DNA of 64,000 bases from Rippkaea orientalis PCC 8801. GTDB taxonomy: Bacteria; Cyanobacteriota; Cyanobacteriia; Cyanobacteriales; Microcystaceae. Below are positions 1-64,000 of this stretch, one piece after another. Below the pieces are notes generated by a model. It saw only the letters and a program-made list of their open reading frames with translations. It did no database searches and was not told where the DNA came from. The DNA lies in assembly GCF_000021805.1 (NCBI RefSeq), contig NC_011726.1, forward strand, positions 4,372,097 through 4,436,096, read 5' to 3'. How positions within the stretch are numbered: position 1 is the stretch's first letter; every line of letters begins with the position of its first letter. A program made the translations under genes and the position numbers.

Positions 1-435
1 TAAAGCGGGGGCTGCAAAGCGAAAAACTTGCCAGAAAGGAAAATTCCAAGGCATAACCGCTAAAATAATACCTAATGGTTGGTAGCGAATAAAACTACGA
101 CTAGCATCGGTAGAAACGGGAGTATCTTTGAGAAATTCAGGAGCGTTTTCGGCATAATAACGGCAGACGAGGGCGCATTTTTTAGCTTCTGCGATCGCGC
201 CTTTAATGGGTTTCCCCATTTCTAAGGTCATTAATTCGCCCCATTTTTGGCTATCTTTGTCTAAAATATCTGCTGCTTGCTTTAACCATTGGCTACGCTG
301 CACCATTGAGGTTTTGCGGTATTGTTTAAAGGTTGCATCCGCGAGAGCAAGTTTCGCTTCAATTTCCGATGGCGTTAGCGGTTCAAAGGTTTTTAGGGTT
401 TCCCCCGTTGCTGGGTTAACCGTAGCGATACCCAT
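1..435 (-). CDS. gabD: NAD(P)-dependent succinate-semialdehyde dehydrogenase, N-terminal part (cut by window edge)
   Basis: The first 145 codons of an aldehyde dehydrogenase are visible; the rest lies left of the window. The protein opens MGIATVNPATGETLKTFEPL and includes the segment MTLEMGKPIKGA and the substrate-channel segment YQPLGIILAVMPWNFPFWQ, which carries the family's PWNFP motif. These are hallmarks of the succinate-semialdehyde dehydrogenase branch. In cyanobacteria this enzyme oxidises succinic semialdehyde to succinate and helps close the TCA cycle through the 2-oxoglutarate decarboxylase bypass. The start is supported by a GGAGA ribosome-binding site just upstream of the ATG. 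The catalytic Cys and Glu are outside the window, so the exact substrate is inferred from the N-terminal sequence. Confidence 0.85.
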   Translation of the reverse strand, partial: MGIATVNPATGETLKTFEPLTPSEIEAKLALADATFKQYRKTSMVQRSQWLKQAADILDKDSQKWGELMTLEMGKPIKGAIAEAKKCALVCRYYAENAPEFLKDTPVSTDASRSFIRYQPLGIILAVMPWNFPFWQVFRFAAPAL

Positions 436-671
436 AGTTGTCTCCTAAACCCCGATGAACTGGGGTGACTTGGTATTCCCCTTTCAAGTGTGCTGCTAAC
501 TGACGGGTTAAAAGGGGATTTTTTGTGAAGTTTTAAGGTCTATCTACTAGCTTGGCTCTCACTGACCCCGAATGACCTAATTTTGTAATATTTTGACATA
601 CTTTTTTATGTAAGTTTACGATTTTCATTGGGATAGAAATTTTCAGTTTAGAGAAATAATTAAAGCTAAGA

Positions 672-724
672 AGATAGGAGATGTAGGTCAAGAGATTTCC
701 CCCTCTGATTCTCACCTCCTATCT
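672..724 (-). terminator. Inverted repeat just after pilQ, possible terminator
   Basis: The 9-base arms AGATAGGAG (672-680) and CTCCTATCT (716-724) form a perfect inverted repeat four bases beyond the pilQ stop codon. The loop is long (about 35 bases) and no strong T-run follows on the minus strand, so factor-independent termination is only possible. The remaining 436-671 stretch before gabD holds no convincing gene. Confidence 0.4.
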
Positions 725-727
725 GCT

Positions 728-2959
728 TTAAGGAACGATTTGAACCGGGAAGCCTTGTTGCCTTAAGACTTCAGCCGAAGCGCGTCCAGGGGTGTAGTTA
801 TAGCCCCATTGTCCGTTGTCATGGAGAATCTGGGGAGTCAGTAGTACGATCACTTCTGAACGGTTTTTCGTATCCGTTTGACTGCGGAATAATGCTCCTA
901 AAAGGGGAATATCCCCTAAAATGGGGACTTTATTGGTAATTGTCTGGTCTGTTTCACTAATAATCCCTGAGAGAATCAGAGTTTGACCATCGCGAAGGCG
1001 AATTAACCCAGAAGTCAGTTCCCGTCGAGCTAAGAGAAATAATTGGTTGAACCCGCCATCAGCCCCACTGTCAAAGGGTTGAACATCTCCAATAGCAGCA
1101 ATGGTCGGACTAACGGTTAAACTGATAAATCCGTTGTCGTCAATTTTATCAATATCAATGGTCAAAGTTAACCCCGCATCCGATAAAACCGGGGTTGTGG
1201 TTCTGACACCACTAAGGGGATCAACCTGGGTTGTGATATTTTCAATGACTTTTTGGGTTAATTTTACCGTTGCTTGCTGTCCTTCTTGCACCACTAGAGT
1301 TGGATCAGTTAGCACCTTACCATTGCTACTTTGAATCGTCGCTTCAATTTGGGAGAGGAACTTGCGAGGAAATTCAAAAAAGGAAGGCAGTTGATACTCA
1401 AAGGGGTCATCAGCATTCTCTGGAGGACTTACGCCTACAGCCCTGAAATCATTAGAAACACCGAGAGATGCCCCAGGAATTTGAGGAAATCCGCCATCCG
1501 TTAACACAGGAAACTGGAATGAGCCTTGGTTTAAGAAGATATTGCCACCTTCAGCAAAAGGGTTAGGAATGGCCGGAGGAACCCCCAGTCGTCCCGTGGC
1601 ACTATTAAATTCTGCGCTATCAATAGGAGATGGTCCCCCAAACCGCAAAAAGGCTGCTCCTTCATCTTGAACGAAGAAACTGTCATTAACACCAAAGGAA
1701 AAACTACTGCTAAAGGATTGATCGTTGTTTAAGGCAATATCGACTACCTTAACGTTAACAGCGACTTGACGACGACGGGCATCCAATTGGGTCAATAAAG
1801 ACGTGGCTACCTGAACCTGACGGGGTTCTCCCACTAGGGTAATGGTATTCAGGCGATCATCAGAAGACACGGCTAACCCGGTTAGTAACTGGGGACTATT
1901 GGAGCCTTCGGTGCGTTGGGCGGTTAGGGGATCTAATTCTGGAGGGAGTTCGCGTTGTCCGATAACTCGTTGGGTTAAGGGATCGATAATATCTTCTCGA
2001 ACGGTGACTAAGCGTTGAAATTCTGCGCCTTGAGAGGCTAAAAAGGTTCCTGCACTGGCGGATTTAACTTGGTTAAGGCGAATCGTCCGACTGATGAGGT
2101 TTTGGGCAGCTTGGGGGAGTTGAGAACCGACAAAAATTGTCCGTCCCCGACGGTTAGCTTGTAAACCAGAAATCATCAACACCGAGTTAAAGACTTGCTC
2201 GACCGGTTCATTTTCGAGATCTAGGGAAACGGTGACTTCTCCCGCGCTTTGGGCTCCTGGCGGTTGGCCGGCGGTAGCGGCAGCGGCTGCTCTGGTATCA
2301 TCGGTGAAAACCAAGTTCATTCCGGCATAACGGGCTAAAACTGCTAAAACTTCCCTGGCTGGAGCCTGACGCAGAACTAGACGGGGAACGATGATGGAAG
2401 TCCCTAAATCAATCCCATCAGTGGCTGCATTGATGTTAGAGATGGCAATATCTCCCACCGGAGGCGCAACAGCACGAGGTAAGGTAGGAGCCATGGGCAT
2501 GGTGGGTTGTAGGCTATCGGGAATAGATGACCCATTGGATTTGATGAGGACTTCTGGGTTGGGGATCATGATATCAGAAGACCGGGATGGGGGGATGGGG
2601 TTGGGGGTATTGGGGTAAAACCCAGAAGGTTGGCTAGGGTTATTGGGGTAAAAATTGGTCGATGGGGCAGGGGCAGGGGATGGGGGGGTATTGGGGTAAT
2701 AATTAGGGATTTGGGCAATTTCTAGGGAAGTTTCTGTAAAAATATCTTCTTTAACCTTTGAAGGGGCAATTTGAGGGTCAAATTTCCATTCGCTACGGGG
2801 GTTAATGGCGACCGCCTTGGAAAAAAGTTTCTCCTCTGAGGTAGATTCCTCGAAAGGGTTTTCCGTTGCTGTAGGATTAACGGCTATTGCAGGATAACTC
2901 ATCAGGAGCATTAAAGAAATAGCTCCACTCATAGCCAGGGGATGACGATAGTTGTTCAT
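728..2959 (-). CDS. pilQ: Type IV pilus outer-membrane secretin PilQ
   Basis: Secretin that forms the outer-membrane pore through which type IV pili extend; in cyanobacteria it serves motility and DNA uptake. The 743-residue protein has a signal peptide (MNNYRHPLAMSGAISLMLLM, then a SYPAIA region), a Pro/Asn-rich stretch to about residue 170, an STN/secretin N0-like domain near LRQAPAREVLAVLARYAGMN, N1-type domains, and the C-terminal secretin barrel with LTPQILHDNG near the end. I chose the ATG at 2959 because an AGGAG box lies seven bases upstream; an in-frame start at 2980 would add seven residues ahead of the signal peptide. It closes the pilMNOQ operon, 86 bases after pilO. No separate pilP is present. 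Confidence 0.93.
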   Translation of the reverse strand: MNNYRHPLAMSGAISLMLLMSYPAIAVNPTATENPFEESTSEEKLFSKAVAINPRSEWKFDPQIAPSKVKEDIFTETSLEIAQIPNYYPNTPPSPAPAPSTNFYPNNPSQPSGFYPNTPNPIPPSRSSDIMIPNPEVLIKSNGSSIPDSLQPTMPMAPTLPRAVAPPVGDIAISNINAATDGIDLGTSIIVPRLVLRQAPAREVLAVLARYAGMNLVFTDDTRAAAAATAGQPPGAQSAGEVTVSLDLENEPVEQVFNSVLMISGLQANRRGRTIFVGSQLPQAAQNLISRTIRLNQVKSASAGTFLASQGAEFQRLVTVREDIIDPLTQRVIGQRELPPELDPLTAQRTEGSNSPQLLTGLAVSSDDRLNTITLVGEPRQVQVATSLLTQLDARRRQVAVNVKVVDIALNNDQSFSSSFSFGVNDSFFVQDEGAAFLRFGGPSPIDSAEFNSATGRLGVPPAIPNPFAEGGNIFLNQGSFQFPVLTDGGFPQIPGASLGVSNDFRAVGVSPPENADDPFEYQLPSFFEFPRKFLSQIEATIQSSNGKVLTDPTLVVQEGQQATVKLTQKVIENITTQVDPLSGVRTTTPVLSDAGLTLTIDIDKIDDNGFISLTVSPTIAAIGDVQPFDSGADGGFNQLFLLARRELTSGLIRLRDGQTLILSGIISETDQTITNKVPILGDIPLLGALFRSQTDTKNRSEVIVLLTPQILHDNGQWGYNYTPGRASAEVLRQQGFPVQIVP

Positions 2960-2963
2960 AATA

Positions 2964-2978
2964 CACTCCTCAACACAC
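2964..2978 (-). promoter_or_regulatory. pilQ ribosome-binding region, complementary to the Yfr1 core motif
   Basis: On the mRNA strand the region reads GUGUUGAGGAGUGU directly before the pilQ start. It contains a near-consensus Shine-Dalgarno. It is also complementary to the core ACUCCUCACAC of the cyanobacterial small RNA Yfr1, apart from one bulged U. The complementarity is seen in the sequence; regulation by Yfr1 is inference only. Confidence 0.35.
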
Positions 2979-3045
2979 ACAACTCACACGACGGTTAACT
3001 AAACGGTTAGTAACATTTTTGGATAATTATCATCAGGGATGATGA

Positions 3046-3879
3046 CTAAGGTTTGGGGGGTTGCCCGCTTGGATTTTCGGGGGGTTTATTGCCTTCAGCT
3101 GGGGGTTTATTTTCCTCAGCCGGAGGTTTTAACTTAGCAATTTCTTCTGGGGTTAGGGGAAGAATGGCATCTAAGGTAAAAGTCGTTTTCAGATTATCTT
3201 CTCCTATGGGGACTGCTTGTCCGGTTCCGACAACTTGTCCTCCCTGTTGATTGACATCAACGACTTTAACGGCAAACTTTTCTTCTACTAATTGGGAGGA
3301 TAATTCCTTAAGAATTAGTAGGGGTTGTAGTCGTTCTAAATCCTGTAGTAATTCGTGGGTTTTTTGAAAAGCCCCTTCAACCTCCAGTTGAAAACTTTGA
3401 CGTTTTAACCGATTATTGACTGCTTCTCCTAAAGAACCATCACTGACGACTGCAGGTTCTCCTGTCGGTTTGAAGGTGATTAATTTTAGTTGTCTAGCTT
3501 CAATAAAGTTGTTAATATCTAACAGTAAGGTCTTGAGACTCGATTCACTAGAAAATAATGACAATACTTTATTTCTAGTTGCCTGAGATTTTTGCAATTG
3601 TGCTTGTACTTGAAGCATTTTTTGATCGAGTTTTCCTGATTTTTGTTGATCAACTTGGGCTTGTTTATTGGCTTGATCGGCTTTGAGAGTATTGTAATTA
3701 GTCCAAGCTGGCATAAAAAAGGTAAACAAGACATAAATTGCGCCGAGTAACCCTAATAATCCTAAGGCAATTCCTGTGATCTGAGGGGTAAAAGTAATCC
3801 CAAAGGCCACAGGATAAGCTGATTCGCTATCCAAAAAATCTGAATCGTTATTCGTGGTAAATTCTTCGGAAAATGTCAT
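3046..3879 (-). CDS. pilO: Type IV pilus inner-membrane assembly protein PilO
   Basis: PilO pairs with PilN to form the periplasmic alignment platform between the PilM/PilC inner-membrane complex and the PilQ secretin. The 277-residue protein has a short cytoplasmic N-terminus, one membrane segment (about residues 30-55, ITGIALGLLGLLGAIYVLFT), a periplasmic coiled coil (about 60-105, rich in Q, K and D) and a ferredoxin-like C-terminal domain. It ends in a Pro/Lys-rich tail with repeats of the PPAEENKPPAEGNKPP kind. That tail is longer than in most PilO proteins and might take over part of the role of the missing PilP; this is inference. The start overlaps the pilN stop in an ATGA junction, suggesting translational coupling. 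Confidence 0.88.
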   Translation of the reverse strand: MTFSEEFTTNNDSDFLDSESAYPVAFGITFTPQITGIALGLLGLLGAIYVLFTFFMPAWTNYNTLKADQANKQAQVDQQKSGKLDQKMLQVQAQLQKSQATRNKVLSLFSSESSLKTLLLDINNFIEARQLKLITFKPTGEPAVVSDGSLGEAVNNRLKRQSFQLEVEGAFQKTHELLQDLERLQPLLILKELSSQLVEEKFAVKVVDVNQQGGQVVGTGQAVPIGEDNLKTTFTLDAILPLTPEEIAKLKPPAEENKPPAEGNKPPENPSGQPPKP

Positions 3880-4601
3880 GGTTGAAATACTCCTGCTTGC
3901 TTAAGATTTTCAATCCGTCTCACCAATCCAACCGCCCCATTACGGTCAAGTTTTTGTAGCAACTCAGAGGCAGGACGCTCCGTTAATTCGGTGCTAATGG
4001 TATATTTTACGCCTTGGGGATAATCAATCGTTATATCCTCCGATGGAGTTTGATTTTCAATAGGCAAATCCTCTAATTTGGCTTCAATAATTGCAGTCTT
4101 GTCAGCTTGAAATATCTCAGAGCCTTGTAATAGTAATAAAAAGTCATTGAGATCGTCATAGTCAACAGCAAATCCTGAAATTGTTAATTTTAATCCCTCT
4201 TGTTGAATGGAACCTACATTGACATTAGCGGGAATTTGATTTTCAATTTCTTGCAAGATAGCTGACCACGGTTTAATCTGATCAAAGACTTGAACTAAAG
4301 CCTTAATTTCTTCGTCATTTTTCTTGATTTCAGCTTTAATTTCTTCAATGCTTTTATTTTGTGCGTTCAATCTCGCTAATTCCGCATCCAATTCTTCAAT
4401 TTTTGTTTGCGTTTGGCCGGAAAGCTGATTGACAACGATAATAGCTACCCCCACTAAAACAGGTAATAAAACCGCGACACTACTGCCAATAATAATCGGT
4501 AATTGCTGTTCTATCGATAGGGAGGATTTTTTGGCTACTGTTAGGCTTTTCCCACTATCCTGACGACGATCCTTGAGAAAATTAACATCTAAGCTATACA
4601 T
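3876..4601 (-). CDS. pilN: Type IV pilus assembly protein PilN
   Basis: Inner-membrane PilN binds PilM through its cytoplasmic N-terminus and heterodimerises with PilO. The motif INLLP, normally near residue 5-10 of PilN and used for PilM binding, appears here as the variant VNFLKDRR at residues 6-13. A single membrane segment follows (about residues 33-58, LPIIIGSSVAVLLPVLVGVA), then a coiled coil (about 65-105) and a periplasmic ferredoxin-like fold. At 241 residues it is slightly longer than typical proteobacterial PilN. The ATG shares one base with the pilM stop (TAATG), so the two genes are probably translated as a coupled pair. Confidence 0.88.
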   Translation of the reverse strand: MYSLDVNFLKDRRQDSGKSLTVAKKSSLSIEQQLPIIIGSSVAVLLPVLVGVAIIVVNQLSGQTQTKIEELDAELARLNAQNKSIEEIKAEIKKNDEEIKALVQVFDQIKPWSAILQEIENQIPANVNVGSIQQEGLKLTISGFAVDYDDLNDFLLLLQGSEIFQADKTAIIEAKLEDLPIENQTPSEDITIDYPQGVKYTISTELTERPASELLQKLDRNGAVGLVRRIENLKQAGVFQP

Positions 4602-5710
4602 TAGGCTTTAACCTCCCGTAACCCTAACCCTAATACTGTTCCTAACCCTGGCCGTTGAACTGCCGGAATGTCTTTGTCAAGTTCTAAGGCTAAGGTGGTT
4701 ACTGGATCAACTTGCATGGTAGGAATACTTAAGCGATGGGTCAAATATTCATCGAGTTGTACCAGTCCTCCTCCAGGACCTGCTAACAACATTTGTACGA
4801 CCTCCAACTCTTCACTTTGGTTTAAATAAAAATTGATTGATCGCCTCAATTCGTCGGTGAGTTCTCCTAAGACTCTCATCAGGGCAGTCATCCCTGGGTT
4901 GATCGCGGTTCCTTGGGTACTCAAGCTGTCAAACTGAGTCACGGGAATGGTCATCCCCTGCAAAATTTCTGGGTTCCGCGAGGGGGGTAAATTCATCGCC
5001 CGTGATAGGGCATTTTGCATCTGGTAGGTTCCAATGGGAACCGTCCGTGAAAATTGAGGAACCCCATCGACGACGATCGCAATTTCCGTATTGTCAAACT
5101 CCACATCGACTAAGACGGCGGCTTCTTTTGAACTAAATTGCCTCAATTGTTCCCTAATTGTCCGTATTAAGGCAAAACTGTTAATTTCAAGCACATCCAC
5201 TTCCAGTCCCGCTTGCTGAAAGGTGTCCATATAGGAGTCTGTTACCTCTTTACGGGTGGCTACTAGGAGGACTTGAACTTTTTCGATGCCGTCTTCGTCT
5301 TCAAAGAAGCCTAGCTTCTGATAGTCGAGATCGACTTCTTCTCTCGGATAGGGCAAATACAAGGCCGCTTCCGTATTTAACACCATGTCGCGCAATTCCT
5401 CGTCATCGAGTTCAGCCGGAATGGGAATCACCCGAATAATGGCTTCGCGCATGGGAACAGCCGTCGCTACCCGTTTGGTGTTAATTTTATTCTCTTTGAG
5501 CATCTCTTGGATCAGTTCCGCTAATCTGGGAGAATCGAGAATTTTTCCCTCCTCAAAGATCCCTTCGGGAATTTCTGTGGTGCAGAACTTGGTCAATTTA
5601 TAGCCTTGCTTGTGTTTGGACAATTGGGCTAAATTCAGTCTTTCGGGGGTGATTTCTAAGCCAACCCCTGGGGATTTCCCTGCTAATAAAGCTTTTAACC
5701 GATTTAACAT
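4601..5710 (-). CDS. pilM: Type IV pilus assembly ATPase-like protein PilM
   Basis: Actin/FtsA-like cytoplasmic protein that anchors the pilus alignment complex through PilN. Visible features of the 369-residue sequence are the N-terminal GVGLEITPERLNLAQL strand, the phosphate-loop segment VLVDVEFDNTEIAIVVDG, FSRTVPIGTYQMQNAL, and the late LLAGPGGGLVQLDEYL motif, in the order expected for the PilM fold. It is the first gene of the operon; the next upstream gene (5913) runs the other way, so the operon promoter should lie in 5711-5912. No strong ribosome-binding site precedes the ATG. Confidence 0.9.
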   Translation of the reverse strand: MLNRLKALLAGKSPGVGLEITPERLNLAQLSKHKQGYKLTKFCTTEIPEGIFEEGKILDSPRLAELIQEMLKENKINTKRVATAVPMREAIIRVIPIPAELDDEELRDMVLNTEAALYLPYPREEVDLDYQKLGFFEDEDGIEKVQVLLVATRKEVTDSYMDTFQQAGLEVDVLEINSFALIRTIREQLRQFSSKEAAVLVDVEFDNTEIAIVVDGVPQFSRTVPIGTYQMQNALSRAMNLPPSRNPEILQGMTIPVTQFDSLSTQGTAINPGMTALMRVLGELTDELRRSINFYLNQSEELEVVQMLLAGPGGGLVQLDEYLTHRLSIPTMQVDPVTTLALELDKDIPAVQRPGLGTVLGLGLREVKA

Positions 5711-5912
5711 AATTTTTCTGAAATAACTGCCACTGTTAAATCACCAAGAATTGCTGCGTTAAGCTTTAGACAAACTTTGTATGTATGGTATCTAATTTAA
5801 CTTAATTTTCCCAAGTGTCTTGACTTTGAGATTTTCGCACAAATAACTTAACACATTAGACCCCATGAGTTCTAAACTTAAGAATATTTTCCTCTTTTCT
5901 CCTTGATTGATA

Positions 5913-7193
5913 ATGCGTAGATTTGTAAAGCTCAAACGACTGGCCATTTGGTCTTTGGTTGGATTACTCTTAAGTTGGTTGATTAGCTGTAATGCTGCCC
6001 CTCCAACTTCTTCTAGTCCTGAATTAGAGTTTTGGACGATGCAGCTTCAGCCAAAATTTACGCCCTATTTCACAGAGGTCATTAGGCAATACGAATCAGA
6101 AAATCAAGGCATTAAGCTGCGTTGGGTAGATGTCCCCTGGGAAGCGATGGAAAGCAAGATTTTAACGGCGGTTTCAGCGAAAACTGCCCCCGATGTAGTC
6201 AACCTTAACCCGAATTTTGCTTCTCAACTGGCCAGTCGCAACGCTTGGTTAGACTTAAATACGCAAATTCCACCGGAGGTTAAACAACAATATCTCCCGA
6301 AGATTTGGGCAGCAACAACGCTAAAAGACGCGAGTTTTGGCATTCCTTGGTACTTAACAACCCGTATTACTCTTTCTAACCAAGATTTACTTAGCAAAGC
6401 GGGAATTAAGGAACCACCGAAAACCTTTGAGGAATTAGCCGATGTGGCTGCTAAACTTAAGGAGAAAACGGGGAAATATGCCCTATTTGTGACCTTCGTA
6501 CCGGGGGACTCTGGGGAAGTCTTGGAGTCTTTGGTGCAAATGGGAGTCCAGTTAGTGGATGATCAGGGTAAAGCAGCGTTTAATACCCCTGATGGCATAG
6601 CAGGGTTCCGTTATTGGGTAGATTTATATCAACAAGGACTGTTACCCCCTGAAGTTCTCACCCAAGGACATCGCCATGCGATAGATTTATATCAGTCGGG
6701 AGAGATAGCTTTACTCTCTTCTGGGGCGGAATTTCTGACCAGTATTGAAACGAATGCCCCAACCATTGCGAAAGTGACAGCCACTTCTCCCCAAATTACC
6801 GGAAAAACAGGTAAAAAGAACGTGGCAGTGATGAATTTAGTCATTCCCCGTGATACGGATAAAGCTGAAGAGTCGGTAAAATTTGCGCTTTTTGTCACGA
6901 ATACGGAAAATCAACTCGGGTTTGCTAAGGCGGCTAATGTCCTTCCTTCGACGGTAGAGGGAGTTAAACGCTATATTGAGGAGTTAAAACAGTCTTCTGA
7001 TTCTAGCGCGATCGCTCAAGCGCGTCAAGTTAGTGCGATGCAACTCAATGATGCAGAAGTCCTAGTTCCAGCAATGAAAGACCTTAATAAGTTGCAACAG
7101 ATTATTTACGAAAATTTACAAGCTGCCATGCTCAAAGAGAAAACTGTCGAACAAGCCGTTAAGGATGCTGCTGATGCTTGGGATAGTATTTAG
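5913..7193 (+). CDS. ABC transporter extracellular solute-binding lipoprotein (family 1, sugar type)
   Basis: A 426-residue family 1 solute-binding protein. The N-terminus has basic residues, a hydrophobic stretch and a lipobox (SWLISCNAAP), so the mature protein should be tethered by a lipidated Cys at about residue 27. The body shows typical features, including FWTMQLQPKFTPYFTEVI, the motif APDVVNLNP and the hinge segment IPWYLTTRI. Substrate is probably a sugar or polyol by family; the sequence does not tell which. There is no permease or ATPase gene nearby, so it must work with transporter parts encoded elsewhere. I use the ATG at 5913 rather than the in-frame TTG at 5907. Confidence 0.85.
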   Translation: MRRFVKLKRLAIWSLVGLLLSWLISCNAAPPTSSSPELEFWTMQLQPKFTPYFTEVIRQYESENQGIKLRWVDVPWEAMESKILTAVSAKTAPDVVNLNPNFASQLASRNAWLDLNTQIPPEVKQQYLPKIWAATTLKDASFGIPWYLTTRITLSNQDLLSKAGIKEPPKTFEELADVAAKLKEKTGKYALFVTFVPGDSGEVLESLVQMGVQLVDDQGKAAFNTPDGIAGFRYWVDLYQQGLLPPEVLTQGHRHAIDLYQSGEIALLSSGAEFLTSIETNAPTIAKVTATSPQITGKTGKKNVAVMNLVIPRDTDKAEESVKFALFVTNTENQLGFAKAANVLPSTVEGVKRYIEELKQSSDSSAIAQARQVSAMQLNDAEVLVPAMKDLNKLQQIIYENLQAAMLKEKTVEQAVKDAADAWDSI

Positions 7194-7242
7194 TTTAGAG
7201 GATGGAGGGGGAGGGTGGGGAGTGTTGGAAGCGGGGGAAGTA

Positions 7243-7269
7243 TTAACTTCTGACTTCTGACTTCGTTAA
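7243..7269. repeat. Dispersed intergenic repeat of the CTTCTGACTTCTGACTTC type
   Basis: A run of the heptamer CTTCTGA flanked by TTAAC and GTTAA occupies the short gap before the kinase gene. Related strings occur near 20790-20810 (CAGACTTCGTTAATG), 44530-44560 and 51890-51940. These resemble the short tandemly repeated repetitive sequences found between cyanobacterial genes. Confidence 0.5.
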
Positions 7270-7289
7270 TGTTGCCTTTATAAAAAGCC

Positions 7290-8768
7290 ATGTTTAAGAC
7301 TGGAGATATCCTTTTAAAACGCTACCGACTGCAAAAACCGCTAGGAAATACAGCACTAGGACATCAAACCTGGTTAGCGGATGATTTACAATTGCCTATT
7401 AGGGAGAGTCCTACCTATTGGACTGAGTTACTGGGGTTAAAATGGTTAAATACTTTGACCTTTTTTTTGCGTCCTAAGTCCTATCAAAAAGTGACTGTAA
7501 AACTCCTTGCTTTTAGTCCACAAATGCAATGGGATCAATTTAAACTTTTTGAACGAGAAGCTCAAGTTTTACAAGCATTAAATCATCCTTTTATTCCCCG
7601 TTATCACAATTATTTTGAGCTTAATTCTCAGGAAACTAATGGGATACATTGGTTCGGGTTAGTGCAAGATTATATTCCAGGGAGTTCTTTAGAGGAATTG
7701 TTAAACAAAAAAGAGTTATTTCCTGAGGAAAAAGTTCGGTTTATTGCCGTTGAAGTTCTCAATATTTTAATTTATTTACATCAATTAAATCCTCCTGTTT
7801 TACATCGGGATATTAAACCGAGTAATCTGATTTTAGGAGAAGATGGACGGATTTATCTAATTGATTTTGGTGCAGTTCAATCACAAACAACTTCCACAAA
7901 GGTAACATTTACAGTAGTGGGAACCAGTGGTTATACTCCATTAGAACAATTTTACGGTCGTGCAGTTCCAGCATCAGATTTATATGCTTTAGGAGCAACG
8001 TTAATTCATTTATTAACAGGAGTTACCCCTGATAATTTAATCCAAAAAGAAAATAAATTAGAGTTATCTGATCAGATTAAGATCAAATATTCTCTTAGGA
8101 AATGGCTTGATCGATTAACTGATATAGTCGTTGAAAAACGTTATCAAACTGCTGAAGAAGCTTTAAAAAATATTGATTCTGATGAATTAGAAGAACAAAG
8201 CCCAGTCTTTTTAAATATTGCACAAAAAACACAAATTCAATTAAATAAGTCAGAGAGTAGCTTAAAAATTTCTCTAAGATCTTCTGGTTTTAGATTGTTA
8301 AAAATATTAGTCCATAAAACGCCTTTTATTGAAGATAATATTTTTGCCAAAAACACCTTTTTAAAGTTAATGATTGTAGGGGGAGTATTCGGAAGTCCAA
8401 TGATTTTAGCGATCGCCGCTATAATTCTACAAAATCAACCGATTATACAAGGATCATTAGAAGTCATGGGAGGGCTTTATTTTCTAATCATTTGTGGACT
8501 TATTTTAGTTTACTTAATAAGTTTTTGGGGAGGAAAAATCAATCTAGATTTTAGCGAAGACAGCCTCAAAGTCCAAGAAACAATTATGGGATTGGAATAT
8601 TACCAAGGAAAGGAAGATTATCATAACATAGTCGGGGTTTTTATTCATCAATTCCTCAATCAATATCAGGTTAGTATTAATACCAGAAATGCCATTTATG
8701 TTTTAGGAAATAAACTAACGAAAGAAGAGGCACTTTGGTTAGCAAAAGAGATTCAAGATTGGCTATAA
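7290..8768 (+). CDS. Membrane-anchored serine/threonine protein kinase
   Basis: A 492-residue Hanks-type kinase. The kinase core covers about residues 10-300 and has an intact catalytic set: VKLL lysine (K71), helix-C glutamate (E90), HRDIKPSN (D174) and DFG (192-194). The activation segment has TFTVVGTSGYTPLEQF, the GTxGYxxPE variant common in cyanobacterial kinases. An insertion around residues 35-65 separates the first two strands, and the glycine loop is weak (LGNTALGHQTW). Two membrane segments follow (about 355-380 and 390-415), so the kinase domain faces the cytoplasm. The last 75 residues are a small soluble domain I do not recognise. No partner phosphatase is adjacent. Confidence 0.88.
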   Translation: MFKTGDILLKRYRLQKPLGNTALGHQTWLADDLQLPIRESPTYWTELLGLKWLNTLTFFLRPKSYQKVTVKLLAFSPQMQWDQFKLFEREAQVLQALNHPFIPRYHNYFELNSQETNGIHWFGLVQDYIPGSSLEELLNKKELFPEEKVRFIAVEVLNILIYLHQLNPPVLHRDIKPSNLILGEDGRIYLIDFGAVQSQTTSTKVTFTVVGTSGYTPLEQFYGRAVPASDLYALGATLIHLLTGVTPDNLIQKENKLELSDQIKIKYSLRKWLDRLTDIVVEKRYQTAEEALKNIDSDELEEQSPVFLNIAQKTQIQLNKSESSLKISLRSSGFRLLKILVHKTPFIEDNIFAKNTFLKLMIVGGVFGSPMILAIAAIILQNQPIIQGSLEVMGGLYFLIICGLILVYLISFWGGKINLDFSEDSLKVQETIMGLEYYQGKEDYHNIVGVFIHQFLNQYQVSINTRNAIYVLGNKLTKEEALWLAKEIQDWL

Positions 8769-9258
8769 TTATCGTAGACTAGGGTAAAAACTTCCAAAAA
8801 TTGCCACTATAAAAATAATCCAACTCGAACTCCTAACCCCGAACTCAGATTATGTTAAATCAGTTGTTGCGTACTTTTTTTATCATTACAACTGTTGTCC
8901 AAAAAATCGGACTAAAACTGTATTTTTAAGATAACATCGCTTTGGTAAACTCGTGATCCCCGTCAAATTTAAAGCATTATTCCTCAAAACTCGTTAGGAG
9001 TAGTCTGTAAATTATATTCAAAAAAATTATTGTTAATTTAAGTAAACAAAATCCATGCACTCTTATGGTTTGATTGCTACACTAAAAGAAAAGAGTGGAA
9101 AAAAAAGGGGAGTCTGTCAATAGTATTTTTGAAAAACGTTTCTAAAGTTATACTTGAGTAAAAAATAAGTGGACAAAATTATCTTGAAGCAAGGTTGCTT
9201 CTGTTCAAGCATGACTTAAAGTTAAGAAATTTTTAACTAAATCAAATCAGAGGAAACT
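8769..9258. other. Intergenic region, 490 bases, no recognised feature
   Basis: AT-rich stretch between the kinase and a small gene. I find no ORF with a plausible start, no tRNA-like fold and no clear terminator. Only the last bases have a role: AGAGGAAA just before 9259 looks like a ribosome-binding site. Confidence 0.5.
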
Positions 9259-9474
9259 ATGCTAGATACTCAAAACCACCATAAAATATGCGTTGTTGAC
9301 TACTATCTAGATGGCTATTACTTAAACTGGAAAGAAGTCAATGAAGAGGAATTTCCTGCCATTGGACAATTTCACCGACTGTGCCGCAACTCAGGGATTG
9401 AACTTGACGCAAAAGTCATTAAAATTGAAGAACAAAGCGAGACTGAATATCGAGTTTTCTTGATATCTTCCTAG
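9259..9474 (+). CDS. Small protein of unknown function (71 aa)
   Basis: I do not recognise this protein. It starts at an ATG preceded by AGAGGAAACT, a good ribosome-binding site, which supports a real gene. The sequence is soluble and acidic, with an aromatic N-terminal half (ICVVDYYLDGYYLNWKEV) and a C-terminal strand-rich part (LDAKVIKIEEQSETEYRVFLI). No signal peptide or membrane segment is present. It stands alone, with 490 and 257 bases of non-coding DNA on its two sides. Confidence 0.6.
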   Translation: MLDTQNHHKICVVDYYLDGYYLNWKEVNEEEFPAIGQFHRLCRNSGIELDAKVIKIEEQSETEYRVFLISS

Positions 9475-9731
9475 TTCAGGGGTAGGGAATGGGAGGAAAA
9501 AGGGTAAAACTTTTATACTAATCCAAGGATAGGGTAGACGTAACTGGGTGTTTCAAACCCACTTACAGCAACAATTTTCCTTGCTCAGTACTAACTTGTG
9601 TCTTCTGTTCCTTATCTAACTAGACTGACAGAAAATAGGGAGAACTTGTATATATTGGGTTAATCGTAGAGGATTTGATATGATTAGTTTTGATGCGTGA
9701 ATGAGTTCAATTAACCCCCAAGAGGTCAATT

Positions 9732-10082
9732 ATGTTCGGTAGACAGGCAAAAGAACCCCAATCATCAGAAACTCCTGATATACCTGAAATGATGTTTCCC
9801 GCTCAAATAGAACTCGAAAATAGGTCTGAAAAAAACAAAGACATCAATCAAATTAGTGAAATTGAACAACCCGAAGTCGTTAAAATTGTCGAGAAAATTA
9901 GTGGCATTGTTTCTCCCTATTTTATCGTCATCGTTGGCTTATCTCTTTATGAGGATAACGTTTTTTTAGGGCTAGTATTAATTACGATTGGGATTTTATC
10001 CCTGTTGAAAATCTCATGGTCTAGTATTTTTGAGTTGTTTTTAGGAATTAAGAGCTTTTTTAGTTCTAGTGATGATCTTTAA
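9732..10082 (+). CDS. Small membrane protein of unknown function (116 aa)
   Basis: No recognised family. The first 55 residues are hydrophilic and acidic (many E, Q and S). Two close hydrophobic segments follow at about 57-75 (GIVSPYFIVIVGLSLY) and 79-98 (VFLGLVLITIGILSLL), joined by a short EDN turn, so it should form a hairpin in the membrane with both ends on the same side. The ATG follows AAGAGGTCAATT, a fair ribosome-binding site. It precedes purF by 276 bases, and I see no functional link. Confidence 0.6.
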   Translation: MFGRQAKEPQSSETPDIPEMMFPAQIELENRSEKNKDINQISEIEQPEVVKIVEKISGIVSPYFIVIVGLSLYEDNVFLGLVLITIGILSLLKISWSSIFELFLGIKSFFSSSDDL

Positions 10083-10358
10083 GGATTTTTCCTGATCTCT
10101 AAACAGGTCAATCTTGTTAATTTTAGGCTATTACGGTATGATAAAAATCTAACTTTTAGAGTAAAAATGCCCTTTGCATTAGGAAAAACGGGAACACTGA
10201 GAGGACAATGCTTAGGTAGCTTAAACTTTTTGTCAAACCTTAGATGAAATTCCTGATAAGATTAGGTTAAAGAATTGTTAAAATTTGTTCATAATACTCT
10301 GCCCATCGATTTGAGCTAAAAAGTCCTAACCGCCTTTTTCAGGAGCGAAACCCCATCC

Positions 10359-11843
10359 ATGACTGCTAACAACACCCCAGATCAGCCCTTGACTGAAATC
10401 GTTGAGAGTTCCTATCCCCCCTCGGACAAACCCGAAGAAGCCTGTGGGGTTTTTGGCGTTTACGCCCCCGAAAGACAGATCGCTAAACTCACCTACTTTG
10501 GCCTATATGCTTTACAACATCGCGGTCAAGAATCCGCCGGAATAGCCACATTAGACGGAAATAAACTCTATTGTCACAAAGATATGGGCTTAGTCTCCCA
10601 AGTCTTCAAAGAATCCATTTTAAACGAATTAGGTGGGCAATTAGCCATTGGACACACTCGCTATTCTACCACGGGTTCCAGCCATAAAGCCAATGCCCAA
10701 CCCGCCGTTGTTGAGACTCGCTTAGGTTCTTTAGCTTTAGCACACAATGGCAATCTTGTCAATACCTTAGATCTGCGTCAAACCTTAGAACAACGGGGCT
10801 GTCAGTTTAACACCAGCACCGACTCCGAAATGATTGCCGTTGCGATCGCCCAAGAAGTCAACAGCGGCAAAGATTGGCTAGAAGCAGCGATCAGTGCTTT
10901 TCAACTCTGTTCTGGGGCGTATAGTTTAGCCATTGGTACGCCCGCCGGATTAATGGGAGTGCGAGATCCCAATGGCATCCGCCCCTTAGTGATTGGCATT
11001 TTAGAAGGGGAGCCCGTCCGTTATGTTTTGGCCTCAGAAACCTGTGCCCTGGACATTATCGGGGCAGAATACCTTCGAGATGTGGAACCGGGGGAATTAG
11101 TTTGGATCACCGAAAGCGGATTGTCTTCCTTCCATTGGGCAACCCAACCGCAACGGAAACTCTGCATCTTCGAGATGATTTATTTTGCCCGTCCTGACAG
11201 TCTAATGCACGATGAGACACTCTATACCTATCGATTGCGTTTAGGGCAACAATTGGCGCGAGAATCGGTGGTTAAAGCGGATTTAGTCATGGGGGTTCCT
11301 GATTCGGGGATTCCGGCGGCGATCGGATTTTCTCAAGTATCGGGAATACCCTATGGAGAGGGATTAATCAAAAACCGCTACGTTGGACGGACGTTTATTC
11401 AACCGACCCAACACATGAGGGAATCGGGGATTAAAATGAAGTTAAACCCCCTGAAAGACGTTTTGGACGGCAAGCGGATTATTATGGTTGATGATTCCAT
11501 TGTCCGGGGTACGACTAGCCGAAAAATTGTTAAAGCGTTACGAGATGCGGGTGCTAAGCAAGTCCACATGAGGATCTCGTCCCCGCCTGTTACCCATCCC
11601 TGTTTTTACGGGATTGATACTGACAATCAAAGTCAATTAATTGCTGCTACCCAATCGTTAGAAAAAATCGCCGAACAAATTGGAGTTGATTCTTTAGCCT
11701 ATTTGAGTTGGAAAGGAATGTTAGCAGTTACAGGAGAAGATCCTAATAGTTTTTGTTCTGCCTGTTTTACAGGAGATTATCCGATTGCTATTCCTGAACA
11801 AGTTAAGCGATCTAAATTGATGTTAGAACAAGCAAAATGCTAG
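10359..11843 (+). CDS. purF: Amidophosphoribosyltransferase (purine biosynthesis)
   Basis: Commits PRPP to purine synthesis by transferring ammonia from glutamine to form phosphoribosylamine. The 494-residue protein is of the Bacillus type. A propeptide of about 28 residues ends at EEA, followed by the nucleophile Cys29 in CGVFGVYAPE. The glutaminase domain has GHTRYSTTG and NGNLVN. The phosphoribosyltransferase domain has VMGVPDSG and the PRPP loop IIMVDDSIVRGTTS. Cysteines in KLCIFEMIYFARPD, HPCFYG and FCSACFTG match the four-Cys iron-sulfur site of the Bacillus enzyme. The start is the first ATG; GGAG lies rather far upstream. Confidence 0.97.
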   Translation: MTANNTPDQPLTEIVESSYPPSDKPEEACGVFGVYAPERQIAKLTYFGLYALQHRGQESAGIATLDGNKLYCHKDMGLVSQVFKESILNELGGQLAIGHTRYSTTGSSHKANAQPAVVETRLGSLALAHNGNLVNTLDLRQTLEQRGCQFNTSTDSEMIAVAIAQEVNSGKDWLEAAISAFQLCSGAYSLAIGTPAGLMGVRDPNGIRPLVIGILEGEPVRYVLASETCALDIIGAEYLRDVEPGELVWITESGLSSFHWATQPQRKLCIFEMIYFARPDSLMHDETLYTYRLRLGQQLARESVVKADLVMGVPDSGIPAAIGFSQVSGIPYGEGLIKNRYVGRTFIQPTQHMRESGIKMKLNPLKDVLDGKRIIMVDDSIVRGTTSRKIVKALRDAGAKQVHMRISSPPVTHPCFYGIDTDNQSQLIAATQSLEKIAEQIGVDSLAYLSWKGMLAVTGEDPNSFCSACFTGDYPIAIPEQVKRSKLMLEQAKC

Positions 11844-11991
11844 GAGGCTATAACCCTAACTCGTAATGAAATCCGTTCTTGATTGTCAAGGGCGGTTTCA
11901 CCTAGTAGATCTGAATAGTTTTTTAATGAATTGAAATTAGGAACAACTATTGATTATTTGATTATTTCCTATGCCTAGGCTACCGTTTGAG

Positions 11992-12189
11992 TTAATAAGC
12001 TAAGGTTTCAAGAGTTTCGCGCAAATAAGAGCGTATTTGCTGATCGAGAGAAGATAATTCACCGTTGACTCCTTGTTGAGATTGCCATTGTTTAAACCCA
12101 GAACAACGGGCGATCGCTTGTTTCAAATTTTCCCAGACTTCTGTCTCTTGATTTAAGGGTGAATCATAGGATATGGCCGAGCTTGTCAT
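11992..12189 (-). CDS. Small conserved-looking protein of unknown function (65 aa)
   Basis: Short helical protein with the core EVWENLKQAIARCSGFKQWQ and a C-terminal amphipathic helix (SLDQQIRSYLRETLETLAY). No membrane segment or signal. The composition and HIP1 content (GCGATCGC near 12110) match neighbouring genes, which favours a genuine gene. Function unknown to me. Confidence 0.55.
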   Translation of the reverse strand: MTSSAISYDSPLNQETEVWENLKQAIARCSGFKQWQSQQGVNGELSSLDQQIRSYLRETLETLAY

Positions 12190-12313
12190 GAGTCTTCACC
12201 AAAATAATAACTTTTGTCTCCTCAAGGATAACTCATCTTATTTTGTAAGTGCTGCTATCTCTGACACAATTTTGTATAATTTTATGAACGCTATAATACT
12301 TATTCTCCTCACC

Positions 12314-13087
12314 CTAAAGTTCTATCTTGGGGTTATCATCACTGGGTAAATAGGTAATCATGTCTTCAAATTTGCGTAATTCCACCTCACGAATTTTCAA
12401 AACTTGAGGCTCAGTTTCCAACCATTTATCATTAAAATTCGTTAAGATAGAGGCAAATTTGTCTCGATTGAGATTAGAGATATTTTCACTAAAATAGCCT
12501 AAAGTAATATGAGCAGTAAAATGATATTGCTGCTGGATTCCTAGTCCGATCAAATCCATATTTTGATAAATTGCTCGCCGTAATTGAATAATCTTTTCAT
12601 AGGATAATTCATCGCAAGGAACTAACCCAACCACTAGCGCACGCGGGAAGATTAATAATCCGAATAATTGCCATTTAGGTTCATTGTTTTCTAAGTTAAT
12701 TTTTGGGTAATTATCAAAGCTATGTTGAATACAAGCTTTAATTTTATCATCAAAACTAGGATGATCTTGAACCGCTTCTTGATACCTTTTGTCCCAAATT
12801 AAATCGGCTAAGGTTAAGTGAAAACTTTCGGGAGGAAGCCAAGTCAACATTCCAGGTTCTATTTGTTCGATTAATTGCTGTTGTATGGCTTGTAACTGAT
12901 AATAAAATTCTCGATTTAAGGTATCATCAATTTGAGGAGGCGTTAAAACGGTATAACCAGGAAAAGAAATTGCCTTTCCTTGCTCAAATTTTGGCGATTT
13001 TTGGATGTTCTGAAGTTGCGTTTGATAAGTGGCTTGTATGGTTAATTGTGCCACACGATTAACATAGATTTGATATGTTTCGTCCAA
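12314..13087 (-). CDS. 2H phosphoesterase-like protein (DUF1868 type)
   Basis: The two HxT/HxS-type motifs of the 2H superfamily are present: FHLTLADL near residue 107 and FTAHITLGYF near 193, spaced as expected for the twin-histidine active site. The family hydrolyses cyclic or 2'-5' phosphodiester bonds in RNA or small nucleotides; the specific substrate here is unknown. At 257 residues it fits DUF1868-like members, whose typical YTVLTPP segment is also visible near residue 45. The start is a TTG, supported by GAGGAAAG five bases upstream. No partner gene is evident: holA on the other side is divergent. Confidence 0.7.
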   Translation of the reverse strand: MDETYQIYVNRVAQLTIQATYQTQLQNIQKSPKFEQGKAISFPGYTVLTPPQIDDTLNREFYYQLQAIQQQLIEQIEPGMLTWLPPESFHLTLADLIWDKRYQEAVQDHPSFDDKIKACIQHSFDNYPKINLENNEPKWQLFGLLIFPRALVVGLVPCDELSYEKIIQLRRAIYQNMDLIGLGIQQQYHFTAHITLGYFSENISNLNRDKFASILTNFNDKWLETEPQVLKIREVELRKFEDMITYLPSDDNPKIEL

Positions 13088-13219
13088 GGAACTTTCCTCT
13101 AAAAACTCAACACCTTGATAGGCTTATGGTATTATATCTTAGATTCTTTGATATTAACATGAAGTCTTGTCAAAAGACAGAGGCTTTAAGCATAATTTTT
13201 GGTTAAGTCGTCATTTTCT

Positions 13220-14203
13220 ATGCCTGTCTATTTATTTTGGGGTGAAGATGATTTTGCGATCGCACAAGCTGTTCAAAAACGACGGGACTCTATCCTAGAT
13301 CCTAACTGGATTGAGTTTAATTATCATAAAATTCCTGGCGATCAGTCTGATGCGATGGTTGAAGCGTTAAATCAAGCGATGACTCCTGTTTTTGGGTTCG
13401 GAGGGAGACTGGTGTGGGTGGTGGAGTCTATTATCTGTCAACAGTGTTCTGACTCCCTGTTAGCACAACTTGAGCGAACCCTTCCCGCTATTCCTGATAT
13501 ATCCCATCTGCTGCTGACTTCGAGTAAAAAACCCGATCGTCGGCTTAAATCTACCAAATTACTGGAAAAATACGCAACAATTCAGGAGTTTTCTCCTATT
13601 CCTCCCTGGAATACTGACGAATTAATGGCTCAAGTTCAACGCATGGCCTCAGAAATTGGACTAAAATTAACCCTCAAAGCTACTGAATTGATCGCGGAAT
13701 CCGTGGGTAATAATACGCGACAGTTAAGGCATGAATTAGAAAAACTACACCTTTACAGTAATAATCAAACAAAGGCTTTAGATGTTGATATTATTGCTAC
13801 TTTAGTTAATGCCAATACTCAAAATAGTTTACAACTTGCTCAAGTCATTCGTCAAGGCAATAGCGATCGCGCTTTACAATTGATTACAGATCTTATTAGT
13901 CGTAATGAACCAGCGTTAAAAATTGTTGCTACATTGGTGGGACAATTCCGTAGTTGGGCAATTATTAAGTTAACCATTGAATCCGGGGAAAAAGATGAAA
14001 AAGTCATTGCACAAGCAGCCGATATTGCTAACCCGAAACGTCTCTATTTTTTGCGAAAAGAATTACAACCTTTTTCGGGACAACAACTCTTAGGCACTTT
14101 ACCCATTTTATTAGACTTAGAATTGAGTCTAAAACGAGGTAGTCATCCCTTAGAAACCTTACAAACTAAAATCATTGAATTATGCCAAGTGTTTGCTAAA
14201 TAA
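13220..14203 (+). CDS. holA: DNA polymerase III, delta subunit
   Basis: The delta subunit opens the sliding clamp as part of the clamp-loader complex. The 327-residue protein begins MPVYLFWGEDDFAIAQAV, the standard opening of the cyanobacterial protein, so I chose the ATG at 13220 over an in-frame TTG at 13199 that would add seven residues. Other family signatures are LLLTSSKKPDRRLKSTK in domain I, then the helical domain with LIAESVGNNTRQLRHELEKL and the collar region DLELSLKRG near the end. It stops 12 bases from the end of the convergent corA. Confidence 0.92.
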   Translation: MPVYLFWGEDDFAIAQAVQKRRDSILDPNWIEFNYHKIPGDQSDAMVEALNQAMTPVFGFGGRLVWVVESIICQQCSDSLLAQLERTLPAIPDISHLLLTSSKKPDRRLKSTKLLEKYATIQEFSPIPPWNTDELMAQVQRMASEIGLKLTLKATELIAESVGNNTRQLRHELEKLHLYSNNQTKALDVDIIATLVNANTQNSLQLAQVIRQGNSDRALQLITDLISRNEPALKIVATLVGQFRSWAIIKLTIESGEKDEKVIAQAADIANPKRLYFLRKELQPFSGQQLLGTLPILLDLELSLKRGSHPLETLQTKIIELCQVFAK

Positions 14204-14215
14204 GTATTCTACTAA

Positions 14216-15361
14216 TTACTGTTGATTGTTTCTAGGAATTTGTTGTTTAAACCATCCCCTGCGCCAAAAAAAGAAAACCGAAGTCAAAGAAATACCTAAC
14301 ATAATCCCTAAACAAAGAGGATAACCCCAATACCAATTAAGTTCTGGCATATTAAAAGGAGAAGCTTCTGTATTAAAATTCATGCCATAAATTCCGGCAA
14401 TAAACGTCAAGGGAATAAAAATAGTAGAAACAATTGTCAATAATTTAACCACTTCATTGGTTTTATTACTAATCGAAGATAGATAAAGATTTAATAAGCC
14501 TTCGAGAACTTCGTTTCCAGCATCGATACTTTCAATAATTTGTAAGGTATGATCATAACAATCTTTCAAGCCAGCACGAACTTTTTTGTCTAATAAATCT
14601 GCATTATCTTCAATTAAAAATTCTAAGGCATTCCGTTGTGGCCAGATGGCTCGATGTAAAATAAGTAGCTCTTTTTTTTGTATATAAATTTTTTCTAATG
14701 TTGTCAAACTAGCATTAAATATAACCTCTTCTTCTAAGGAGGCAATGCTGTCTCTAAAGGATTCTATAATTAGATAATAACCATCAATAATGGCATCCCA
14801 AAGAGCATACGTTAAATAATCTGTTCCTTGACTGCGAATCTTTCCTTTATTATTAAGAATCCGATCTCTCACTAAGTCAAAGCAATCTTTTGAGGGCTCT
14901 TCTTGAAAAGAAATAACATAATTTGTTCCCATTACTAAACTGACTTGTTCTAACCAAAATCCTTGTTCATGATGTTTAGGGATTGCCATTTGACTAATAA
15001 TTAATAATTGCTCAGAAAAATCTTGAGCTTTAGATCGTTGGGGGATATTAACGACATCTTCTAATAAATAGGGATCTAATTGAAAAATTCCAGCCAATTG
15101 TTCTAAAATATCTTGACTTCCTAATCCAGAAACATCAAACCAAGAAACCGATTTAGTCTTAAGATAAGAAGCACAATCTTGGGGTGTTAGATGAGTATAG
15201 TTAATAGCTTGGTCAACGGTATAATCAATTAAGTTAATTTGAGTAGGTTGAGCATCTTGAGCAATCCGCAAAGTTCCTGGCATAGAGCCTGGATCATTAT
15301 GACGATAATTAAGATAATTATTATCTTGAGTGTTAGGACTTATCAGGGATCGTAAGTTCAT
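14216..15361 (-). CDS. corA: CorA-family magnesium/cobalt transporter
   Basis: A 381-residue CorA/ZntB-type pentameric channel. The diagnostic GMN selectivity motif is in AGIYGMNFNTE, after the first membrane helix (VVKLLTIVSTIFIPLTFIAG). The second helix is YPLCLGIMLGISLTSVFFFW, followed by a basic tail. The large soluble N-terminal funnel domain carries the long coiled helix (EEEVIFNASLTTLEKIYIQ). The ATG at 15361 was preferred over a TTG at 15376; neither has a strong ribosome-binding site. The metal specificity (Mg, Co or Ni) cannot be read from the sequence. Confidence 0.92.
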   Translation of the reverse strand: MNLRSLISPNTQDNNYLNYRHNDPGSMPGTLRIAQDAQPTQINLIDYTVDQAINYTHLTPQDCASYLKTKSVSWFDVSGLGSQDILEQLAGIFQLDPYLLEDVVNIPQRSKAQDFSEQLLIISQMAIPKHHEQGFWLEQVSLVMGTNYVISFQEEPSKDCFDLVRDRILNNKGKIRSQGTDYLTYALWDAIIDGYYLIIESFRDSIASLEEEVIFNASLTTLEKIYIQKKELLILHRAIWPQRNALEFLIEDNADLLDKKVRAGLKDCYDHTLQIIESIDAGNEVLEGLLNLYLSSISNKTNEVVKLLTIVSTIFIPLTFIAGIYGMNFNTEASPFNMPELNWYWGYPLCLGIMLGISLTSVFFFWRRGWFKQQIPRNNQQ

Positions 15362-15481
15362 TTGCTTGGTAGACAAATTGAAGGGATAAAAATATAATAA
15401 CTAAAAAGAGAATAAAGGGTCAGACTATGGTACTATAAGTGTATAGCTTTTTCTCCTAAAAAAGACAGTTATTAATTCCTG

Positions 15482-16582
15482 ATGTCAATTATTATTCCTG
15501 TTAAGTTACCCCATACTTCTTACAACATTGCGATCGCCCCTGGTAGTCTTTCTCAGTTAGGAAGCCATCTAGAACCCCTCAAATTAGGTCAAAAAATCCT
15601 GATCATTTCTAACCCTGAAATTTTTAACTATTATGGTGATGTAGTTGTCAATTCCCTCAAGAAATCAGGTTTTGAAGTATTTACCCATCTTATTCCGGCC
15701 GGAGAAGCTTACAAAACTCTAGACTCCATCGCCCAAGTCTATGATACCGCCTTAGAACATCGGTTAGAAAGGTCATCAACAATGATAGCCCTAGGGGGAG
15801 GGGTCATTGGGGATATGACGGGGTTTGCTGCGGCAACTTGGCTAAGGGGAATCAATTTTGTTCAGGTGCCCACCTCTCTATTAGCCATGGTAGATGCTTC
15901 TATTGGGGGTAAAACAGGGGTCAACCATCCCCAAGGAAAAAACCTCATTGGAGCCTTTTATCAACCCCGTTTAGTGTTTATTGATCCTTCGGTGTTAAAG
16001 ACGTTGCCTGTGCGGGAATTTCGGGCAGGAATGGCGGAAGTCATTAAATATGGCATTATTTGGGATAAAGCGTTATTTGAGCAATTAGAACAAGCCAAAA
16101 CACTCGATCATCTTAATAGTTTAAATGATGAATTATTGCAAACCATTATTACCCGTTCTTGTCAAGCGAAGGTCGATGTTGTTAGCCAAGATGAAAAAGA
16201 AAGTGGTTTAAGAGCTATTTTGAATTATGGTCATACTATTGGTCATGCAATAGAAAGTTTAACCGGATATGAAACCATTAATCATGGTGAAGCGGTAGCA
16301 ATGGGGATGGTAGCTGCGGGAAAAATCGCCATTAAATTATCATTATGGACACAAGAAGAAACCATTCGACAAGACCAGTTAATTGACAAAGTTGGATTAA
16401 TTTCTACCATTCCTAAGACGCTAGATATTGATCAAGTGATTGAGAGTTTACAGAGCGATAAAAAAGTCAAAAGCGGAAAAGTTCGGTTTATTCTCCCAAC
16501 GAGCATTGGTAAGGTTATTATTAGCGATCAAGTTTCTTCGGAAATTATTAAATCAGTTATGATTCATCAGGTTAATAAGTAA
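15482..16582 (+). CDS. aroB: 3-dehydroquinate synthase
   Basis: Second step of the shikimate pathway: converts DAHP to 3-dehydroquinate using NAD and zinc. The 366-residue sequence has the nucleotide-binding stretch [20 protein letters not shown], the substrate loop [20 protein letters not shown], and metal ligands in [17 protein letters not shown] and [10 protein letters not shown]. Length and motif order match typical bacterial AroB. The gene is followed by a hairpin that probably ends transcription from both sides. Confidence 0.97.
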
Positions 16583-16614
16583 GCCCAAAAAATTAATGAA
16601 CTAGACATCAAAAA

Positions 16615-16650
16615 CCCGTAGTTGCGTGATTAAAATCAGGCAACTAGGGG
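16615..16650. terminator. Long hairpin between convergent aroB and porin genes
   Basis: CCC-G-TAGTTGC-G-TGAT pairs with ATCA-G-GCAACTA-G-GGG around a TAAA loop; the two single G-G mismatches are symmetric. It sits between two convergent genes, so a bidirectional terminator is likely, although neither side has a long T-run. Confidence 0.6.
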
Positions 16651-16678
16651 ATAAGTCATTAAGCTAGATCAATAGGGT

Positions 16679-18424
16679 TTAGAACTTAAAAGTAGTCCGA
16701 ACTACGCCAACCCAAATACTGTTGTTTTGATTATTACCATCGGGTTCAAGGATGACATAAAGACCGGGGGTAATATCAATGTTTTTATTGAGAGGATAGC
16801 GATATTGTCCTTCAATGATGTAGGGAGTATCTTGGTCAGGAACCGTCAAATCTCCCGTGAGGGCATCAACGCGACGCGCATTGGTAATAGAACCACCCCC
16901 AACGGAGAAGACGGCTCCCTCTTTGAATAAGTCAATGACATTGAGTCCAACCATCCAAGACCAGATATCAGCTCCCAAACCACGACGACTTCTGCCGCGA
17001 CTATCGAGGCCTTGACCACGGGCTAAAGCATAACCCACCCAACCCGTGAGGTTAAAGGTTTCGTTGATGCGCCAGTTACCGTTGAGTCCATAGTTATCGG
17101 TGATAGTCGCTGCGCCCAAGAAAGGATCACTCGCAATACCCGAACCGGTACCATGGGTAACGTTGACACCATTAGGACGGAAGTACTTATGCAAGAACTG
17201 GGCATTAAAGGTTAAGCCATCGGTGGGTTTAAAGCCAATTTGACCCCCTGCCGTGAAGCTACCGTTAAATAAACCTCGTCCTTGAGAGGGATCATTACCT
17301 TCTCCACCAGGAGTCAAGTAAAGTCCTCGAACGGTGAACATATCATTGAATTTGTAGGCAAAACCTGCACCGATCCCTTCAGTCCCCCGCATGGTTAGGG
17401 GATCGTAACGCATGAACCGCGACAGAGCCCCTGTATCGGAGCTGGTACCGTAGGGGTTTCCTGTATCAAAGATATCATCCACGTCTAGACCAGTACCACC
17501 CACATACCCCGTAAACTGACCAATGGGGAAGCGATACCACAAGTTGTCAATAACAACATTAGAGTCGTTGTTGGCATCGTGTCCCAACCGTGCCATACTA
17601 GTCCCTGTGGGGTTAGCATAGTTAACGATGGTCAACGCTTGAAGACGAGCCGTCAGCATATCTTTCCCGCTAAAGCTGGTATTGAAGTTAAGACGAACCC
17701 GATAACCTAGGGTGGAGTTATCATCAAGCCGTCGTTTAGCTGTTGTGTTTCTTCTGTTTTGTATGGCCTGGTTATAGGTATCTTGTTCGCGGTAGTCTAG
17801 GGCTCGTTCACCCCAAGCATTAGACCAGGTAAAGATAGAAGTGGCTTTTAACTGGGTGGTGGTGGAAAATTGGTGATCTTCGAGATAGGATACTCGACTT
17901 TCAAGGTTACTCACCCTTGACCCTAACGCAGCGAGTTCTGCTTCAAATTCTTGGGCAAGTCGCTTGAGTTTTTCGATATCTTCGCGTAGAACGGCGACGT
18001 TTTCCTGTAATAACCGTTCAATAGTGTTTAAACAAGCGTTTAACCCGGCTGCAAATTCCCAACGACTCAGGGCTCGGTTGCCTCGGAAGGTGCGGTCAGG
18101 ATATCCCACGATACAACCATAGCGTTCAACGAGACTACGGAGAGCTTCATAAGCCCATTCGGTGGGTTGAACGTCGCGTAACTCGGAAACGCTGGTGACT
18201 TGGGAAGCGGAAGTATTAAATTTTTGCCCAGAAGTCCGATTCATGGGATTGTCCATTTGAGGACGGTTTCGCAGAACCCCTAAAGCCTCATCAGGGTTGA
18301 TTGTCTCAGGGTTAGCGGTTTCAAAATCGGTCTTAGGAGAAGCGATCGCACTTTGAGCTACTAAAAATAGGCAGCCTAAAAGACCTGGGGTTATTTTGAC
18401 CAGTTGGTTTAACAGTCTAGACAT
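16679..18424 (-). CDS. SLH-domain outer-membrane porin (OprB/iron-uptake porin type)
   Basis: Major cyanobacterial outer-membrane porin family. The 581 residues start with a signal peptide (cleavage near QSAIASP). An SLH domain follows at about 78-145 (DVQPTEWAYEALRSLVERYG, then GYPDRTFRGNRALSRWEFAA), which binds the peptidoglycan-linked polysaccharide. A coiled coil spans about 147-180, and a C-terminal OprB-type beta-barrel ends in the aromatic strand WVGVVRTTFKF. Related proteins pass inorganic ions, including iron. The long leader with two hairpins upstream suggests post-transcriptional control. Confidence 0.9.
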   Translation of the reverse strand: MSRLLNQLVKITPGLLGCLFLVAQSAIASPKTDFETANPETINPDEALGVLRNRPQMDNPMNRTSGQKFNTSASQVTSVSELRDVQPTEWAYEALRSLVERYGCIVGYPDRTFRGNRALSRWEFAAGLNACLNTIERLLQENVAVLREDIEKLKRLAQEFEAELAALGSRVSNLESRVSYLEDHQFSTTTQLKATSIFTWSNAWGERALDYREQDTYNQAIQNRRNTTAKRRLDDNSTLGYRVRLNFNTSFSGKDMLTARLQALTIVNYANPTGTSMARLGHDANNDSNVVIDNLWYRFPIGQFTGYVGGTGLDVDDIFDTGNPYGTSSDTGALSRFMRYDPLTMRGTEGIGAGFAYKFNDMFTVRGLYLTPGGEGNDPSQGRGLFNGSFTAGGQIGFKPTDGLTFNAQFLHKYFRPNGVNVTHGTGSGIASDPFLGAATITDNYGLNGNWRINETFNLTGWVGYALARGQGLDSRGRSRRGLGADIWSWMVGLNVIDLFKEGAVFSVGGGSITNARRVDALTGDLTVPDQDTPYIIEGQYRYPLNKNIDITPGLYVILEPDGNNQNNSIWVGVVRTTFKF

Positions 18425-18472
18425 TTACAATCATCCTCACACCAAAATCATACAGATGGCTTTTATAACAAC

Positions 18473-18540
18473 ATAGAGTGTGTTACTCTATACACCAATT
18501 GAGAAGTTATCTCAATTGATCAACCAATAGGTAAATTATA
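18473..18540 (-). promoter_or_regulatory. Porin leader: TATAAT box and two tandem stem-loops
   Basis: On the minus strand a TATAAT lies at 18540-18535, with no clear -35 element. Downstream are two perfect short hairpins: CAATTGAGA/TCTCAATTG (18496-18518) and ATAGAGT/ACTCTAT (18473-18491). The porin ATG follows about 50 bases later. The rest of the gap, 18541-18767, is AT-rich and shows no gene. Confidence 0.45.
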
Positions 18541-18767
18541 CAAGATGGGTTCAGCGTTAGGGCAAAATAACTTAAATTAATTTTTGCCAATCGATTGATA
18601 AAAAAATAAAATCATGAGTTAGATTAACGCTATCTTAAGCATAGGTAAACCTTTGTTCTTTTGAATAAGACACACATTCGAGATTAAAAGTTCAGAGTTA
18701 AGATTTATTTAAGAAAATAGAAATTAACAGGTTTTCTCATCTTTTGCTAACGTCTGAACTCCTTGCC

Positions 18768-19700
18768 CTATTTTGTAAGCGGTCTAGCAACGATAATACC
18801 CACCGCATTTTTAACATTTTGGGCATAGGTTTGTAAGTCTTGAGCAATGGTGACTTGTCCCGCAGGGGACGCATGAATAAAGGCTATATTGCCCTCAGAC
18901 GTACGATAAATTAGCCCGGTATGGGTAACATCTAATCCATCGATATTAGTAGCGATCGCAATAATATCTCCTGGCTGAAGTTTTTGATAAATAGCTTTAA
19001 TTTGGTTATGGGGAATATAATAAAGATCGAGTTGATTAAGTTGCTTTTCTCTTTCTAAAATACATTGATAATTAGCTTGATTATTGATCAATTTAGGATA
19101 TAATTTTCTATTTTTACTCATAAAAGTTAACGTCTTATCAAATTTTATTCCGCCTAATTCTGCTGTGATATTTTTAACATTACCTCGCTTTTGGTTATCG
19201 TTAATCCAATCAGAAAAGTAATGTAAACGACTACAATAACCATCGATTATCCCATTAGCATACCTTAGATCTTGTATGTTTTTGACGAAATTTTCATATT
19301 GAGTCTCTTGACGAGAAATATTCTGAGAGAGTCCTAGTACCGTTTCAACAAAAAGAACACAATCAAATTCTTTGAGAGAAATGAAGAGTTTTTCTTGTTC
19401 TGATTTATCTAGTAATCCTGCTATATAAGCTGCGCCTAAAAATTGTTCAGCAACTTTTTGCACCGTTTGTCCTAGGGATAAGTCAGAGAAATTTTGTTCT
19501 TTTAGATGACTAATAATTTGTTTAAACTCTTTTTTAGTTTTTGATTCCTCAAGACTATTTTGCTTGACTTGAGCAAGGCTATTTTGAGATCTTTTTTGAA
19601 CATACTCCAAGGATTGATCCTGGGACTGTAAAGGCAAAACATCTTGAGGAGAAATCAGGATAAACAAAGGAACTAAAACAGGTAATAAAATTTTCTTCAT
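18768..19700 (-). CDS. DUF1460 family cell-wall amidase-like protein
   Basis: NlpC/P60-related fold. The likely catalytic Cys is in KEFDCVLFVETVLGL (around residue 119) and the His in VTHTGLIYRTSEGNIAFIHA near 270. DUF1460 members are linked to N-acetylmuramoyl-L-alanine amidase activity on peptidoglycan fragments. The N-terminus from the ATG at 19700 is a clear signal peptide (MKKILLPVLVPLFILISP), so the protein acts outside the cytoplasm. The longer in-frame TTG start at 19721 would put seven residues, two of them acidic, in front of the signal and is less likely. Residues 25-80 are a charged linker. Confidence 0.78.
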   Translation of the reverse strand: MKKILLPVLVPLFILISPQDVLPLQSQDQSLEYVQKRSQNSLAQVKQNSLEESKTKKEFKQIISHLKEQNFSDLSLGQTVQKVAEQFLGAAYIAGLLDKSEQEKLFISLKEFDCVLFVETVLGLSQNISRQETQYENFVKNIQDLRYANGIIDGYCSRLHYFSDWINDNQKRGNVKNITAELGGIKFDKTLTFMSKNRKLYPKLINNQANYQCILEREKQLNQLDLYYIPHNQIKAIYQKLQPGDIIAIATNIDGLDVTHTGLIYRTSEGNIAFIHASPAGQVTIAQDLQTYAQNVKNAVGIIVARPLTK

Positions 19701-19828
19701 TTCAAATTCGCTAATCCACAATTAATTCATTTGATTTAGGGTTAAGCAGTTGTATATTATTAATCGAGCATTTCAATCTTAGAACAACAATCCTAAAATT
19801 CTACAACCGTCCCCCTAAATCTTTAGTG

Positions 19829-20377
19829 TCACTGTTGTACCACCAAAACGGCACAAGGTGAATGGTGAACCACATAATTGCTGATACTACCTAAGAATAA
19901 CTCTGCTAAACCACTTCGACCCCGACGACCAACAACAATTAAATCTGACCCCCAATTTTTGGCTAGGGAACAAATTTGTCGTCCAGGTTCGCCATAACTA
20001 TAATCAGCGGCCGCTTTTAGCCCTTCTTGAGTCGCTTCATCAGTCAGTCGTTGCAACCAAGCTTTGAGTTCCTCGGTACTTTCTTCGATAACTTTTTCCT
20101 CCAATTCGACCATTTCTTGCGAATAAATTCCCCCATAACTAATCATACCAGCATAAATGGGTAAATCAATTGAGCCGGGTATTCGTCCTTGAATACAATA
20201 GAAAATCATTAACTGGCTGTGATTCAATTTAGCTAAATTTAGGGCTTCTTCAAAGACTTTGGGTGTATCCGCTAGATAATCAACCGCGACTAAAATCTTT
20301 TGATAAGGGACGGTCGCTACTTGTGGTTCTGGGTTGGGTTGAGTCAGGGTGTCCCGACTTTCTACTTGATTGGTCAT
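19829..20377 (-). CDS. Universal stress protein (UspA family)
   Basis: Single UspA domain of 182 residues. The strand KILVAVDYLADT opens the fold, and the ATP-binding signature G-x2-G-x9-G-S is exact in GRRGRSGLAELFLGS, placing this in the ATP-binding class. The first 25 residues are a polar extension. The internal insertion EMVELEEKVIEESTEELKAW is typical of cyanobacterial members. Role: stress-related nucleotide sensor; its target is unknown. Confidence 0.9.
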   Translation of the reverse strand: MTNQVESRDTLTQPNPEPQVATVPYQKILVAVDYLADTPKVFEEALNLAKLNHSQLMIFYCIQGRIPGSIDLPIYAGMISYGGIYSQEMVELEEKVIEESTEELKAWLQRLTDEATQEGLKAAADYSYGEPGRQICSLAKNWGSDLIVVGRRGRSGLAELFLGSISNYVVHHSPCAVLVVQQ

Positions 20378-20415
20378 AGTCCCCCCATATTATAAACTCG
20401 GTTTCTACTTCTACC

Positions 20416-20443
20416 TTGACATAATTTAGCTGTTATGTATCAA
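20416..20443 (+). promoter_or_regulatory. Candidate promoter for the moaD-like gene
   Basis: A TTGACA at 20416-20421 is spaced 16 bases from TATCAA at 20438-20443. A second TTGACA (20446) and a TATAAT (20462) are also present but only 10 bases apart. The assignment is tentative. Confidence 0.3.
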
Positions 20444-20479
20444 TTTTGACAGAAAAGTTAATATAATGGAGCATTGGCA

Positions 20480-20746
20480 ATGGATCATCACGCCTTAAAC
20501 ATTCAGATTACAATTAAACTTTTTGCTGCCTATCAAGATAGTTATGGAGTCCCAGAATTACAGCGAGAATTTCCTAACCAGACAACAGTAAAAGGAGTTT
20601 TAGATAGTTTAATCCATGAACATCCTGAGTTAGAAACATGGCGAGATGTCACCCGGTTTGGCGTTAATTTTAAATTTGTTGAAGCTGATACACTACTAAA
20701 AGATGGTGATGAAGTCGTCCTTATTCCTCCGGTTAGTGGTGGGTAA
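20480..20746 (+). CDS. moaD: MoaD/ThiS-family sulfur carrier protein
   Basis: A ubiquitin-like protein of 88 residues ending in the diagnostic Gly-Gly (IPPVSGG) that becomes a thiocarboxylate and hands sulfur to molybdopterin synthase. Visible elements are IKLFAAYQDSYGV in the first strand and LLKDGDEVVLIPP before the tail. No moaE or other molybdenum-cofactor gene is nearby, so a different sulfur-transfer role (thiamine or another pathway) cannot be excluded. The ATG at 20480 has GGAG upstream; an earlier in-frame TTG (20474) adds only two residues. Confidence 0.75.
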   Translation: MDHHALNIQITIKLFAAYQDSYGVPELQREFPNQTTVKGVLDSLIHEHPELETWRDVTRFGVNFKFVEADTLLKDGDEVVLIPPVSGG

Positions 20747-20803
20747 TTTGTTGATGATCTCAATTAGCTGTTCAGCCATTAACTAAAACTACTTCAGACT
20801 TCG

Positions 20804-22330
20804 TTAATGAGGTCTTCCTAGGGTGGTAATATAGAGAACAGCTTCATCACTGGGAATGCCTAAAACTTCATTGACTTGATCATCAAAAAATCCGCCAATT
20901 CCACTGACTCCTAGGTTCAGTTCAATGGCTGCTAAATTGAGGCGTTGTCCTAAATGTCCAGCATCTAAATGTAAATAACGATAGGCGCGATCGCCATATT
21001 TTTGAACTGCTTTTTCTAAATCGGCGGTATGAAAAATTACGGCTGCTGCATCGCGTCCTAACTCTTGCCCTAAGCATAAATAATGTAATTCTTGTCGAAA
21101 ATTTTTAAAGCGAATTTGCCTTAATTCCTGAGCTTTTGGGGCATAATAATAACAGCCTTCTTCTAACCCATTGACTCCTGATACTGCAATAAAAGTCTCA
21201 ATCAAACTTAAATCAAAATAGTCGGGATCAGCGTCTAATCCTATATCTTCATAATCTTGGGCTTGATAGGTAAAATTCAACAGAGAGTTTAATTCTTCTA
21301 AGGTTAAATTAGCCCCTGTATAAGCGCGAGTTGATCGTCTTTTTAAAATCGTTTGTTCTAAATTTAAAAGATTTTCGCCCCAGTTAATAGGTTTTGTTTT
21401 AGTAGAAACTTTTAAACAAAAAGGAAAATTATATTTATCTTCTAAGTTTGATATTTCGTTGCTTAACGTTGCATCTGGTAGTCTTTCTGATATTCTAATT
21501 TCAGTTGCCTGATGGAAATAGTAGAGTAATTCTCCATCGCTAATTGAAGGATAATCTGTATGAATTTCTGAAGGTAAAGTGGTTGTTTTAAAAGATTGTG
21601 ATGGGTTTTGTTGAGGATTTAATAAATCTTTAAGAGAAATAACTGTAATTCCTGCTTCTTGATCTGGATCGAGATATAATAATTCATTAATGATGTAGTC
21701 ACTAAATCCTCCGATTAGATGGGGTCGATAATGATTAATAGCAGCAGCTAATTCAATATTTCCTAATAAATGTCCTGTATCCAGTAAAATACGCCGATAA
21801 GCTCGATCTTCATACCGCCAAGCAGATCGATAAAAAATAGCTGTTGTTATTATAGCGAGTTGAGCATCTTCTAAGTCTAAATCCCAAGCACAAGCCTCTT
21901 GTAAATTAGACCAAACATCGCTTTCCCAAAAATAAATTAAGGAATGGGTTTGCGGTTGATAATGATACAAACCCGCAGGAAGTTGAGGGGTTCCGCGAGA
22001 AATGAGATAGACTTCGGCTGGATACAGTCCTCCGGCCGAAGGGGCTGCGCGGAGATAGAGAGGTTCTCCCATGGTGGGAATTTTGGCGGTTAAACCATAA
22101 CTACAAGCTAAAAAACGGGATAAGCGTCGCCAATAGGGGGTGTGTTCATCACTGGTTGCTTTATCGGACAAATACACCGTCAGATCGTAAGAGGTTCCGA
22201 TTTTATATTGTTTAAAAACAGAAGGTTGTTTAGACCAGTCTAATCCTTGACTTTTGCGGGCAATGGTTTCTGGATGATATTTGGTTCTTTGATGATAATG
22301 GGTAGCGATCGAGGTGAGTGACTTTGACAT
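20804..22330 (-). CDS. SagB-type dehydrogenase with two nitroreductase-like domains
   Basis: A 508-residue flavin-dependent oxidoreductase of the SagB/ThcOx type. Two nitroreductase-like halves are visible: residues about 60-235 (RAAPSAGGLYPAEVYLISRG, then HLLGNIELAAAINHYRP) and 330-508 (LKRRSTRAYTGANLTLEEL, then HLDAGHLGQRLNLAAIELNL and GVSGIGGFFDDQVNEVLG). In other systems SagB enzymes oxidise azolines in ribosomal peptides. No cyclodehydratase (YcaO) or precursor peptide is nearby, so it probably has another role. Stand-alone double-domain forms are common in cyanobacteria; substrate unknown. Confidence 0.85.
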   Translation of the reverse strand: MSKSLTSIATHYHQRTKYHPETIARKSQGLDWSKQPSVFKQYKIGTSYDLTVYLSDKATSDEHTPYWRRLSRFLACSYGLTAKIPTMGEPLYLRAAPSAGGLYPAEVYLISRGTPQLPAGLYHYQPQTHSLIYFWESDVWSNLQEACAWDLDLEDAQLAIITTAIFYRSAWRYEDRAYRRILLDTGHLLGNIELAAAINHYRPHLIGGFSDYIINELLYLDPDQEAGITVISLKDLLNPQQNPSQSFKTTTLPSEIHTDYPSISDGELLYYFHQATEIRISERLPDATLSNEISNLEDKYNFPFCLKVSTKTKPINWGENLLNLEQTILKRRSTRAYTGANLTLEELNSLLNFTYQAQDYEDIGLDADPDYFDLSLIETFIAVSGVNGLEEGCYYYAPKAQELRQIRFKNFRQELHYLCLGQELGRDAAAVIFHTADLEKAVQKYGDRAYRYLHLDAGHLGQRLNLAAIELNLGVSGIGGFFDDQVNEVLGIPSDEAVLYITTLGRPH

Positions 22331-22566
22331 AAATGTTCTGAAATGACTGCGGTTCTATGTTTAATTTTAATCCCTTTTATTCCTTTGTTAGCGTGAGTTA
22401 GGGAAACTTGATTTTCTGAGCAGCAACAGACACATTTTTAACGATACCAAGCCCTCTTTAAAATGCTGATATTATTCTCATAAACAGGATTTAGTATTAA
22501 AATCTTTCTAAACTGTGTTAACATAGCCTAATCCCATTAAACTTGATTAATTTATCTGTATCTGTT

Positions 22567-22776
22567 ATGAATAGTCATGATTTAGCCAAATACATTGAAG
22601 CCCATGAGGGAATTACCAAACCTTGGTTATTAATTCAATTAAGACTTAAAAAAATACAAGAAAATCGAGATAAAATGTCAGAACAAGAATATTTAACTCA
22701 TATTGAAAGTTTACATCAAGATTTAATGAAATTGGGGGAATGGTGGGTTGGAATTGAAGATGAAGTTTTTCAGTAG
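22567..22776 (+). CDS. Small protein of unknown function (69 aa)
   Basis: Soluble helical protein with the core NSHDLAKYIEAHEGITKPWLLIQLRLKKIQ and a tryptophan-rich C-terminus (LGEWWVGIEDEVFQ), written here in parts. I do not recognise a family. The ATG at 22567 is preferred over a TTG at 22543; no clear ribosome-binding site precedes either. The gene is isolated and divergent from its left neighbour. Confidence 0.5.
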   Translation: MNSHDLAKYIEAHEGITKPWLLIQLRLKKIQENRDKMSEQEYLTHIESLHQDLMKLGEWWVGIEDEVFQ

Positions 22777-22832
22777 ATAGGCACTTCAATTCCTCACCCC
22801 GTTGATTCGTGTATCCTAAAGGGAATTACTCC

Positions 22833-23660
22833 TTAAATAGCTGAAGTTTGACGAATGACGTAATGTTGTTCAGGCACAGGATAAGCATCTCCTAATGTTT
22901 CTCGAATGGCTTTATTCGTATCAAAATAAACTTGCCAATAATGATCATTATGGCAATAGGGACGAACCGCTAAAACCGGACCTGCCAGATTAAATTCTAA
23001 GATCTCAATTTCAGGGGAAGGATGATCAATAACGTTAGGAATTTGACTAACGGTTGCTTTGAGTCGGTTAATGGCTTCCCCATAGTTAACACTGTGATTG
23101 AGTTGGGCAACTAAATCAACACGACGATAGGGATTAGCCGTAAAGTTTTGAATGTTATCAGCAAAAATTTTGTTATTTCCGATAATATTTCTGACATTAT
23201 CTATGGTATTGATGCTCGTCACAAATAGACCAATTTCTTCAACCGTTCCGGTTACTCCACCCGCGCAAACAAAGTCACCGACACTAAAGGGACGAAAGAT
23301 AACTAAAAAGATTCCGGCTGCGAAATTGGCTAATAATCCGCCCCAAGCTGCCCCAATGGCAACCCCGGCTGCTGCTAACAAAGCAGCAAAGGAAGTGGTT
23401 TCAATGCCAAAATAACCGAGAATAGCAACAATTAAGACAATTTTTAAGCCAATGCCTAGGAAATTGTTAACATAGGCAATGAGTGTCGGTTCAATGTTTT
23501 GTTTTTTAAGAACTTTTGCGAGTAAATTGACCCCTTTGGTAATTAACCATTGACCAATCACCCACAATAAAATTGCGCCAATGAGTTTTAGACCAAATCC
23601 CGTGACTTGGGTTTTCAGGGTTTCAATCACCACGTTGACTTGTACTGGTACTGCATCCAT
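22833..23660 (-). CDS. Small mechanosensitive ion channel (MscS family)
   Basis: A 275-residue MscS-type channel that opens under membrane tension. Three membrane segments lie in the first 110 residues: LKLIGAILLWVIGQWLITKG, then GLKIVLIVAILGYFGI, then the pore helix rich in Ala and Gly (FAALLAAAGVAIGAAWGG). The pore helix is followed by FRPFSVGDFVCAGGVTGTVEEI, the start of the cytoplasmic beta domain, and the C-terminal alpha/beta domain. Length and order match the three-helix E. coli MscS. Confidence 0.92.
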   Translation of the reverse strand: MDAVPVQVNVVIETLKTQVTGFGLKLIGAILLWVIGQWLITKGVNLLAKVLKKQNIEPTLIAYVNNFLGIGLKIVLIVAILGYFGIETTSFAALLAAAGVAIGAAWGGLLANFAAGIFLVIFRPFSVGDFVCAGGVTGTVEEIGLFVTSINTIDNVRNIIGNNKIFADNIQNFTANPYRRVDLVAQLNHSVNYGEAINRLKATVSQIPNVIDHPSPEIEILEFNLAGPVLAVRPYCHNDHYWQVYFDTNKAIRETLGDAYPVPEQHYVIRQTSAI

Positions 23661-23814
23661 TGCTTTAATTATCCGTAATATTTGTTAACAGTTTTTAACC
23701 TTTAAGCGAGGTTATTTACGGGGAATAATAGCATAATTAAGAAGATTTAATTTATTTTAAAATGTTTTTTAGAGTTTAGTAAATAGGTATCGATATAGCG
23801 AGTTTTAGGACTAT

Positions 23815-24756
23815 TTATCTAACCAAGGGGATAGTCATAGTTCCTTCACTGACTAAGACAGAAGACCCACCAACGCGAATTTCTCTAATCTCTCCCTGGT
23901 GTTTTTCCACCGCTACCTCAAGAATACTGGGTCGTCCCATTTCCAACCCCTGTTCAATGCGCCACTGTAATGTCCCTTCGGTTAAGGGATGACGGAGGGC
24001 TAAATATGCGCCGAATGCCGTCGCTGCTGACCCTGTAGCGGGATCTTCGGTAATTCCCATGGCCGGCGCAAACATCCGCGATCGCAGATGAGTTCCTTCG
24101 GTTTCAGGATCGTCACAAAAGACGTACATGGCTGAAGCCCAAGCCTTTCCTAAGATGTGTTGCCAGCGATCGCGGTTAAAATTGATTCGCCCTAAGGCCG
24201 TTCGATTTTGCAAGGGAATCAACAGAAAAGGAACGCCACAGGATACCCCTTGAGGACTGTATTGATCCTCCCTAAAATCGGTTATTTCTAAGCCCAAAAT
24301 TTCAGCTAATTCCTGAATACTTGGGGCATCATTTTTTACCTCTGGTAATTGGGCTGCTTGGAGTTCTGTATAGACGGGTTTTCCTTGTTTAATTTTAATT
24401 GTAACTGGGACTAATCCTACCCCTTCTTCAAAAATAATAGAGAGATCTGTATCCGGTTCTTCAGGTTGGTCAATTTCACCAAGATAGCTTAATAGATAAG
24501 CAGTTCCCACGGTGGGATGACCCGCAAAAGGTAGTTCAACTTTAGGGGTAAAAATTCTGAGTTTGCGCGTTCCTTTAGAGGTTTCTGGAGGAAGAACAAA
24601 GACCGTTTCTGATAAGTTAAATTCTGCTGCGACTTTTTGCATTTGTTCATCGGTCAATCCTTGGGCTTTGGGAAAAACCGCTAAGGGATTTCCGCCAAAG
24701 ATTTGATCGGTAAAAACATCAAGGGTATAAAACTTATATTGTTGAGTGAGGTTCAT
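23815..24756 (-). CDS. PhzF-family isomerase/epimerase
   Basis: PhzF-like fold of 313 residues with two similar halves. The catalytic glutamate is in FNLSETVFVLPP (Glu50 from this start), and the conserved second-half motif is DPATGSAATAFGAYL. The family includes the phenazine enzyme PhzF, but most members, probably including this one, are uncharacterised isomerases; no phenazine genes are near. The start MNLTQQYKFYTLDVFTDQIF matches family N-termini. A longer GTG start at 24801 would overlap the upstream glycosyltransferase by 17 bases and is possible. Confidence 0.85.
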   Translation of the reverse strand: MNLTQQYKFYTLDVFTDQIFGGNPLAVFPKAQGLTDEQMQKVAAEFNLSETVFVLPPETSKGTRKLRIFTPKVELPFAGHPTVGTAYLLSYLGEIDQPEEPDTDLSIIFEEGVGLVPVTIKIKQGKPVYTELQAAQLPEVKNDAPSIQELAEILGLEITDFREDQYSPQGVSCGVPFLLIPLQNRTALGRINFNRDRWQHILGKAWASAMYVFCDDPETEGTHLRSRMFAPAMGITEDPATGSAATAFGAYLALRHPLTEGTLQWRIEQGLEMGRPSILEVAVEKHQGEIREIRVGGSSVLVSEGTMTIPLVR

Positions 24757-24784
24757 CGGTTTATTTTGACTGTTGTTGACGATA

Positions 24785-26038
24785 TTAAGGTGAGTTATCA
24801 CTTAACTTATGACTGGTATTATAGGTCGTCAGCAAGATTTGTTCATAACGTTCTCCCATGCGTTTCCAAGTATATTCATTTTCGATCAAAGTTCGACCAT
24901 TAATTGAGAGTTTTTCCCGCAATTTAGGCTGTTCAAACAGACGACCAATCGCATAAACATATTCATCAATTTCATTAGCTCTCATCGCACACAAAGGGAC
25001 TCCTGTGCCATCAACAGATAACCCTTCTAACCCATAATCACTAGCCACTAAAGGAGTTCCCGTTGCTAAAGCCTGAAGGGTTCTTATTTTAGTTCCCATG
25101 CTTTTACGAAGGGGAATGACGCAAACAGTAGCCCAATGGAGATATTCAATCATTGAAGAAACTGGTCCGGTTACTTTAATCCCTGGATATTCTCCTAATT
25201 CTAATACTTCATGAACAGGACGAATCCCCACTAATTCTAATATACTTTCTGGATAACGTTGACGGATTTTAGGAAAGACTTCTAAACTAAAAAACCGCGC
25301 TGCATCAATATTCGCTGGTTTATCCATTGCCCCAATAAAAATAATGCGTTGTCCTCCTGAATTGGCAGGACGTTTAGGAAAAACAGATAAATCTAAACCG
25401 TTGGGAACAACGGTAATCGGCGTTTCTAATTTTAAATTTTTGAGTAATTTTTGTTCAGTTTGAGTCGCTGTAACAATGGCAGAAAATTTACTACAATAGT
25501 GTTTTTCGTAGCGACGTAATAGCGGTAAATTAATTTGATTTCGCAAACCAGATTCCCCAGAGTGGTTTTCTCTTTGATGTTTGTAAACACCCCATAGTGA
25601 CCGATGAATATTAATAACAGTAGGTAACTTTTTTTGCCATTCAGGACGGATATAAATCTCGCCATTATTACCTTCACAGGTTAATAAATCGAATTGTCCT
25701 GAGTCAATTTCTTGATCTAAATATTCTTGAAGTTTCAGAGAATAGTGGGATAGTAATTTTGGGGGGGTTCCCTGCTGAAAAAACACTCCTAACCGTTTGG
25801 CTTTTTCTAAAAATCTAGGAGAAGTCGTTTCTTGGGTAACATCAGGAAAGATAATACAGTTAGGGATTTCCTGTTTTAAACTTGCTATATCTTCTTCAAG
25901 GACTTCATCAGATGCTTGGGTCACGAAGGTAATATCATGACGCTGATTGAGATATTTGAGAAAAGAAAAAGTTCTCATCTGGGTCTTTCCTTCCAGGGGA
26001 GGATAGGGAAAAGCACAGGAGAGTATAAGAATCTTCAT
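24785..26038 (-). CDS. Glycosyltransferase family 4
   Basis: GT-B fold enzyme of 417 residues. The N-terminal domain opens MKILILSCAFPYPPLEGKTQ. The C-terminal donor-binding domain has VVPNGLDLSVFP, RIIFIGAMDKPANIDAARFF and a late EX7E-type stretch (PLRKSMGTKIRTLQALATGT, then PLVASDYGLEGL). The sequence resembles the exopolysaccharide GT4 enzymes found with PEP-CTERM/exosortase systems, and a PEP-CTERM phytase is encoded at 31145, but the link is inference. The end lies close to the PhzF-like gene, so the two are probably co-transcribed. Confidence 0.85.
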   Translation of the reverse strand: MKILILSCAFPYPPLEGKTQMRTFSFLKYLNQRHDITFVTQASDEVLEEDIASLKQEIPNCIIFPDVTQETTSPRFLEKAKRLGVFFQQGTPPKLLSHYSLKLQEYLDQEIDSGQFDLLTCEGNNGEIYIRPEWQKKLPTVINIHRSLWGVYKHQRENHSGESGLRNQINLPLLRRYEKHYCSKFSAIVTATQTEQKLLKNLKLETPITVVPNGLDLSVFPKRPANSGGQRIIFIGAMDKPANIDAARFFSLEVFPKIRQRYPESILELVGIRPVHEVLELGEYPGIKVTGPVSSMIEYLHWATVCVIPLRKSMGTKIRTLQALATGTPLVASDYGLEGLSVDGTGVPLCAMRANEIDEYVYAIGRLFEQPKLREKLSINGRTLIENEYTWKRMGERYEQILLTTYNTSHKLSDNSP

Positions 26039-26080
26039 CCGCGATCGCTGATATATAGATACTTAATTAATTTTAGCAGT

Positions 26081-26431
26081 TCAATGACTCATTCCTAAAA
26101 TGACACTCGCTAAAATCGTTACAGCGGCCGTTACTAAAACCCCTAAAGAGACGTTTAATTGCTGTTTATTGGCTTCTTGAAAGGCTTGTATTTGTTGCCG
26201 ATTAGCCTCTATTTGCTGTTTATTGGCTTCTTGAAAGGCCTCTAGTTTTTCTTGGGATACTTTTTGATAAAGTTCTAATTTTTCAGCTAATAATTTCGCC
26301 TCTAACTTGGCTTCTTCTCGATAAAGTTCGAGTTTTTCTGATAATAGCTGATTATCTTGGTCAACTTTAATGACTTTATTCTCTAGGCTATCAAGTTTAT
26401 CAATAATTGTTTGAAATTCTCGTTCTGTCAT
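26081..26431 (-). CDS. Coiled-coil protein with C-terminal membrane anchor (unknown function)
   Basis: The 116 residues form a long charged coiled coil (about 1-88) containing two AFQEANKQQ repeats separated by IEANRQQIQ, then one hydrophobic segment (VSLGVLVTAAVTILASVILG) ending in MSH. It should be a tail-anchored protein with the coil in the cytoplasm. The same plan is seen in the 87-residue protein at 42028. I know of no defined function. It is a separate unit from the glycosyltransferase, 42 bases away. Confidence 0.6.
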   Translation of the reverse strand: MTEREFQTIIDKLDSLENKVIKVDQDNQLLSEKLELYREEAKLEAKLLAEKLELYQKVSQEKLEAFQEANKQQIEANRQQIQAFQEANKQQLNVSLGVLVTAAVTILASVILGMSH

Positions 26432-26815
26432 GGGAACTGACTACAGAAGTTTTGACAATTCTAACAAATACTATACTCCCAAAGTCAAATCGATATGCTA
26501 GACTAAATCTAGCTGCTGCGTTGGTGACTGCCAATAAAGTTTTTTGATCTATGCTTTGTAAGTTTAGGGAACCAACAGCCTTTTTGTGGTAGTAGACCGA
26601 GCTTGTACTCGGAAACAGAAACAACAGGAGTTAGTACCCACCTGGTGAAACCAGGTCATAAACTGAGGTAAAACGGCGCAGCAGTTCTTATCTAACCACT
26701 CACTGAACCTCATTAATGTCAGCATTTCAAGACATTCGAGATTTTTTCTTGCACAATCGCAATCCTTAAGATAACCTGATATTAAACAAACCCTAACTAT
26801 TTTTAGGTTTAGGCA
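26432..26815. other. Intergenic region with two tight hairpins, possible structured RNA
   Basis: No convincing protein gene. Two neighbouring perfect stem-loops occur: CCGAG/CTCGG (26597-26612) and ACCTGGT-GAA-ACCAGGT (26640-26656). The segment 26570-26730 is richer in G and C than most gaps here. A non-coding RNA or a leader of the M16 gene is possible, but I match it to no known RNA family. Confidence 0.35.
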
Positions 26816-28090
26816 TTGGTACAACTGATAGACCGCTTCAAAACCGTTCCTTATCCGGCTAATCTTATTCAATTAGACCACGGGTTAACCCTTATCCATC
26901 AGTATCAACCAGCAACCCCTGTGGCAGTTGTTGACGTATGGGTAAAAGCAGGAACTATTGTCGAACCCGATAATTGGTCAGGAATGGCTCACTTTTTAGA
27001 ACACATGATCTTTAAAGGAAGCAAGCGAGTTTTGCCAGGAATTTTTGATCAGATGATCGAAAATAGTGGAGGAATGGCCAATGCGGCCACCAGCTATGAT
27101 TATGCCCACTTTTTCCTGACAACGGCCGCGGAATATTTACCGGATACCCTACCCTATTTAGCTGAGATTCTTCTTCATGCGGAGATTCCCGATGAGGAAT
27201 TTGTTCGAGAACGGGATGTCGTATTAGAAGAAATTCGGTCTTGTTATGATGACCCTGACTGGTTAGCTTTTCAAAGTCTTTGTGAGAGTTTATATCAACG
27301 CCATCCCTACGGTAGATCGATTTTAGGTCACGAAAGTCAATTATTGCAACATTCTCCCCATCAAATGCGATGTTTTCATCGAACCCATTACCAACCCGAT
27401 AAGATGACCGTGGTCGTGGTAGGAAATCTCCAAGAAGAAGTCGTTTTAAAGTTAGTTAATCAGGAATTTGGGGAATTTAGTGCCCCTTCAGAATGTCCCC
27501 CCATCCAAACATTGGCCGAACCCCCCTTACTCGAAGTTCGACGAACCCAGATGTATCTCCCTCGATTAGAACAAGCAAGGTTATTAATGGGTTGGATAGG
27601 GCCTGGAGTCGATTGCCTTGAAGATGGCTTTGGGTTAGACTTAATATCAGCAATCTTAGGCGTTGGGCGATCGTCGCGTTTGGTTCAACAATTACGAGAA
27701 CAAAAGCATTTAGTTTTGGATGTAGAAAGTAGCTTCTCCTTACAACGGGACTCTAGTCTATTTACCATTGCGGCCTGGTTAGACCCCCAAGATTTAGAGA
27801 TAGTAGAACAGTTAATCTTAGACAACTTAATGGAATTACAAGTTAAACCCGTCACCGAAGAAGAATTAGAACGGGGAAAACGGCTACTGTGTCATGATTA
27901 TATCTTTTCGACGGAAACTCCTGGACAATTAGCGGGATTATATGGGTATTATCAGACCATTGCGTCGGCCGAAGTTTCTTTGTCCTATCCTCGCATTATT
28001 GAACAATTTTCCGCTAAGGATTTACAAAGAATTGCGGATCAATATCTGTCTCCTGAACGGTATGCTATTACAGTAATGCAACCATGTTAA
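26816..28090 (+). CDS. M16-family zinc metallopeptidase, catalytic member
   Basis: Pitrilysin/processing-peptidase family protein of 424 residues. The inverted zinc motif HxxEH is intact as HFLEH (His59, Glu62, His63). The distal ligand region is RERDVVLEEIRSCYDD, and the C-terminal half has the usual LGVGRSSRLVQQLREQKHL substrate-binding stretch. The start must be a non-ATG codon: an in-frame TAG lies at 26810, and TTG at 26816 gives the expected N-terminus (FKTVPYPANLIQLDHGLTLI). It pairs with the inactive M16 protein at 29590; together they resemble the alpha/beta pairs of bacterial and mitochondrial processing peptidases. Confidence 0.9.
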   Translation: MVQLIDRFKTVPYPANLIQLDHGLTLIHQYQPATPVAVVDVWVKAGTIVEPDNWSGMAHFLEHMIFKGSKRVLPGIFDQMIENSGGMANAATSYDYAHFFLTTAAEYLPDTLPYLAEILLHAEIPDEEFVRERDVVLEEIRSCYDDPDWLAFQSLCESLYQRHPYGRSILGHESQLLQHSPHQMRCFHRTHYQPDKMTVVVVGNLQEEVVLKLVNQEFGEFSAPSECPPIQTLAEPPLLEVRRTQMYLPRLEQARLLMGWIGPGVDCLEDGFGLDLISAILGVGRSSRLVQQLREQKHLVLDVESSFSLQRDSSLFTIAAWLDPQDLEIVEQLILDNLMELQVKPVTEEELERGKRLLCHDYIFSTETPGQLAGLYGYYQTIASAEVSLSYPRIIEQFSAKDLQRIADQYLSPERYAITVMQPC

Positions 28091-28911
28091 ATAGATACAC
28101 TATCAGCATAACTATAAACTTCAATTCCTAAACTTTCTGCAACAGGTAAAGCATTGGGAGCAATCATCGGTGAAATCACAATTTTACGATTCACACTGCG
28201 CTGATATTTTTGCTGATAAAACTCTACTTTACGGCCAAATGTATAAATATCTGATTTACTCATAGAAGATTTAATTTCACAAACAATCACTAACCCATTT
28301 TTAATAATGACATCAATTTCCACTTGATCAGGCCTTCCAAAAACGATTCCATCAGGATCATAATCATTAATATTAACAACTTCTACCCCAAAAGAATCTT
28401 TTAAAATACCTGCTAACGCATTACGAAAACTCGCTTCAGAAAAGAGTCCCCAACGAGATCCTAAAGCCCCAATAGTGCTATCATACTGACGGTTCATCTT
28501 TTTAATTTCCTCCAAGGTTTCTTGATTTTGTTGATATTGTTGATTCCATTTCTGGTTTTGTTCATGAATAAAATTATCTAAACGACGGTTATTTTCATCC
28601 CATTTACGCGCTTGTTCTTCCCTATCGCGCTCTAATTGGTCTAAAATCCGATCCCATTTACGGGTGTTTTCATCCCATTTATGGGTATTTTCATCCCATT
28701 TACGCGCTTGTTCTTCCCTATCTCGTTCTAATTGGTCTAAAATCCGATCTACTCGTTCTTTAAATTCCTCAAACTTCTGATCAGTCTCTTGTTTGGGTGA
28801 ATAATAGTCCGAAACGGTTCGCAAAATAAAATCCCGAATACTCGAATCTTCGGCCAGAATACTCGGTAATTGCTCTCTAATTAGGGCTTTAATATCAGCA
28901 GAATTTGTCAT
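28087..28911 (-). CDS. DUF3782-type coiled-coil protein with PD-(D/E)xK nuclease-like domain
   Basis: A 274-residue protein. An N-terminal helical part is followed by a coiled coil (about 45-145) built from repeats of DRILDQLERDREEQARKWDEN. The C-terminal domain has an intact nuclease signature: EIDVIIKNGLVIVCEIKSS gives D, then E-x-K. The PD-(D/E)xK pattern implies DNA cleavage, but activity is not shown for this family. The stop overlaps the end of the M16 gene by four bases on the opposite strand. It lies with the broken DUF2887 gene between two M16 genes, as if inserted there. Confidence 0.75.
   Translation of the reverse strand: MTNSADIKALIREQLPSILAEDSSIRDFILRTVSDYYSPKQETDQKFEEFKERVDRILDQLERDREEQARKWDENTHKWDENTRKWDRILDQLERDREEQARKWDENNRRLDNFIHEQNQKWNQQYQQNQETLEEIKKMNRQYDSTIGALGSRWGLFSEASFRNALAGILKDSFGVEVVNINDYDPDGIVFGRPDQVEIDVIIKNGLVIVCEIKSSMSKSDIYTFGRKVEFYQQKYQRSVNRKIVISPMIAPNALPVAESLGIEVYSYADSVSI
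28591..28748. repeat. In-frame tandem duplication within the DUF3782 coiled coil
   Basis: A 62-base segment at 28591-28652 recurs at 28687-28748 with two mismatches; the offset is 96 bases (32 codons). Short copies of the ATTTTCATCCCATTTA kind fill the gap between them. The coiled coil can thus grow or shrink by whole 32-residue units. Confidence 0.85.
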
Positions 28912-28955
28912 CTTGACTCAGCTACAGCCTATCTAACTGCTATTATAGTTTAAGG

Positions 28956-29531
28956 AATGACTTTTATGGGGGTTTCTTTGCCGAAATCTTTTTATATCTC
29001 AGTAAAACGGATTTTAACAATGATTGGCGTGGTGCGGTGATTTATCCTAATCGTCGGGTAGAATCAACCAATATTGAACGATACTAAGATTTATTAATCT
29101 CTGGGAGAGTCAGGAGGATCTATTTAGATGAATTAGAGACAATTACTCAAGATTCCCTGGGAATTGCTACTACACAGTTAATTATTACCCAAGAAAGCCA
29201 AGCGATTGAAAGAGCAAGAGAACTCATAAAAAGGGCAAGAAACCAATTACTCCAACCGCAAAACCTTTTACAATTAATAGAGACGATTCTAGTGTATAAA
29301 TTGCCTCGTCTGAGTCGTCGGGAGATAGAAGCTATGTTTAGTTTAGATGAGCTCAAACAAACTCGATATTTTCAAGATGTGCGAGAAGAAGCCAAACTTA
29401 AAGGGATTCAACAAGGTAAACTTGAGTCTGTTCCCAGTTTATTAGTTTTAGGATTAAGTGTAGAACACATTGCTGAAGCTTTAGAGTTATCTGTAGAAAA
29501 AGTTAAACAAGTCCAGAAAAATAATAAATAG
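28956..29531 (+). pseudogene. Broken DUF2887/Rpn-type nuclease gene
   Basis: Reading the frame of 28962 gives FYGGFFAEIFLYLSKTDF, then DWRGAVIYPNRRVESTNIERY, a TAA stop at 29085-29087, and then DLLISGRVRRIYLDEL through LPRLSRREIEAMFSLDELKQ to the stop at 29529. These segments match, in order, the middle and C-terminal parts of the cyanobacterial DUF2887 family (Rpn-like recombination-promoting nuclease/putative transposase). The stop replaces a Gln codon usual at that place (CAA to TAA), and the N-terminal nuclease core before FYGGFFAE is missing. A GTG at 29292 could still express the last 79 residues, but the gene is dead as a nuclease. Confidence 0.8.
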
Positions 29532-29589
29532 AGACGAGAATCCACTTACAATACATTAATTGTATCAGTCCTGTAATTAACAAGCATTA

Positions 29590-30855
29590 ATGAATAGATA
29601 TCAGATTCAAGGAATTGGGGAAAAACAAGCGGTTCATCGTCTCAGGTTAGACAATGGTGTTGTGCTTATTGTTGGGGAAAATCCCACAGCCGATCTAATT
29701 GCAGGGCGAATTTTTTTGAAAAATGCGGGATCTTTGTGGGAAAGCAAGGAAAAAGCTGGACTTTCTAATCTTTTAGCCACGGTTATTACCAAAGGAACGG
29801 AACGGTTATCCTCTGGAGAAATTGCAGAAGCAGTGGAGTCCATTGGGGCCAGTTTGGGGGCGAATGCAGCCTCAGATTATTTTATGATGGGAATTAAAAC
29901 GGTATCATCAGACTTTGCATTCATATTAGCTTTAATGGGGGAAATTTTGCGATCGCCGACGTTTCCTGAAGCAGAAGTCGCCTTAGAAAAACACCTGATT
30001 ATCCAAAGTATTCGATCTCAACAGGAACAACCTTTTAATGTTGCTTTTAATCAATTACGAGGGCTCATGTATCAAGAGCATCCCTACGGATTTTCTATTT
30101 TAGGAACGGAAGAAACCGTTAGTCAATTGTGTCGAGATGATTTGATTAATTACCATAATTATCATTTTAGACCTGATAATTTAATTATTAGTTTATCTGG
30201 CCGAATTACCCTACATGACGCTATTAGCCTAGTAGAAAAAACCTTAGGAGATTGGGAAGTTCCGAGTCATACGCTGACCCCTCTATCTTTACCACCTTTG
30301 ATCTCTTCCCCTGTGGAAAAAATCACCTTTCAAGAGACACAACAATCGATTGTTATGTTGGGTTATTTAACGGGAGGGGTTAAAAGTCCTGAGTATCCGG
30401 TTCTTAAATTATTAAGTACCTATTTAGGCAACGGGTTATCGAGTCGTTTATTTGTTGAATTACGGGAAAAACGTGGGTTAGCCTATGATGTTTCTGCCCT
30501 TTATCCCACCCGTTTAGAACCTTCTCAATTTGTCGTTTATATGGGAACCGCACCTGATAATACCAGCATTGCCATCGAAGGGTTACAACAGGAATGTGAG
30601 CGGTTATGTTATCAAGAATTAACCCCAGAAGAGTTGCAAGGGGCAAAAAATAAGTTGTTAGGGCAATACGCTTTAGGAAAGCAAACAAATAGCGAAATAG
30701 CTCAATTATATGGCTGGTATGAAACCTTAGGATTAGGGGTAGAATTTGATCAGGAATTTCAGGCAATGATCACTGAAGTAACATCTCAAATAGCACAAAG
30801 TGTGGCTAAAAATTATTTACTTTCTCCCTATCTTTCCGTTGTGGGACCCAATTAA
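29590..30855 (+). CDS. M16-family peptidase-like protein, non-catalytic member
   Basis: A 421-residue relative of the M16 gene at 26816. At the place of the zinc motif it reads KAGLSNLLATVITKGTERL, so HxxEH is absent and it cannot bind zinc there. The substrate-binding arm is kept (GNGLSSRLFVELREKRGLAY, an R/Y-type motif). Such partners form heterodimers with an active M16 subunit and help hold the substrate. The pairing with the upstream gene is family knowledge plus neighbourhood. The ATG follows directly on the interrupted region. Confidence 0.88.
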   Translation: MNRYQIQGIGEKQAVHRLRLDNGVVLIVGENPTADLIAGRIFLKNAGSLWESKEKAGLSNLLATVITKGTERLSSGEIAEAVESIGASLGANAASDYFMMGIKTVSSDFAFILALMGEILRSPTFPEAEVALEKHLIIQSIRSQQEQPFNVAFNQLRGLMYQEHPYGFSILGTEETVSQLCRDDLINYHNYHFRPDNLIISLSGRITLHDAISLVEKTLGDWEVPSHTLTPLSLPPLISSPVEKITFQETQQSIVMLGYLTGGVKSPEYPVLKLLSTYLGNGLSSRLFVELREKRGLAYDVSALYPTRLEPSQFVVYMGTAPDNTSIAIEGLQQECERLCYQELTPEELQGAKNKLLGQYALGKQTNSEIAQLYGWYETLGLGVEFDQEFQAMITEVTSQIAQSVAKNYLLSPYLSVVGPN

Positions 30856-30991
30856 TCCTAAACAGCGTATCACTCAATTCGACTTCAAAAACTTGGGGTT
30901 GGTATTCTTCTACAATGGTTCCCACTTGTCCCCAATAAAGGTTAAGCTTGGAGATTTTTTTTAGTAAAGTTACACTTTCTAAGAGTTTCAT
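30806..30991 (-). pseudogene. Truncated DUF4926-type small gene
   Basis: The N-terminus MKLLESVTLLKKISKLNLYW is followed by GQVGTIVEEYQPQVFEVELSD, the standard DUF4926 pattern (an LLK...GQVGTIVE...FEVEFSD core). The usual C-terminal part after the SD is not there: the frame runs into the antisense of the end of the M16 gene and ends NWVPQRKDREKVNNF. I read it as truncated where it meets the M16 3' end. Family members often lie beside DUF6883 genes in toxin-antitoxin-like pairs; no partner is present here. Confidence 0.6.
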
Positions 30992-31022
30992 GTTTTTTTC
31001 TCATTTGATCTATATTTTTGTA

Positions 31023-31056
31023 ATGTGAGTGTCAGTCGGTAGACTCGTAGTCACAT
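31023..31056. repeat. 34-bp palindromic repeat, copy 1
   Basis: Begins ATGTGAGTGTCAGTC and ends TAGTCACAT. Its reverse complement matches the 34 bases at 49867-49900 at 29 of 34 positions. The ATGTGA/TCACAT ends can form a hairpin. Confidence 0.6.
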
Positions 31057-31072
31057 CCGATAGGGATCTTGT

Positions 31073-31096
31073 AGGGGTCAATATCTGTTGACCCCT
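31073..31096 (-). terminator. Hairpin downstream of the phytase gene
   Basis: Perfect 9-base arms AGGGGTCAA and TTGACCCCT with a six-base loop, about 50 bases beyond the phytase stop. There is no T-run, so termination is only likely. Confidence 0.5.
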
Positions 31097-31144
31097 AAGT
31101 AATCAGGTTTCAGCTTTTAGTAATACCTTAAGCTTATATCGGGG

Positions 31145-32455
31145 TTAACGAAAAGGATGATTTTTTCCCCGTTTCAGATAACCAACTCCTAACATAACGA
31201 ATAATCCCCAAATAGAAAGGGTCGGTTCTGGAACGGTAATAGAGGAAGGATTTCGAGGATCAAAGCTGCTAGTATTAATCAGCAAGGGATTAGGTGCAAA
31301 AGCATTAGCAATAGTTTCCCAAGGGACAAATTTGAAGTTAGAACTAACATTAACAAATTCTTGATCATCTGGATCAAAAAACAGTTCTGGCGGGTCATTG
31401 GAACCATCTTGTGTCACAAATAATCCAAAAGGAAATTGAGATCCCAGAGGAACATTGATAACATCAGCACCATCCGATTCCTCAACCGAATCAATGCCCC
31501 CTGATGCTACAATAGAAAAGCTACCTAAATAATTGTTATTGCCTAAGCGATCATAAATAGCAAAGGTATTGTCTCCTTGACTTGATGCTAGTAAATAACC
31601 TGTTCCGTTATCACTATAGTAAATGGTTAATCCTTCTACATCCGCTTCTAAATGCGTTCCTTCAGGTTTAACAGCATCAATGAGTTGACCAAGGGTGCTG
31701 CCATTAGGAGAGGCTGAAAATTTCCAAATACCCCGATTTTCTTGCCCAACATAAACATACCCCAATTCCCGATCTGCGACCATCCCTTCAACTTGAGCAT
31801 CTTCCAATACGCCACCTGGAGGAATCGGTAAGGTGAGCGATCGCACTTGAGTGTAATTAACTTTTCCCGTACCATCATCAAAGAGCTCTAATTGAGCGAC
31901 GTTCCCTGTCTCTCGCTGAGAAACAAAAACATAATTTTTCCCAGTCGATAAGTCGGTATAGGTTGCTAGTCCGTAAGCAGTGGTTGTCCCGTTAGAAACT
32001 TGTCCGACGGGGGTAAAAATTGTTCCGATGTTGTTGGAAACGATGCTTTCTAATAAACGAGTCATCGGGTCAATTTTAAAGATCGCTAAGATATCATTCT
32101 GACGGTCTGAAGCGATCGCTAAATCGACCGAATTACCCCCTAAAGAAAAGCCATATAGGAGATCAACGTTATTGTAGCGGATACTATTGGGTTGAATTAA
32201 TTGTAAGAGATTTCCGCCCAAATCATAGACCCCTAACCCCGCATTCTTCAAGGTTCCCAAGACTAAGCTTTGAGATGGATCGTTCGGATGAAGCCAGATC
32301 GCGGGATCATCAGCGTCACCAGGGGGATCAACAATTTCATCGATCACAGGGGGGGTTTCTGCTGTTGGTGTCGCTAATTGTACTGCGATCGCTGCTTGAT
32401 GACTGAATGCGAAGGAGAAACAAGCTACCGCAAGACTATTAATAATTTTGTTCAT
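31145..32455 (-). CDS. Beta-propeller phytase-like protein with PEP-CTERM sorting signal
   Basis: Extracellular 436-residue protein. A signal peptide (SLAVACFSFAFSHQAAIAV) is followed by DPPGDADDPAIWLHPNDP, the characteristic calcium/phosphate-binding opening of beta-propeller phytases. Blades include GLGVYDLGG, LLYGFSLGG and EGMVADRELGYVYVGQE. It ends in a PEP-CTERM signal: VPEP (start of the motif), a hydrophobic helix WGLFVMLGVGYL and a basic tail. The enzyme should release phosphate from phytate, and the tail implies handling by an exosortase. No exosortase gene is in the window. A linker of about 40 residues rich in N and S precedes the tail. Confidence 0.85.
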   Translation of the reverse strand: MNKIINSLAVACFSFAFSHQAAIAVQLATPTAETPPVIDEIVDPPGDADDPAIWLHPNDPSQSLVLGTLKNAGLGVYDLGGNLLQLIQPNSIRYNNVDLLYGFSLGGNSVDLAIASDRQNDILAIFKIDPMTRLLESIVSNNIGTIFTPVGQVSNGTTTAYGLATYTDLSTGKNYVFVSQRETGNVAQLELFDDGTGKVNYTQVRSLTLPIPPGGVLEDAQVEGMVADRELGYVYVGQENRGIWKFSASPNGSTLGQLIDAVKPEGTHLEADVEGLTIYYSDNGTGYLLASSQGDNTFAIYDRLGNNNYLGSFSIVASGGIDSVEESDGADVINVPLGSQFPFGLFVTQDGSNDPPELFFDPDDQEFVNVSSNFKFVPWETIANAFAPNPLLINTSSFDPRNPSSITVPEPTLSIWGLFVMLGVGYLKRGKNHPFR

Positions 32456-32675
32456 CTGATGTTGTTTATTTCTCTTGGAAAAACTTTTTGATTGTATCTA
32501 AACAACTCTTGAAAAAGATTATGATTAAGTCAGGAAAATTCTAAGGTTTTGTAAACAGTTGATTAAAAAAATGAGAAGGTATTTATCTCTAATGTCGGGG
32601 TGAAGACCCCCGTTACACAGATGTTAGCGGTGGGATGAAACCCCGACCAATAAATTAACCGCGAAGCACAACTTT

Positions 32676-32813
32676 TCAGGAATGTTTTGGGATGACCAGA
32701 TTTCTAATCAATTCCCTCAGTACGTCAGTTTTTGTCCTACCTGTTTTTCGACAATACTCATCAAGGTGTTGTTTTTCAACATCTTCTATTTGGAAATCTA
32801 ATCTTACTTTCAT
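32676..32813 (-). CDS. Ribbon-helix-helix (CopG/Arc-like) small protein, divergent from tnpB
   Basis: A 45-residue reading frame: MKVRLDFQIEDVEKQHLDEY, then CRKTGRTKTDVLRELIRNLV, then IPKHS and TGA. The pattern, a beta strand with alternating charged and hydrophobic residues followed by TKTDVLRELIRNL, is that of CopG/Arc-type DNA-binding proteins and antitoxins. The ATG (32811-32813) is 34 bases from the tnpB start on the opposite strand. It probably binds the shared gap and represses itself and tnpB; the fold is recognised from sequence, the target is inference. The gene is easily missed because it is so short. Confidence 0.7.
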   Translation of the reverse strand: MKVRLDFQIEDVEKQHLDEYCRKTGRTKTDVLRELIRNLVIPKHS

Positions 32814-32847
32814 ACACAAATACAGAAATATCCTGTATAATCATAGC
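32814..32847. promoter_or_regulatory. Shared 34-bp control region of RHH gene and tnpB
   Basis: A TATAAT at 32836-32841 ends six bases before the tnpB ATG, so the tnpB mRNA would be leaderless or nearly so. An imperfect palindrome, ACAG-N7-CTGT (32822-32836), overlaps the box and would be a natural operator for the RHH protein. Confidence 0.45.
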
Positions 32848-34059
32848 ATGAAGCAAAGATTAAAGTTCCGAATCTATCCGACAACCTCACAAAAAACAGC
32901 CCTAGCTAAACTGTTTGGCTGTACAAGAGTCGTATGGAATGATGCTTTAGCTCATTGCCAGCAAGAATATAGGGAGGGAAGAAAAAAGCCGAATAATACG
33001 CAACTTTCTAGTCGATTAACACAGCTTAAAAAGACTGAGGAGAAAATATGGTTAGGAGAGGTTTCTGCCATTCCTTTGCAGCAAAGCTTAAGGGATTTAG
33101 AAGTAGCCTATTCTAACTTTTTCAAGTCTTGCCAAGGAAAACGGAAAGGTAAAAAAGTTAAATCTCCAAAGTTTAAAAGCCGTAAATTTAGACAATCAGC
33201 AAGATTTACGGATAACGGATTTAAGATTAATCAGCAGAATGTTTACTTAGCTAAAATAGGTAAGTTAAAAATAGTTTGGTCTAGAGAATTACCATCTAAA
33301 CCATCATCTGTTACTGTCATTAAAGACAGTGCTAATAGATACTTTTTAAGCTTTGTTTGTGATGTTAATTCTAGTCCGTTAGCTCCTAATAATAATTCCA
33401 TTGGGATTGATTTAGGTATCATTGATTTTGCCACTTTAAACAACGGTGAAAAGATTAAATCCCCTAAGCCTTTAAAACACAACCTTAAACAATTAAGAAG
33501 GCTTCAGAAGAATCTATCTAGAAAGCAAAAAGGTAGTAAAAGACATGAAGTAGCTAGATTAAAAGTAGCTAAACTACACGCTAAGATAACTGATATTAGG
33601 ACTGATTTTCTGCATCAACTATCAACTAAGTTAATTCGTGAAAACCAAACGATTGCCTTAGAAGATCTTAATGCCAGTGGAATGGTTAAAAACCGTAAAC
33701 TTTCCCGTGCGATTTCTGATTTAGGATGGCGTAGTTTTCGGACGATGCTAGAAACTAAAGGAGAGATTTATGGGAGAGATGTTAGGATAATTAACCGATG
33801 GGAAGCTACCAGTCAAACCTGTTCAAGTTGTGGGTTTAAGGGTGGAAAAAAAGAGCTTAATATTCGAGAGTGGACTTGCTTAAATTGTGGTGCAGTTCAC
33901 GATAGAGATGTTAATGCTGCAACGAATATTTTAAAAGTCGCGGGAGGGCATCCTGAGACTAAAAACGGACGTGGAGAGAAGATAAGACTTTCTAATAAGA
34001 AAGCACATCTCAGTGAAGCGTCAACCACCCCTCAATATAAGCAATTAAGCTTGTTTTAG
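32848..34059 (+). CDS. tnpB: TnpB, RNA-guided nuclease of an IS605-type element
   Basis: A 403-residue TnpB with a complete RuvC-like centre: D188 in SIGIDLGIIDF, E272 in IALEDLNASGM, and D352/D354 in VHDRDVNAATNI. The four-Cys zinc finger is intact (C325, C328, C344, C347). The N-terminus from the ATG at 32848, MKQRLKFRIYPTTSQKTALA, is the standard start. An earlier in-frame start at 32692 would add 52 residues that are antisense to the RHH gene, so it is rejected. TnpB proteins use an RNA from the element's right end to cut DNA next to a short motif. No stop or frameshift is present, so it may be active. Confidence 0.92.
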   Translation: MKQRLKFRIYPTTSQKTALAKLFGCTRVVWNDALAHCQQEYREGRKKPNNTQLSSRLTQLKKTEEKIWLGEVSAIPLQQSLRDLEVAYSNFFKSCQGKRKGKKVKSPKFKSRKFRQSARFTDNGFKINQQNVYLAKIGKLKIVWSRELPSKPSSVTVIKDSANRYFLSFVCDVNSSPLAPNNNSIGIDLGIIDFATLNNGEKIKSPKPLKHNLKQLRRLQKNLSRKQKGSKRHEVARLKVAKLHAKITDIRTDFLHQLSTKLIRENQTIALEDLNASGMVKNRKLSRAISDLGWRSFRTMLETKGEIYGRDVRIINRWEATSQTCSSCGFKGGKKELNIREWTCLNCGAVHDRDVNAATNILKVAGGHPETKNGRGEKIRLSNKKAHLSEASTTPQYKQLSLF

Positions 34060-34105
34060 GGAATCCCCCGTTAAACCGATAGGTTAACGGGGGTGGATGT
34101 CAATA
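34060..34105 (+). ncRNA. Right-end hairpin of the TnpB element, probable omegaRNA (reRNA) 3' end
   Basis: Follows the tnpB stop directly. It contains the 10-bp stem CCCCCGTTAA/TTAACGGGGG with two more CC/GG pairs and a GATA loop, then TGGATGTCAA. In characterised TnpB systems such a fold at the element end forms the guide RNA scaffold, and the bases just outside the end act as guide. The RNA itself is inferred. Confidence 0.55.
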
Positions 34106-34138
34106 AATAAATCTAAACAAGAGCCGTTTATTATAGCC

Positions 34139-34163
34139 AAAAAAAAGGTGGGCATTGCCCACC
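34139..34163 (-). terminator. Rho-independent terminator of typA
   Basis: On the minus strand GGTGGGC-AAT-GCCCACC forms a perfect 7-bp hairpin followed by eight T. It begins about 7 bases past the typA stop. Confidence 0.85.
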
Positions 34164-34169
34164 CTACTT

Positions 34170-35963
34170 TTAGCGTTTAACTAATTTTTGGGCTTTCATT
34201 TTTCGGAGTCGAATAGACTGGGGTGTTACCTCAACCAATTCATCGGGTCCAATATATTCTAGTGCCCGTTCTAGACTCATTTCTTCGGGGGCTTGGAGTT
34301 GAACTAATTCATCCCCTGTTGCCGAACGATGGTTGGTTAATTGCTTGGTTTTGCAGATATTCAATTCCACATCTTGGGGGCGGTTACTTTCTCCAATGAT
34401 CATCCCTTTATACACTTTAGTACCAGGGGTAATAAAGAATACGCCGCGATCTTCCGCATTTTGCAACGCATAGAAAGTCGCTACCCCTTCTTCAAAGGAG
34501 GTGATAACCCCATTGTAACGGGTTGCCAATTCACCCGAAAAGGGACGATATTCGAGGAAACTGTGGTTCATAATACCCTCACCCCGTGACAGACGGATGA
34601 ACTCACCACGGAACCCAATTAACCCCCGGGCCGGGACAACAAATTCTAATTGTGTCCGTCCATTAGTTCCCGTTTGCATATCCTGCATTTCCCCTTTGCG
34701 TTGTCCTAAGCGTTCGATACTTGCCCCCACCGCTTCTTCGGGGACATCTAAGACTAGGTACTCGTAGGGTTCGCAGGGTTGTCCGTTGACTTCCCGATAG
34801 ATCACTTGGGGTTGGGAGACTTGGAACTCATATCCTTCCCGACGCATGGTTTCGATGAGAATACCTAAATGGAGTTCTCCCCGTCCCGATACGGCGAATT
34901 TATCGGGGGAGTCGGTGTCTTCGACTCGCAAGGCCACGTTAGTTTCTAATTCTCGGTGTAAGCGATCGCGGATCTGACGGGAGGTGACGAATTTTCCTTC
35001 TTGTCCGGCAAAGGGGGAGTCGTTGACGGAGAAGGTCATCTGTAAGGTGGGTTCATCGACCTTGATTAAGGGTAACGCTTGGGGTTCGTTGGGACAAGTG
35101 AGGGTTTCTCCGATGTTAGCATCAGCGAACCCGGCAACCGCGACAATATACCCTGCGGATGCTTCTTGCATTTCTACCCGTTGCAGTCCTTCAAAACCGA
35201 GTAATTTACTGATTTTTCCTCGGACAATGCTGCCATCTTCTTTCATTAAGGCAGCTTGTTGTCCCGCTTTGATGGTTCCGTTATGGATGCGTCCGATGAT
35301 GATGCGTCCTAAGTAGTCGGAATAGTCGAGGGTGGTCACTTGCAACTGGAGGGGTTTGTTAACGTCTCCGGCCGGTGGCGGAACATGGTGTAAAATCGCT
35401 TCAAACAGGGGTTTCATGTCTACCCCTTCTTCTTCTAGGGTTTCTTTGGCGTAACCCGATAATCCTGACGCAAACAGGGTGGTAAAATCGCATTGATCAT
35501 CGTCTGCCCCTAATTCGACGAAGAGATCGAAGACTTTATCAACGGCAATGTTGGGGTCTGCTTGGGGACGGTCAATTTTGTTGACGACAACGATGGGACG
35601 TAACCCCTTTTCTAAGGCTTTTTTGAGGACAAAACGGGTTTGGGGCATGGGGCCTTCGTTAGCATCTACAATTAGGATGCAACCATCGACCATCCCGAGA
35701 ACTCGTTCGACTTCTCCCCCAAAGTCTGCGTGACCAGGGGTATCTACAATGTTGATGAGGGTGTCATTGTAGCGAACGGCGGTATTTTTGGACAAAATGG
35801 TGATTCCCCGTTCCCGTTCAAGGGTATTGGAATCCATAACACAGTCAGGGATGTCTTCTCCTTCGCGGAAGATACCGGACTGCTTGAGGAGGGCATCAAC
35901 CAGGGTGGTTTTACCGTGATCGACGTGGGCGATGATGGCAACGTTGCGAATGGGAAGAGACAT
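34170..35963 (-). CDS. typA: Ribosome-associated GTPase TypA/BipA
   Basis: Translation-factor GTPase of 597 residues. Switch and nucleotide motifs are intact: G1 [10 protein letters not shown]2 region RERGITI, G3 [12 protein letters not shown]4 VVNKIDRP and G5 in TLFASGLSG. Domains II, III and V follow, and the TypA-specific C-terminal domain ends [15 protein letters not shown]. It associates with ribosomes and supports growth under stress; in cyanobacteria loss often affects cold or light stress (family knowledge). The ATG is followed by [18 protein letters not shown], as usual. No odd features. Confidence 0.97.
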
Positions 35964-36384
35964 AAATATTGACTGTGAGAAGGTTTAGTTACGTTACTAT
36001 AGATTTCTTAATAATTCTAGCTTACACTATCCACGATCGCTTCATCCTTTTAGATTTTATTTTGACCTGAGATAGCCTAGTTAGACGAGACAAAGTTCAA
36101 TTTTTGATTAGGTCTTCTTAGTTACTATTGTTTTGATCAACTATTAAGCTGAAATATAAAAAATTTTAATATTGAGTTTAAATCCTGACATTTCTATCTT
36201 TTTAAAAATGAATAAGTAATTTTTAAGCTTGAATGTATAGATTTAGATTCACTGAACAAAATTGACACTTTTTATGAGATTTGCTATTTTGAATTTAATC
36301 GTAAAAATTGAGCAATAGCTAAGTAATTAAATATTGTTTTTCTCATAATTAAGTTAGTTAATTTAATTTGTTGGGGAAAGATTT
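35964..36384. promoter_or_regulatory. AT-rich intergenic region with promoter for the 36385 gene
   Basis: Very AT-rich 421-base gap. A TTGACA at 36262-36267 is spaced 17 bases from TATTTT at 36285-36290, a good promoter match, and would give a leader of about 90 bases before the ATG at 36385, which has GGGGAAAG as ribosome-binding site. The left part should contain the typA promoter on the minus strand. No further gene seen. Confidence 0.5.
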
Positions 36385-38334
36385 ATGGCAGTAATATTAC
36401 CTTTAATTGCCCTGGTTTTGTTGTTGTTAATTTTCTATAAAAAAACAAATTACTTTCGACATTCATTGTTGTCATCATCAATATGTTGGGGGCTTTTATT
36501 GACGATAATTACTGAAGTTTTGAGCTTAATACAATCACTTGTCTTTAGTTATCTTTCGTTAGGATGGGGATTCATAAATATATTATTGATTTTTATTTAC
36601 TTAAATATAAAATTAACTAAACATAAGAAAAAAATAGATCTAAAAAAAATATTTTATAAGCTTTCTAATTTTTGGATAATTATAGTATTAGGAGTAACTT
36701 TTGTTGTTACCATCGTTGGTTTGACAGCTTTAATATCACCGCCGAATAATAGGGATTCTATGGATTATCATATGGCTCGTGTAGCCTATTGGATTCAAAA
36801 CCATAGCTTAAATCACTATCCAACTCATTACTTAGCTCAATTGTACCAGGGACCCTTAGCAGAATTGATAATCGTGAATTTACAAATTTTGAGTGGTGGT
36901 GATTATTTGGCTAACCTTGTCCAGTGGTTAAGTTTGATTGGGAGTCTTTTGGGGGTATCATTGATTGCTAAATTATTAGGTGCAGATCTTTGGGGTCAAC
37001 TATTTTCTGCGGTAGTTGCAGCTACTATACCAATGGGTATCCTTCAAGGATCAAGCACTCAAAATGATTATGTGGCTTCTTTTTGGTTAGTTTGCTTGAC
37101 TTATTTTGTATTATTAAATGTTAAAGGTCAGAGAAATTGGAGCAATTTTTTACAGTTATCCTTTAGTCTAGGACTGGCTATTTTGACTAAAGGAACATCC
37201 TATATCTATGCTCTTCCTTTGATTATTTGGTTTTTACTTTCAGAATTAAAGTACCTCAAATGGCAGATATGGAAACCAACTTTAATGTTAGGAATTGTAG
37301 TTTTTATAATTAATTTAGGACATTATTCTCGTAATTATTTATTGTTTGGTAAAATAATATTTACTGGAAATAAATATACAAATGACGCTTTTTCATTGCC
37401 AATTTTTATATCAAATTTCATTAGAAATATAGCACTACATTTACGAACTCCAGTTCAGTCATTTAATTTTTTACTACAAAAAGTTGTGTCTTTGATTCAT
37501 CAAATATTAGGGATAGATATTAGTGATATTAGAACTACATGGTCTGGACAAGAATTTCAACTTTATTTTCCTAGTGGTCAAGAAGCTGTCAGTAGTTTAT
37601 TACATGAAAATTTAGCAGCTAATACCCTACATTTATTACTGATCGTAGGAGCTATTTTTATATTATTTTTTCAAGGAAAATACAAAAAAGATAAATTATT
37701 ATTTTATTACTGTATAATTTTAATTTCTATGTTTTTCCTGTTCTGTTTATTATTGAAATGGCAACCCTGGAATAGTCGTCTACATTTGCCTATCTTTGTT
37801 TTGTTTTCACCGTTTAGTGGTAGTGTTTTCTCCCGTTTTAAAAGTCGTTCATTTATCACATTTCTATCAATATTTTTGATTATTTCATCTTTTCCTTGGG
37901 TTTTTTTTAATACATCTAGACCAATAATTAGTAATCTAAAAACGGAAAGTATATTAACAACAAGTAGAACAAATCAGTATTTTAATAATTGGCCAACAAT
38001 TAAAAACCCTTACTTAAAAGCTACTGGATATATAAATTCTCAAGAATGTTCAAAAATTGGATTAACTCGAGATTTTCAAGTATGGCAGTATCCTTTATTT
38101 ATATTCATTAAACCGACAACATCTAATCCATTAGAAATTAGAAATATTAATGTTACTAATATCTCGTCAGAAAAAATGAAAGTAGAACCCTATAAACATT
38201 TTATCCCTTGCGCTATTATTTCTCTGAATTTTCCGGATCAAAAAAAGAAAATAAGCAAAGAAATTAACACTAATACTGGAACTTACAGTATCAAATTTTC
38301 CTCTAGACTAATTAATGTTTTTATGAAACAATAG
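36385..38334 (+). CDS. Large multi-pass membrane protein, glycosyltransferase family 39-like (GT-C)
   Basis: A 649-residue protein with about ten hydrophobic segments in the first two thirds and a soluble C-terminal part of about 150 residues. After the third segment comes a loop with RDSMDYHMARVAYWIQNHSL, an acidic motif placed as in GT-C (ArnT/PMT-like) glycosyltransferases, in which an Asp near the first luminal loop acts as catalyst. This placing is a resemblance, not a firm assignment. The gene is markedly more AT-rich than its neighbours typA and the dynamin gene, so transfer is possible. Flanks give no functional hint. Confidence 0.6.
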   Translation: MAVILPLIALVLLLLIFYKKTNYFRHSLLSSSICWGLLLTIITEVLSLIQSLVFSYLSLGWGFINILLIFIYLNIKLTKHKKKIDLKKIFYKLSNFWIIIVLGVTFVVTIVGLTALISPPNNRDSMDYHMARVAYWIQNHSLNHYPTHYLAQLYQGPLAELIIVNLQILSGGDYLANLVQWLSLIGSLLGVSLIAKLLGADLWGQLFSAVVAATIPMGILQGSSTQNDYVASFWLVCLTYFVLLNVKGQRNWSNFLQLSFSLGLAILTKGTSYIYALPLIIWFLLSELKYLKWQIWKPTLMLGIVVFIINLGHYSRNYLLFGKIIFTGNKYTNDAFSLPIFISNFIRNIALHLRTPVQSFNFLLQKVVSLIHQILGIDISDIRTTWSGQEFQLYFPSGQEAVSSLLHENLAANTLHLLLIVGAIFILFFQGKYKKDKLLFYYCIILISMFFLFCLLLKWQPWNSRLHLPIFVLFSPFSGSVFSRFKSRSFITFLSIFLIISSFPWVFFNTSRPIISNLKTESILTTSRTNQYFNNWPTIKNPYLKATGYINSQECSKIGLTRDFQVWQYPLFIFIKPTTSNPLEIRNINVTNISSEKMKVEPYKHFIPCAIISLNFPDQKKKISKEINTNTGTYSIKFSSRLINVFMKQ

Positions 38335-38760
38335 TTATGAGTGACGGCTTCGGATCATGATTTCTATCGGTTTATGATAGGTTGCAAACTCAAATTTTTC
38401 ATAAAAAGGAATCGCTTCAGGTAAACACATTAATGAAAAACATTCTACATTTCGTAATGATTGATGATTCATAATACTTTCCATCAGTAGAGAACCTAGC
38501 CCTTTTTTTTGATAGGAAGGATCAACCATAACATCCCAGATCGTAGCTCGATAGACATAATCTGTCAAGACACGAGCAAACCCAATGAGTTTTTCAGTTT
38601 CACAATGAGATAATCCAATAATAAGATCAGAATTTTCTAGCATTATTTTAATACCATCTAGCATTCTACCTTGACTCCACCAACTTAATTGATAGAGTTG
38701 ATATAAATCTTTAATTTGTGAGTCATTCACTTGGGTAATGATTTTAACTTTGTCTTTCAT
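38335..38760 (-). CDS. GNAT-family N-acetyltransferase
   Basis: Compact GNAT fold of 141 residues. Conserved acetyl-CoA motif A is seen as VDPSYQKKGLGSLLMESIMN (Q/R-x-x-G-x-G/A pattern), preceded by the beta-4 strand IWDVMV and followed by FSLMCLPEAIPFYEKFEF, where the E-x-x-x-F-Y-E part resembles motif B. The substrate, a protein or small-molecule amine, cannot be named. It converges on the 36385 gene, whose stop ends at its own stop. Confidence 0.85.
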   Translation of the reverse strand: MKDKVKIITQVNDSQIKDLYQLYQLSWWSQGRMLDGIKIMLENSDLIIGLSHCETEKLIGFARVLTDYVYRATIWDVMVDPSYQKKGLGSLLMESIMNHQSLRNVECFSLMCLPEAIPFYEKFEFATYHKPIEIMIRSRHS

Positions 38761-38859
38761 GGCTGATTTAATAACATTTAACAGTTCAATTTAGAACAGT
38801 TGTTAATTTTGCCTGTCAGAAAGGGAACACTAAGAGGGATAGTTTATTTGACTAACAGT

Positions 38860-41289
38860 ATGACTGAACTTGTGCCTCAGTGTCAAAATTTATCAACCCA
38901 GGTGAATAGTTTACTGGAGTTGCTACACCAAGAACCGTCCCTGCGTCCTCAATATGATACCACTGCGATCGCAGCCTCTCTAAAAAAAGCAATTTCTCCC
39001 CAGTTTGAGATTGTTTTTGCGGGTGCTTTTAGTGCCGGAAAATCGATGTTAATTAATGCTTTACTAGAACGAGAGTTATTGTATAGTGCAGAGGGACACG
39101 CTACAGGGACAGAATGCTATATCCACTATGCTGATGTTGATCAAGAAAGGGTGGTTTTAACTTTCCTCAGTGAAGCAGAAATCGGAGAACAAGTCAAGGC
39201 TTTATGTGACCGTTTACAAATTCCTGCTTATACTAATATTAATCAACCTGAAACGATTAAGTTTTTGACTGAACAGTCTCATGAAATTATCAAGCATGAG
39301 GGAGGAGAAAATCGGTCTGATAAAGCCAAGCAAGCTAAAGCATTACTTTTATTATTAGAGGGGTTTACCCATAACCGCGCTCACATCAAAACCCTTAATT
39401 ATGCTACCTATTCAATGGAACAGTTTAACTTCTCTAATTTAGCAGAAGCTGCCACTTATGCGCGTCGAGGAAGCAATAGTTCGGTATTGAAAAAGGTAGA
39501 ATATTACTGTCACCATTCCTTACTAAAAGATGGCAACATTTTAGTTGATACCCCTGGAATTGATGCTCCTGTAAAAAAAGATGCTGAATTAGCCTATGCT
39601 AAAATTCAACATCCCGATACTTCTGCTGTTGTTTGTGTCCTAAAACCTGCCTCTGCTGGCGATATGGCAATAGAAGAAACAGAATTATTAGAGAAAATGC
39701 GGTCTAATTTAGGCATCCGAGATCGAGTTTTTTATGTGTTCAACCGCATTGATCAAACTTGGTATGCTCCTCAATTACGACAGCGACTTGATAATTTAAT
39801 TCAATCTGAATTTCGGGACATTTCACGGGTTTATAAAACCAGTGCTTTATTGGGGTTTTATGCCAGTCAAATTAAGCACACCAATGGGAGTAACCGTTTT
39901 GGACTCGATACCATTTTTGCTGAAAGTGTCAAACAGATTGGAGGGGAAGAAGAAAATCCTCAATTTGTCAGTGAGTTTAATAATTATTGTGCTAATTCTG
40001 GTAAATTAACTCGGACAGATTTTAAGGTTTCTGTCCATGGGTATGAAACTCCCAATCAAAATTATGTCAGAATTTTGAACGAATGGGAACAACCCCTTAT
40101 TAATCAGTTAATTGCTGATAGTGGGATTGAGGATTTTCGCAACGCTATTACTCGTTATTTAACGGAAGAAAAGCGTCCCCAATTGTTTGCTATCTTAGCA
40201 GATGATTTACAACCCTTGTGTATTAATTTGCGTCAATATTACCTCGATAATTATCGAGAATTGGAACGTCAACCGCGAGATATCGAAGCGATGAAAGCGC
40301 AAGAATTAACCCGACTTCATCAAGAATTGAAGGAAGTAGGAATTGAGTTTAAAAACCAAATTGCTCATGAAGTGAATGAAGTTATTGTTAAAGCAGACGC
40401 AGCATTTGAACAAGATTTTAAAAAATTACAGTCAAGAATGGTGGAATATCTTGATGAATTGGTAAGAAATTTTTCTGTTCAAAATGCTAACCGTCGCGCT
40501 ACTTTAAGTCATCCTCGTAACCAAACTGTCCCCTTGATTGCTATTCTAGTTGAAGCATTGTATTATCTTGCAAATGAACTAGAAGATGTCTTAATAGAAG
40601 AGACAAATCGGTTGATTATGGCTTTCTATCAACGACTTTTAGATCGGATACGTCAGTCAGAATGCTATCGCAAATTATTTCGCTTGTTAGGCAATGATGG
40701 AGGAGTTGAAGACCAATTAAAACAAGTTGAAAAAAGTGTGATTGATGCGTTAGTCAATGAAGCAAAAATAGAATGCGATCGCTATGTCAGGGAGAGTCCA
40801 AGATTCTACGATGAAGGACAATTTTCTATCTATCAATTTCGTCAAACTTTAGAAAAAACTACCCAAGGATATGATTGTAGTAGTATCATAGAAGCCGAAC
40901 CTGCAATTCGTCAATTACTGAAGTTAGATTTTGACCCCAAAGTCTCAAAAACTATTCAGAAAGATTTCCGATCAGCGATCAATTTAACGCTAAAAACTCA
41001 CTTATTACCTATGGCAGATCAACAAGCTGAATTGATTTTTCAGCAGCACGATAAAGCAAGGGAATATTTAGGGCAGTCTTTAGATAAGGAGGCACAAGAA
41101 AAGATTGAACGCAATGAAAAATCTCAATCGCAAATTAAGGACAAAATTGAGGAGTATAATCAAGCGGTTTCGGGGATTAATGGTTGTCTCCAAGCAATGC
41201 AGGTTTATGAACGTCAATTACCTTTAATTAGTCAGGAAGATTTGAAGAGTAAAGAGATTTTAGTTGAGGTGTGTGACGAAAATAATTGA
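38860..41289 (+). CDS. Bacterial dynamin-like GTPase
   Basis: An 809-residue large GTPase. The P-loop is GAFSAGKSMLINALL, with switch T in HATGTECYI, G3 in ILVDTPGIDAP and G4-like NRID in VFYVFNRIDQTW. A long helical stalk follows (about 400-800), with hydrophobic patches that may serve as membrane paddle. Dynamin-like proteins remodel or bind membranes; in cyanobacteria several paralogues exist and their roles are largely unknown. An ATG at 38860 (start MTELVPQCQNLSTQ) was chosen over an in-frame start at 38800. Confidence 0.88.
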   Translation: MTELVPQCQNLSTQVNSLLELLHQEPSLRPQYDTTAIAASLKKAISPQFEIVFAGAFSAGKSMLINALLERELLYSAEGHATGTECYIHYADVDQERVVLTFLSEAEIGEQVKALCDRLQIPAYTNINQPETIKFLTEQSHEIIKHEGGENRSDKAKQAKALLLLLEGFTHNRAHIKTLNYATYSMEQFNFSNLAEAATYARRGSNSSVLKKVEYYCHHSLLKDGNILVDTPGIDAPVKKDAELAYAKIQHPDTSAVVCVLKPASAGDMAIEETELLEKMRSNLGIRDRVFYVFNRIDQTWYAPQLRQRLDNLIQSEFRDISRVYKTSALLGFYASQIKHTNGSNRFGLDTIFAESVKQIGGEEENPQFVSEFNNYCANSGKLTRTDFKVSVHGYETPNQNYVRILNEWEQPLINQLIADSGIEDFRNAITRYLTEEKRPQLFAILADDLQPLCINLRQYYLDNYRELERQPRDIEAMKAQELTRLHQELKEVGIEFKNQIAHEVNEVIVKADAAFEQDFKKLQSRMVEYLDELVRNFSVQNANRRATLSHPRNQTVPLIAILVEALYYLANELEDVLIEETNRLIMAFYQRLLDRIRQSECYRKLFRLLGNDGGVEDQLKQVEKSVIDALVNEAKIECDRYVRESPRFYDEGQFSIYQFRQTLEKTTQGYDCSSIIEAEPAIRQLLKLDFDPKVSKTIQKDFRSAINLTLKTHLLPMADQQAELIFQQHDKAREYLGQSLDKEAQEKIERNEKSQSQIKDKIEEYNQAVSGINGCLQAMQVYERQLPLISQEDLKSKEILVEVCDENN

Positions 41290-41299
41290 TGTTTTTTAG

Positions 41300-41330
41300 G
41301 GTAGGTTAGGATTGCTTAATCTACCTTTTT
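41300..41330 (+). terminator. Rho-independent terminator of the dynamin gene
   Basis: GGTAGGTTA pairs with TAATCTACC (one G-U pair) and is followed by five T. It lies 11 bases after the stop. Confidence 0.75.
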
Positions 41331-41360
41331 CTCACGCAGAGACGCAGAGGCGCAGAGAGA
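41331..41360. repeat. Dispersed cyanobacterial repeat CTCACGCAGAGACGCAGAGG
   Basis: CTCACGCAGAGACGCAGAGG continuing CGCAGAGAGA is a short purine-rich repeat often seen between cyanobacterial genes. It has internal copies of ACGCAGAG. Only one clear copy occurs in this window. Confidence 0.55.
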
Positions 41361-41527
41361 GGGGAGGAGGTTTTTTAGGATGCTTTCCCAACGCATCAAA
41401 CGCTAATTTTTGAAACGATAATTTGGTGTTGATTTTGTATCTAGTTTTTTAAAATAAATTGACATAGAATACAAATTAGTTTAAGATTTTAAAACATAGT
41501 ACTTAAATAAGAAAATACAGAGGTTTT

Positions 41528-41866
41528 ATGTCAGAGGATAAATTATTTGAGATTAATGAATACTTAGAAGGTGATGATGATGTCATTGCTTTTAGGGATA
41601 GTTCTACATATAAGATATCTAAGTTAAAAACCTTCTTGATAGAGAAGATTAAGTCCATTCGATACAAGGTTGGTATGTCTTGGAATGATTCAATTTTTAC
41701 ATCTTACGGTAGAGAATGCGAGATATTAAAAGTAGGTTCTGGAGGATGGATAAAAGGACAGTTGAAATTTAGAATGATATTAGAATTTATTCCTGATGAA
41801 CCTGAATTAAAAGAACCTGAGTCACCTTTAGATGAGATTAGAAAAAAAATTAGTGAAATGGGTTAA
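41528..41866 (+). CDS. KGK-domain protein of unknown function
   Basis: 112-residue protein that matches the small cyanobacterial KGK family by its core GSGGWIKGQLKFRMILEFIP, where W-x-K-G-x-L/V is the name-giving element, and by the acidic PDEPELKEPESPLDEI tail. The N-terminal half has LFEINEYLEGDDDVIAFRD. Function is unknown. The gene has AGAGG before the ATG and lies between the dynamin and a small coiled-coil gene. Confidence 0.75.
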   Translation: MSEDKLFEINEYLEGDDDVIAFRDSSTYKISKLKTFLIEKIKSIRYKVGMSWNDSIFTSYGRECEILKVGSGGWIKGQLKFRMILEFIPDEPELKEPESPLDEIRKKISEMG

Positions 41867-41971
41867 ACTATAATTTTAAAAAACTATTCATTTAACCTAA
41901 AAATTTCTCTTGTTTCCCAAGCCTATTGAAACTAGACACTAAGACATCAAATCTGACGGATAATTGAGTTA

Positions 41972-41996
41972 GTCCCCCAGGGGGAAGCTAGGGGAC
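41972..41996. other. GC-rich stem-loop in leader of the 42028 gene
   Basis: GTCCCC (41972-41977) can pair with GGGGAC (41991-41996); alternatively CCCCC pairs with GGGGG at 41974-41984. The segment lies 30 bases ahead of the ATG, just before the TAGGAG ribosome-binding site. The meaning is open. Confidence 0.35.
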
Positions 41997-42027
41997 ATTG
42001 TGAACATAACTAATAGGAGTTTAACCC

Positions 42028-42291
42028 ATGACTGAACAAGAGCAACTAACAAGAATTTTAACCCTAGTAGAGTTAACCAACTCAAGACTAGACAAATTAG
42101 ACAGCGATATCAAAGAAACCAATAAACGCATTGAGGATGAGGTTAAGCGATGGGATGAGAGGTTTTTTCAGCTAGTCAAAGAACAGGGACAAACTGCTAG
42201 GACAATTATTATTGCTGCGGCCTCAGTCGTGGTTCTTAGTCCCGTCCTAGGGGCGATCGCTGATGTCTTCACGCACTTTGTGAGCAAGTAG
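42028..42291 (+). CDS. Small coiled-coil protein with C-terminal membrane segment
   Basis: An 87-residue protein. A heptad-rich coil (LTRILTLVELTNSRLDKLDS, then KETNKRIEDEVKRW) is followed by one hydrophobic segment (TIIIAAASVVVLSPVLGAIA) and FTHFVSK. It resembles the tail-anchored protein at 26081 in plan, not in detailed sequence. The start is clear, with TAGGAG 9 bases upstream. Function unknown. It is followed by a terminator, so it forms its own transcript. Confidence 0.65.
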   Translation: MTEQEQLTRILTLVELTNSRLDKLDSDIKETNKRIEDEVKRWDERFFQLVKEQGQTARTIIIAAASVVVLSPVLGAIADVFTHFVSK

Positions 42292-42299
42292 CCAAGTTA

Positions 42300-42323
42300 T
42301 AGGGTGGCCACCATGCCACCCTA
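42300..42323 (+). terminator. Hairpin terminator after the 42028 gene
   Basis: TAGGGTGG/CCACCCTA, a perfect 8-bp stem with an eight-base loop, is followed by ATTGTTT. It starts nine bases past the stop. Confidence 0.7.
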
Positions 42324-42356
42324 ATTGTTTCTTGTTATTAATTTAATCATTAATCT

Positions 42357-42599
42357 ATGGTAAAAACACCTCGAATACCCATTCCCGAATCTGTGAGAGA
42401 ATACGTCTTTCAGCGAGATAACTATAACTGTCAGAGTTGTGGGAAAAATAAACAACAAGTTACTTTAAATGTGGATCATATTATTCCCTTAGCAAAAGGG
42501 GGAAGTAATGATATTAGTAACTTACAAACTTTGTGTAAACAGTGTAATCAAAAGAAAAAACATCATATTGATCCTCGTTTTCGTCGTCGGTTTACTTAA
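42357..42599 (+). CDS. HNH endonuclease-like small protein
   Basis: An 80-residue protein that is almost only an HNH domain. The parts are YNCQSCGKN (first CxxC), VDHIIPLAKGGSNDISNLQ (DH...N core) and LCKQCNQKK (second CxxC). Such proteins cut DNA non-specifically or as parts of larger systems; stand-alone short ones are common in cyanobacteria. The C-terminus is basic (FRRRFT). It ends at the same point as the convergent plsC gene. It has no methylase or phage genes around. Confidence 0.85.
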   Translation: MVKTPRIPIPESVREYVFQRDNYNCQSCGKNKQQVTLNVDHIIPLAKGGSNDISNLQTLCKQCNQKKKHHIDPRFRRRFT

Positions 42600-43541
42600 T
42601 TAATAAAACATTTGATTGAGAAAATTAGCAAAAAGTTTAGGTTCATCAGGTTCTTGATAGTCTTTAGGCAATAACTCAACCATGGCTTTTTCTAACGTTT
42701 CTAAAACTGCCTCAATCTCTTTTCGTTGTGGATGTTTTATCTGAGGAAATAATAACGGTTCCCCAAATGTTAGGGTTAGGGTTTTGCGCCAATATAGGTG
42801 TTTTGTACCACTTAAGGCAACCGGAACAATAGGAACCCCCCCACGCAACGCATATAACGCGGTTCCGCGTTTTAAAGGAACCGTTAATGATCCCTCGGTT
42901 GTCCCTAAACGTCCTTCAGGAAAGAGAATAATTCCCTCCTCGCGGTCTAAAATTGACTTAACTGCCCGATCAATCTGGCGTAAACTCTTGATATCGTTAC
43001 CAGAAGGCACGTTTTCCTCAATCGCTTCTGCTAAGGACTTTAAATCCTCATTTCCTGCTTTAACTGCTTCAATAATCGCCGTTTCTTGTCCCCAACGACG
43101 TTGTAAAGGAATCACTCCACCCGAAAGCCCTAAAATCAAGCGTTTCCACCGTTTATTGTACAACGAACGAGAATCGCCCAAAATATAATAATAAGGCGAT
43201 GCAGGGACTTCTGAGAGTAACAAAAAGGGATCAAGGTGATTGAGGTGGTTAGCGACTAAAATTACCCTATTGCGGGGAATACGTTCAGGATATTCGATCT
43301 TAACCCGAAATAAACTATGAATAAGCGATCGCAAAATCCAATGACGATAGCTTCCACTCAACCGATGGTCAAATTTTCCCTCGATAATCCTTTCGAGTTG
43401 CTGTAAACTGTGGTAAATCGCCCCTCTAACGGCTGAATTTTGGGCAGCAACGAGTCCTTCTTGAGCCCGTTGGATAGTTTTAGGGGTTAGGGTCGGTAAA
43501 CTAAAAGGATGGGTTAGTAGTTTCTGGCGAGGAATTGACAT
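42600..43541 (-). CDS. plsC: 1-acyl-sn-glycerol-3-phosphate acyltransferase-like protein
   Basis: Lysophosphatidate acyltransferase fold, 313 residues. Motif I, NHxxxxD, is in LVANHLNHLDPFLL; motif III, FPEGxxG, is in IILFPEGRLGTTEG; the later VPIVPVALSG matches motif IV. It should acylate glycerolipid precursors, but the long N-terminal part (about 70 residues) differs from the simplest PlsC. The ATG at 43541 is used; an in-frame TTG at 43568 would add nine residues. No hydrophobic anchor dominates. Confidence 0.85.
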   Translation of the reverse strand: MSIPRQKLLTHPFSLPTLTPKTIQRAQEGLVAAQNSAVRGAIYHSLQQLERIIEGKFDHRLSGSYRHWILRSLIHSLFRVKIEYPERIPRNRVILVANHLNHLDPFLLLSEVPASPYYYILGDSRSLYNKRWKRLILGLSGGVIPLQRRWGQETAIIEAVKAGNEDLKSLAEAIEENVPSGNDIKSLRQIDRAVKSILDREEGIILFPEGRLGTTEGSLTVPLKRGTALYALRGGVPIVPVALSGTKHLYWRKTLTLTFGEPLLFPQIKHPQRKEIEAVLETLEKAMVELLPKDYQEPDEPKLFANFLNQMFY

Positions 43542-43576
43542 AATAAGTAGGTCATCATAATTAAACAAATAATACC

Positions 43577-43643
43577 TGTAGGGTCGGCAAATCAGAGATT
43601 ACTCTGGACTCCCCGTAAAGTAGAAAACTTTGCCCACCCTACA
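43577..43643. repeat. Inverted repeat with 15-bp arms between plsC and Uma2 gene
   Basis: TGTAGGGTCGGCAAA (43577-43591) pairs with TTTGCCCACCCTACA (43629-43643) except for one position. The span of 67 bases looks like a small palindromic (MITE-like) element. Its GGGT...ACCC ends resemble the hairpins near 34147 and 42300. Confidence 0.5.
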
Positions 43644-43680
43644 AAACTACGTTGATTTATAATTACCTAATTATCCTTTT

Positions 43681-44433
43681 TTATTCTTCTTCTAAATTAA
43701 CCCCTAATTCTCGTAGTTTTTGTGCTAATTTATCAGCCCTTCGTTTTTGTTTTTCAGCCTGTTTTGTCGCAACTTTAGCCCGTTGTCTTTCTATTTCAGC
43801 TTGTTGTCTTTCTATTTCAGCCCGTTGTCTTTCTATTTCAGCATTTTGTTTTGCTTGTTGAAATTGACAGTCTAACTCAATAGAACTTAAAAATTTTTGT
43901 CCATCAGGATGATAGATTTCTAACCCTGATGAATCAACAACAAAACGAATCCCTAAACGGGGACTTATCCAATCATTTATCGGCAGAATTTCCGTTAAAT
44001 TTTCTCTCTCCCTTTGCCATCCTTGTAAGCGAAATCGTTTAGGATTGTAGAGATAATATTCTTCTACCCCATAGGTATCGTAAAACTCTAGTTTACGCTT
44101 CATTTCTGCTTTAGTATTCTTAGGAGAAAGAATCTCAAAAACGACTTGCGGGGGTATATTTTCTTCCCGCCATTGTCGATAGGAACCTCGTCTGCCTTTA
44201 GGACGACCAAAGGCTACCATGACATCGGGGGCAACAGGCGCAACTAAAGTCGATTGAATCGGATACCAGAGTAAATCTCCTGCAATAAAAACGTTAGGAT
44301 CATCAACAAAAAGAATCTCTAAATTTTCTTTGATTTTAACAATCCATTCGTATTGTTCTGTATTATCCGCCATCGGTTGACCGTCGCTATCAGGAAATAA
44401 TAAATCCTCATCAACATCTAAAAAACTAACCAT
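43681..44433 (-). CDS. Uma2-family (DUF820) endonuclease-like protein
   Basis: A 250-residue member of the very common cyanobacterial Uma2 group with a PD-(D/E)xK fold. Conserved elements are VFIAGDLLWYPIQ, PDVMVAFGRPKGRRGSYRQW, PPQVVFEILSPKNT and the tyrosine-rich YDTYGVEEYYLYNP. The C-terminal 50 residues form a coiled coil with near repeats (AEIERQRAEIERQQAEIERQ). The nuclease fold is family knowledge, and these genes' function is not known. It stands alone. Confidence 0.88.
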   Translation of the reverse strand: MVSFLDVDEDLLFPDSDGQPMADNTEQYEWIVKIKENLEILFVDDPNVFIAGDLLWYPIQSTLVAPVAPDVMVAFGRPKGRRGSYRQWREENIPPQVVFEILSPKNTKAEMKRKLEFYDTYGVEEYYLYNPKRFRLQGWQRERENLTEILPINDWISPRLGIRFVVDSSGLEIYHPDGQKFLSSIELDCQFQQAKQNAEIERQRAEIERQQAEIERQRAKVATKQAEKQKRRADKLAQKLRELGVNLEEE

Positions 44434-44502
44434 CGCTTCTTAATTATGCGTTGTTCTCTTCATTATAGCGATAAATCCTCCTTACAAAAACGACTTCTGT
44501 AC

Positions 44503-44523
44503 GGGCTTAATAATATTAAGCCC
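44503..44523. repeat. Palindrome GGGCTTAATA-A-TATTAAGCCC, copy 1
   Basis: Perfect 10-base arms around one A. The same palindrome, with longer arms (16 bases), lies at 50933-50965. Both are followed by CCCTA and a GACTTC-rich stretch. Confidence 0.7.
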
Positions 44524-44684
44524 CTATTGACTTCTAACTTTTGACTTCCTTATTGACTGCCCTAGGATAATTCGCTACGATGATCAATATGCCCCCAGGG
44601 GGGATATAGCCTGAGAAGAAATTTTGCGATAAGTTAAGTTAAGTAAAGAAAATTCTCACAATTGTAGTTTAGGTTAACAAGACG

Positions 44685-45407
44685 TTGATTTCATCCCCTT
44701 CCGATCTGCCAAGCGACTACCTCAGTCCCACCCCCCGAAAAGCCCTAAGCTTGATTTCCCAAGGTTCCCAAGCCTCCCAAGGATGGCTGATGTTTCTCGC
44801 TGCGGGATTTTTAGTCTCGGTTCCTGTGTTCATCGAAGCCCCCTTAGTGCGATTTTGCCCTGAAATTAGCGTTTTGATGACCGTCGTCTGGCTAGGGTTA
44901 GGTTGGATTTTAATGAAACAAGAACGAACCTACCACTGGGGAGACTTACTGTGGGGGTTTAGCTGGAGTTGGTTAGCGGGTTCGATTTATTGGGGGTGGT
45001 GGCGTTGGGAACCCCTGATTCATCTTCCCATCGAATCTATTGGTGTTCCTGTGGCTATTTGGGGGTTATGGCGAGGGTGGTCAAAGGTCGGTCACTTCTT
45101 CTATTTGGGCTCATTATTAGGAACCGTACTCACCGACGGTTATTTTTACCTAACGGGATTAATTCCCCATTGGCGACAAATCATGCAAGTTGACCCCGCC
45201 TTAGCGACCCCCATTTTTCAAGCAGCCTTAACTCAAGTTCAAACAGCCTGGGGAGTGAGTTGGGCAGTGGTTTTAGTCAACATTCTGTTAGGGGTTGGCT
45301 TGTGGGCAATGCAAAAACCCCATCCTCATTGGTGGGCATTAGCGGGCGCAGTATTGAGTACAATCTTAGTGGATAGTCTATTTTGGGTCGCTGCTTCTCT
45401 TGCTTGA
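44685..45407 (+). CDS. DUF3120 membrane protein
   Basis: Cyanobacterial membrane protein family with no known function. The 240 residues hold about six hydrophobic segments, starting with GWLMFLAAGFLVSVPVFIEA, and the Trp-rich segment LLWGFSWSWLAGSIYWGWWR. The start is uncertain: TTG at 44685 opens the longest frame and gives a short polar N-terminus before the first membrane segment, and no ATG is in frame until within that segment. A gap of 251 bases before it holds a palindrome and repeats. Confidence 0.8.
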   Translation: MISSPSDLPSDYLSPTPRKALSLISQGSQASQGWLMFLAAGFLVSVPVFIEAPLVRFCPEISVLMTVVWLGLGWILMKQERTYHWGDLLWGFSWSWLAGSIYWGWWRWEPLIHLPIESIGVPVAIWGLWRGWSKVGHFFYLGSLLGTVLTDGYFYLTGLIPHWRQIMQVDPALATPIFQAALTQVQTAWGVSWAVVLVNILLGVGLWAMQKPHPHWWALAGAVLSTILVDSLFWVAASLA

Positions 45408-45475
45408 GATAACTGTGCTTAGAATAGATATGTAAACTTGAGATCATTAGTCATGTTCTTACTGCTTAGACCCCC

Positions 45476-46465
45476 GTGGAAGATCTAGCCAAAACGCCCC
45501 ATTTACTGTTATTCACCTCAAAAGGTCAACGTTACCTCCCCTTGGTGGGGCGGAACTATTGGGCTATTGGACGCAGCAAAGACAATGATTGTGCCATTCC
45601 CGATCACTGTATTTCTCGCAATCATGCCATTTTACAATGCACCGAAACGGGAGAATTTTTGTTAATTGACTTAGGCAGTCGTAACGGGACCTTTGTTAAC
45701 GATCGCCGTGTAGGTATTCCCGTTACCCTCCGCAATGGGGATAATATTACCTTTGGCAAAACCCAAGTTGAATTTTATTGTCCTGCGGTGGATCAGTTGA
45801 AAGAGTCTGAAGAAGAGTCTCTAGAGAGGGATACCATCGTCTTACACGAACGCCGCTTAATGTCGGTGATGGTGGTAGATATGAGGAATTTTACGACCTT
45901 AGCGAGACAATTGGATGACGATCTCCTATCGTGTTTAATTGGTAACTGGTTTCGGGAGGCAGGGGAGATTATTCGTCAGTCAGGCAGTTGGGTTGATAAA
46001 TATATTGGCGATGCGGTGATGGCTATTTGGTTTCATGGCGAAAAAGAGGTTAAAAAAGGAGATTTACTACGGATTTTTCAGGCGGTCAACGAGATCAATT
46101 TGATGACAAAAAAATTGAGTCAAGAACACCCCGTTCCCTTTGAATTATCCATTGGCGCGGGGATTAATACGGGATATGCCATGGTTGGCAATACAGGAAG
46201 TGGGGATCATCCCGATTATACTGCGATCGGCGATACCGTTAACGCCGCTTTTCGCTTGGAATCAGCTACCAAAGAATTAAAATTAGATATTGCCGTTGGT
46301 GAACCAACTTATCGCTATTTTGCTGATTTACAACCCGTTCAAAATCTCTTTAAAGAATACACTGTTATCCTCAAAGGCTATGAACAACCGACCTTAACCT
46401 ATGGCGTAACTTTTGAAGCCTTAGAGAAATTTTTAACTACCGCTAAAAATACCACTTCTGAGTGA
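45476..46465 (+). CDS. FHA-domain class III adenylate/guanylate cyclase
   Basis: A 329-residue signalling enzyme. The N-terminal FHA domain (about 10-100) has WAIGRSKDNDCAI, ISRNHA and DLGSRNGTFVNDRRV, which bind phospho-threonine peptides. The C-terminal cyclase domain (about 128-300) has the metal-binding Asp in MVVDMRNFTTL and the second one in DKYIGDAVMAIW, then GAGINTGYAMVGNTGS. The phospho-dependent FHA domain suggests activation by kinase signalling, for example by Hanks-type kinases such as that at 7290 (inference). cAMP or cGMP as product is not settled by sequence. A GTG start at 45476 is used. Confidence 0.9.
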   Translation: MEDLAKTPHLLLFTSKGQRYLPLVGRNYWAIGRSKDNDCAIPDHCISRNHAILQCTETGEFLLIDLGSRNGTFVNDRRVGIPVTLRNGDNITFGKTQVEFYCPAVDQLKESEEESLERDTIVLHERRLMSVMVVDMRNFTTLARQLDDDLLSCLIGNWFREAGEIIRQSGSWVDKYIGDAVMAIWFHGEKEVKKGDLLRIFQAVNEINLMTKKLSQEHPVPFELSIGAGINTGYAMVGNTGSGDHPDYTAIGDTVNAAFRLESATKELKLDIAVGEPTYRYFADLQPVQNLFKEYTVILKGYEQPTLTYGVTFEALEKFLTTAKNTTSE

Positions 46466-46569
46466 TCAATAAGTCATCAATTATTGATGTTGATAGACTT
46501 TATTAAAAATTGTAAAATAGCCTAAAAACACATTAGAATAATGCTAACCTAATCTATCGGGAGGTTTCT

Positions 46570-47613
46570 GTGGCTTTATACGCGGACTTACATCGCCATC
46601 TCGGAGGATCAGTGGTTCCTCGCATTCTTTGGCGATATTTCAAACGCCATGACGTAGAAATGGCGCAGCGATTTCCTGAATATCCAGGGTTTGAGGAATT
46701 TTATACCCGTGAACGCAAAACCCTAGATGAATACCTGGAATTGCATACCCTGGTTGAAAAAGTTCAAACCGAAGACACCCTCCCCTATTTTATCTATCGC
46801 TTGATTCGGGGGGCTTATATTTTTGAGAATTTGGCCTATCTAGAATTACGCTATACTCCCTATTTACGCACCCCTGACCATCTCAGTCAATCAGAACGCA
46901 TTGATCTTATGGCTAACATTGTCGCAATTGTGGGACAAGCAACGCAAGTTAAGGAATATCCCATTATTATTAGCCAAATTCTCTGTATGCACTCCCGTTT
47001 ACCCTATGAAGTCAATAAAGCGATCGTTGATTTAGCAGCGAGTATGGGGCATTATGTGTGTGCGATCGATGTTGCAGGGGGAGACTCCCATTATGCGGAA
47101 CGATTAGAGGAGTTTGTGGGATTATATCAATATGCCCATTCTTTGGGGTTAAAAACCACCGGACACCTCTATGAAACCCCCCACGGTTGCTATCGAGAAT
47201 TACTCCCCTATTTACAGCGTATTGGACACGGGATTCAAATTCCTTTAAAGTATCCGGAGTTATTACCGGAAATCGCGCGATTAAATCAGTGTTTAGAGGT
47301 CTGTCCAACTACCTATTTAAAAACAGGAACCCTCCAAAATTTACACCAACTCAAAGTGGTTTTTGATCGCTGTTTTGAGGCCGGGGTAGATATTGCTATT
47401 TGCACGGATAATGCGGGGTTACATAACGTCCGTTTACCCTTTGAATACGAAAATTTATTGACCCAAGATGTCATTGATTTTGATCAATTACAAGCTTGTC
47501 AAGATGCTGCTTTTCGTCATGCGTTTGCTTGGCCGTATCAGCAACCTCCTGCTTCTTTACTCACGGGATTACTTCAAGATAATTCAACTACCCTAAGTCA
47601 AGTAATGGCATAG
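46570..47613 (+). CDS. Adenosine deaminase family protein
   Basis: Metal-dependent deaminase of 347 residues. The zinc motif is in ADLHRHLGGSVVP (His8 and His10), a further His/Glu pair in TTGHLYETP and the late Asp in ICTDNAGLH. Members deaminate adenosine or related purines to inosine-type products; whether adenosine itself is the substrate is unclear for this cyanobacterial branch. The GTG start has GGGAGG seven bases upstream. It is followed by a hairpin that nadC probably shared before the island came in. Confidence 0.85.
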   Translation: MALYADLHRHLGGSVVPRILWRYFKRHDVEMAQRFPEYPGFEEFYTRERKTLDEYLELHTLVEKVQTEDTLPYFIYRLIRGAYIFENLAYLELRYTPYLRTPDHLSQSERIDLMANIVAIVGQATQVKEYPIIISQILCMHSRLPYEVNKAIVDLAASMGHYVCAIDVAGGDSHYAERLEEFVGLYQYAHSLGLKTTGHLYETPHGCYRELLPYLQRIGHGIQIPLKYPELLPEIARLNQCLEVCPTTYLKTGTLQNLHQLKVVFDRCFEAGVDIAICTDNAGLHNVRLPFEYENLLTQDVIDFDQLQACQDAAFRHAFAWPYQQPPASLLTGLLQDNSTTLSQVMA

Positions 47614-47623
47614 TTGTAAACTA

Positions 47624-47650
47624 CCCTAACTAACCTTTGTATAGTTAGGG
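47624..47650. terminator. Hairpin terminator after the deaminase gene
   Basis: CCCTAACTA/TAGTTAGGG is a perfect 9-bp stem with a nine-base loop, followed by TTTCTAAAG. On the minus strand it faces the end of the old nadC remnant, so it was probably a bidirectional terminator. Confidence 0.7.
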
Positions 47651-47662
47651 TTTCTAAAGTTT

Positions 47663-47817
47663 TTAGGAGGGCATTAAATTATTAAAAATCTGCATACTTA
47701 AGTCTAACCAAGGCGATCGCGTAATCGGTGCACTACTCGAAATATAATCGACTCCTGTCTCTGCAACTGCGCGAATAGTCGCTAAGGTAATATTACCCGA
47801 TGCTTCAATTTTTACCC
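47663..47817 (-). pseudogene. Displaced 3' end of nadC
   Basis: On the minus strand the bases translate to IEASGNITLATIRAVAETGV, DYISSSAPITRSPWLDLSM, then QIFNNLMPS and TAA. This is the C-terminal part of quinolinate phosphoribosyltransferase. 125 bases (47693-47817) match the 3' end of the intact nadC (50006-50130) at 121 positions; the four differences are all synonymous. The remnant has no start of its own and is cut off from the rest of the gene by the inserted methylase and nuclease genes. Confidence 0.92.
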
Positions 47818-47882
47818 TACCCTATTCTTGTATTGCTTAAATCATCTGTGTCTCGAAAATCAAATTATAACGATGCTTGAAG

Positions 47883-48842
47883 ATGGCTAAAAACCCAAGA
47901 AAGTTAACTAATTCACCGTTTCGTTATCCAGGAGGAAAATTTTATGCGCGTAAGCTAATTTTATCCTGTTTGCCAACACATAACAAATATTGTGAACCTT
48001 TTGCTGGAGGAGCATCAATCTTTTTTGCTAAAGAAAATGTTAAACAAACTATTCTTAATGATAAAGATGAATTATTAATGAATTGTTATCAACAAATTAG
48101 AGATAATGTTGAGCAAATTATTCAAAGCTTAGAAGGTATTCCAGCGACTAAAGAGTTACACAGTTATTATAAAAATAAATTTAATCCTTCTAATGATTTA
48201 GAACGTGCTGTCAGATGGTATTACCTCAATAGAACATCATATTCTGGGATTATGAAACAGGAAAACTGTTATTGGGGTTATGGTGATAAATATTCAATGC
48301 GTCCAGAAAATTGGCCTCATCATTTAAGAACTACCTCAGAAAGATTACAAGGAGTTGAATTGCTTTGTTTAGACTTTGAAAAAGTTATTAATGAACTTTC
48401 TAATGGATTCTTTTTATTTATTGATCCTCCTTATTTTAATGCAGATCAAGATAAATTTTATACTTATTCTTTTAGTCTAGAAGATCATGAAAGACTATCT
48501 TGGTTATTGAGAAAAAATCAAGATAAATATAAATTTTTGATTACTTATGATAATACTCCTGAAATCAGAAAAATGTACCAATGGTGTACTTCAATTCAGG
48601 ATAATGAGTGGAACTATACTATTAGTCGAACAGACGATCAAAGAAATAAGCGTAAGTTACAAGATGGTTATCAAAGTAGTCGCTATAAAGGTAAAGAAGT
48701 TTTCATCACTAATTATGATTTATCCTCCGTTTCAGGAATAACCTGTTTAAAAATTGATGAATCATTAACTGAAAAAGAACTCCATACTCATGTTAATGAA
48801 ATTAATAAACAATTAGATTTTTTTGAACAACTAAAACTATAA
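47883..48842 (+). CDS. DNA adenine methyltransferase (D12 class, Dam-like)
   Basis: N6-adenine DNA methyltransferase of 319 residues with the class alpha motif order: FRYPGGKFYARK (motif X), CEPFAGGASIFF (SAM-binding motif I), a target-recognition region (about 90-160) and FLFIDPPYFNADQ (catalytic DPPY, motif IV). It should protect the host from the neighbouring nuclease. The target sequence cannot be read off with certainty; relatives include GATC-type and other enzymes. The ATG at 47883 is chosen over a TTG at 47877. The gene is AT-rich relative to the chromosome around. Confidence 0.9.
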   Translation: MAKNPRKLTNSPFRYPGGKFYARKLILSCLPTHNKYCEPFAGGASIFFAKENVKQTILNDKDELLMNCYQQIRDNVEQIIQSLEGIPATKELHSYYKNKFNPSNDLERAVRWYYLNRTSYSGIMKQENCYWGYGDKYSMRPENWPHHLRTTSERLQGVELLCLDFEKVINELSNGFFLFIDPPYFNADQDKFYTYSFSLEDHERLSWLLRKNQDKYKFLITYDNTPEIRKMYQWCTSIQDNEWNYTISRTDDQRNKRKLQDGYQSSRYKGKEVFITNYDLSSVSGITCLKIDESLTEKELHTHVNEINKQLDFFEQLKL

Positions 48843-48845
48843 ATT

Positions 48846-49847
48846 TTAGATCAATAAAGTTTCTAATTGATCTAAGTATATCCAAGGAGCAAGGGGTTTT
48901 CCAGTATCAATATTAAAGTAAATAAATGGATAGTTAGGAATAAAACCGCAATTAGGATTTTTACACTTTAAACGAGTGCAGTTGACATTATATAAAATTC
49001 TATTGGGTTGATTAGATACTAATTCTCTACTTCTAGCAATTAACATTGTTTGAAAAGCTTGTTGTTGATTAGTTATTCCTAGCTTACTTAAAAATAATTC
49101 AGCTTCTTGATCCGGTTTCCATTGATATAAACCATCATCAGTTGTTTCATAGAAAACATTAGCAATAGAAGTTACTACAAAATCAAAATCTTCTTGTCGA
49201 TACTGATCGCTATGAATTGACCATAACTCATGAGATAATCCTGTACTATTAGCTCTTTGCTGTGCTGCTTCTTGTCCTAAAGTTCTTGATCTCATACACT
49301 TGACTTTGAGATAAGGATTTGCTTTAGGATTAGTTCTAAAACTTCCTTTAGCAGCCAATTTACATTCCACTGTATATGTTTGATTACTTTCTTTATTGAT
49401 AATCATAACATCAACATCTTTAACTCCTGTTTGAGCATTCAGACGAGGATTAGTAATTTCATATTTTTGGGGTGATAAAATTTGTGAAATATATTTTTTA
49501 ACAGTAAATTCAAATGATTTCCCCCGAATCATCGGAATAACTTTAGGATCATTGAGAACTTCAGCAAGGTATTCAAATTCTAAATCGTAAGATTGACAAA
49601 ATTGACTAAGTTGATTGATTTTATTTGTGTAATCGAATAATTGAAAAATTTCAATTATATCTATATCTAATGCTTGAAAAATTGAGTTGATACAAGTAAG
49701 AGACGGATTTCTTTTCCCTCTTTCAAGAAGACTAATATAAGTTCTATCTAGGTCAGCAAGTTCCGCAAGATACTCTTGGGATAATCCTTTCCTAGTCCGA
49801 ATTTTGTGTAAAAAATTGCCTAATTCAATTAAAATATTTGCGTCCAT
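48846..49847 (-). CDS. XRE-domain/PD-(D/E)xK restriction endonuclease fusion
   Basis: A 333-residue protein. Residues 1-70 are a helix-turn-helix of the XRE type (TRKGLSQEYLAELADLDRTY then ISLLERGKRNPSL). The rest is a nuclease domain with GVKDVDVMII (Asp144/Asp146) and YTVECKLAAKG (Glu161, Lys163), the D...ExK active site. The last part has Cys pairs (NCTRLKCKNPNCGF). The pairing with the methylase, three bases away and convergent, supports a restriction enzyme. A controller-like DNA-binding domain fused to the enzyme suggests self-limitation of expression; this is inference. Confidence 0.78.
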   Translation of the reverse strand: MDANILIELGNFLHKIRTRKGLSQEYLAELADLDRTYISLLERGKRNPSLTCINSIFQALDIDIIEIFQLFDYTNKINQLSQFCQSYDLEFEYLAEVLNDPKVIPMIRGKSFEFTVKKYISQILSPQKYEITNPRLNAQTGVKDVDVMIINKESNQTYTVECKLAAKGSFRTNPKANPYLKVKCMRSRTLGQEAAQQRANSTGLSHELWSIHSDQYRQEDFDFVVTSIANVFYETTDDGLYQWKPDQEAELFLSKLGITNQQQAFQTMLIARSRELVSNQPNRILYNVNCTRLKCKNPNCGFIPNYPFIYFNIDTGKPLAPWIYLDQLETLLI

Positions 49848-49866
49848 ACTCTATATATAAACGCCT

Positions 49867-49900
49867 ATGTGACTATCGGTCTACTGACTGACAGTCACAT
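49867..49900. repeat. 34-bp palindromic repeat, copy 2, upstream of the endonuclease gene
   Basis: ATGTGACTATCGGTC to GACAGTCACAT; the ends ATGTGACT/AGTCACAT are perfectly inverted. It is the reverse-complement partner of 31023-31056 (29 of 34 identical). It lies 20 bases upstream of the endonuclease start, where an operator or promoter would be expected. Confidence 0.6.
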
Positions 49901-49987
49901 TTTATGAATTTCACCCCTAACAAGAATATAGATCAAGATTACCTAAAATCAACAATTACAACTAAAATACCTATATTTCTGAGTTAA

Positions 49988-50836
49988 TCACTTTGATGAG
50001 ATTCTCATACTTAAGTCTAACCAAGGCGATCGCGTAATGGGTGCACTACTCGAAATATAGTCCACTCCTGTCTCTGCAACTGCCCGAATAGTCGCTAAGG
50101 TAATATTACCCGATGCTTCAATTTTTACCCGAGGATTACTATTACGAATTATTGCGACAGCTTGCTTGATTAAACCCAATTCCATATTATCTAACATGAT
50201 AATATCAGCCCCATAATTTAGGGCTTCTTCTACTTCTAATAAATTAGTTGTTTCAACTTCAATAGTTAAAGGATAGGGCATTCTTTGACGAATTTGAGTA
50301 ATAGCTGTTTGAATACTTCCGTCCGCTTGGATATGATTATCTTTAATCATTACTGCGTCATCTAACCCTAACCGATGATTGATTGCACCCCCCATTTGCG
50401 TCGCATATTTCTCTAAAATTCTTAACCCTGGAGTGGTTTTTCGGGTATCCACTAATTGGGTCGGTAAATCGGCAATCATTTCGGTATATTGTCGTGTTAG
50501 AGTGGCAATACCACTAAGTCTCATGGCTAAATTTAACGCGACTCTTTCCCCCATCAATAAAACATCCAACGGGGCTTTAATATTAATAATAACTTGTCCC
50601 GATTGTACCCGATCGCCTTCTTGGACTAACGGGGTAAATTCACTGCGATCGCTTAATAATTGAAACACCCTTCCCGCAATAGGAAGTCCTGCAATAATTC
50701 CGCTTTCTTTAGCGATCCAAGTTGCTTCTCCTGTGTTGTGCAACGATAACCCTTGAGTCGTGCGATCGCCTCTTCCAATATCTTCTCGTAACCATAACTT
50801 TAACCAGGGATCTAGAACAATGGGAGGGGGTAGCAT
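49988..50836 (-). CDS. nadC: Nicotinate-nucleotide pyrophosphorylase (quinolinate phosphoribosyltransferase)
   Basis: Converts quinolinate and PRPP to nicotinate mononucleotide in NAD synthesis. The 282-residue protein has LREDIGRGDRTTQGL at the start, LVDTRKTTPGLRILEKYA (PRPP/active-site loop), GAINHRLGLDDAVMIKDNHI and VEVETTNL, and the end is DYISSSAPITRSPWLDLSM followed by RISSK. The ATG at 50836 is chosen over a longer frame that runs through a C-rich repeat up to 50917. The 3' part seems to have been supplied by the inserted island; the displaced old 3' end lies at 47663. The protein is intact. Confidence 0.95.
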   Translation of the reverse strand: MLPPPIVLDPWLKLWLREDIGRGDRTTQGLSLHNTGEATWIAKESGIIAGLPIAGRVFQLLSDRSEFTPLVQEGDRVQSGQVIINIKAPLDVLLMGERVALNLAMRLSGIATLTRQYTEMIADLPTQLVDTRKTTPGLRILEKYATQMGGAINHRLGLDDAVMIKDNHIQADGSIQTAITQIRQRMPYPLTIEVETTNLLEVEEALNYGADIIMLDNMELGLIKQAVAIIRNSNPRVKIEASGNITLATIRAVAETGVDYISSSAPITRSPWLDLSMRISSK

Positions 50837-50839
50837 CTC

Positions 50840-50882
50840 GGTGAGGGGGTGAGGGGAAGAGAGGGTGAGGGGGTGAGGGGAA
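50840..50882. repeat. Direct repeat GGTGAGGGGGTGAGGGGAA in the nadC leader
   Basis: Two identical 19-base units (50840-50858 and 50864-50882) with a 24-base period, just upstream of the nadC start. The mRNA strand is C-rich. Similar CCCCCTCACCCCCT strings occur inside the tamB-like gene. Confidence 0.75.
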
Positions 50883-50932
50883 AAATAAGTTAAGAGAATT
50901 TTAGGAGAAGTTCCCAACTATAAATTTAACTT

Positions 50933-50965
50933 CAGTAGGGGCTTAATAATATTAAGCCCCTACTG
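50933..50965. repeat. Palindrome with 16-base arms, copy 2
   Basis: CAGTAGGGGCTTAATA-A-TATTAAGCCCCTACTG is fully palindromic. It lies between the peroxiredoxin stop and the nadC leader and may end the peroxiredoxin transcript. Copy 1 is at 44503. Confidence 0.75.
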
Positions 50966-51001
50966 ACTTGGTGACTTCATTCAACCCCTAACCCCTAACG
51001 T

Positions 51002-51637
51002 TTACTTATTGGGTTGGGGAGTCATGCGAAGATAGGGTTTAATTTCGGTAACTCCTTTGGGGAATTTCTGTTTTGCTTCTTCGGTGGAAATAGAAGGAAC
51101 AACGACACAGTCATCGCCATCTTTCCAGTTAACGGGGGTAGCTACTTGATGATAGTCTGTCAATTGCAATGAATCAATTACACGCAGAATTTCATCAAAA
51201 TTCCGTCCAGTACTCGCAGGATAGGTAATAGTCAAGCGTAGTTTCTTGTTAGGATCAATAATAAAGACCGAACGCACCGTTAGGTTATTCAATGAATTAG
51301 GATGGATCATGCCGTATAAATCCGCTACTTTTTTATCGGCATCGGCTAAAATGGGATAGTTAACGGTGGTATTTTGGGTTTCGTTAATATCGTTAATCCA
51401 ACCGCGATGAGACTCTACACTGTCCACACTCAAGGCTAAAACCTTAACATTACGCTTGTCAAATTCTGACTTGAGACTAGCGACTGCCCCTAATTCTGTG
51501 GTACAAACGGGAGTATAGTCCGCAGGATGGGAAAATAAAACAACCCAACTATCTCCTGCCCATTCGTGAAATGAAATGGTTCCTTGACTGGATTCTTGAG
51601 TAAAATCAGGAACAACATCACCTAATTGTAGAGCCAT
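51002..51637 (-). CDS. 1-Cys peroxiredoxin (Prx6 type)
   Basis: Thiol peroxidase of 211 residues. The peroxidatic Cys45 is in HPADYTPVCTTELGAV, the Prx6 form PVCTTE. The Prx6-type C-terminal dimer domain is present (VATPVNWKDGDDCVVVPS, with TEEAKQKFP). It reduces H2O2 and organic peroxides using a cellular thiol or other donor. The start MALQLGDVVPDFTQESSQG is typical. No regulator lies next to it. Confidence 0.93.
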   Translation of the reverse strand: MALQLGDVVPDFTQESSQGTISFHEWAGDSWVVLFSHPADYTPVCTTELGAVASLKSEFDKRNVKVLALSVDSVESHRGWINDINETQNTTVNYPILADADKKVADLYGMIHPNSLNNLTVRSVFIIDPNKKLRLTITYPASTGRNFDEILRVIDSLQLTDYHQVATPVNWKDGDDCVVVPSISTEEAKQKFPKGVTEIKPYLRMTPQPNK

Positions 51638-52036
51638 AATGGTAACTTCCTATACAGTTCAATAAGAGCAATTTTCATTATTGCCATAGAACCTGCATTT
51701 TTTGTTAATCTTTTAGATATTTATAACAATTGCAGGGGGTATATTAACCTATCCTTGGTTTAAAATAGACCGTTTATGTCCAAATTTTAAGATTAATTGT
51801 AGCGGTTAAGGCTCTTTGACTTGTGCCTGATTTTTTGTAAACTATATAAACTTTTGTAAATTCTCTAGATGTCTTTCAAACTCTCACTTTCGACTCCCAT
51901 CTTCCAACTCCTAACTTTCGACTCTCATTTCCTGAAAAAAGCCTTCACGAAACTTTTAACGGTTAATGTGTCAAAATGTAAGGGCAAAAGTCGCTTACCT
52001 ATTTAGTCTAGACTATGGTGGTGTGAGAAAAGCCCT
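51638..52036. other. Intergenic region between divergent peroxiredoxin and tamB-like genes
   Basis: 399 bases. The middle to right part (51880-51950) is a degenerate repeat of CTTTCGACTC/CCAACTCCTAA kind, related to the GACTTC repeats elsewhere. Both flanking genes must have promoters here, but I cannot single out boxes with confidence. No gene is seen. Confidence 0.45.
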
Positions 52037-55000
52037 ATGATCACAAAACCCTCCCATTCAGACGCTAAACCGGACGCTAATTTACCGTGTCCCTTCTCTT
52101 CTGAACCTAAGATAACCTTTTCACCTCGTTCTTTGTTGCTTTGGGGAGGAGGAATACTGTTGTTAGGACTTGGAACCAGTTTAGTCGGGGGATGGTTTTT
52201 CCTACAGCGACAGTTAACTCCCTTAGTAGAAGATCAACTCAGTAATTTTCTCAACCGTCCCGTTAAGTTGGGATCAGTCCAGTATTTTTCTTTGAATAGA
52301 GTCCGTTTTGGTTCGAGTGAAATTCTGACGACCGCAACCGATCCCGCTCAAGTGTCGATGGTGGGTTTAGAGGTAGACTACGATCCCATTAAACTGATAC
52401 TAACACAAAAATTAGAGATTGGAATTACTGCCATTGACCCTAATGTTTACTTGAAGCAAGGAAAACAAGGGAATTGGATACTAACAGAATTTGATGCAGT
52501 CAAACCCAATAACCCAATAAAATTAAAATCTCTGCGCTTTAGAAATGCCCAAGGACTGTTATTAGCTAATTCGGCAACCGGACAAATTCCTGAACCTGTG
52601 AAATTTGAAAAATTGTCGGGTCAAACGGATTTTATTAATAACCGTGAGAACATTAAATTTAAGGTTGATGGACAGTTAGTAAGCGAAGGTAAATTCAAGG
52701 TTTCTGGAGTGGCTAACCCTAAAACGCAGGAAACTAAATTGTTAGTGCAAGGGAACCGTTTAGGAGTGACAGAAGTTGATCATTTAATTGACCTTCCCTT
52801 AGACTTTCAAGCAGGAAAACTGGATGCTAATTTAGAAGTTACTTTGAGATCGCAACAACTTCCTTTACTCCAGGGAGTCGCTAATTTAGAGCAAGTTACT
52901 GCAAAAATTGACAACTTTCCCCATGTTTTACAAACCCAAGGGACACTCCGTTTTCAAGGGACAGCAATTTACTTTGATAAGGTAGGGACTCGCTTTGGTG
53001 CAATAGACGGGATAACTGAAGGCAAACTGGATCTTAAAAAAGGTTACGCTTTAACCACAAAAACCGAACCAACTGCCATTACTCAACTCTTGAAAACCTT
53101 TAAGCAAAAACCTCCTTCTATTCCACTGTTGGGGACTGTAAAAGGGGTTTTACAAATTAGAGGAAAGCTTAATAAACCTCGTTTTTCCGTTGGACTGTCT
53201 ACTACCCAAATTGCTAAAATTGATAAATTAGATTTTCAGCAAATTAATGCTCAGCTAGAGTTAAATGACGCTAATTTGTTGGTGAAAGAATTTGAAGCGG
53301 TTCCTACCCTTGGGGGAAAAATAACGGGAAAAGGGAAAATTAATTTAGCTGCTAATCAATCTACAAAAATGCCTCAATTTGTTGTTGAGATTCAAGGAGA
53401 AAATTTAGCAACAAACCCCTACTCTAACCTATACCAAACCTCCTTACCCTTAGACTTAGGAAAAGTTTCGGGTAATGTGACGCTATCGGGAATGATTAAT
53501 CAACCTCAAACCCTTCAAGCAAACGGAAACGCTTACTTTAGTTTAGATCAAGGAGTTATTAAAGCAGCTCATCTGACTTATAATCAAGGATACTGGCAAG
53601 GAAAAATAAAAGCATCTGGAGTTGATTTAGCGAGTTTAAATATAGCTATTCCTGAAGAGATCAAGACGGGAAAACTACAAGGAATATTTGATGTTATAGG
53701 AAAATTTAATCACAATTCTGAACCGAATATCAATGCAACTGGAACCGCTAACATTACTCTAGATCAGGGAAAAATAACAGCTAATAATTTAGAACTCATT
53801 AACAAAACTTGGAAAACAGATTTAGCTATTGATGGAGTTAAATTAAAACAATTAGTAACGGAAAAACACCCTATTTTTGAAGGAAATCTTAATGCCAATC
53901 TTGCGGTGACTGGAAAATTAGGATTAGGATTAAATAATGTCCAAGCAAAAGGTCAAGCAAGGTTAGATTTAACCCAAGGAGAAATCAAGGCTAATAACTT
54001 ACAGTTAGCTAATGGCAATTGGTCAAGTAAACTAATTACGAGAAATGTATCTCTTAATCAATTAGTTTTAGATACTCCTAAAAAATTACAAGGTCAATTA
54101 AATAGTTATTTGGCAGTTTCAGGTAATATTAATAAGCCTTTAAGAGAAATTACAGGACAAGGAAACGCCCAACTAACTTTAGCATCAGGAACAATTAATG
54201 CTCAAACCATTGGGGTTTCTCAAGGTAAATTTACAACAATACTTGCTTCTGAAAACATTAATTTAACACGATTTTCTCCCGACTTAACAGGACAATTAAA
54301 GGGAACTATTGAAGTTGCAGGACTATTAGATAAAATTACCCCTGATACCATCACAGCGAAAGGAAAATTAAACTTTAGTCAAGGAATAGGAGGATTTAAA
54401 CAGCCTCTAACTACGGTTTTCGGTTGGAATGGCGAAAAATTGACCATTAATCAAGCAAAAGCAAGCGGACTGTCTGTTAAAGGATGGACAGAAATTAATT
54501 GGGCAAAATTACATCAAACTCAAGATAAGCTCGCAGCAATTGAGGAATTTGACCTAGATGTTGCTATCTCTGGATTAGACTTAAAATATCTACCCCTTCC
54601 TCTTGCTAATAATCTAGCAGACTTGAACTATGGAGGAAAAGTTGATTTTTCAGGGGCGATCACTGGAACCCCTAAAAAGCCAATCATTGACGGTAAGTTA
54701 GCATTAATTAATTTAAACCTCGATCAGTTTAAATTTGAATCGTTTTTAGCTGGAAATCTGCAAATTAAACCCGAAAAAGGACTAAAAATTGCCTTAGCAG
54801 GACGCAATGATCAAATCAATCTTGAACTTGATCGCAAGTCTCAACCCGTGTCCTTTGATCTCAAACAAGCACAAATGCAGGTCAAAGGAACCCGTGAAGC
54901 CGAAAAATTTACCCTAGAAGTTGGACAAATTCCCATCAATTTACTACAAAATTATATTAACAAGGGAACAGGGAACGGGGAACAAGGAACAGTTAATCCT

Positions 55001-57577
55001 TCTAAGGTATCTATCCCCCCCTCACCCCCTCACCCCCTCTTCACCCAACCTCTACTAGGGGACTTATCGGGTGAATTTACCCTAGATGTCAACACAGGGG
55101 AGATTATGGGGGAAAAAGTGGCGATCGCTAACCCTCAACTTGGTGCGGTTAAAGGAGAAAAATTTACGGGGAATTTCCAATATATTCAGGGAAATTTGAC
55201 CCTTAGCGACGGAAAATTAAACATCAAAAACAGTCAATATCGTCTCGACGGAAGTTTGACTTCAACTCCATCAGGACATCGTATTAACGCTGAAATCGGA
55301 ATAAACCAAGGAAATATCCAGAATATTCTAGAAACGCTCCATATCTTTGACTTAGAAGACCTAAAACGAGGAATTACTCCCCCTCACTATGCCAAAGCGC
55401 AAGATCTTTATGAACTTAAGGGAACAAGCAACAGGCAACAGGCAACAGTTAATCCTTCTAATCTATCTATCCCCCCCTCACCCCCTCCCCCCCTCACCCC
55501 CTCCTCCCACCCTCCCCTAGCAGAAGTGGGAAGCAAAAATGCAACCATCAGCGATCGCCTAACCCATTTTGATCAGATTAATACATGGTTGCAGCAACAC
55601 CAACAGACCCGCAAAAAAGCCTCACCCCTCCCTGAATTACGAGAATTACAAGGGAATTTTAATGGACAGATTGCCCTTAATTTTGCCCCAGAATCGGGCT
55701 TAAAAGCTAATTTTGACTTAAATGGTCAAAACTGGAAATGGGGAGGCTTTAACCTCACCCAGATCGCCGCTAAGGGGAATTGGAACAACGGGATGCTGAC
55801 CCTAGAACCCCTGAATTTACACCATAAAACCAGTCAAATTGCCTTTACCGGTCGGATGGGGGCACAAAAACAAGAAGGTAAAGTCGAATTAGTCGATATT
55901 CCCCTCAATAACCTATCAGAGTTTTCATCCTTACCCGGAATCGTTGATTTTGGTGGAAAACTCAACGGAAATATCACCCTATTAGGCAGTCGAGATAACC
56001 CCGAAATCGTCGGAAAACTGGTCATCGACAAAGCAACCATCAATCAAACCTCCCTAGACGCTACCCAAGGGGAGTTTACCTATCGTCGCGGACGGGTCAA
56101 TTTTGCCGCGAGTAGTGTTTTAGGTCGTCGAACCGAACCCCTAACCATCAAAGGAACCTTTCCCTATCAATTACCCTTTGCCAAAGTTTACAATACCAGC
56201 GATCGCCTTTCCTTAAACGTGAATGTAGCTAATGAAGGGTTAACCTTGTTAGACATCCTGACTAAAGGACAAGTGGCCTGGTTAGGAGGACAAGGAGAAT
56301 TGCAAGTCAATGTCTCAGGACGGGTAGATCCCAAACGGGGTATCCCAACGCAATTAAACGCAAACGGGATCGCGCAAGTGCAAAACGCTATTATTGGCGC
56401 AAAAGTTATTCCTAATGCCCCCTTAACCAACGTTAACGGTCAAATCTTCTTTGATTTAGATCGCCTGAAAGTGGATAGCTTAACCGGACAATTTAGCGGG
56501 GGTCAGGTAGCCATTAGAGGATCACTACCCCTTCTTAAAGAGATTCCCCAAACAAATCCGTTAACGGTGAATTTTGACGATTTAGCCCTTAAAATACCGC
56601 AACGGTATCAAGGGGGAGGCAAAGGGACGGTTCAAGTAACCGGAACGGTGGTTAAGCCTAAAATTGGGGGAAATGTGGAATTATTTAACGGCGAAGTCCT
56701 ATTAGGGGATGGCAGGGAAGGAGTGGGTAAATTATCGACTGCTGCCGAATTTTCTAACTTAAAATTGACTTTAGGGGAGAATATCTTGATTACACGCCTT
56801 CCCATTTTAACTTTCTTAGCCACAGGCAGTTTAACGGTCAATGGGAATCTCAATGAACCCAAACCTGAAGGAACCATCATCCTAGAAAACGGGTTAGTCA
56901 ATTTATTTGCCAGTCAATTACGCTTAGCCGGAGGTCAGGGAAATACCGCCAAATTTGACCCAGAACGCGGACTTGATCCCTATTTAAACGTTAAACTCTA
57001 TACGTCTGCGACAGAAACAACCCGGAGTCGCGTCAATGTCGATCCCGCGTCGGCGGAAATTAATGAACCCTTTAGCGCGAATAAAGACAGTCTGCAAACC
57101 GTACGCATTCAAGCAACTGTTCAAGGATTTGCCAGTGACTTAACCAATGGGATCGAATTAAGCAGTCAACCGAAACGCAGTTCTACCGAAATTGTCGCGC
57201 TATTAGGGGGAAGTTTTCTTAATCCTCTCGAACGGGGAGAAACGACCCTAGGATTGGCTAATTTAGCAGGTTCTGCCGTATTAGGACCCGTTCAAGGGGC
57301 GATCGGGGAAGCATTGGGGTTAAGTGAGTTACGGATCTTTCCGACTCAATTAATCGATGAACAAGAACGTCTCGATGACTCTTCCATTGGGGTTGCTGCT
57401 GAAGCAGGGGTTGATTTAACCAATGAATTATCGGTATCTATGCAAAAAGTCTTAACGAGCGATCGCCCTCCTCAAGTGGGGGTTCGCTACCGTATTAATG
57501 ATCAGATGTTGATTCGCGGATCAACCAATTTTTCTGATGACAGTCGCGGTAGTATTCAATTTGAACAGCGATTTTAG
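52037..57577 (+). CDS. tamB: TamB-like translocation/assembly protein (DUF490 C-terminus)
   Basis: Very large (1846 residues) AsmA/TamB-type protein, likely spanning the periplasm from the inner membrane. The N-terminus is a membrane anchor (LLLWGGGILLLGLGTSLVGG). The body is a long run of beta-rich units (NGNAYFSLDQGVIKA, TGTANITLDQGKITA, GQARLDLTQGEIKA: repeated QG-x-I-x-A patterns). The DUF490 end has ASQLRLAGGQGNTAKFDPER and VGVRYRINDQMLIRGSTNF and closes in QFEQRF. In bacteria TamB helps lipid or outer-membrane protein transfer. Two Pro/Ser-rich stretches near residues 985 and 1140 are in-frame copies of an intergenic repeat. Confidence 0.9.
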   Translation: MITKPSHSDAKPDANLPCPFSSEPKITFSPRSLLLWGGGILLLGLGTSLVGGWFFLQRQLTPLVEDQLSNFLNRPVKLGSVQYFSLNRVRFGSSEILTTATDPAQVSMVGLEVDYDPIKLILTQKLEIGITAIDPNVYLKQGKQGNWILTEFDAVKPNNPIKLKSLRFRNAQGLLLANSATGQIPEPVKFEKLSGQTDFINNRENIKFKVDGQLVSEGKFKVSGVANPKTQETKLLVQGNRLGVTEVDHLIDLPLDFQAGKLDANLEVTLRSQQLPLLQGVANLEQVTAKIDNFPHVLQTQGTLRFQGTAIYFDKVGTRFGAIDGITEGKLDLKKGYALTTKTEPTAITQLLKTFKQKPPSIPLLGTVKGVLQIRGKLNKPRFSVGLSTTQIAKIDKLDFQQINAQLELNDANLLVKEFEAVPTLGGKITGKGKINLAANQSTKMPQFVVEIQGENLATNPYSNLYQTSLPLDLGKVSGNVTLSGMINQPQTLQANGNAYFSLDQGVIKAAHLTYNQGYWQGKIKASGVDLASLNIAIPEEIKTGKLQGIFDVIGKFNHNSEPNINATGTANITLDQGKITANNLELINKTWKTDLAIDGVKLKQLVTEKHPIFEGNLNANLAVTGKLGLGLNNVQAKGQARLDLTQGEIKANNLQLANGNWSSKLITRNVSLNQLVLDTPKKLQGQLNSYLAVSGNINKPLREITGQGNAQLTLASGTINAQTIGVSQGKFTTILASENINLTRFSPDLTGQLKGTIEVAGLLDKITPDTITAKGKLNFSQGIGGFKQPLTTVFGWNGEKLTINQAKASGLSVKGWTEINWAKLHQTQDKLAAIEEFDLDVAISGLDLKYLPLPLANNLADLNYGGKVDFSGAITGTPKKPIIDGKLALINLNLDQFKFESFLAGNLQIKPEKGLKIALAGRNDQINLELDRKSQPVSFDLKQAQMQVKGTREAEKFTLEVGQIPINLLQNYINKGTGNGEQGTVNPSKVSIPPSPPHPLFTQPLLGDLSGEFTLDVNTGEIMGEKVAIANPQLGAVKGEKFTGNFQYIQGNLTLSDGKLNIKNSQYRLDGSLTSTPSGHRINAEIGINQGNIQNILETLHIFDLEDLKRGITPPHYAKAQDLYELKGTSNRQQATVNPSNLSIPPSPPPPLTPSSHPPLAEVGSKNATISDRLTHFDQINTWLQQHQQTRKKASPLPELRELQGNFNGQIALNFAPESGLKANFDLNGQNWKWGGFNLTQIAAKGNWNNGMLTLEPLNLHHKTSQIAFTGRMGAQKQEGKVELVDIPLNNLSEFSSLPGIVDFGGKLNGNITLLGSRDNPEIVGKLVIDKATINQTSLDATQGEFTYRRGRVNFAASSVLGRRTEPLTIKGTFPYQLPFAKVYNTSDRLSLNVNVANEGLTLLDILTKGQVAWLGGQGELQVNVSGRVDPKRGIPTQLNANGIAQVQNAIIGAKVIPNAPLTNVNGQIFFDLDRLKVDSLTGQFSGGQVAIRGSLPLLKEIPQTNPLTVNFDDLALKIPQRYQGGGKGTVQVTGTVVKPKIGGNVELFNGEVLLGDGREGVGKLSTAAEFSNLKLTLGENILITRLPILTFLATGSLTVNGNLNEPKPEGTIILENGLVNLFASQLRLAGGQGNTAKFDPERGLDPYLNVKLYTSATETTRSRVNVDPASAEINEPFSANKDSLQTVRIQATVQGFASDLTNGIELSSQPKRSSTEIVALLGGSFLNPLERGETTLGLANLAGSAVLGPVQGAIGEALGLSELRIFPTQLIDEQERLDDSSIGVAAEAGVDLTNELSVSMQKVLTSDRPPQVGVRYRINDQMLIRGSTNFSDDSRGSIQFEQRF
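54989..55030. repeat. 42-bp interspersed repeat within tamB, copy 1
   Basis: ACAGTTAATCCTTCTA through to CCCCCCCTCACCCCCT. It encodes TVNPSKVSIPPSPPH and is preceded by degenerate GGGAACA repeats encoding GTGNGEQG. Matches copy 2 at 40 of 42 positions. Confidence 0.85.
55445..55486. repeat. 42-bp interspersed repeat within tamB, copy 2
   Basis: Same repeat, 456 bases (152 codons) downstream and in the same frame, encoding TVNPSNLSIPPSPPP. Preceded by CAACAGG repeats. Confidence 0.85.
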
Positions 57578-57579
57578 GC

Positions 57580-59076
57580 TTACCCATTAGATAGTTCTAA
57601 TTCTGGCAACCTTAATAAGATACCGGCCACAAACCAATAATAAACAGCCACGGGATCAACCGCAAGAGGATAATTATAAGGATTATAACTAATCAATAAG
57701 ATAAATATCCATAAACATAAACCAAGACGGCGTAAGGAAGGCGTTTTTAAGGAACGATAGGCTTTAAATGTTAAAATCGTTAGGGTCGTAACCACTCCTA
57801 GAAAGGCCAAAAAACCCACAATCCCGATTTCATAAAGCACTTTGACATAAAAGACTTCAATGAGTTGAATATCCCCTAGACGACGCGCTGCACTAGCGGT
57901 TCTTCCTAACCCATTTCCTAACCATTCTAGACGATAATTGAACAACCATTGAAATTGTTTAGCGATAAATTCTTGAGGGGGAGAATATTGCCAACGCCCA
58001 ATAAAATCAGCAATGGCTTCTTGTACGATTCCAAATTGAGTCACAATAACAATCGTTATTAAGGCGATAATTCCTAACTTAATCGGGAGTTTTGGTTGGT
58101 GTTTTTCAGTCAGTAAGAATAGAATTAAATAAATCAGGGGAACCACTAAAAAGGCTGTCCGTTGACCTGAAATAATCGTTGCTACCAAAACACTTGCGAT
58201 CGCGCCCCAACTTATCCATCTCCAATATCTAGAGGGATCACTAACACTAACTCCGTAGGTAATAAAGGCACTCGAAATTAAAAACCAAGCCCATTGCCAA
58301 GGAGAAACAAAGGTTCCTGGTAGCCGTATTAACCCCTTAGGAGGATTATACAAAAGTGAGCCACCCACAAAACACTGTGCCTGTAAACTTGCCCTTGTTG
58401 AAGCGGGTTCAGGTAACTGACTGCTGCCAGCACAAATCCCTGTAACGAGGAATAAATACTGAACTAAACATAAAGTACAGCAAATAACAATAAGAATCGT
58501 TAAAACTCGATTTAGTTGCCATAAATTCTGGCAATTACTGATTAAATAATAACTACATAAAACCAAAGGAATATAGCCTAAAAAAACCTTTAAACCAATG
58601 AGTCCCATTAATAAAACTTTATCTTGAGATTCTGTAAAAACTTGAGCAAGATTAACCCCAACAAATGTCAGCAAACATCCTATTAACAAAATGCTAAGAG
58701 CAATAATTAGCGGTTTGATTTTTGGCAAAATGTGAGGCAAAACCTGATGACTAACAAGAATAGCTAATAATGCAGGAAAATAAAAAGCATCCTTAACAAA
58801 GTGAAATAAAGCATAGGATTTCGTAAAACTGATCCCTGATCCGATGGCTGTAAACACTCCACCAATGGCATAGGTCATCGTTCCCGCAAAAGGAAGATAA
58901 ACTAAAAAAGCCCACAAACCCCAACGAGGAAACAGATAGGAAATCACCAAGCTAGGAACCAGCAAGGCTCCTAGAATCGCTGCGTTACTTCCCAGAATGA
59001 TTAAAGCAAACGAACCGACAAAAACTGAAGCAAAAAGTGTCCCTGCAATGAGATAAATTTGTTTTTCTAGATTCAT
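57580..59076 (-). CDS. O-antigen ligase/Wzy-like membrane protein
   Basis: A 498-residue protein with about 12 hydrophobic segments. The large loop after the seventh or eighth segment, with GGSLLYNPPKGLIRLPGTFVSP in part, and the later QRTAFLVVPLIYLIL and EWLGNGLGRTASAARRLG match the Wzy/WaaL polymerase-ligase type. It would join or polymerise polysaccharide repeats. It is the second protein of this superfamily here (the other is the IctB end at the right edge). It ends 2 bases from the stop of the tamB-like gene, convergent. Confidence 0.75.
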   Translation of the reverse strand: MNLEKQIYLIAGTLFASVFVGSFALIILGSNAAILGALLVPSLVISYLFPRWGLWAFLVYLPFAGTMTYAIGGVFTAIGSGISFTKSYALFHFVKDAFYFPALLAILVSHQVLPHILPKIKPLIIALSILLIGCLLTFVGVNLAQVFTESQDKVLLMGLIGLKVFLGYIPLVLCSYYLISNCQNLWQLNRVLTILIVICCTLCLVQYLFLVTGICAGSSQLPEPASTRASLQAQCFVGGSLLYNPPKGLIRLPGTFVSPWQWAWFLISSAFITYGVSVSDPSRYWRWISWGAIASVLVATIISGQRTAFLVVPLIYLILFLLTEKHQPKLPIKLGIIALITIVIVTQFGIVQEAIADFIGRWQYSPPQEFIAKQFQWLFNYRLEWLGNGLGRTASAARRLGDIQLIEVFYVKVLYEIGIVGFLAFLGVVTTLTILTFKAYRSLKTPSLRRLGLCLWIFILLISYNPYNYPLAVDPVAVYYWFVAGILLRLPELELSNG

Positions 59077-59104
59077 TTTTCTAAGTTTTTTAATGGTTGA
59101 TTTT

Positions 59105-59737
59105 TTAAACTATTCCTCTTCCTTTTTCATTAAATTCTTGAACCGTTTGTTGGGATAATTCATGGGTTGTCATTGCTTCTAAACCCTCTAGAGGTAAGGT
59201 TAGATGATGAGCTCCTGCTTGTAACGCATCTGCGGCTTCTTGGGGAGATTTCAAGCTGGCTGCGAGAATTTTGGTATCACTGTGGGCCACTAACTGAGCC
59301 ATTTCTCGAACTAAGGCTAACCCATCCCCTAACAATCGTGTCGCCCGATTGACATAAGCAATGGCATATTTAGCCCCTGCTTCAACAGCAATAGCAGTTT
59401 GCGCGCCACTATAAATGGCTGTGACAGCACAAGGAATCTCTTGGGACAGCTTAGCCGTCACTTGAAACCCTACGTTAGTCGCCGGAATTTTTAAGACGGT
59501 TTGCTCTCCAATGAGTTTGTAGGCTTTTCTCCCTTCGAGTACCATGTCTTCAAAAGTTGTCGCTGTTAGTTGATAATAAAGTTCCCCAGAAGTCAGGAGT
59601 CGCAGTTGTTTAAGGGTGTCTTCAGCAGATAACTCACTTTTGGCCAAGAGAGTAGGATTAGTGGTAATGCCTTTTACCCATCCCCAAGAACGAACGATTT
59701 CGGCTTCGGCAATGATCGCTGAATCGAGATAAATCAT
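59105..59737 (-). CDS. Transaldolase/fructose-6-phosphate aldolase family protein
   Basis: Short transaldolase-type enzyme of 210 residues with IYLDSAIIAEAEIVRSWGWV, GITTNPTLLAKS and the Schiff-base lysine in EQTVLKIPATNVGF. The chain has the short (about 210-220 residues) form shared by FSA and TalC, far shorter than the 330-390-residue transaldolases. Reaction: aldol cleavage or transfer of a dihydroxyacetone unit; exact substrate open. It is 28 bases from the Wzy-like gene and may be co-transcribed. Confidence 0.88.
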   Translation of the reverse strand: MIYLDSAIIAEAEIVRSWGWVKGITTNPTLLAKSELSAEDTLKQLRLLTSGELYYQLTATTFEDMVLEGRKAYKLIGEQTVLKIPATNVGFQVTAKLSQEIPCAVTAIYSGAQTAIAVEAGAKYAIAYVNRATRLLGDGLALVREMAQLVAHSDTKILAASLKSPQEAADALQAGAHHLTLPLEGLEAMTTHELSQQTVQEFNEKGRGIV

Positions 59738-60039
59738 AATAAATTAGGGCTTGTTAAGTTTTCTGTGACTTTAACCGATTCGTGCAAGAGTAAAATCTTT
59801 GAGCATTTCATTAATTATATTAACTTTGCCTATTTGGAGCAATTGAGTTAGAAGTTATTGGTTAAAAGTAAAATAATATTGTCTTTTTCTCTATTTTACT
59901 ATTTTTTTAATACACTTAACCTAGAAGAGCAAAAAATAATTAAGATTAAATAAAAAATCAGTAAAAAAAGAATAAATCAAGTTAAGATTTTACTAAAAAA
60001 AGGTAAATAAGATACAATGCTTTGTATTCTATAACTGTC

Positions 60040-60714
60040 ATGAGAGTTCTGTTAGTTGAAGATGATCCTCGTATTGCAACGGTTTTAGCTGATAGCCTAA
60101 AAGAACAACGATACACCGTTGATGTGGCAGAAGATGGAGAAAAAGGATGGCAATTAATAGAAGCGTTTCCCTACGATTTAATTCTCTTAGATGTCATGCT
60201 CCCTAAATTGGATGGGATTAGTCTCTGTCAGCGATTACGAAAATCTGGCTATGCTATTCCTGTTCTTATGTTAACGGCAAAGGATACTAGCGAAGATAAA
60301 GTGATGGGGTTAGATGTTGGTGCGGATGATTATGTGGTAAAACCTTTTGATCTTCCTGAATTATCGGCTCGTATTCGGGCTTTATTACGGCGGGGAAATA
60401 CAAGTTTATCACCGATTTTAGCTTGGAATCAATTAAGTCTTAATCCGAATACCTATCAAGTTACTTATGGTGAAAAACCCTTACATCTAACCCCGAAAGA
60501 ATACAGTTTACTTGAGCTTTTTTTACGGAATCCTCATCTAGTATTAAGCCGTAGTATGATTCTTGATCATCTTTGGTCTTTTGAAGATCCGCCTAGTGAA
60601 GAAGCGGTAAAAGTTCATATTAAAGAATTACGAAAAAAACTGAGAAACGTCGGTTCTCTTCCGGATTTCATTGAAACGGTTTATGGATTAGGCTATCGAC
60701 TTAAACAGCATTAA
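60040..60714 (+). CDS. OmpR/PhoB-type response regulator
   Basis: A 224-residue response regulator. The receiver (1-115) has MRVLLVEDDPRIATVL, phospho-acceptor Asp51 (LILLDVMLPKLDG), the Thr of VLMLTAKD and the Lys of VVKPFDLPEL. The DNA-binding winged helix (about 130-222) has LHLTPKEYSLLELFLRNP and ETVYGLGYRLKQH. It is followed, 8 bases on, by its sensor kinase. The ATG at 60040 is used; a TTG at 60022 would add six residues ahead of the canonical start. It resembles the RppA/ManR type of cyanobacteria, without proof. Confidence 0.93.
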   Translation: MRVLLVEDDPRIATVLADSLKEQRYTVDVAEDGEKGWQLIEAFPYDLILLDVMLPKLDGISLCQRLRKSGYAIPVLMLTAKDTSEDKVMGLDVGADDYVVKPFDLPELSARIRALLRRGNTSLSPILAWNQLSLNPNTYQVTYGEKPLHLTPKEYSLLELFLRNPHLVLSRSMILDHLWSFEDPPSEEAVKVHIKELRKKLRNVGSLPDFIETVYGLGYRLKQH

Positions 60715-60722
60715 AATTAATC

Positions 60723-62033
60723 ATGAAGCAAAAGCCATCAACAGTTAGTCCTCAATTTAAAGCGTTACGCTGGCGGTTATTGCTGTCCTATTTAGTGGTT
60801 ATGATCGCTATTTGGATCATTTCTGATGTGTTGGTTTATCAATTTTTTGCCCGTAGTTTATATCAACAGTTAGATAATCGTTTATTCAATTTAGCCCAAG
60901 CAGCAACCCACAGTTTACTAGCGATTAAAAATGATCCTAAAGCTGTGAATAATTCTCCTTATCGTGCCTTAGATGAAGATGGAGATTTAGATCTTCCTTG
61001 GCAGAATTTGCGCCATCCACATCAGGGGGTAGAATGGTTTGGAGACGATCGCCAACGGTTAGCCCACTCAGGAACCCTCAAGGGATCACAACCCCTGATC
61101 ATGGGATTTCAAACAGTCCAAGGAGGACAGGTTCGTACCTTAACCCTTTCTGCTTACCATGATCCTGATGAACAAAAACATTTAGAAGGTTATGTGCGGG
61201 TTAGCGAGTCTACGGCATCTGTAGAGGCAGTTTTAGCGCGATTACGGCTAGAATCGGCCTTGGGAGGACTAATTGCCCTAGGATTAATTAGCGTGGGGGG
61301 AATGTGGCTAACCCGACAGTCTTTAAAACCCATTGAACAGAGTTTTTGGCAATTAAAGCAATTTACCGCCGATGCTTCCCATGAATTACGCAGTCCCTTA
61401 ACGGCGATTAAAACCTCGGCGGAAATCTTGCAAACTCACGGCGATCGCTTGCCTCGTGAGGATCTTTCCAAAGTAGAGATTATCCTCTGTGCTACCGATC
61501 AAATGTCTGAGTTAGTGGAGGATTTACTGCTGTTAGCTCGTATGGATGGAAAGCCGGTCATTTCACAGCAAAAATGGCAAAAAATTCCGTTAATAGAATT
61601 ATTAGACGATGTGGTGGAATTTTTAGAACCGATCGCTGAAGCGAAAAATATTGCCCTTAGCTGTCATTTTTTGGCGGAAGTGACGGTTCAAGGCGATAGC
61701 CATCAGTTATTGCGGTTATTTTCTAATTTGGTTGACAATGGGTTGCAATATACCCCAAGGGACGGAAAGGTCACAGTTTCTTTAACCCAAAGCGATAAAT
61801 GGGCGGTGGTGTCTGTCGATGATACGGGAATTGGCATCGCACCCGAACACCTACCCTATGTCTTTGATCGCTTGTGGCGGGCTGAATCTGCGCGTACCTA
61901 TCGCCCCCAAGGATCGGGGTTAGGATTGGCGATCGCTAGGGCGATCGCTCACTATCATGGGGGAGAAATTACCGTTAATAGTCAATTAGGACTAGGAAGT
62001 CGTTTTCAAGTCCGTCTTCCTCTGATGTCTTAA
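60723..62033 (+). CDS. Sensor histidine kinase
   Basis: Partner of the response regulator. The 436-residue protein has a first membrane segment (about 18-40) and a periplasmic domain (about 45-178; it contains QNLRHPHQGVEWFGD). A second membrane segment (about 180-197) is followed by the HisKA box FTADASHELRSPLTAIK (His220) and the ATP-binding domain with RLFSNLVDNGLQYTP (N box), DDTGIGIAPEHL (G1) and GSGLGLAIA (G2). All catalytic parts are present. The signal sensed is unknown; the periplasmic domain has no recognised motif. Downstream PepSY-TM-like genes may be its targets. Confidence 0.92.
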   Translation: MKQKPSTVSPQFKALRWRLLLSYLVVMIAIWIISDVLVYQFFARSLYQQLDNRLFNLAQAATHSLLAIKNDPKAVNNSPYRALDEDGDLDLPWQNLRHPHQGVEWFGDDRQRLAHSGTLKGSQPLIMGFQTVQGGQVRTLTLSAYHDPDEQKHLEGYVRVSESTASVEAVLARLRLESALGGLIALGLISVGGMWLTRQSLKPIEQSFWQLKQFTADASHELRSPLTAIKTSAEILQTHGDRLPREDLSKVEIILCATDQMSELVEDLLLLARMDGKPVISQQKWQKIPLIELLDDVVEFLEPIAEAKNIALSCHFLAEVTVQGDSHQLLRLFSNLVDNGLQYTPRDGKVTVSLTQSDKWAVVSVDDTGIGIAPEHLPYVFDRLWRAESARTYRPQGSGLGLAIARAIAHYHGGEITVNSQLGLGSRFQVRLPLMS

Positions 62034-62046
62034 TAACCGATCCCTC

Positions 62047-62509
62047 AAGTTTGTCATCCACCCGATTTCCTTACTTTGTTTCCCTACAGTAATCATTAAG
62101 TCACGGAATTTACTGATTAATTGTTTGAGGAACCATTATGAGTCGTCTATTCCAGCAATATCATCACTTAATTGCCCTCACGGTTAGTTTACCCGTTATT
62201 TTAACCATCATTACAGGACTCGGTTGTATCATGCCTAAAAACAGCCCTAGGACGGATGATCCCCTAAGCTATGACTCCAGATTCTGGTAATCTCTATTCC
62301 CTGGGGCAACAGCCGTTCGCCCCTACTGATTTCTGAAGTTTGCCATCCACCCGATTTCCTTACCTTTTTTGCCTAAAGTAAATCGTAAGCCAAAGTTCAT
62401 GATTGTTTGAGGAACCCTGATGATTCGTCTATTTCGGAAATACCATCGTTTGATTGCGATTGCTGTTAGTTTACCCTTGATTTTAACGGTTATTACGGGA
62501 GTTGGTTAT
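62047..62509 (+). repeat. Tandem duplication of a leader and the 5' end of a PepSY-TM-like gene
   Basis: The segment 62047-62228 (AAGTTTGTCATCCACCCGAT to the end of the first helix) recurs, diverged, from 62336 to about 62509. The two copies share GATTTCCTTAC, TTGTTTGAGGAACC and the first 30 or so codons. Copy 1 leads into a truncated reading frame and copy 2 into the complete gene. Confidence 0.75.
62138..62290 (+). pseudogene. Truncated paralogue of the 62420 PepSY-TM-like gene (50 aa)
   Basis: The frame MSRLFQQYHHLIALTVSLPV, ILTIITGLGCI resembles the first 31 residues of the intact gene (MIRLFRKYHRLIAIAVSLPL, ILTVITGVGYT), then runs into 19 unrelated residues, ending SRFW. The start has TTTGAGGAACC upstream, so it could be translated as a one-helix peptide. 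I take it as a remnant of a tandem duplication. Confidence 0.6.
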
Positions 62510-62698
62510 ACTATCTTTGACGAATGGTTTCATCAAGAGGCGATCGCTCATTTTTTAATGAGAGTCCACACCATGAAATTGTTGGGATTAGAAGAAATTT
62601 ATCCTGTTCTCAATGGGTTAGGTTTAATGGGATTATTAGTCACCGGATTAACGATGTCAGGATTATTTAAAAAACGATCTCCCTCTCAATCAGTTTAA
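62420..62698 (+). CDS. PepSY-associated transmembrane-type small protein
   Basis: A 92-residue protein with two hydrophobic segments (IAIAVSLPLILTVITGVGYT and YPVLNGLGLMGLLVTGLTMS). The R-x-x-H-x-x-x-A-x-x-x-x-L-P pattern at the start resembles the first helix of PepSY-TM proteins. The first loop has a His, Glu and Trp set (DEWFHQEAIAHFLMRVHTMK) that might bind metal. It ends with KKRSPSQSV in the cytoplasm. TTTGAGGAACC precedes the ATG. A strong terminator follows. Confidence 0.7.
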   Translation: MIRLFRKYHRLIAIAVSLPLILTVITGVGYTIFDEWFHQEAIAHFLMRVHTMKLLGLEEIYPVLNGLGLMGLLVTGLTMSGLFKKRSPSQSV

Positions 62699-62727
62699 CT
62701 CTTCCTTGTTTGTTTAATCTTGTCTCA

Positions 62728-62763
62728 CCCCGTCTCTCTCTTCAAAGACGGGGTTCTTTTTTA
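62728..62763 (+). terminator. Rho-independent terminator
   Basis: CCCCGTCT/AGACGGGG, a perfect 8-bp stem with a ten-base loop, is followed by TTCTTTTTTA. It closes the regulator-kinase-PepSY region. Confidence 0.9.
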
Positions 62764-62886
62764 TCGTTTTATCATCAGTTTTGTTACCTGTAAGAAAGTA
62801 GAATGATTATTAGTTTTATCAAAAAATCAGAACATTAAAATCTGTTCTCTGTTCCCCTATCTGATGTTACCTGTTTACAAAGAAGA

Positions 62887-63438
62887 TTAAATAAAAAAGT
62901 CAATTGCTGTATTCAAAATCCAAGCATCTATCAATAATAAAAATAGTGTCAAAATCAATAAAATTAAATACATCCATGGTTGTGATAGGGGGCGAATATC
63001 CGTAGTATCAATCCCCGTTTTTTCGGTCACAATTTTGACTAAAGTATTAAATCCCGCAATTCTCATGGGCAATAAATACGCTTGTTCAGAATGATGACAC
63101 ACAAAGTAGTAAACCAGTCCCCCTTGTCCCGTGGTTCGTAATTTTAGATCCTTAATTTCCGACCAAGATAAAGACCATCCTTTACGGAAAAAAAACCGAA
63201 ACCAACGGGGATAAGTGACTTCAATTTTATCATTATCTAAGATAACTTGTTCACTTAATGCCCCTACTAAAGCAATCAATCCGAGGATAATTCCTATCCA
63301 TAACACCCAGGATGGAACAGGTGCAGCAGTGACTTTTGCTAGGAAAGGAAGGGGAACTGTTAGGGCAATATAAAGACTCACTAAAGTAAGCCGAATTAGA
63401 GAAGAAATGCGGAAAATTTTCAGAGAATCTAAAGTCAT
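62887..63438 (-). CDS. Membrane protein of unknown function with PH-like core
   Basis: The 183-residue protein has two N-terminal membrane segments (LIRLTLVSLYIALTVPLPFL and VLWIGIILGLIALVGALS), a soluble middle (EQVILDNDKIEVTYPRWFRF then FFRKGWSLSWSEIKDLKLR), and a C-terminal one (MYLILLILTLFLLLIDAWIL). The middle resembles bacterial PH-like modules of small membrane proteins. It lies next to ictB on the same strand, 46 bases downstream, so co-expression is likely. Function unknown. Confidence 0.7.
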   Translation of the reverse strand: MTLDSLKIFRISSLIRLTLVSLYIALTVPLPFLAKVTAAPVPSWVLWIGIILGLIALVGALSEQVILDNDKIEVTYPRWFRFFFRKGWSLSWSEIKDLKLRTTGQGGLVYYFVCHHSEQAYLLPMRIAGFNTLVKIVTEKTGIDTTDIRPLSQPWMYLILLILTLFLLLIDAWILNTAIDFFI

Positions 63439-63484
63439 ACTATACTAAGAAAAGTGAAGATTTTTACTGATAAATGTTGACTGT

Positions 63485-64000
63485 TTACTGTTCCCCATTG
63501 CCTTTAAACTGATATTGACTGGCAATTAAAGCGACTAAAAACCACCAGAAAATATTCACTTGGGGACGGTACCAAACCGTATCTACTAAACCTTGTCCTA
63601 ATAAACCAGCCATTCCGGCGATCGCGGCAATTAACCAAATCCCTTGGCGATTATTTTCTAACCGTAACCGTTGCATTTGTGCGATTCCTTGATTAACCGT
63701 CACAATAATCAACCAAAGGAAAATACTTAGTCCAATTAATCCCATTTCTACAGCGTTTTCTAAAAAGATAGAATAGGAACTTAGGGCACTATATTTAGGA
63801 CTCATATAACGGGGATAAATACTATTAAAAGCAGCATTCCCCGGTCCAATACCCGTTAGGGGATAATCTTTAATCATCTCGATCGCTGCCATCCAAACAT
63901 TCATCCGAAAATTATTACTACTGTCTTCTCGTCCCGCAAAAATACTCATGACTCGTAATCTTATCGGTTCTAAAGCGACGATAGCAACGAGAACAACCCC
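63485..64000 (-). CDS. ictB: IctB-like (bicarbonate-uptake related) membrane protein, C-terminal part (cut by window edge)
   Basis: The last 171 residues and the stop of a larger protein; the gene continues to the right of the window. The visible chain starts GVVLVAIVALEPIRLRVMSI, then FAGREDSSNNFRMNVWMAAI, then the loop MIKDYPLTGIGPGNAAFNSI with YPRYMSP, and membrane segments MGLIGLSIFLWLIIVTVN and WLIAAIAGMAGLLGQG. These match the C-terminal region of the cyanobacterial IctB family (O-antigen polymerase superfamily) once linked to inorganic-carbon accumulation; its exact role is debated. The ATG at 63949 is internal, since the frame stays open to the edge. Confidence 0.88.
   Translation of the reverse strand, partial: GVVLVAIVALEPIRLRVMSIFAGREDSSNNFRMNVWMAAIEMIKDYPLTGIGPGNAAFNSIYPRYMSPKYSALSSYSIFLENAVEMGLIGLSIFLWLIIVTVNQGIAQMQRLRLENNRQGIWLIAAIAGMAGLLGQGLVDTVWYRPQVNIFWWFLVALIASQYQFKGNGEQ

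Follow-up and report, generated by a model that had tools for sequence, protein, structure and literature searches.

Within the window (the whole stretch of 64,000 nucleotides that was analysed, part of a 4,679,413-bp contig in a genome of four contigs), a restriction–modification (R-M) cassette lies between two copies of the 3' end of nadC (Table 1). From left to right, the deaminase-like gene (+) is followed by a gap, a nadC remnant (−), 65 bp, the methylase gene (+), 3 bp, the endonuclease fusion gene (−), the operator, whole nadC (−) and the peroxiredoxin gene (−).

Table 1 Features of the nadC locus, in window coordinates
Feature	Position	Strand	Basis
Adenosine deaminase-like gene to the left of the remnant, convergent with nadC	46570–47613	+	Pfam, comparison with relatives
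Inverted repeat in the deaminase–remnant gap; may be a terminator serving both sides	47624–47650		Sequence folding
Remnant: second nadC 3' end (repeat copy 47693–47817) with its own tail QIFNNLMPS and stop	47663–47817	−	Repeat comparison, own-genome search
Predicted D12-class adenine-N6 DNA methyltransferase (Dam/DpnM-like, type II methylase)	47883–48842	+	Family and structure-database matches
Predicted fusion of R-M control protein (HTH, residues ~3–70) and type II endonuclease (residues ~79–333)	48846–49847	−	Family matches, alignment
Predicted control-protein operator (C-box like)	49866–49901		Conserved in five aligned loci
Whole nadC, quinolinate phosphoribosyltransferase (contains repeat copy 50006–50130)	49988–50836	−	Open reading frame and family
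1-Cys peroxiredoxin, upstream neighbour of nadC	51002–51637	−	Pfam scan

The two nadC ends are direct repeats identical at 121 of 125 bases, far beyond what chance would produce, and a search of the genome with positions 47600–47880 returned only the segment itself and the other nadC copy (E 3e-54). All four differences (47726/50039, 47747/50060, 47750/50063 and 47771/50084) fall at third codon positions of nadC and are synonymous, and three of them are C–G exchanges. Whole nadC is an open frame with the C-terminus DLSMRISSK, its tail RISSK and stop codon occupying 49988–50005. The reading frame of the remnant would terminate as DLSMQIFNNLMPS, and an in-frame stop lies directly upstream of its duplicated stretch. 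The first-pass annotation had described 125 bp of the nadC end on both sides of a methylase–nuclease pair in one orientation, four synonymous third-position differences and a nadC that stays whole, and each of these observations was reproduced.

Among solved structures, the best sequence matches of the methylase were an adenine methyltransferase (7m6b) and DpnM (2dpm). The fusion gene runs tail to tail with the methylase gene; its HTH part resembles C.BclI and C.AhdI, and its endonuclease part matches family PDLC03516 (E 9e-67), with D144, D146, E161 and K163 (a D...E-x-K arrangement) invariant in all 10 aligned relatives. The presence of both a methylase and an endonuclease family places the pair among type II R-M systems. 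Its GC content is 29.7%, compared with a window mean of 39%. Judging from these families, restriction with a delay through the control protein is the predicted function: an established cassette would work like other restriction systems, the methylase would be made first, the fusion protein would switch on its own promoter via the predicted operator, which we take to be a C-box, and unmethylated foreign DNA would be cut.

On the left flank, the C-terminus of the deaminase (..TTLSQVMA) differs from all nine relatives compared, and the left junction may therefore have undergone a rearrangement of its own. The departure from relatives covers positions 47585–47613 of the window, suggesting a breakpoint within the last codons. 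An 86-nt stretch at the inverted repeat folds no better than many shuffled sequences (27 and 17 of 200 were as good). Adjacency of the deaminase gene and nadC was sought in six congeners and found in none, the two genes lying apart in all six; the peroxiredoxin gene adjoins nadC in one of them (G003) as well. According to Pfam, neither the cassette genes nor six neighbouring ORFs of the window (43684–54500, the last ORF in part) encode a recombinase domain, and the first-pass statement that no integrase is present holds for those ORFs.

Comparison with six congeneric nadC genes (73–82% protein identity to the window nadC) gave identities to the whole copy and the remnant of 102/99, 109/108, 105/106, 103/103, 102/103 and 103/103 of 125 bases. 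The largest preference of any congener for one copy was thus 3 of 125, and neither copy was favoured at the four differing sites. All six congeners read DLSM-R-(I/V), which resembles the MRI of the whole copy more than the MQI of the remnant; no congener ends in RISSK or QIFNNLMPS. These results run against the first-pass expectation that the remnant would be closer to the vertically inherited end. The whole copy continues with AGA-ATC as the congeners do, which a random cassette tail would match about once in 1000 (an estimate from base frequencies). Past those two codons neither tail resembles the congeners, with 100 of 300 shuffles as good for the whole copy and 25 of 300 for the remnant. 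A broader tail similarity favouring the whole copy was apparent at first and comes down to these two codons.

In the repeated stretch of nadC, 27% of random changes would be silent (transitions weighted twofold). Four silent changes out of four would then have a probability of about 0.034 if one copy were live and one dead, and of 0.006 if all changes had occurred in a dead copy. Simple decay of an identical duplicate at nadC is disfavoured. Given the value of 0.034, the four silent differences are modest evidence for two alleles, and the same silent pattern would arise from a live gene in a recombining population; the first-pass argument from these sites, that one copy had diverged as coding DNA in another genome, is weak.

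The tkt site in genus g3

The same cassette family was found behind tkt (transketolase, named from sequence) in genus g3 of the same family, presumably Microcystis. The layout and orientation are those at nadC, with whole tkt on the control/endonuclease side and a remnant on the methylase side. This remnant repeats 64 bp of the tkt 3' end, stop codon included, and in G281 it lies about 70 bp from where the methylase gene starts. The tkt end was matched in 11 of 12 genomes of the genus (all except G101) and a second copy in eight of the 12, with the second copy and tkt on different contigs in G298 and G254. Compared within each of seven genomes, the copies showed 0, 0, 1, 1, 1, 2 and 3 differences in 63 bases; five of these eight differences are silent, even between copies this similar.

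Two terminator-like tails distinguish the copies. Whole tkt is followed by tail B in seven of the 11 genomes (G281, G196, G215, G254, G239, G233 and G259) and by tail A in four (G298, G206, G118 and G318), and seven of the eight remnants carry A and one (G206) carries B. In G118, which had no match to the methylase (E ≤ 1e-40) or the endonuclease (E ≤ 1e-3), whole tkt is joined to A. Tail A is 85–95% alike between G118 and the cassette-bearing genomes, and further out only 79 bp align with G281. The state of G118 is either ancestral or the product of a precise loss by recombination between the repeats; under either reading, A is part of the flank that lies past the remnant. Because the cassette-free genome carries A as seven of the eight remnants do, the methylase-side copy at tkt is, by this comparison of flanks, the old end, and it follows that whole tkt has a new end where B adjoins the cassette. 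By eye, tail B contains a hairpin and then a T run, oriented as a terminator of tkt would be; it was not found beside tkt in other genera among 49 genomes of the family.

By analogy with tkt, the methylase-side copy at nadC would be the old end as well. The first-pass view, in which the island replaced the nadC 3' terminus and the former end stayed in place, is supported to that extent, the direction in the window itself being given by analogy only, since the genomes compared at nadC are congeners.

Other arrangements occur at the same site. In G206, G298 and G318 a shortened endonuclease gene and about 1.4 kb of other DNA precede tkt; in G206 each tkt copy has the terminator usual for the other, and next to the remnant lie repetitive DNA and a gene that other genomes have elsewhere. 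To judge from these altered loci and the neighbours of the G206 remnant, the tkt site has been rearranged more than once. The tkt end at L193 (G318), L191 (G206) and L192 (G298) is a repeated rearrangement site, with other genes present and terminators swapped or duplicated. The repeat in G318 measures 152 bp. Furthermore, G215 has kept the operator side alone, and G239 has methylase and endonuclease with a single tkt copy, its methylase match being without the first 70 bases.

Cassettes and flanking repeats in other genomes

Searching 388 genomes of the order yielded methylase relatives (E ≤ 1e-40) in 36, counting the window genome, and another screen, of 386 genomes from the phylum, added no cassette genome to those from the methylase and endonuclease searches. 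G021, G300 and six genomes of genus g3 encode the control protein and the endonuclease in separate frames, and G040, G321 and G094 have the fused form. Among six other genomes of the window genus, one (G003, a sister species) has the cassette, as a broken copy in which the methylase has an internal gap and the endonuclease is without residues 66–252. It adjoins a gene read from its sequence as glutamine amidotransferase, and nadC of G003 is whole, on another contig, with no methylase or endonuclease beside it. A lone control-protein operator lies at a contig end of G003 behind a pentapeptide-repeat-like gene (L165, G003:C102:17500-17535) and may mark the opposite side of a cassette copy. In G300, a gene of the phage-integrase family adjoins the cassette (L129:5963-7159). 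In G196, the cassette site has a second, partial endonuclease copy ~4 kb away from the complete cassette (L132, 4180–4660 when the locus is read flipped), hinting at earlier cassette copies.

Phage records gave no cassette match, and none was confirmed in IMG/VR. Plasmid searches matched 70 records. Among the 20 listed, three 9.8-kb Acinetobacter plasmids (NZ_CP127896.1, NZ_CP127910.1 and NZ_CP135161.1) match the endonuclease domain at ~45% identity and the others mostly match the HTH part, with a DNA adenine methylase annotated under the match in one of these records.

A scan of 43 sources (568,813 bp) for direct repeats (≥40 bp, ≥90% identity, 1.2–4 kb apart) gave seven, all of them around the cassette: one at nadC and six, each in a different genome, at tkt. 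The sources, a subset of the fetched loci, comprised the window, cassette regions, and cassette-free tkt and congeneric nadC regions; because most were chosen around cassettes, the survey is a neighbourhood control and not a whole-genome one. Repeat lengths vary (64–65, 125 and 152 bp). A flanking repeat of this length and identity was present at five of 30 cassette loci (13 + 17), representing two events because the five are the window and four genomes of one genus. No such repeat was found at the other 25, the right flank in this test being short at L127 (22 bp), L170 (431 bp), L166 (889 bp, with tkt on another contig) and L128 (2301 bp). Repeats below the threshold were left uncounted: 37 bp at 84% in G021, 32 bp at 91% in G132 (by eye no gene end), 25 bp in G117, 23 bp in G323, and 60 bp at 75% with a 65-bp inverted repeat in G343.

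The first-pass annotation had proposed that the same island ends be sought in other genomes. Alignment of five loci (the window, G281, G003, G021 and G300; the G003 operator comes from a different contig than its broken cassette) showed conservation to stop at the outer edge of the operator on one side and to begin near the gene on the methylase side, with nothing conserved further out on either. No terminal repeats or IS copies, such as would bound a composite transposon, were found, and the junction stretches have no further copy in their own genome. Together with the negative recombinase scan of the window neighbours, this fits either a long target duplication or homologous entry of DNA bearing a gene end of its own.

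Origin of the two gene ends

We give about an even chance to the reading that a type II R-M cassette with no integrase of its own entered nadC at its 3' end, most likely by a homologous route. The incoming DNA would carry a nadC 3' end next to the cassette and would enter either as linear DNA, through one homologous and one illegitimate junction, or as a circle by a single crossover. The last 125 bp would then stand on both sides. Next to the methylase would be the original gene end, still joined to its original downstream DNA, and the endonuclease side would supply a new tail, which is why nadC would stay whole. From the comparison with congeners, we read the two nadC ends as having separate origins, the new one derived from a nadC that the cassette DNA brought in; the reverse is possible. 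Also in favour are the broken cassette of G003 beside another gene, with a nadC free of it, the five loci that share nothing beyond the cassette, the congener-like AGA-ATC of the whole copy and the low GC content of the cassette. The repeat, the cassette and the whole gene are observed, as is the same architecture at tkt in another genus, there with a cassette-free allele; for the window, we infer the direction, the donor gene end and the absence of a dedicated enzyme. Several observations speak against the homologous route, namely the near identity of the tkt copies (0–3 differences in 63 bases, as pure target duplication would give), the congeners, which side with neither copy at the four differing sites, the remnant tail MQI, which is less congener-like than MRI, the lack of resemblance to congeners in either tail past those two codons, the swapped terminators of G206 and the 25 of 30 loci without a flanking repeat. 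Loss of the cassette in G118 by repeat recombination, instead of an ancestral state, could also weigh against it.

The near identity of the tkt copies and the variable repeat lengths would fit a long target duplication as in Helicobacter R-M genes, and such duplications are known for R-M genes from passages of PMC3031569 and PMC1643837. A non-homologous cassette would enter at a staggered or copied break, the target (125 bp or 64 bp) would be doubled, and later changes plus gene exchange would produce the four silent differences. This account is possible if somewhat unlikely, as the congeneric R-I codons in the tail of whole nadC are unexpected of random cassette DNA, the silent differences have a probability of about 0.034, and the new tkt tail has, by eye, a hairpin and T run, as if it came from a gene end. 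A different account makes whole nadC native and the methylase-side copy a newcomer, a filler fragment captured from a native or foreign nadC end during a rearrangement that joined deaminase, cassette and nadC. It agrees with MRI in the whole copy and MR(I/V) in all six congeners, with the altered deaminase end and the separation of deaminase and nadC in those genomes, and with the link of R-M genes to inversions and translocations mentioned in PMC3031569. We regard it as quite unlikely, since at tkt the remnant, and not the whole gene, keeps the flank of the cassette-free genome, and the end of a neighbouring gene would have to be captured twice, at nadC and at tkt.

A site-specific integrative element whose integrase was lost or acts in trans is very improbable. 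Insertion at the 3' end with preservation of the gene is typical of such elements, and the integrase-family gene beside the G300 cassette would suit one, but none of the six window neighbours scanned by Pfam encodes a recombinase, and the two targets are unrelated and the cassettes have no common ends. Returning to the homologous route, we suggest, tentatively and as a rather unlikely generalization, that small R-M cassettes spread without a recombinase, each taking along the 3' end of the housekeeping gene that it lies behind. This gene end would be a portable, homology-based attachment site that leaves the host gene whole, and ordinary recombination would allow the cassette to loop out and re-enter. 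The swapped terminators of G206 look like the junction of a looped-out circle, and the adjacent repetitive DNA also allows local rearrangement.

Relation to known systems

A limited literature search found no report of these nadC or tkt cases. One cassette family is seen in two gene-sparing insertions behind different housekeeping genes, both in the same orientation, suggesting that insertions which leave their target gene intact can recur. R-M genes flanked by long target duplications are known, and they move without obvious mobility enzymes; the nadC and tkt cases, one with a cassette-free allele, offer a testable cyanobacterial system in which the ends of genes may be where such cassettes land.

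Some integrative elements bring with them the 3' end of the gene they target, so that the old end lies on the far side and the target stays whole. The window would likewise have an old end on the far side and has a whole gene, but no integrase was found next to its cassette, and the insertions share no common core and have different targets. For the fusion gene, the nearest parallel is CR.NsoJS138I, in which a control protein is likewise fused to an endonuclease with a separate methylase; according to PMC3850674, both activities have been demonstrated. That enzyme belongs to another family, being a PvuII relative, whereas the window endonuclease matches PDLC03516. Homology-facilitated illegitimate recombination, as outlined in PMC3240628, combines a homologous with an illegitimate junction and would give the layout of the window, where we infer it. 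According to passages of PMC3031569 and PMC1643837 that cite Nobusato 2000, R-M systems insert with long, variable target duplications; likewise, R-M genes here lie between long, variable direct repeats of target DNA. Compared with the insertions described in those citing passages, the present cases differ in that a gene 3' end is duplicated on two occasions, and each time the gene remains whole and has a new tail or terminator.
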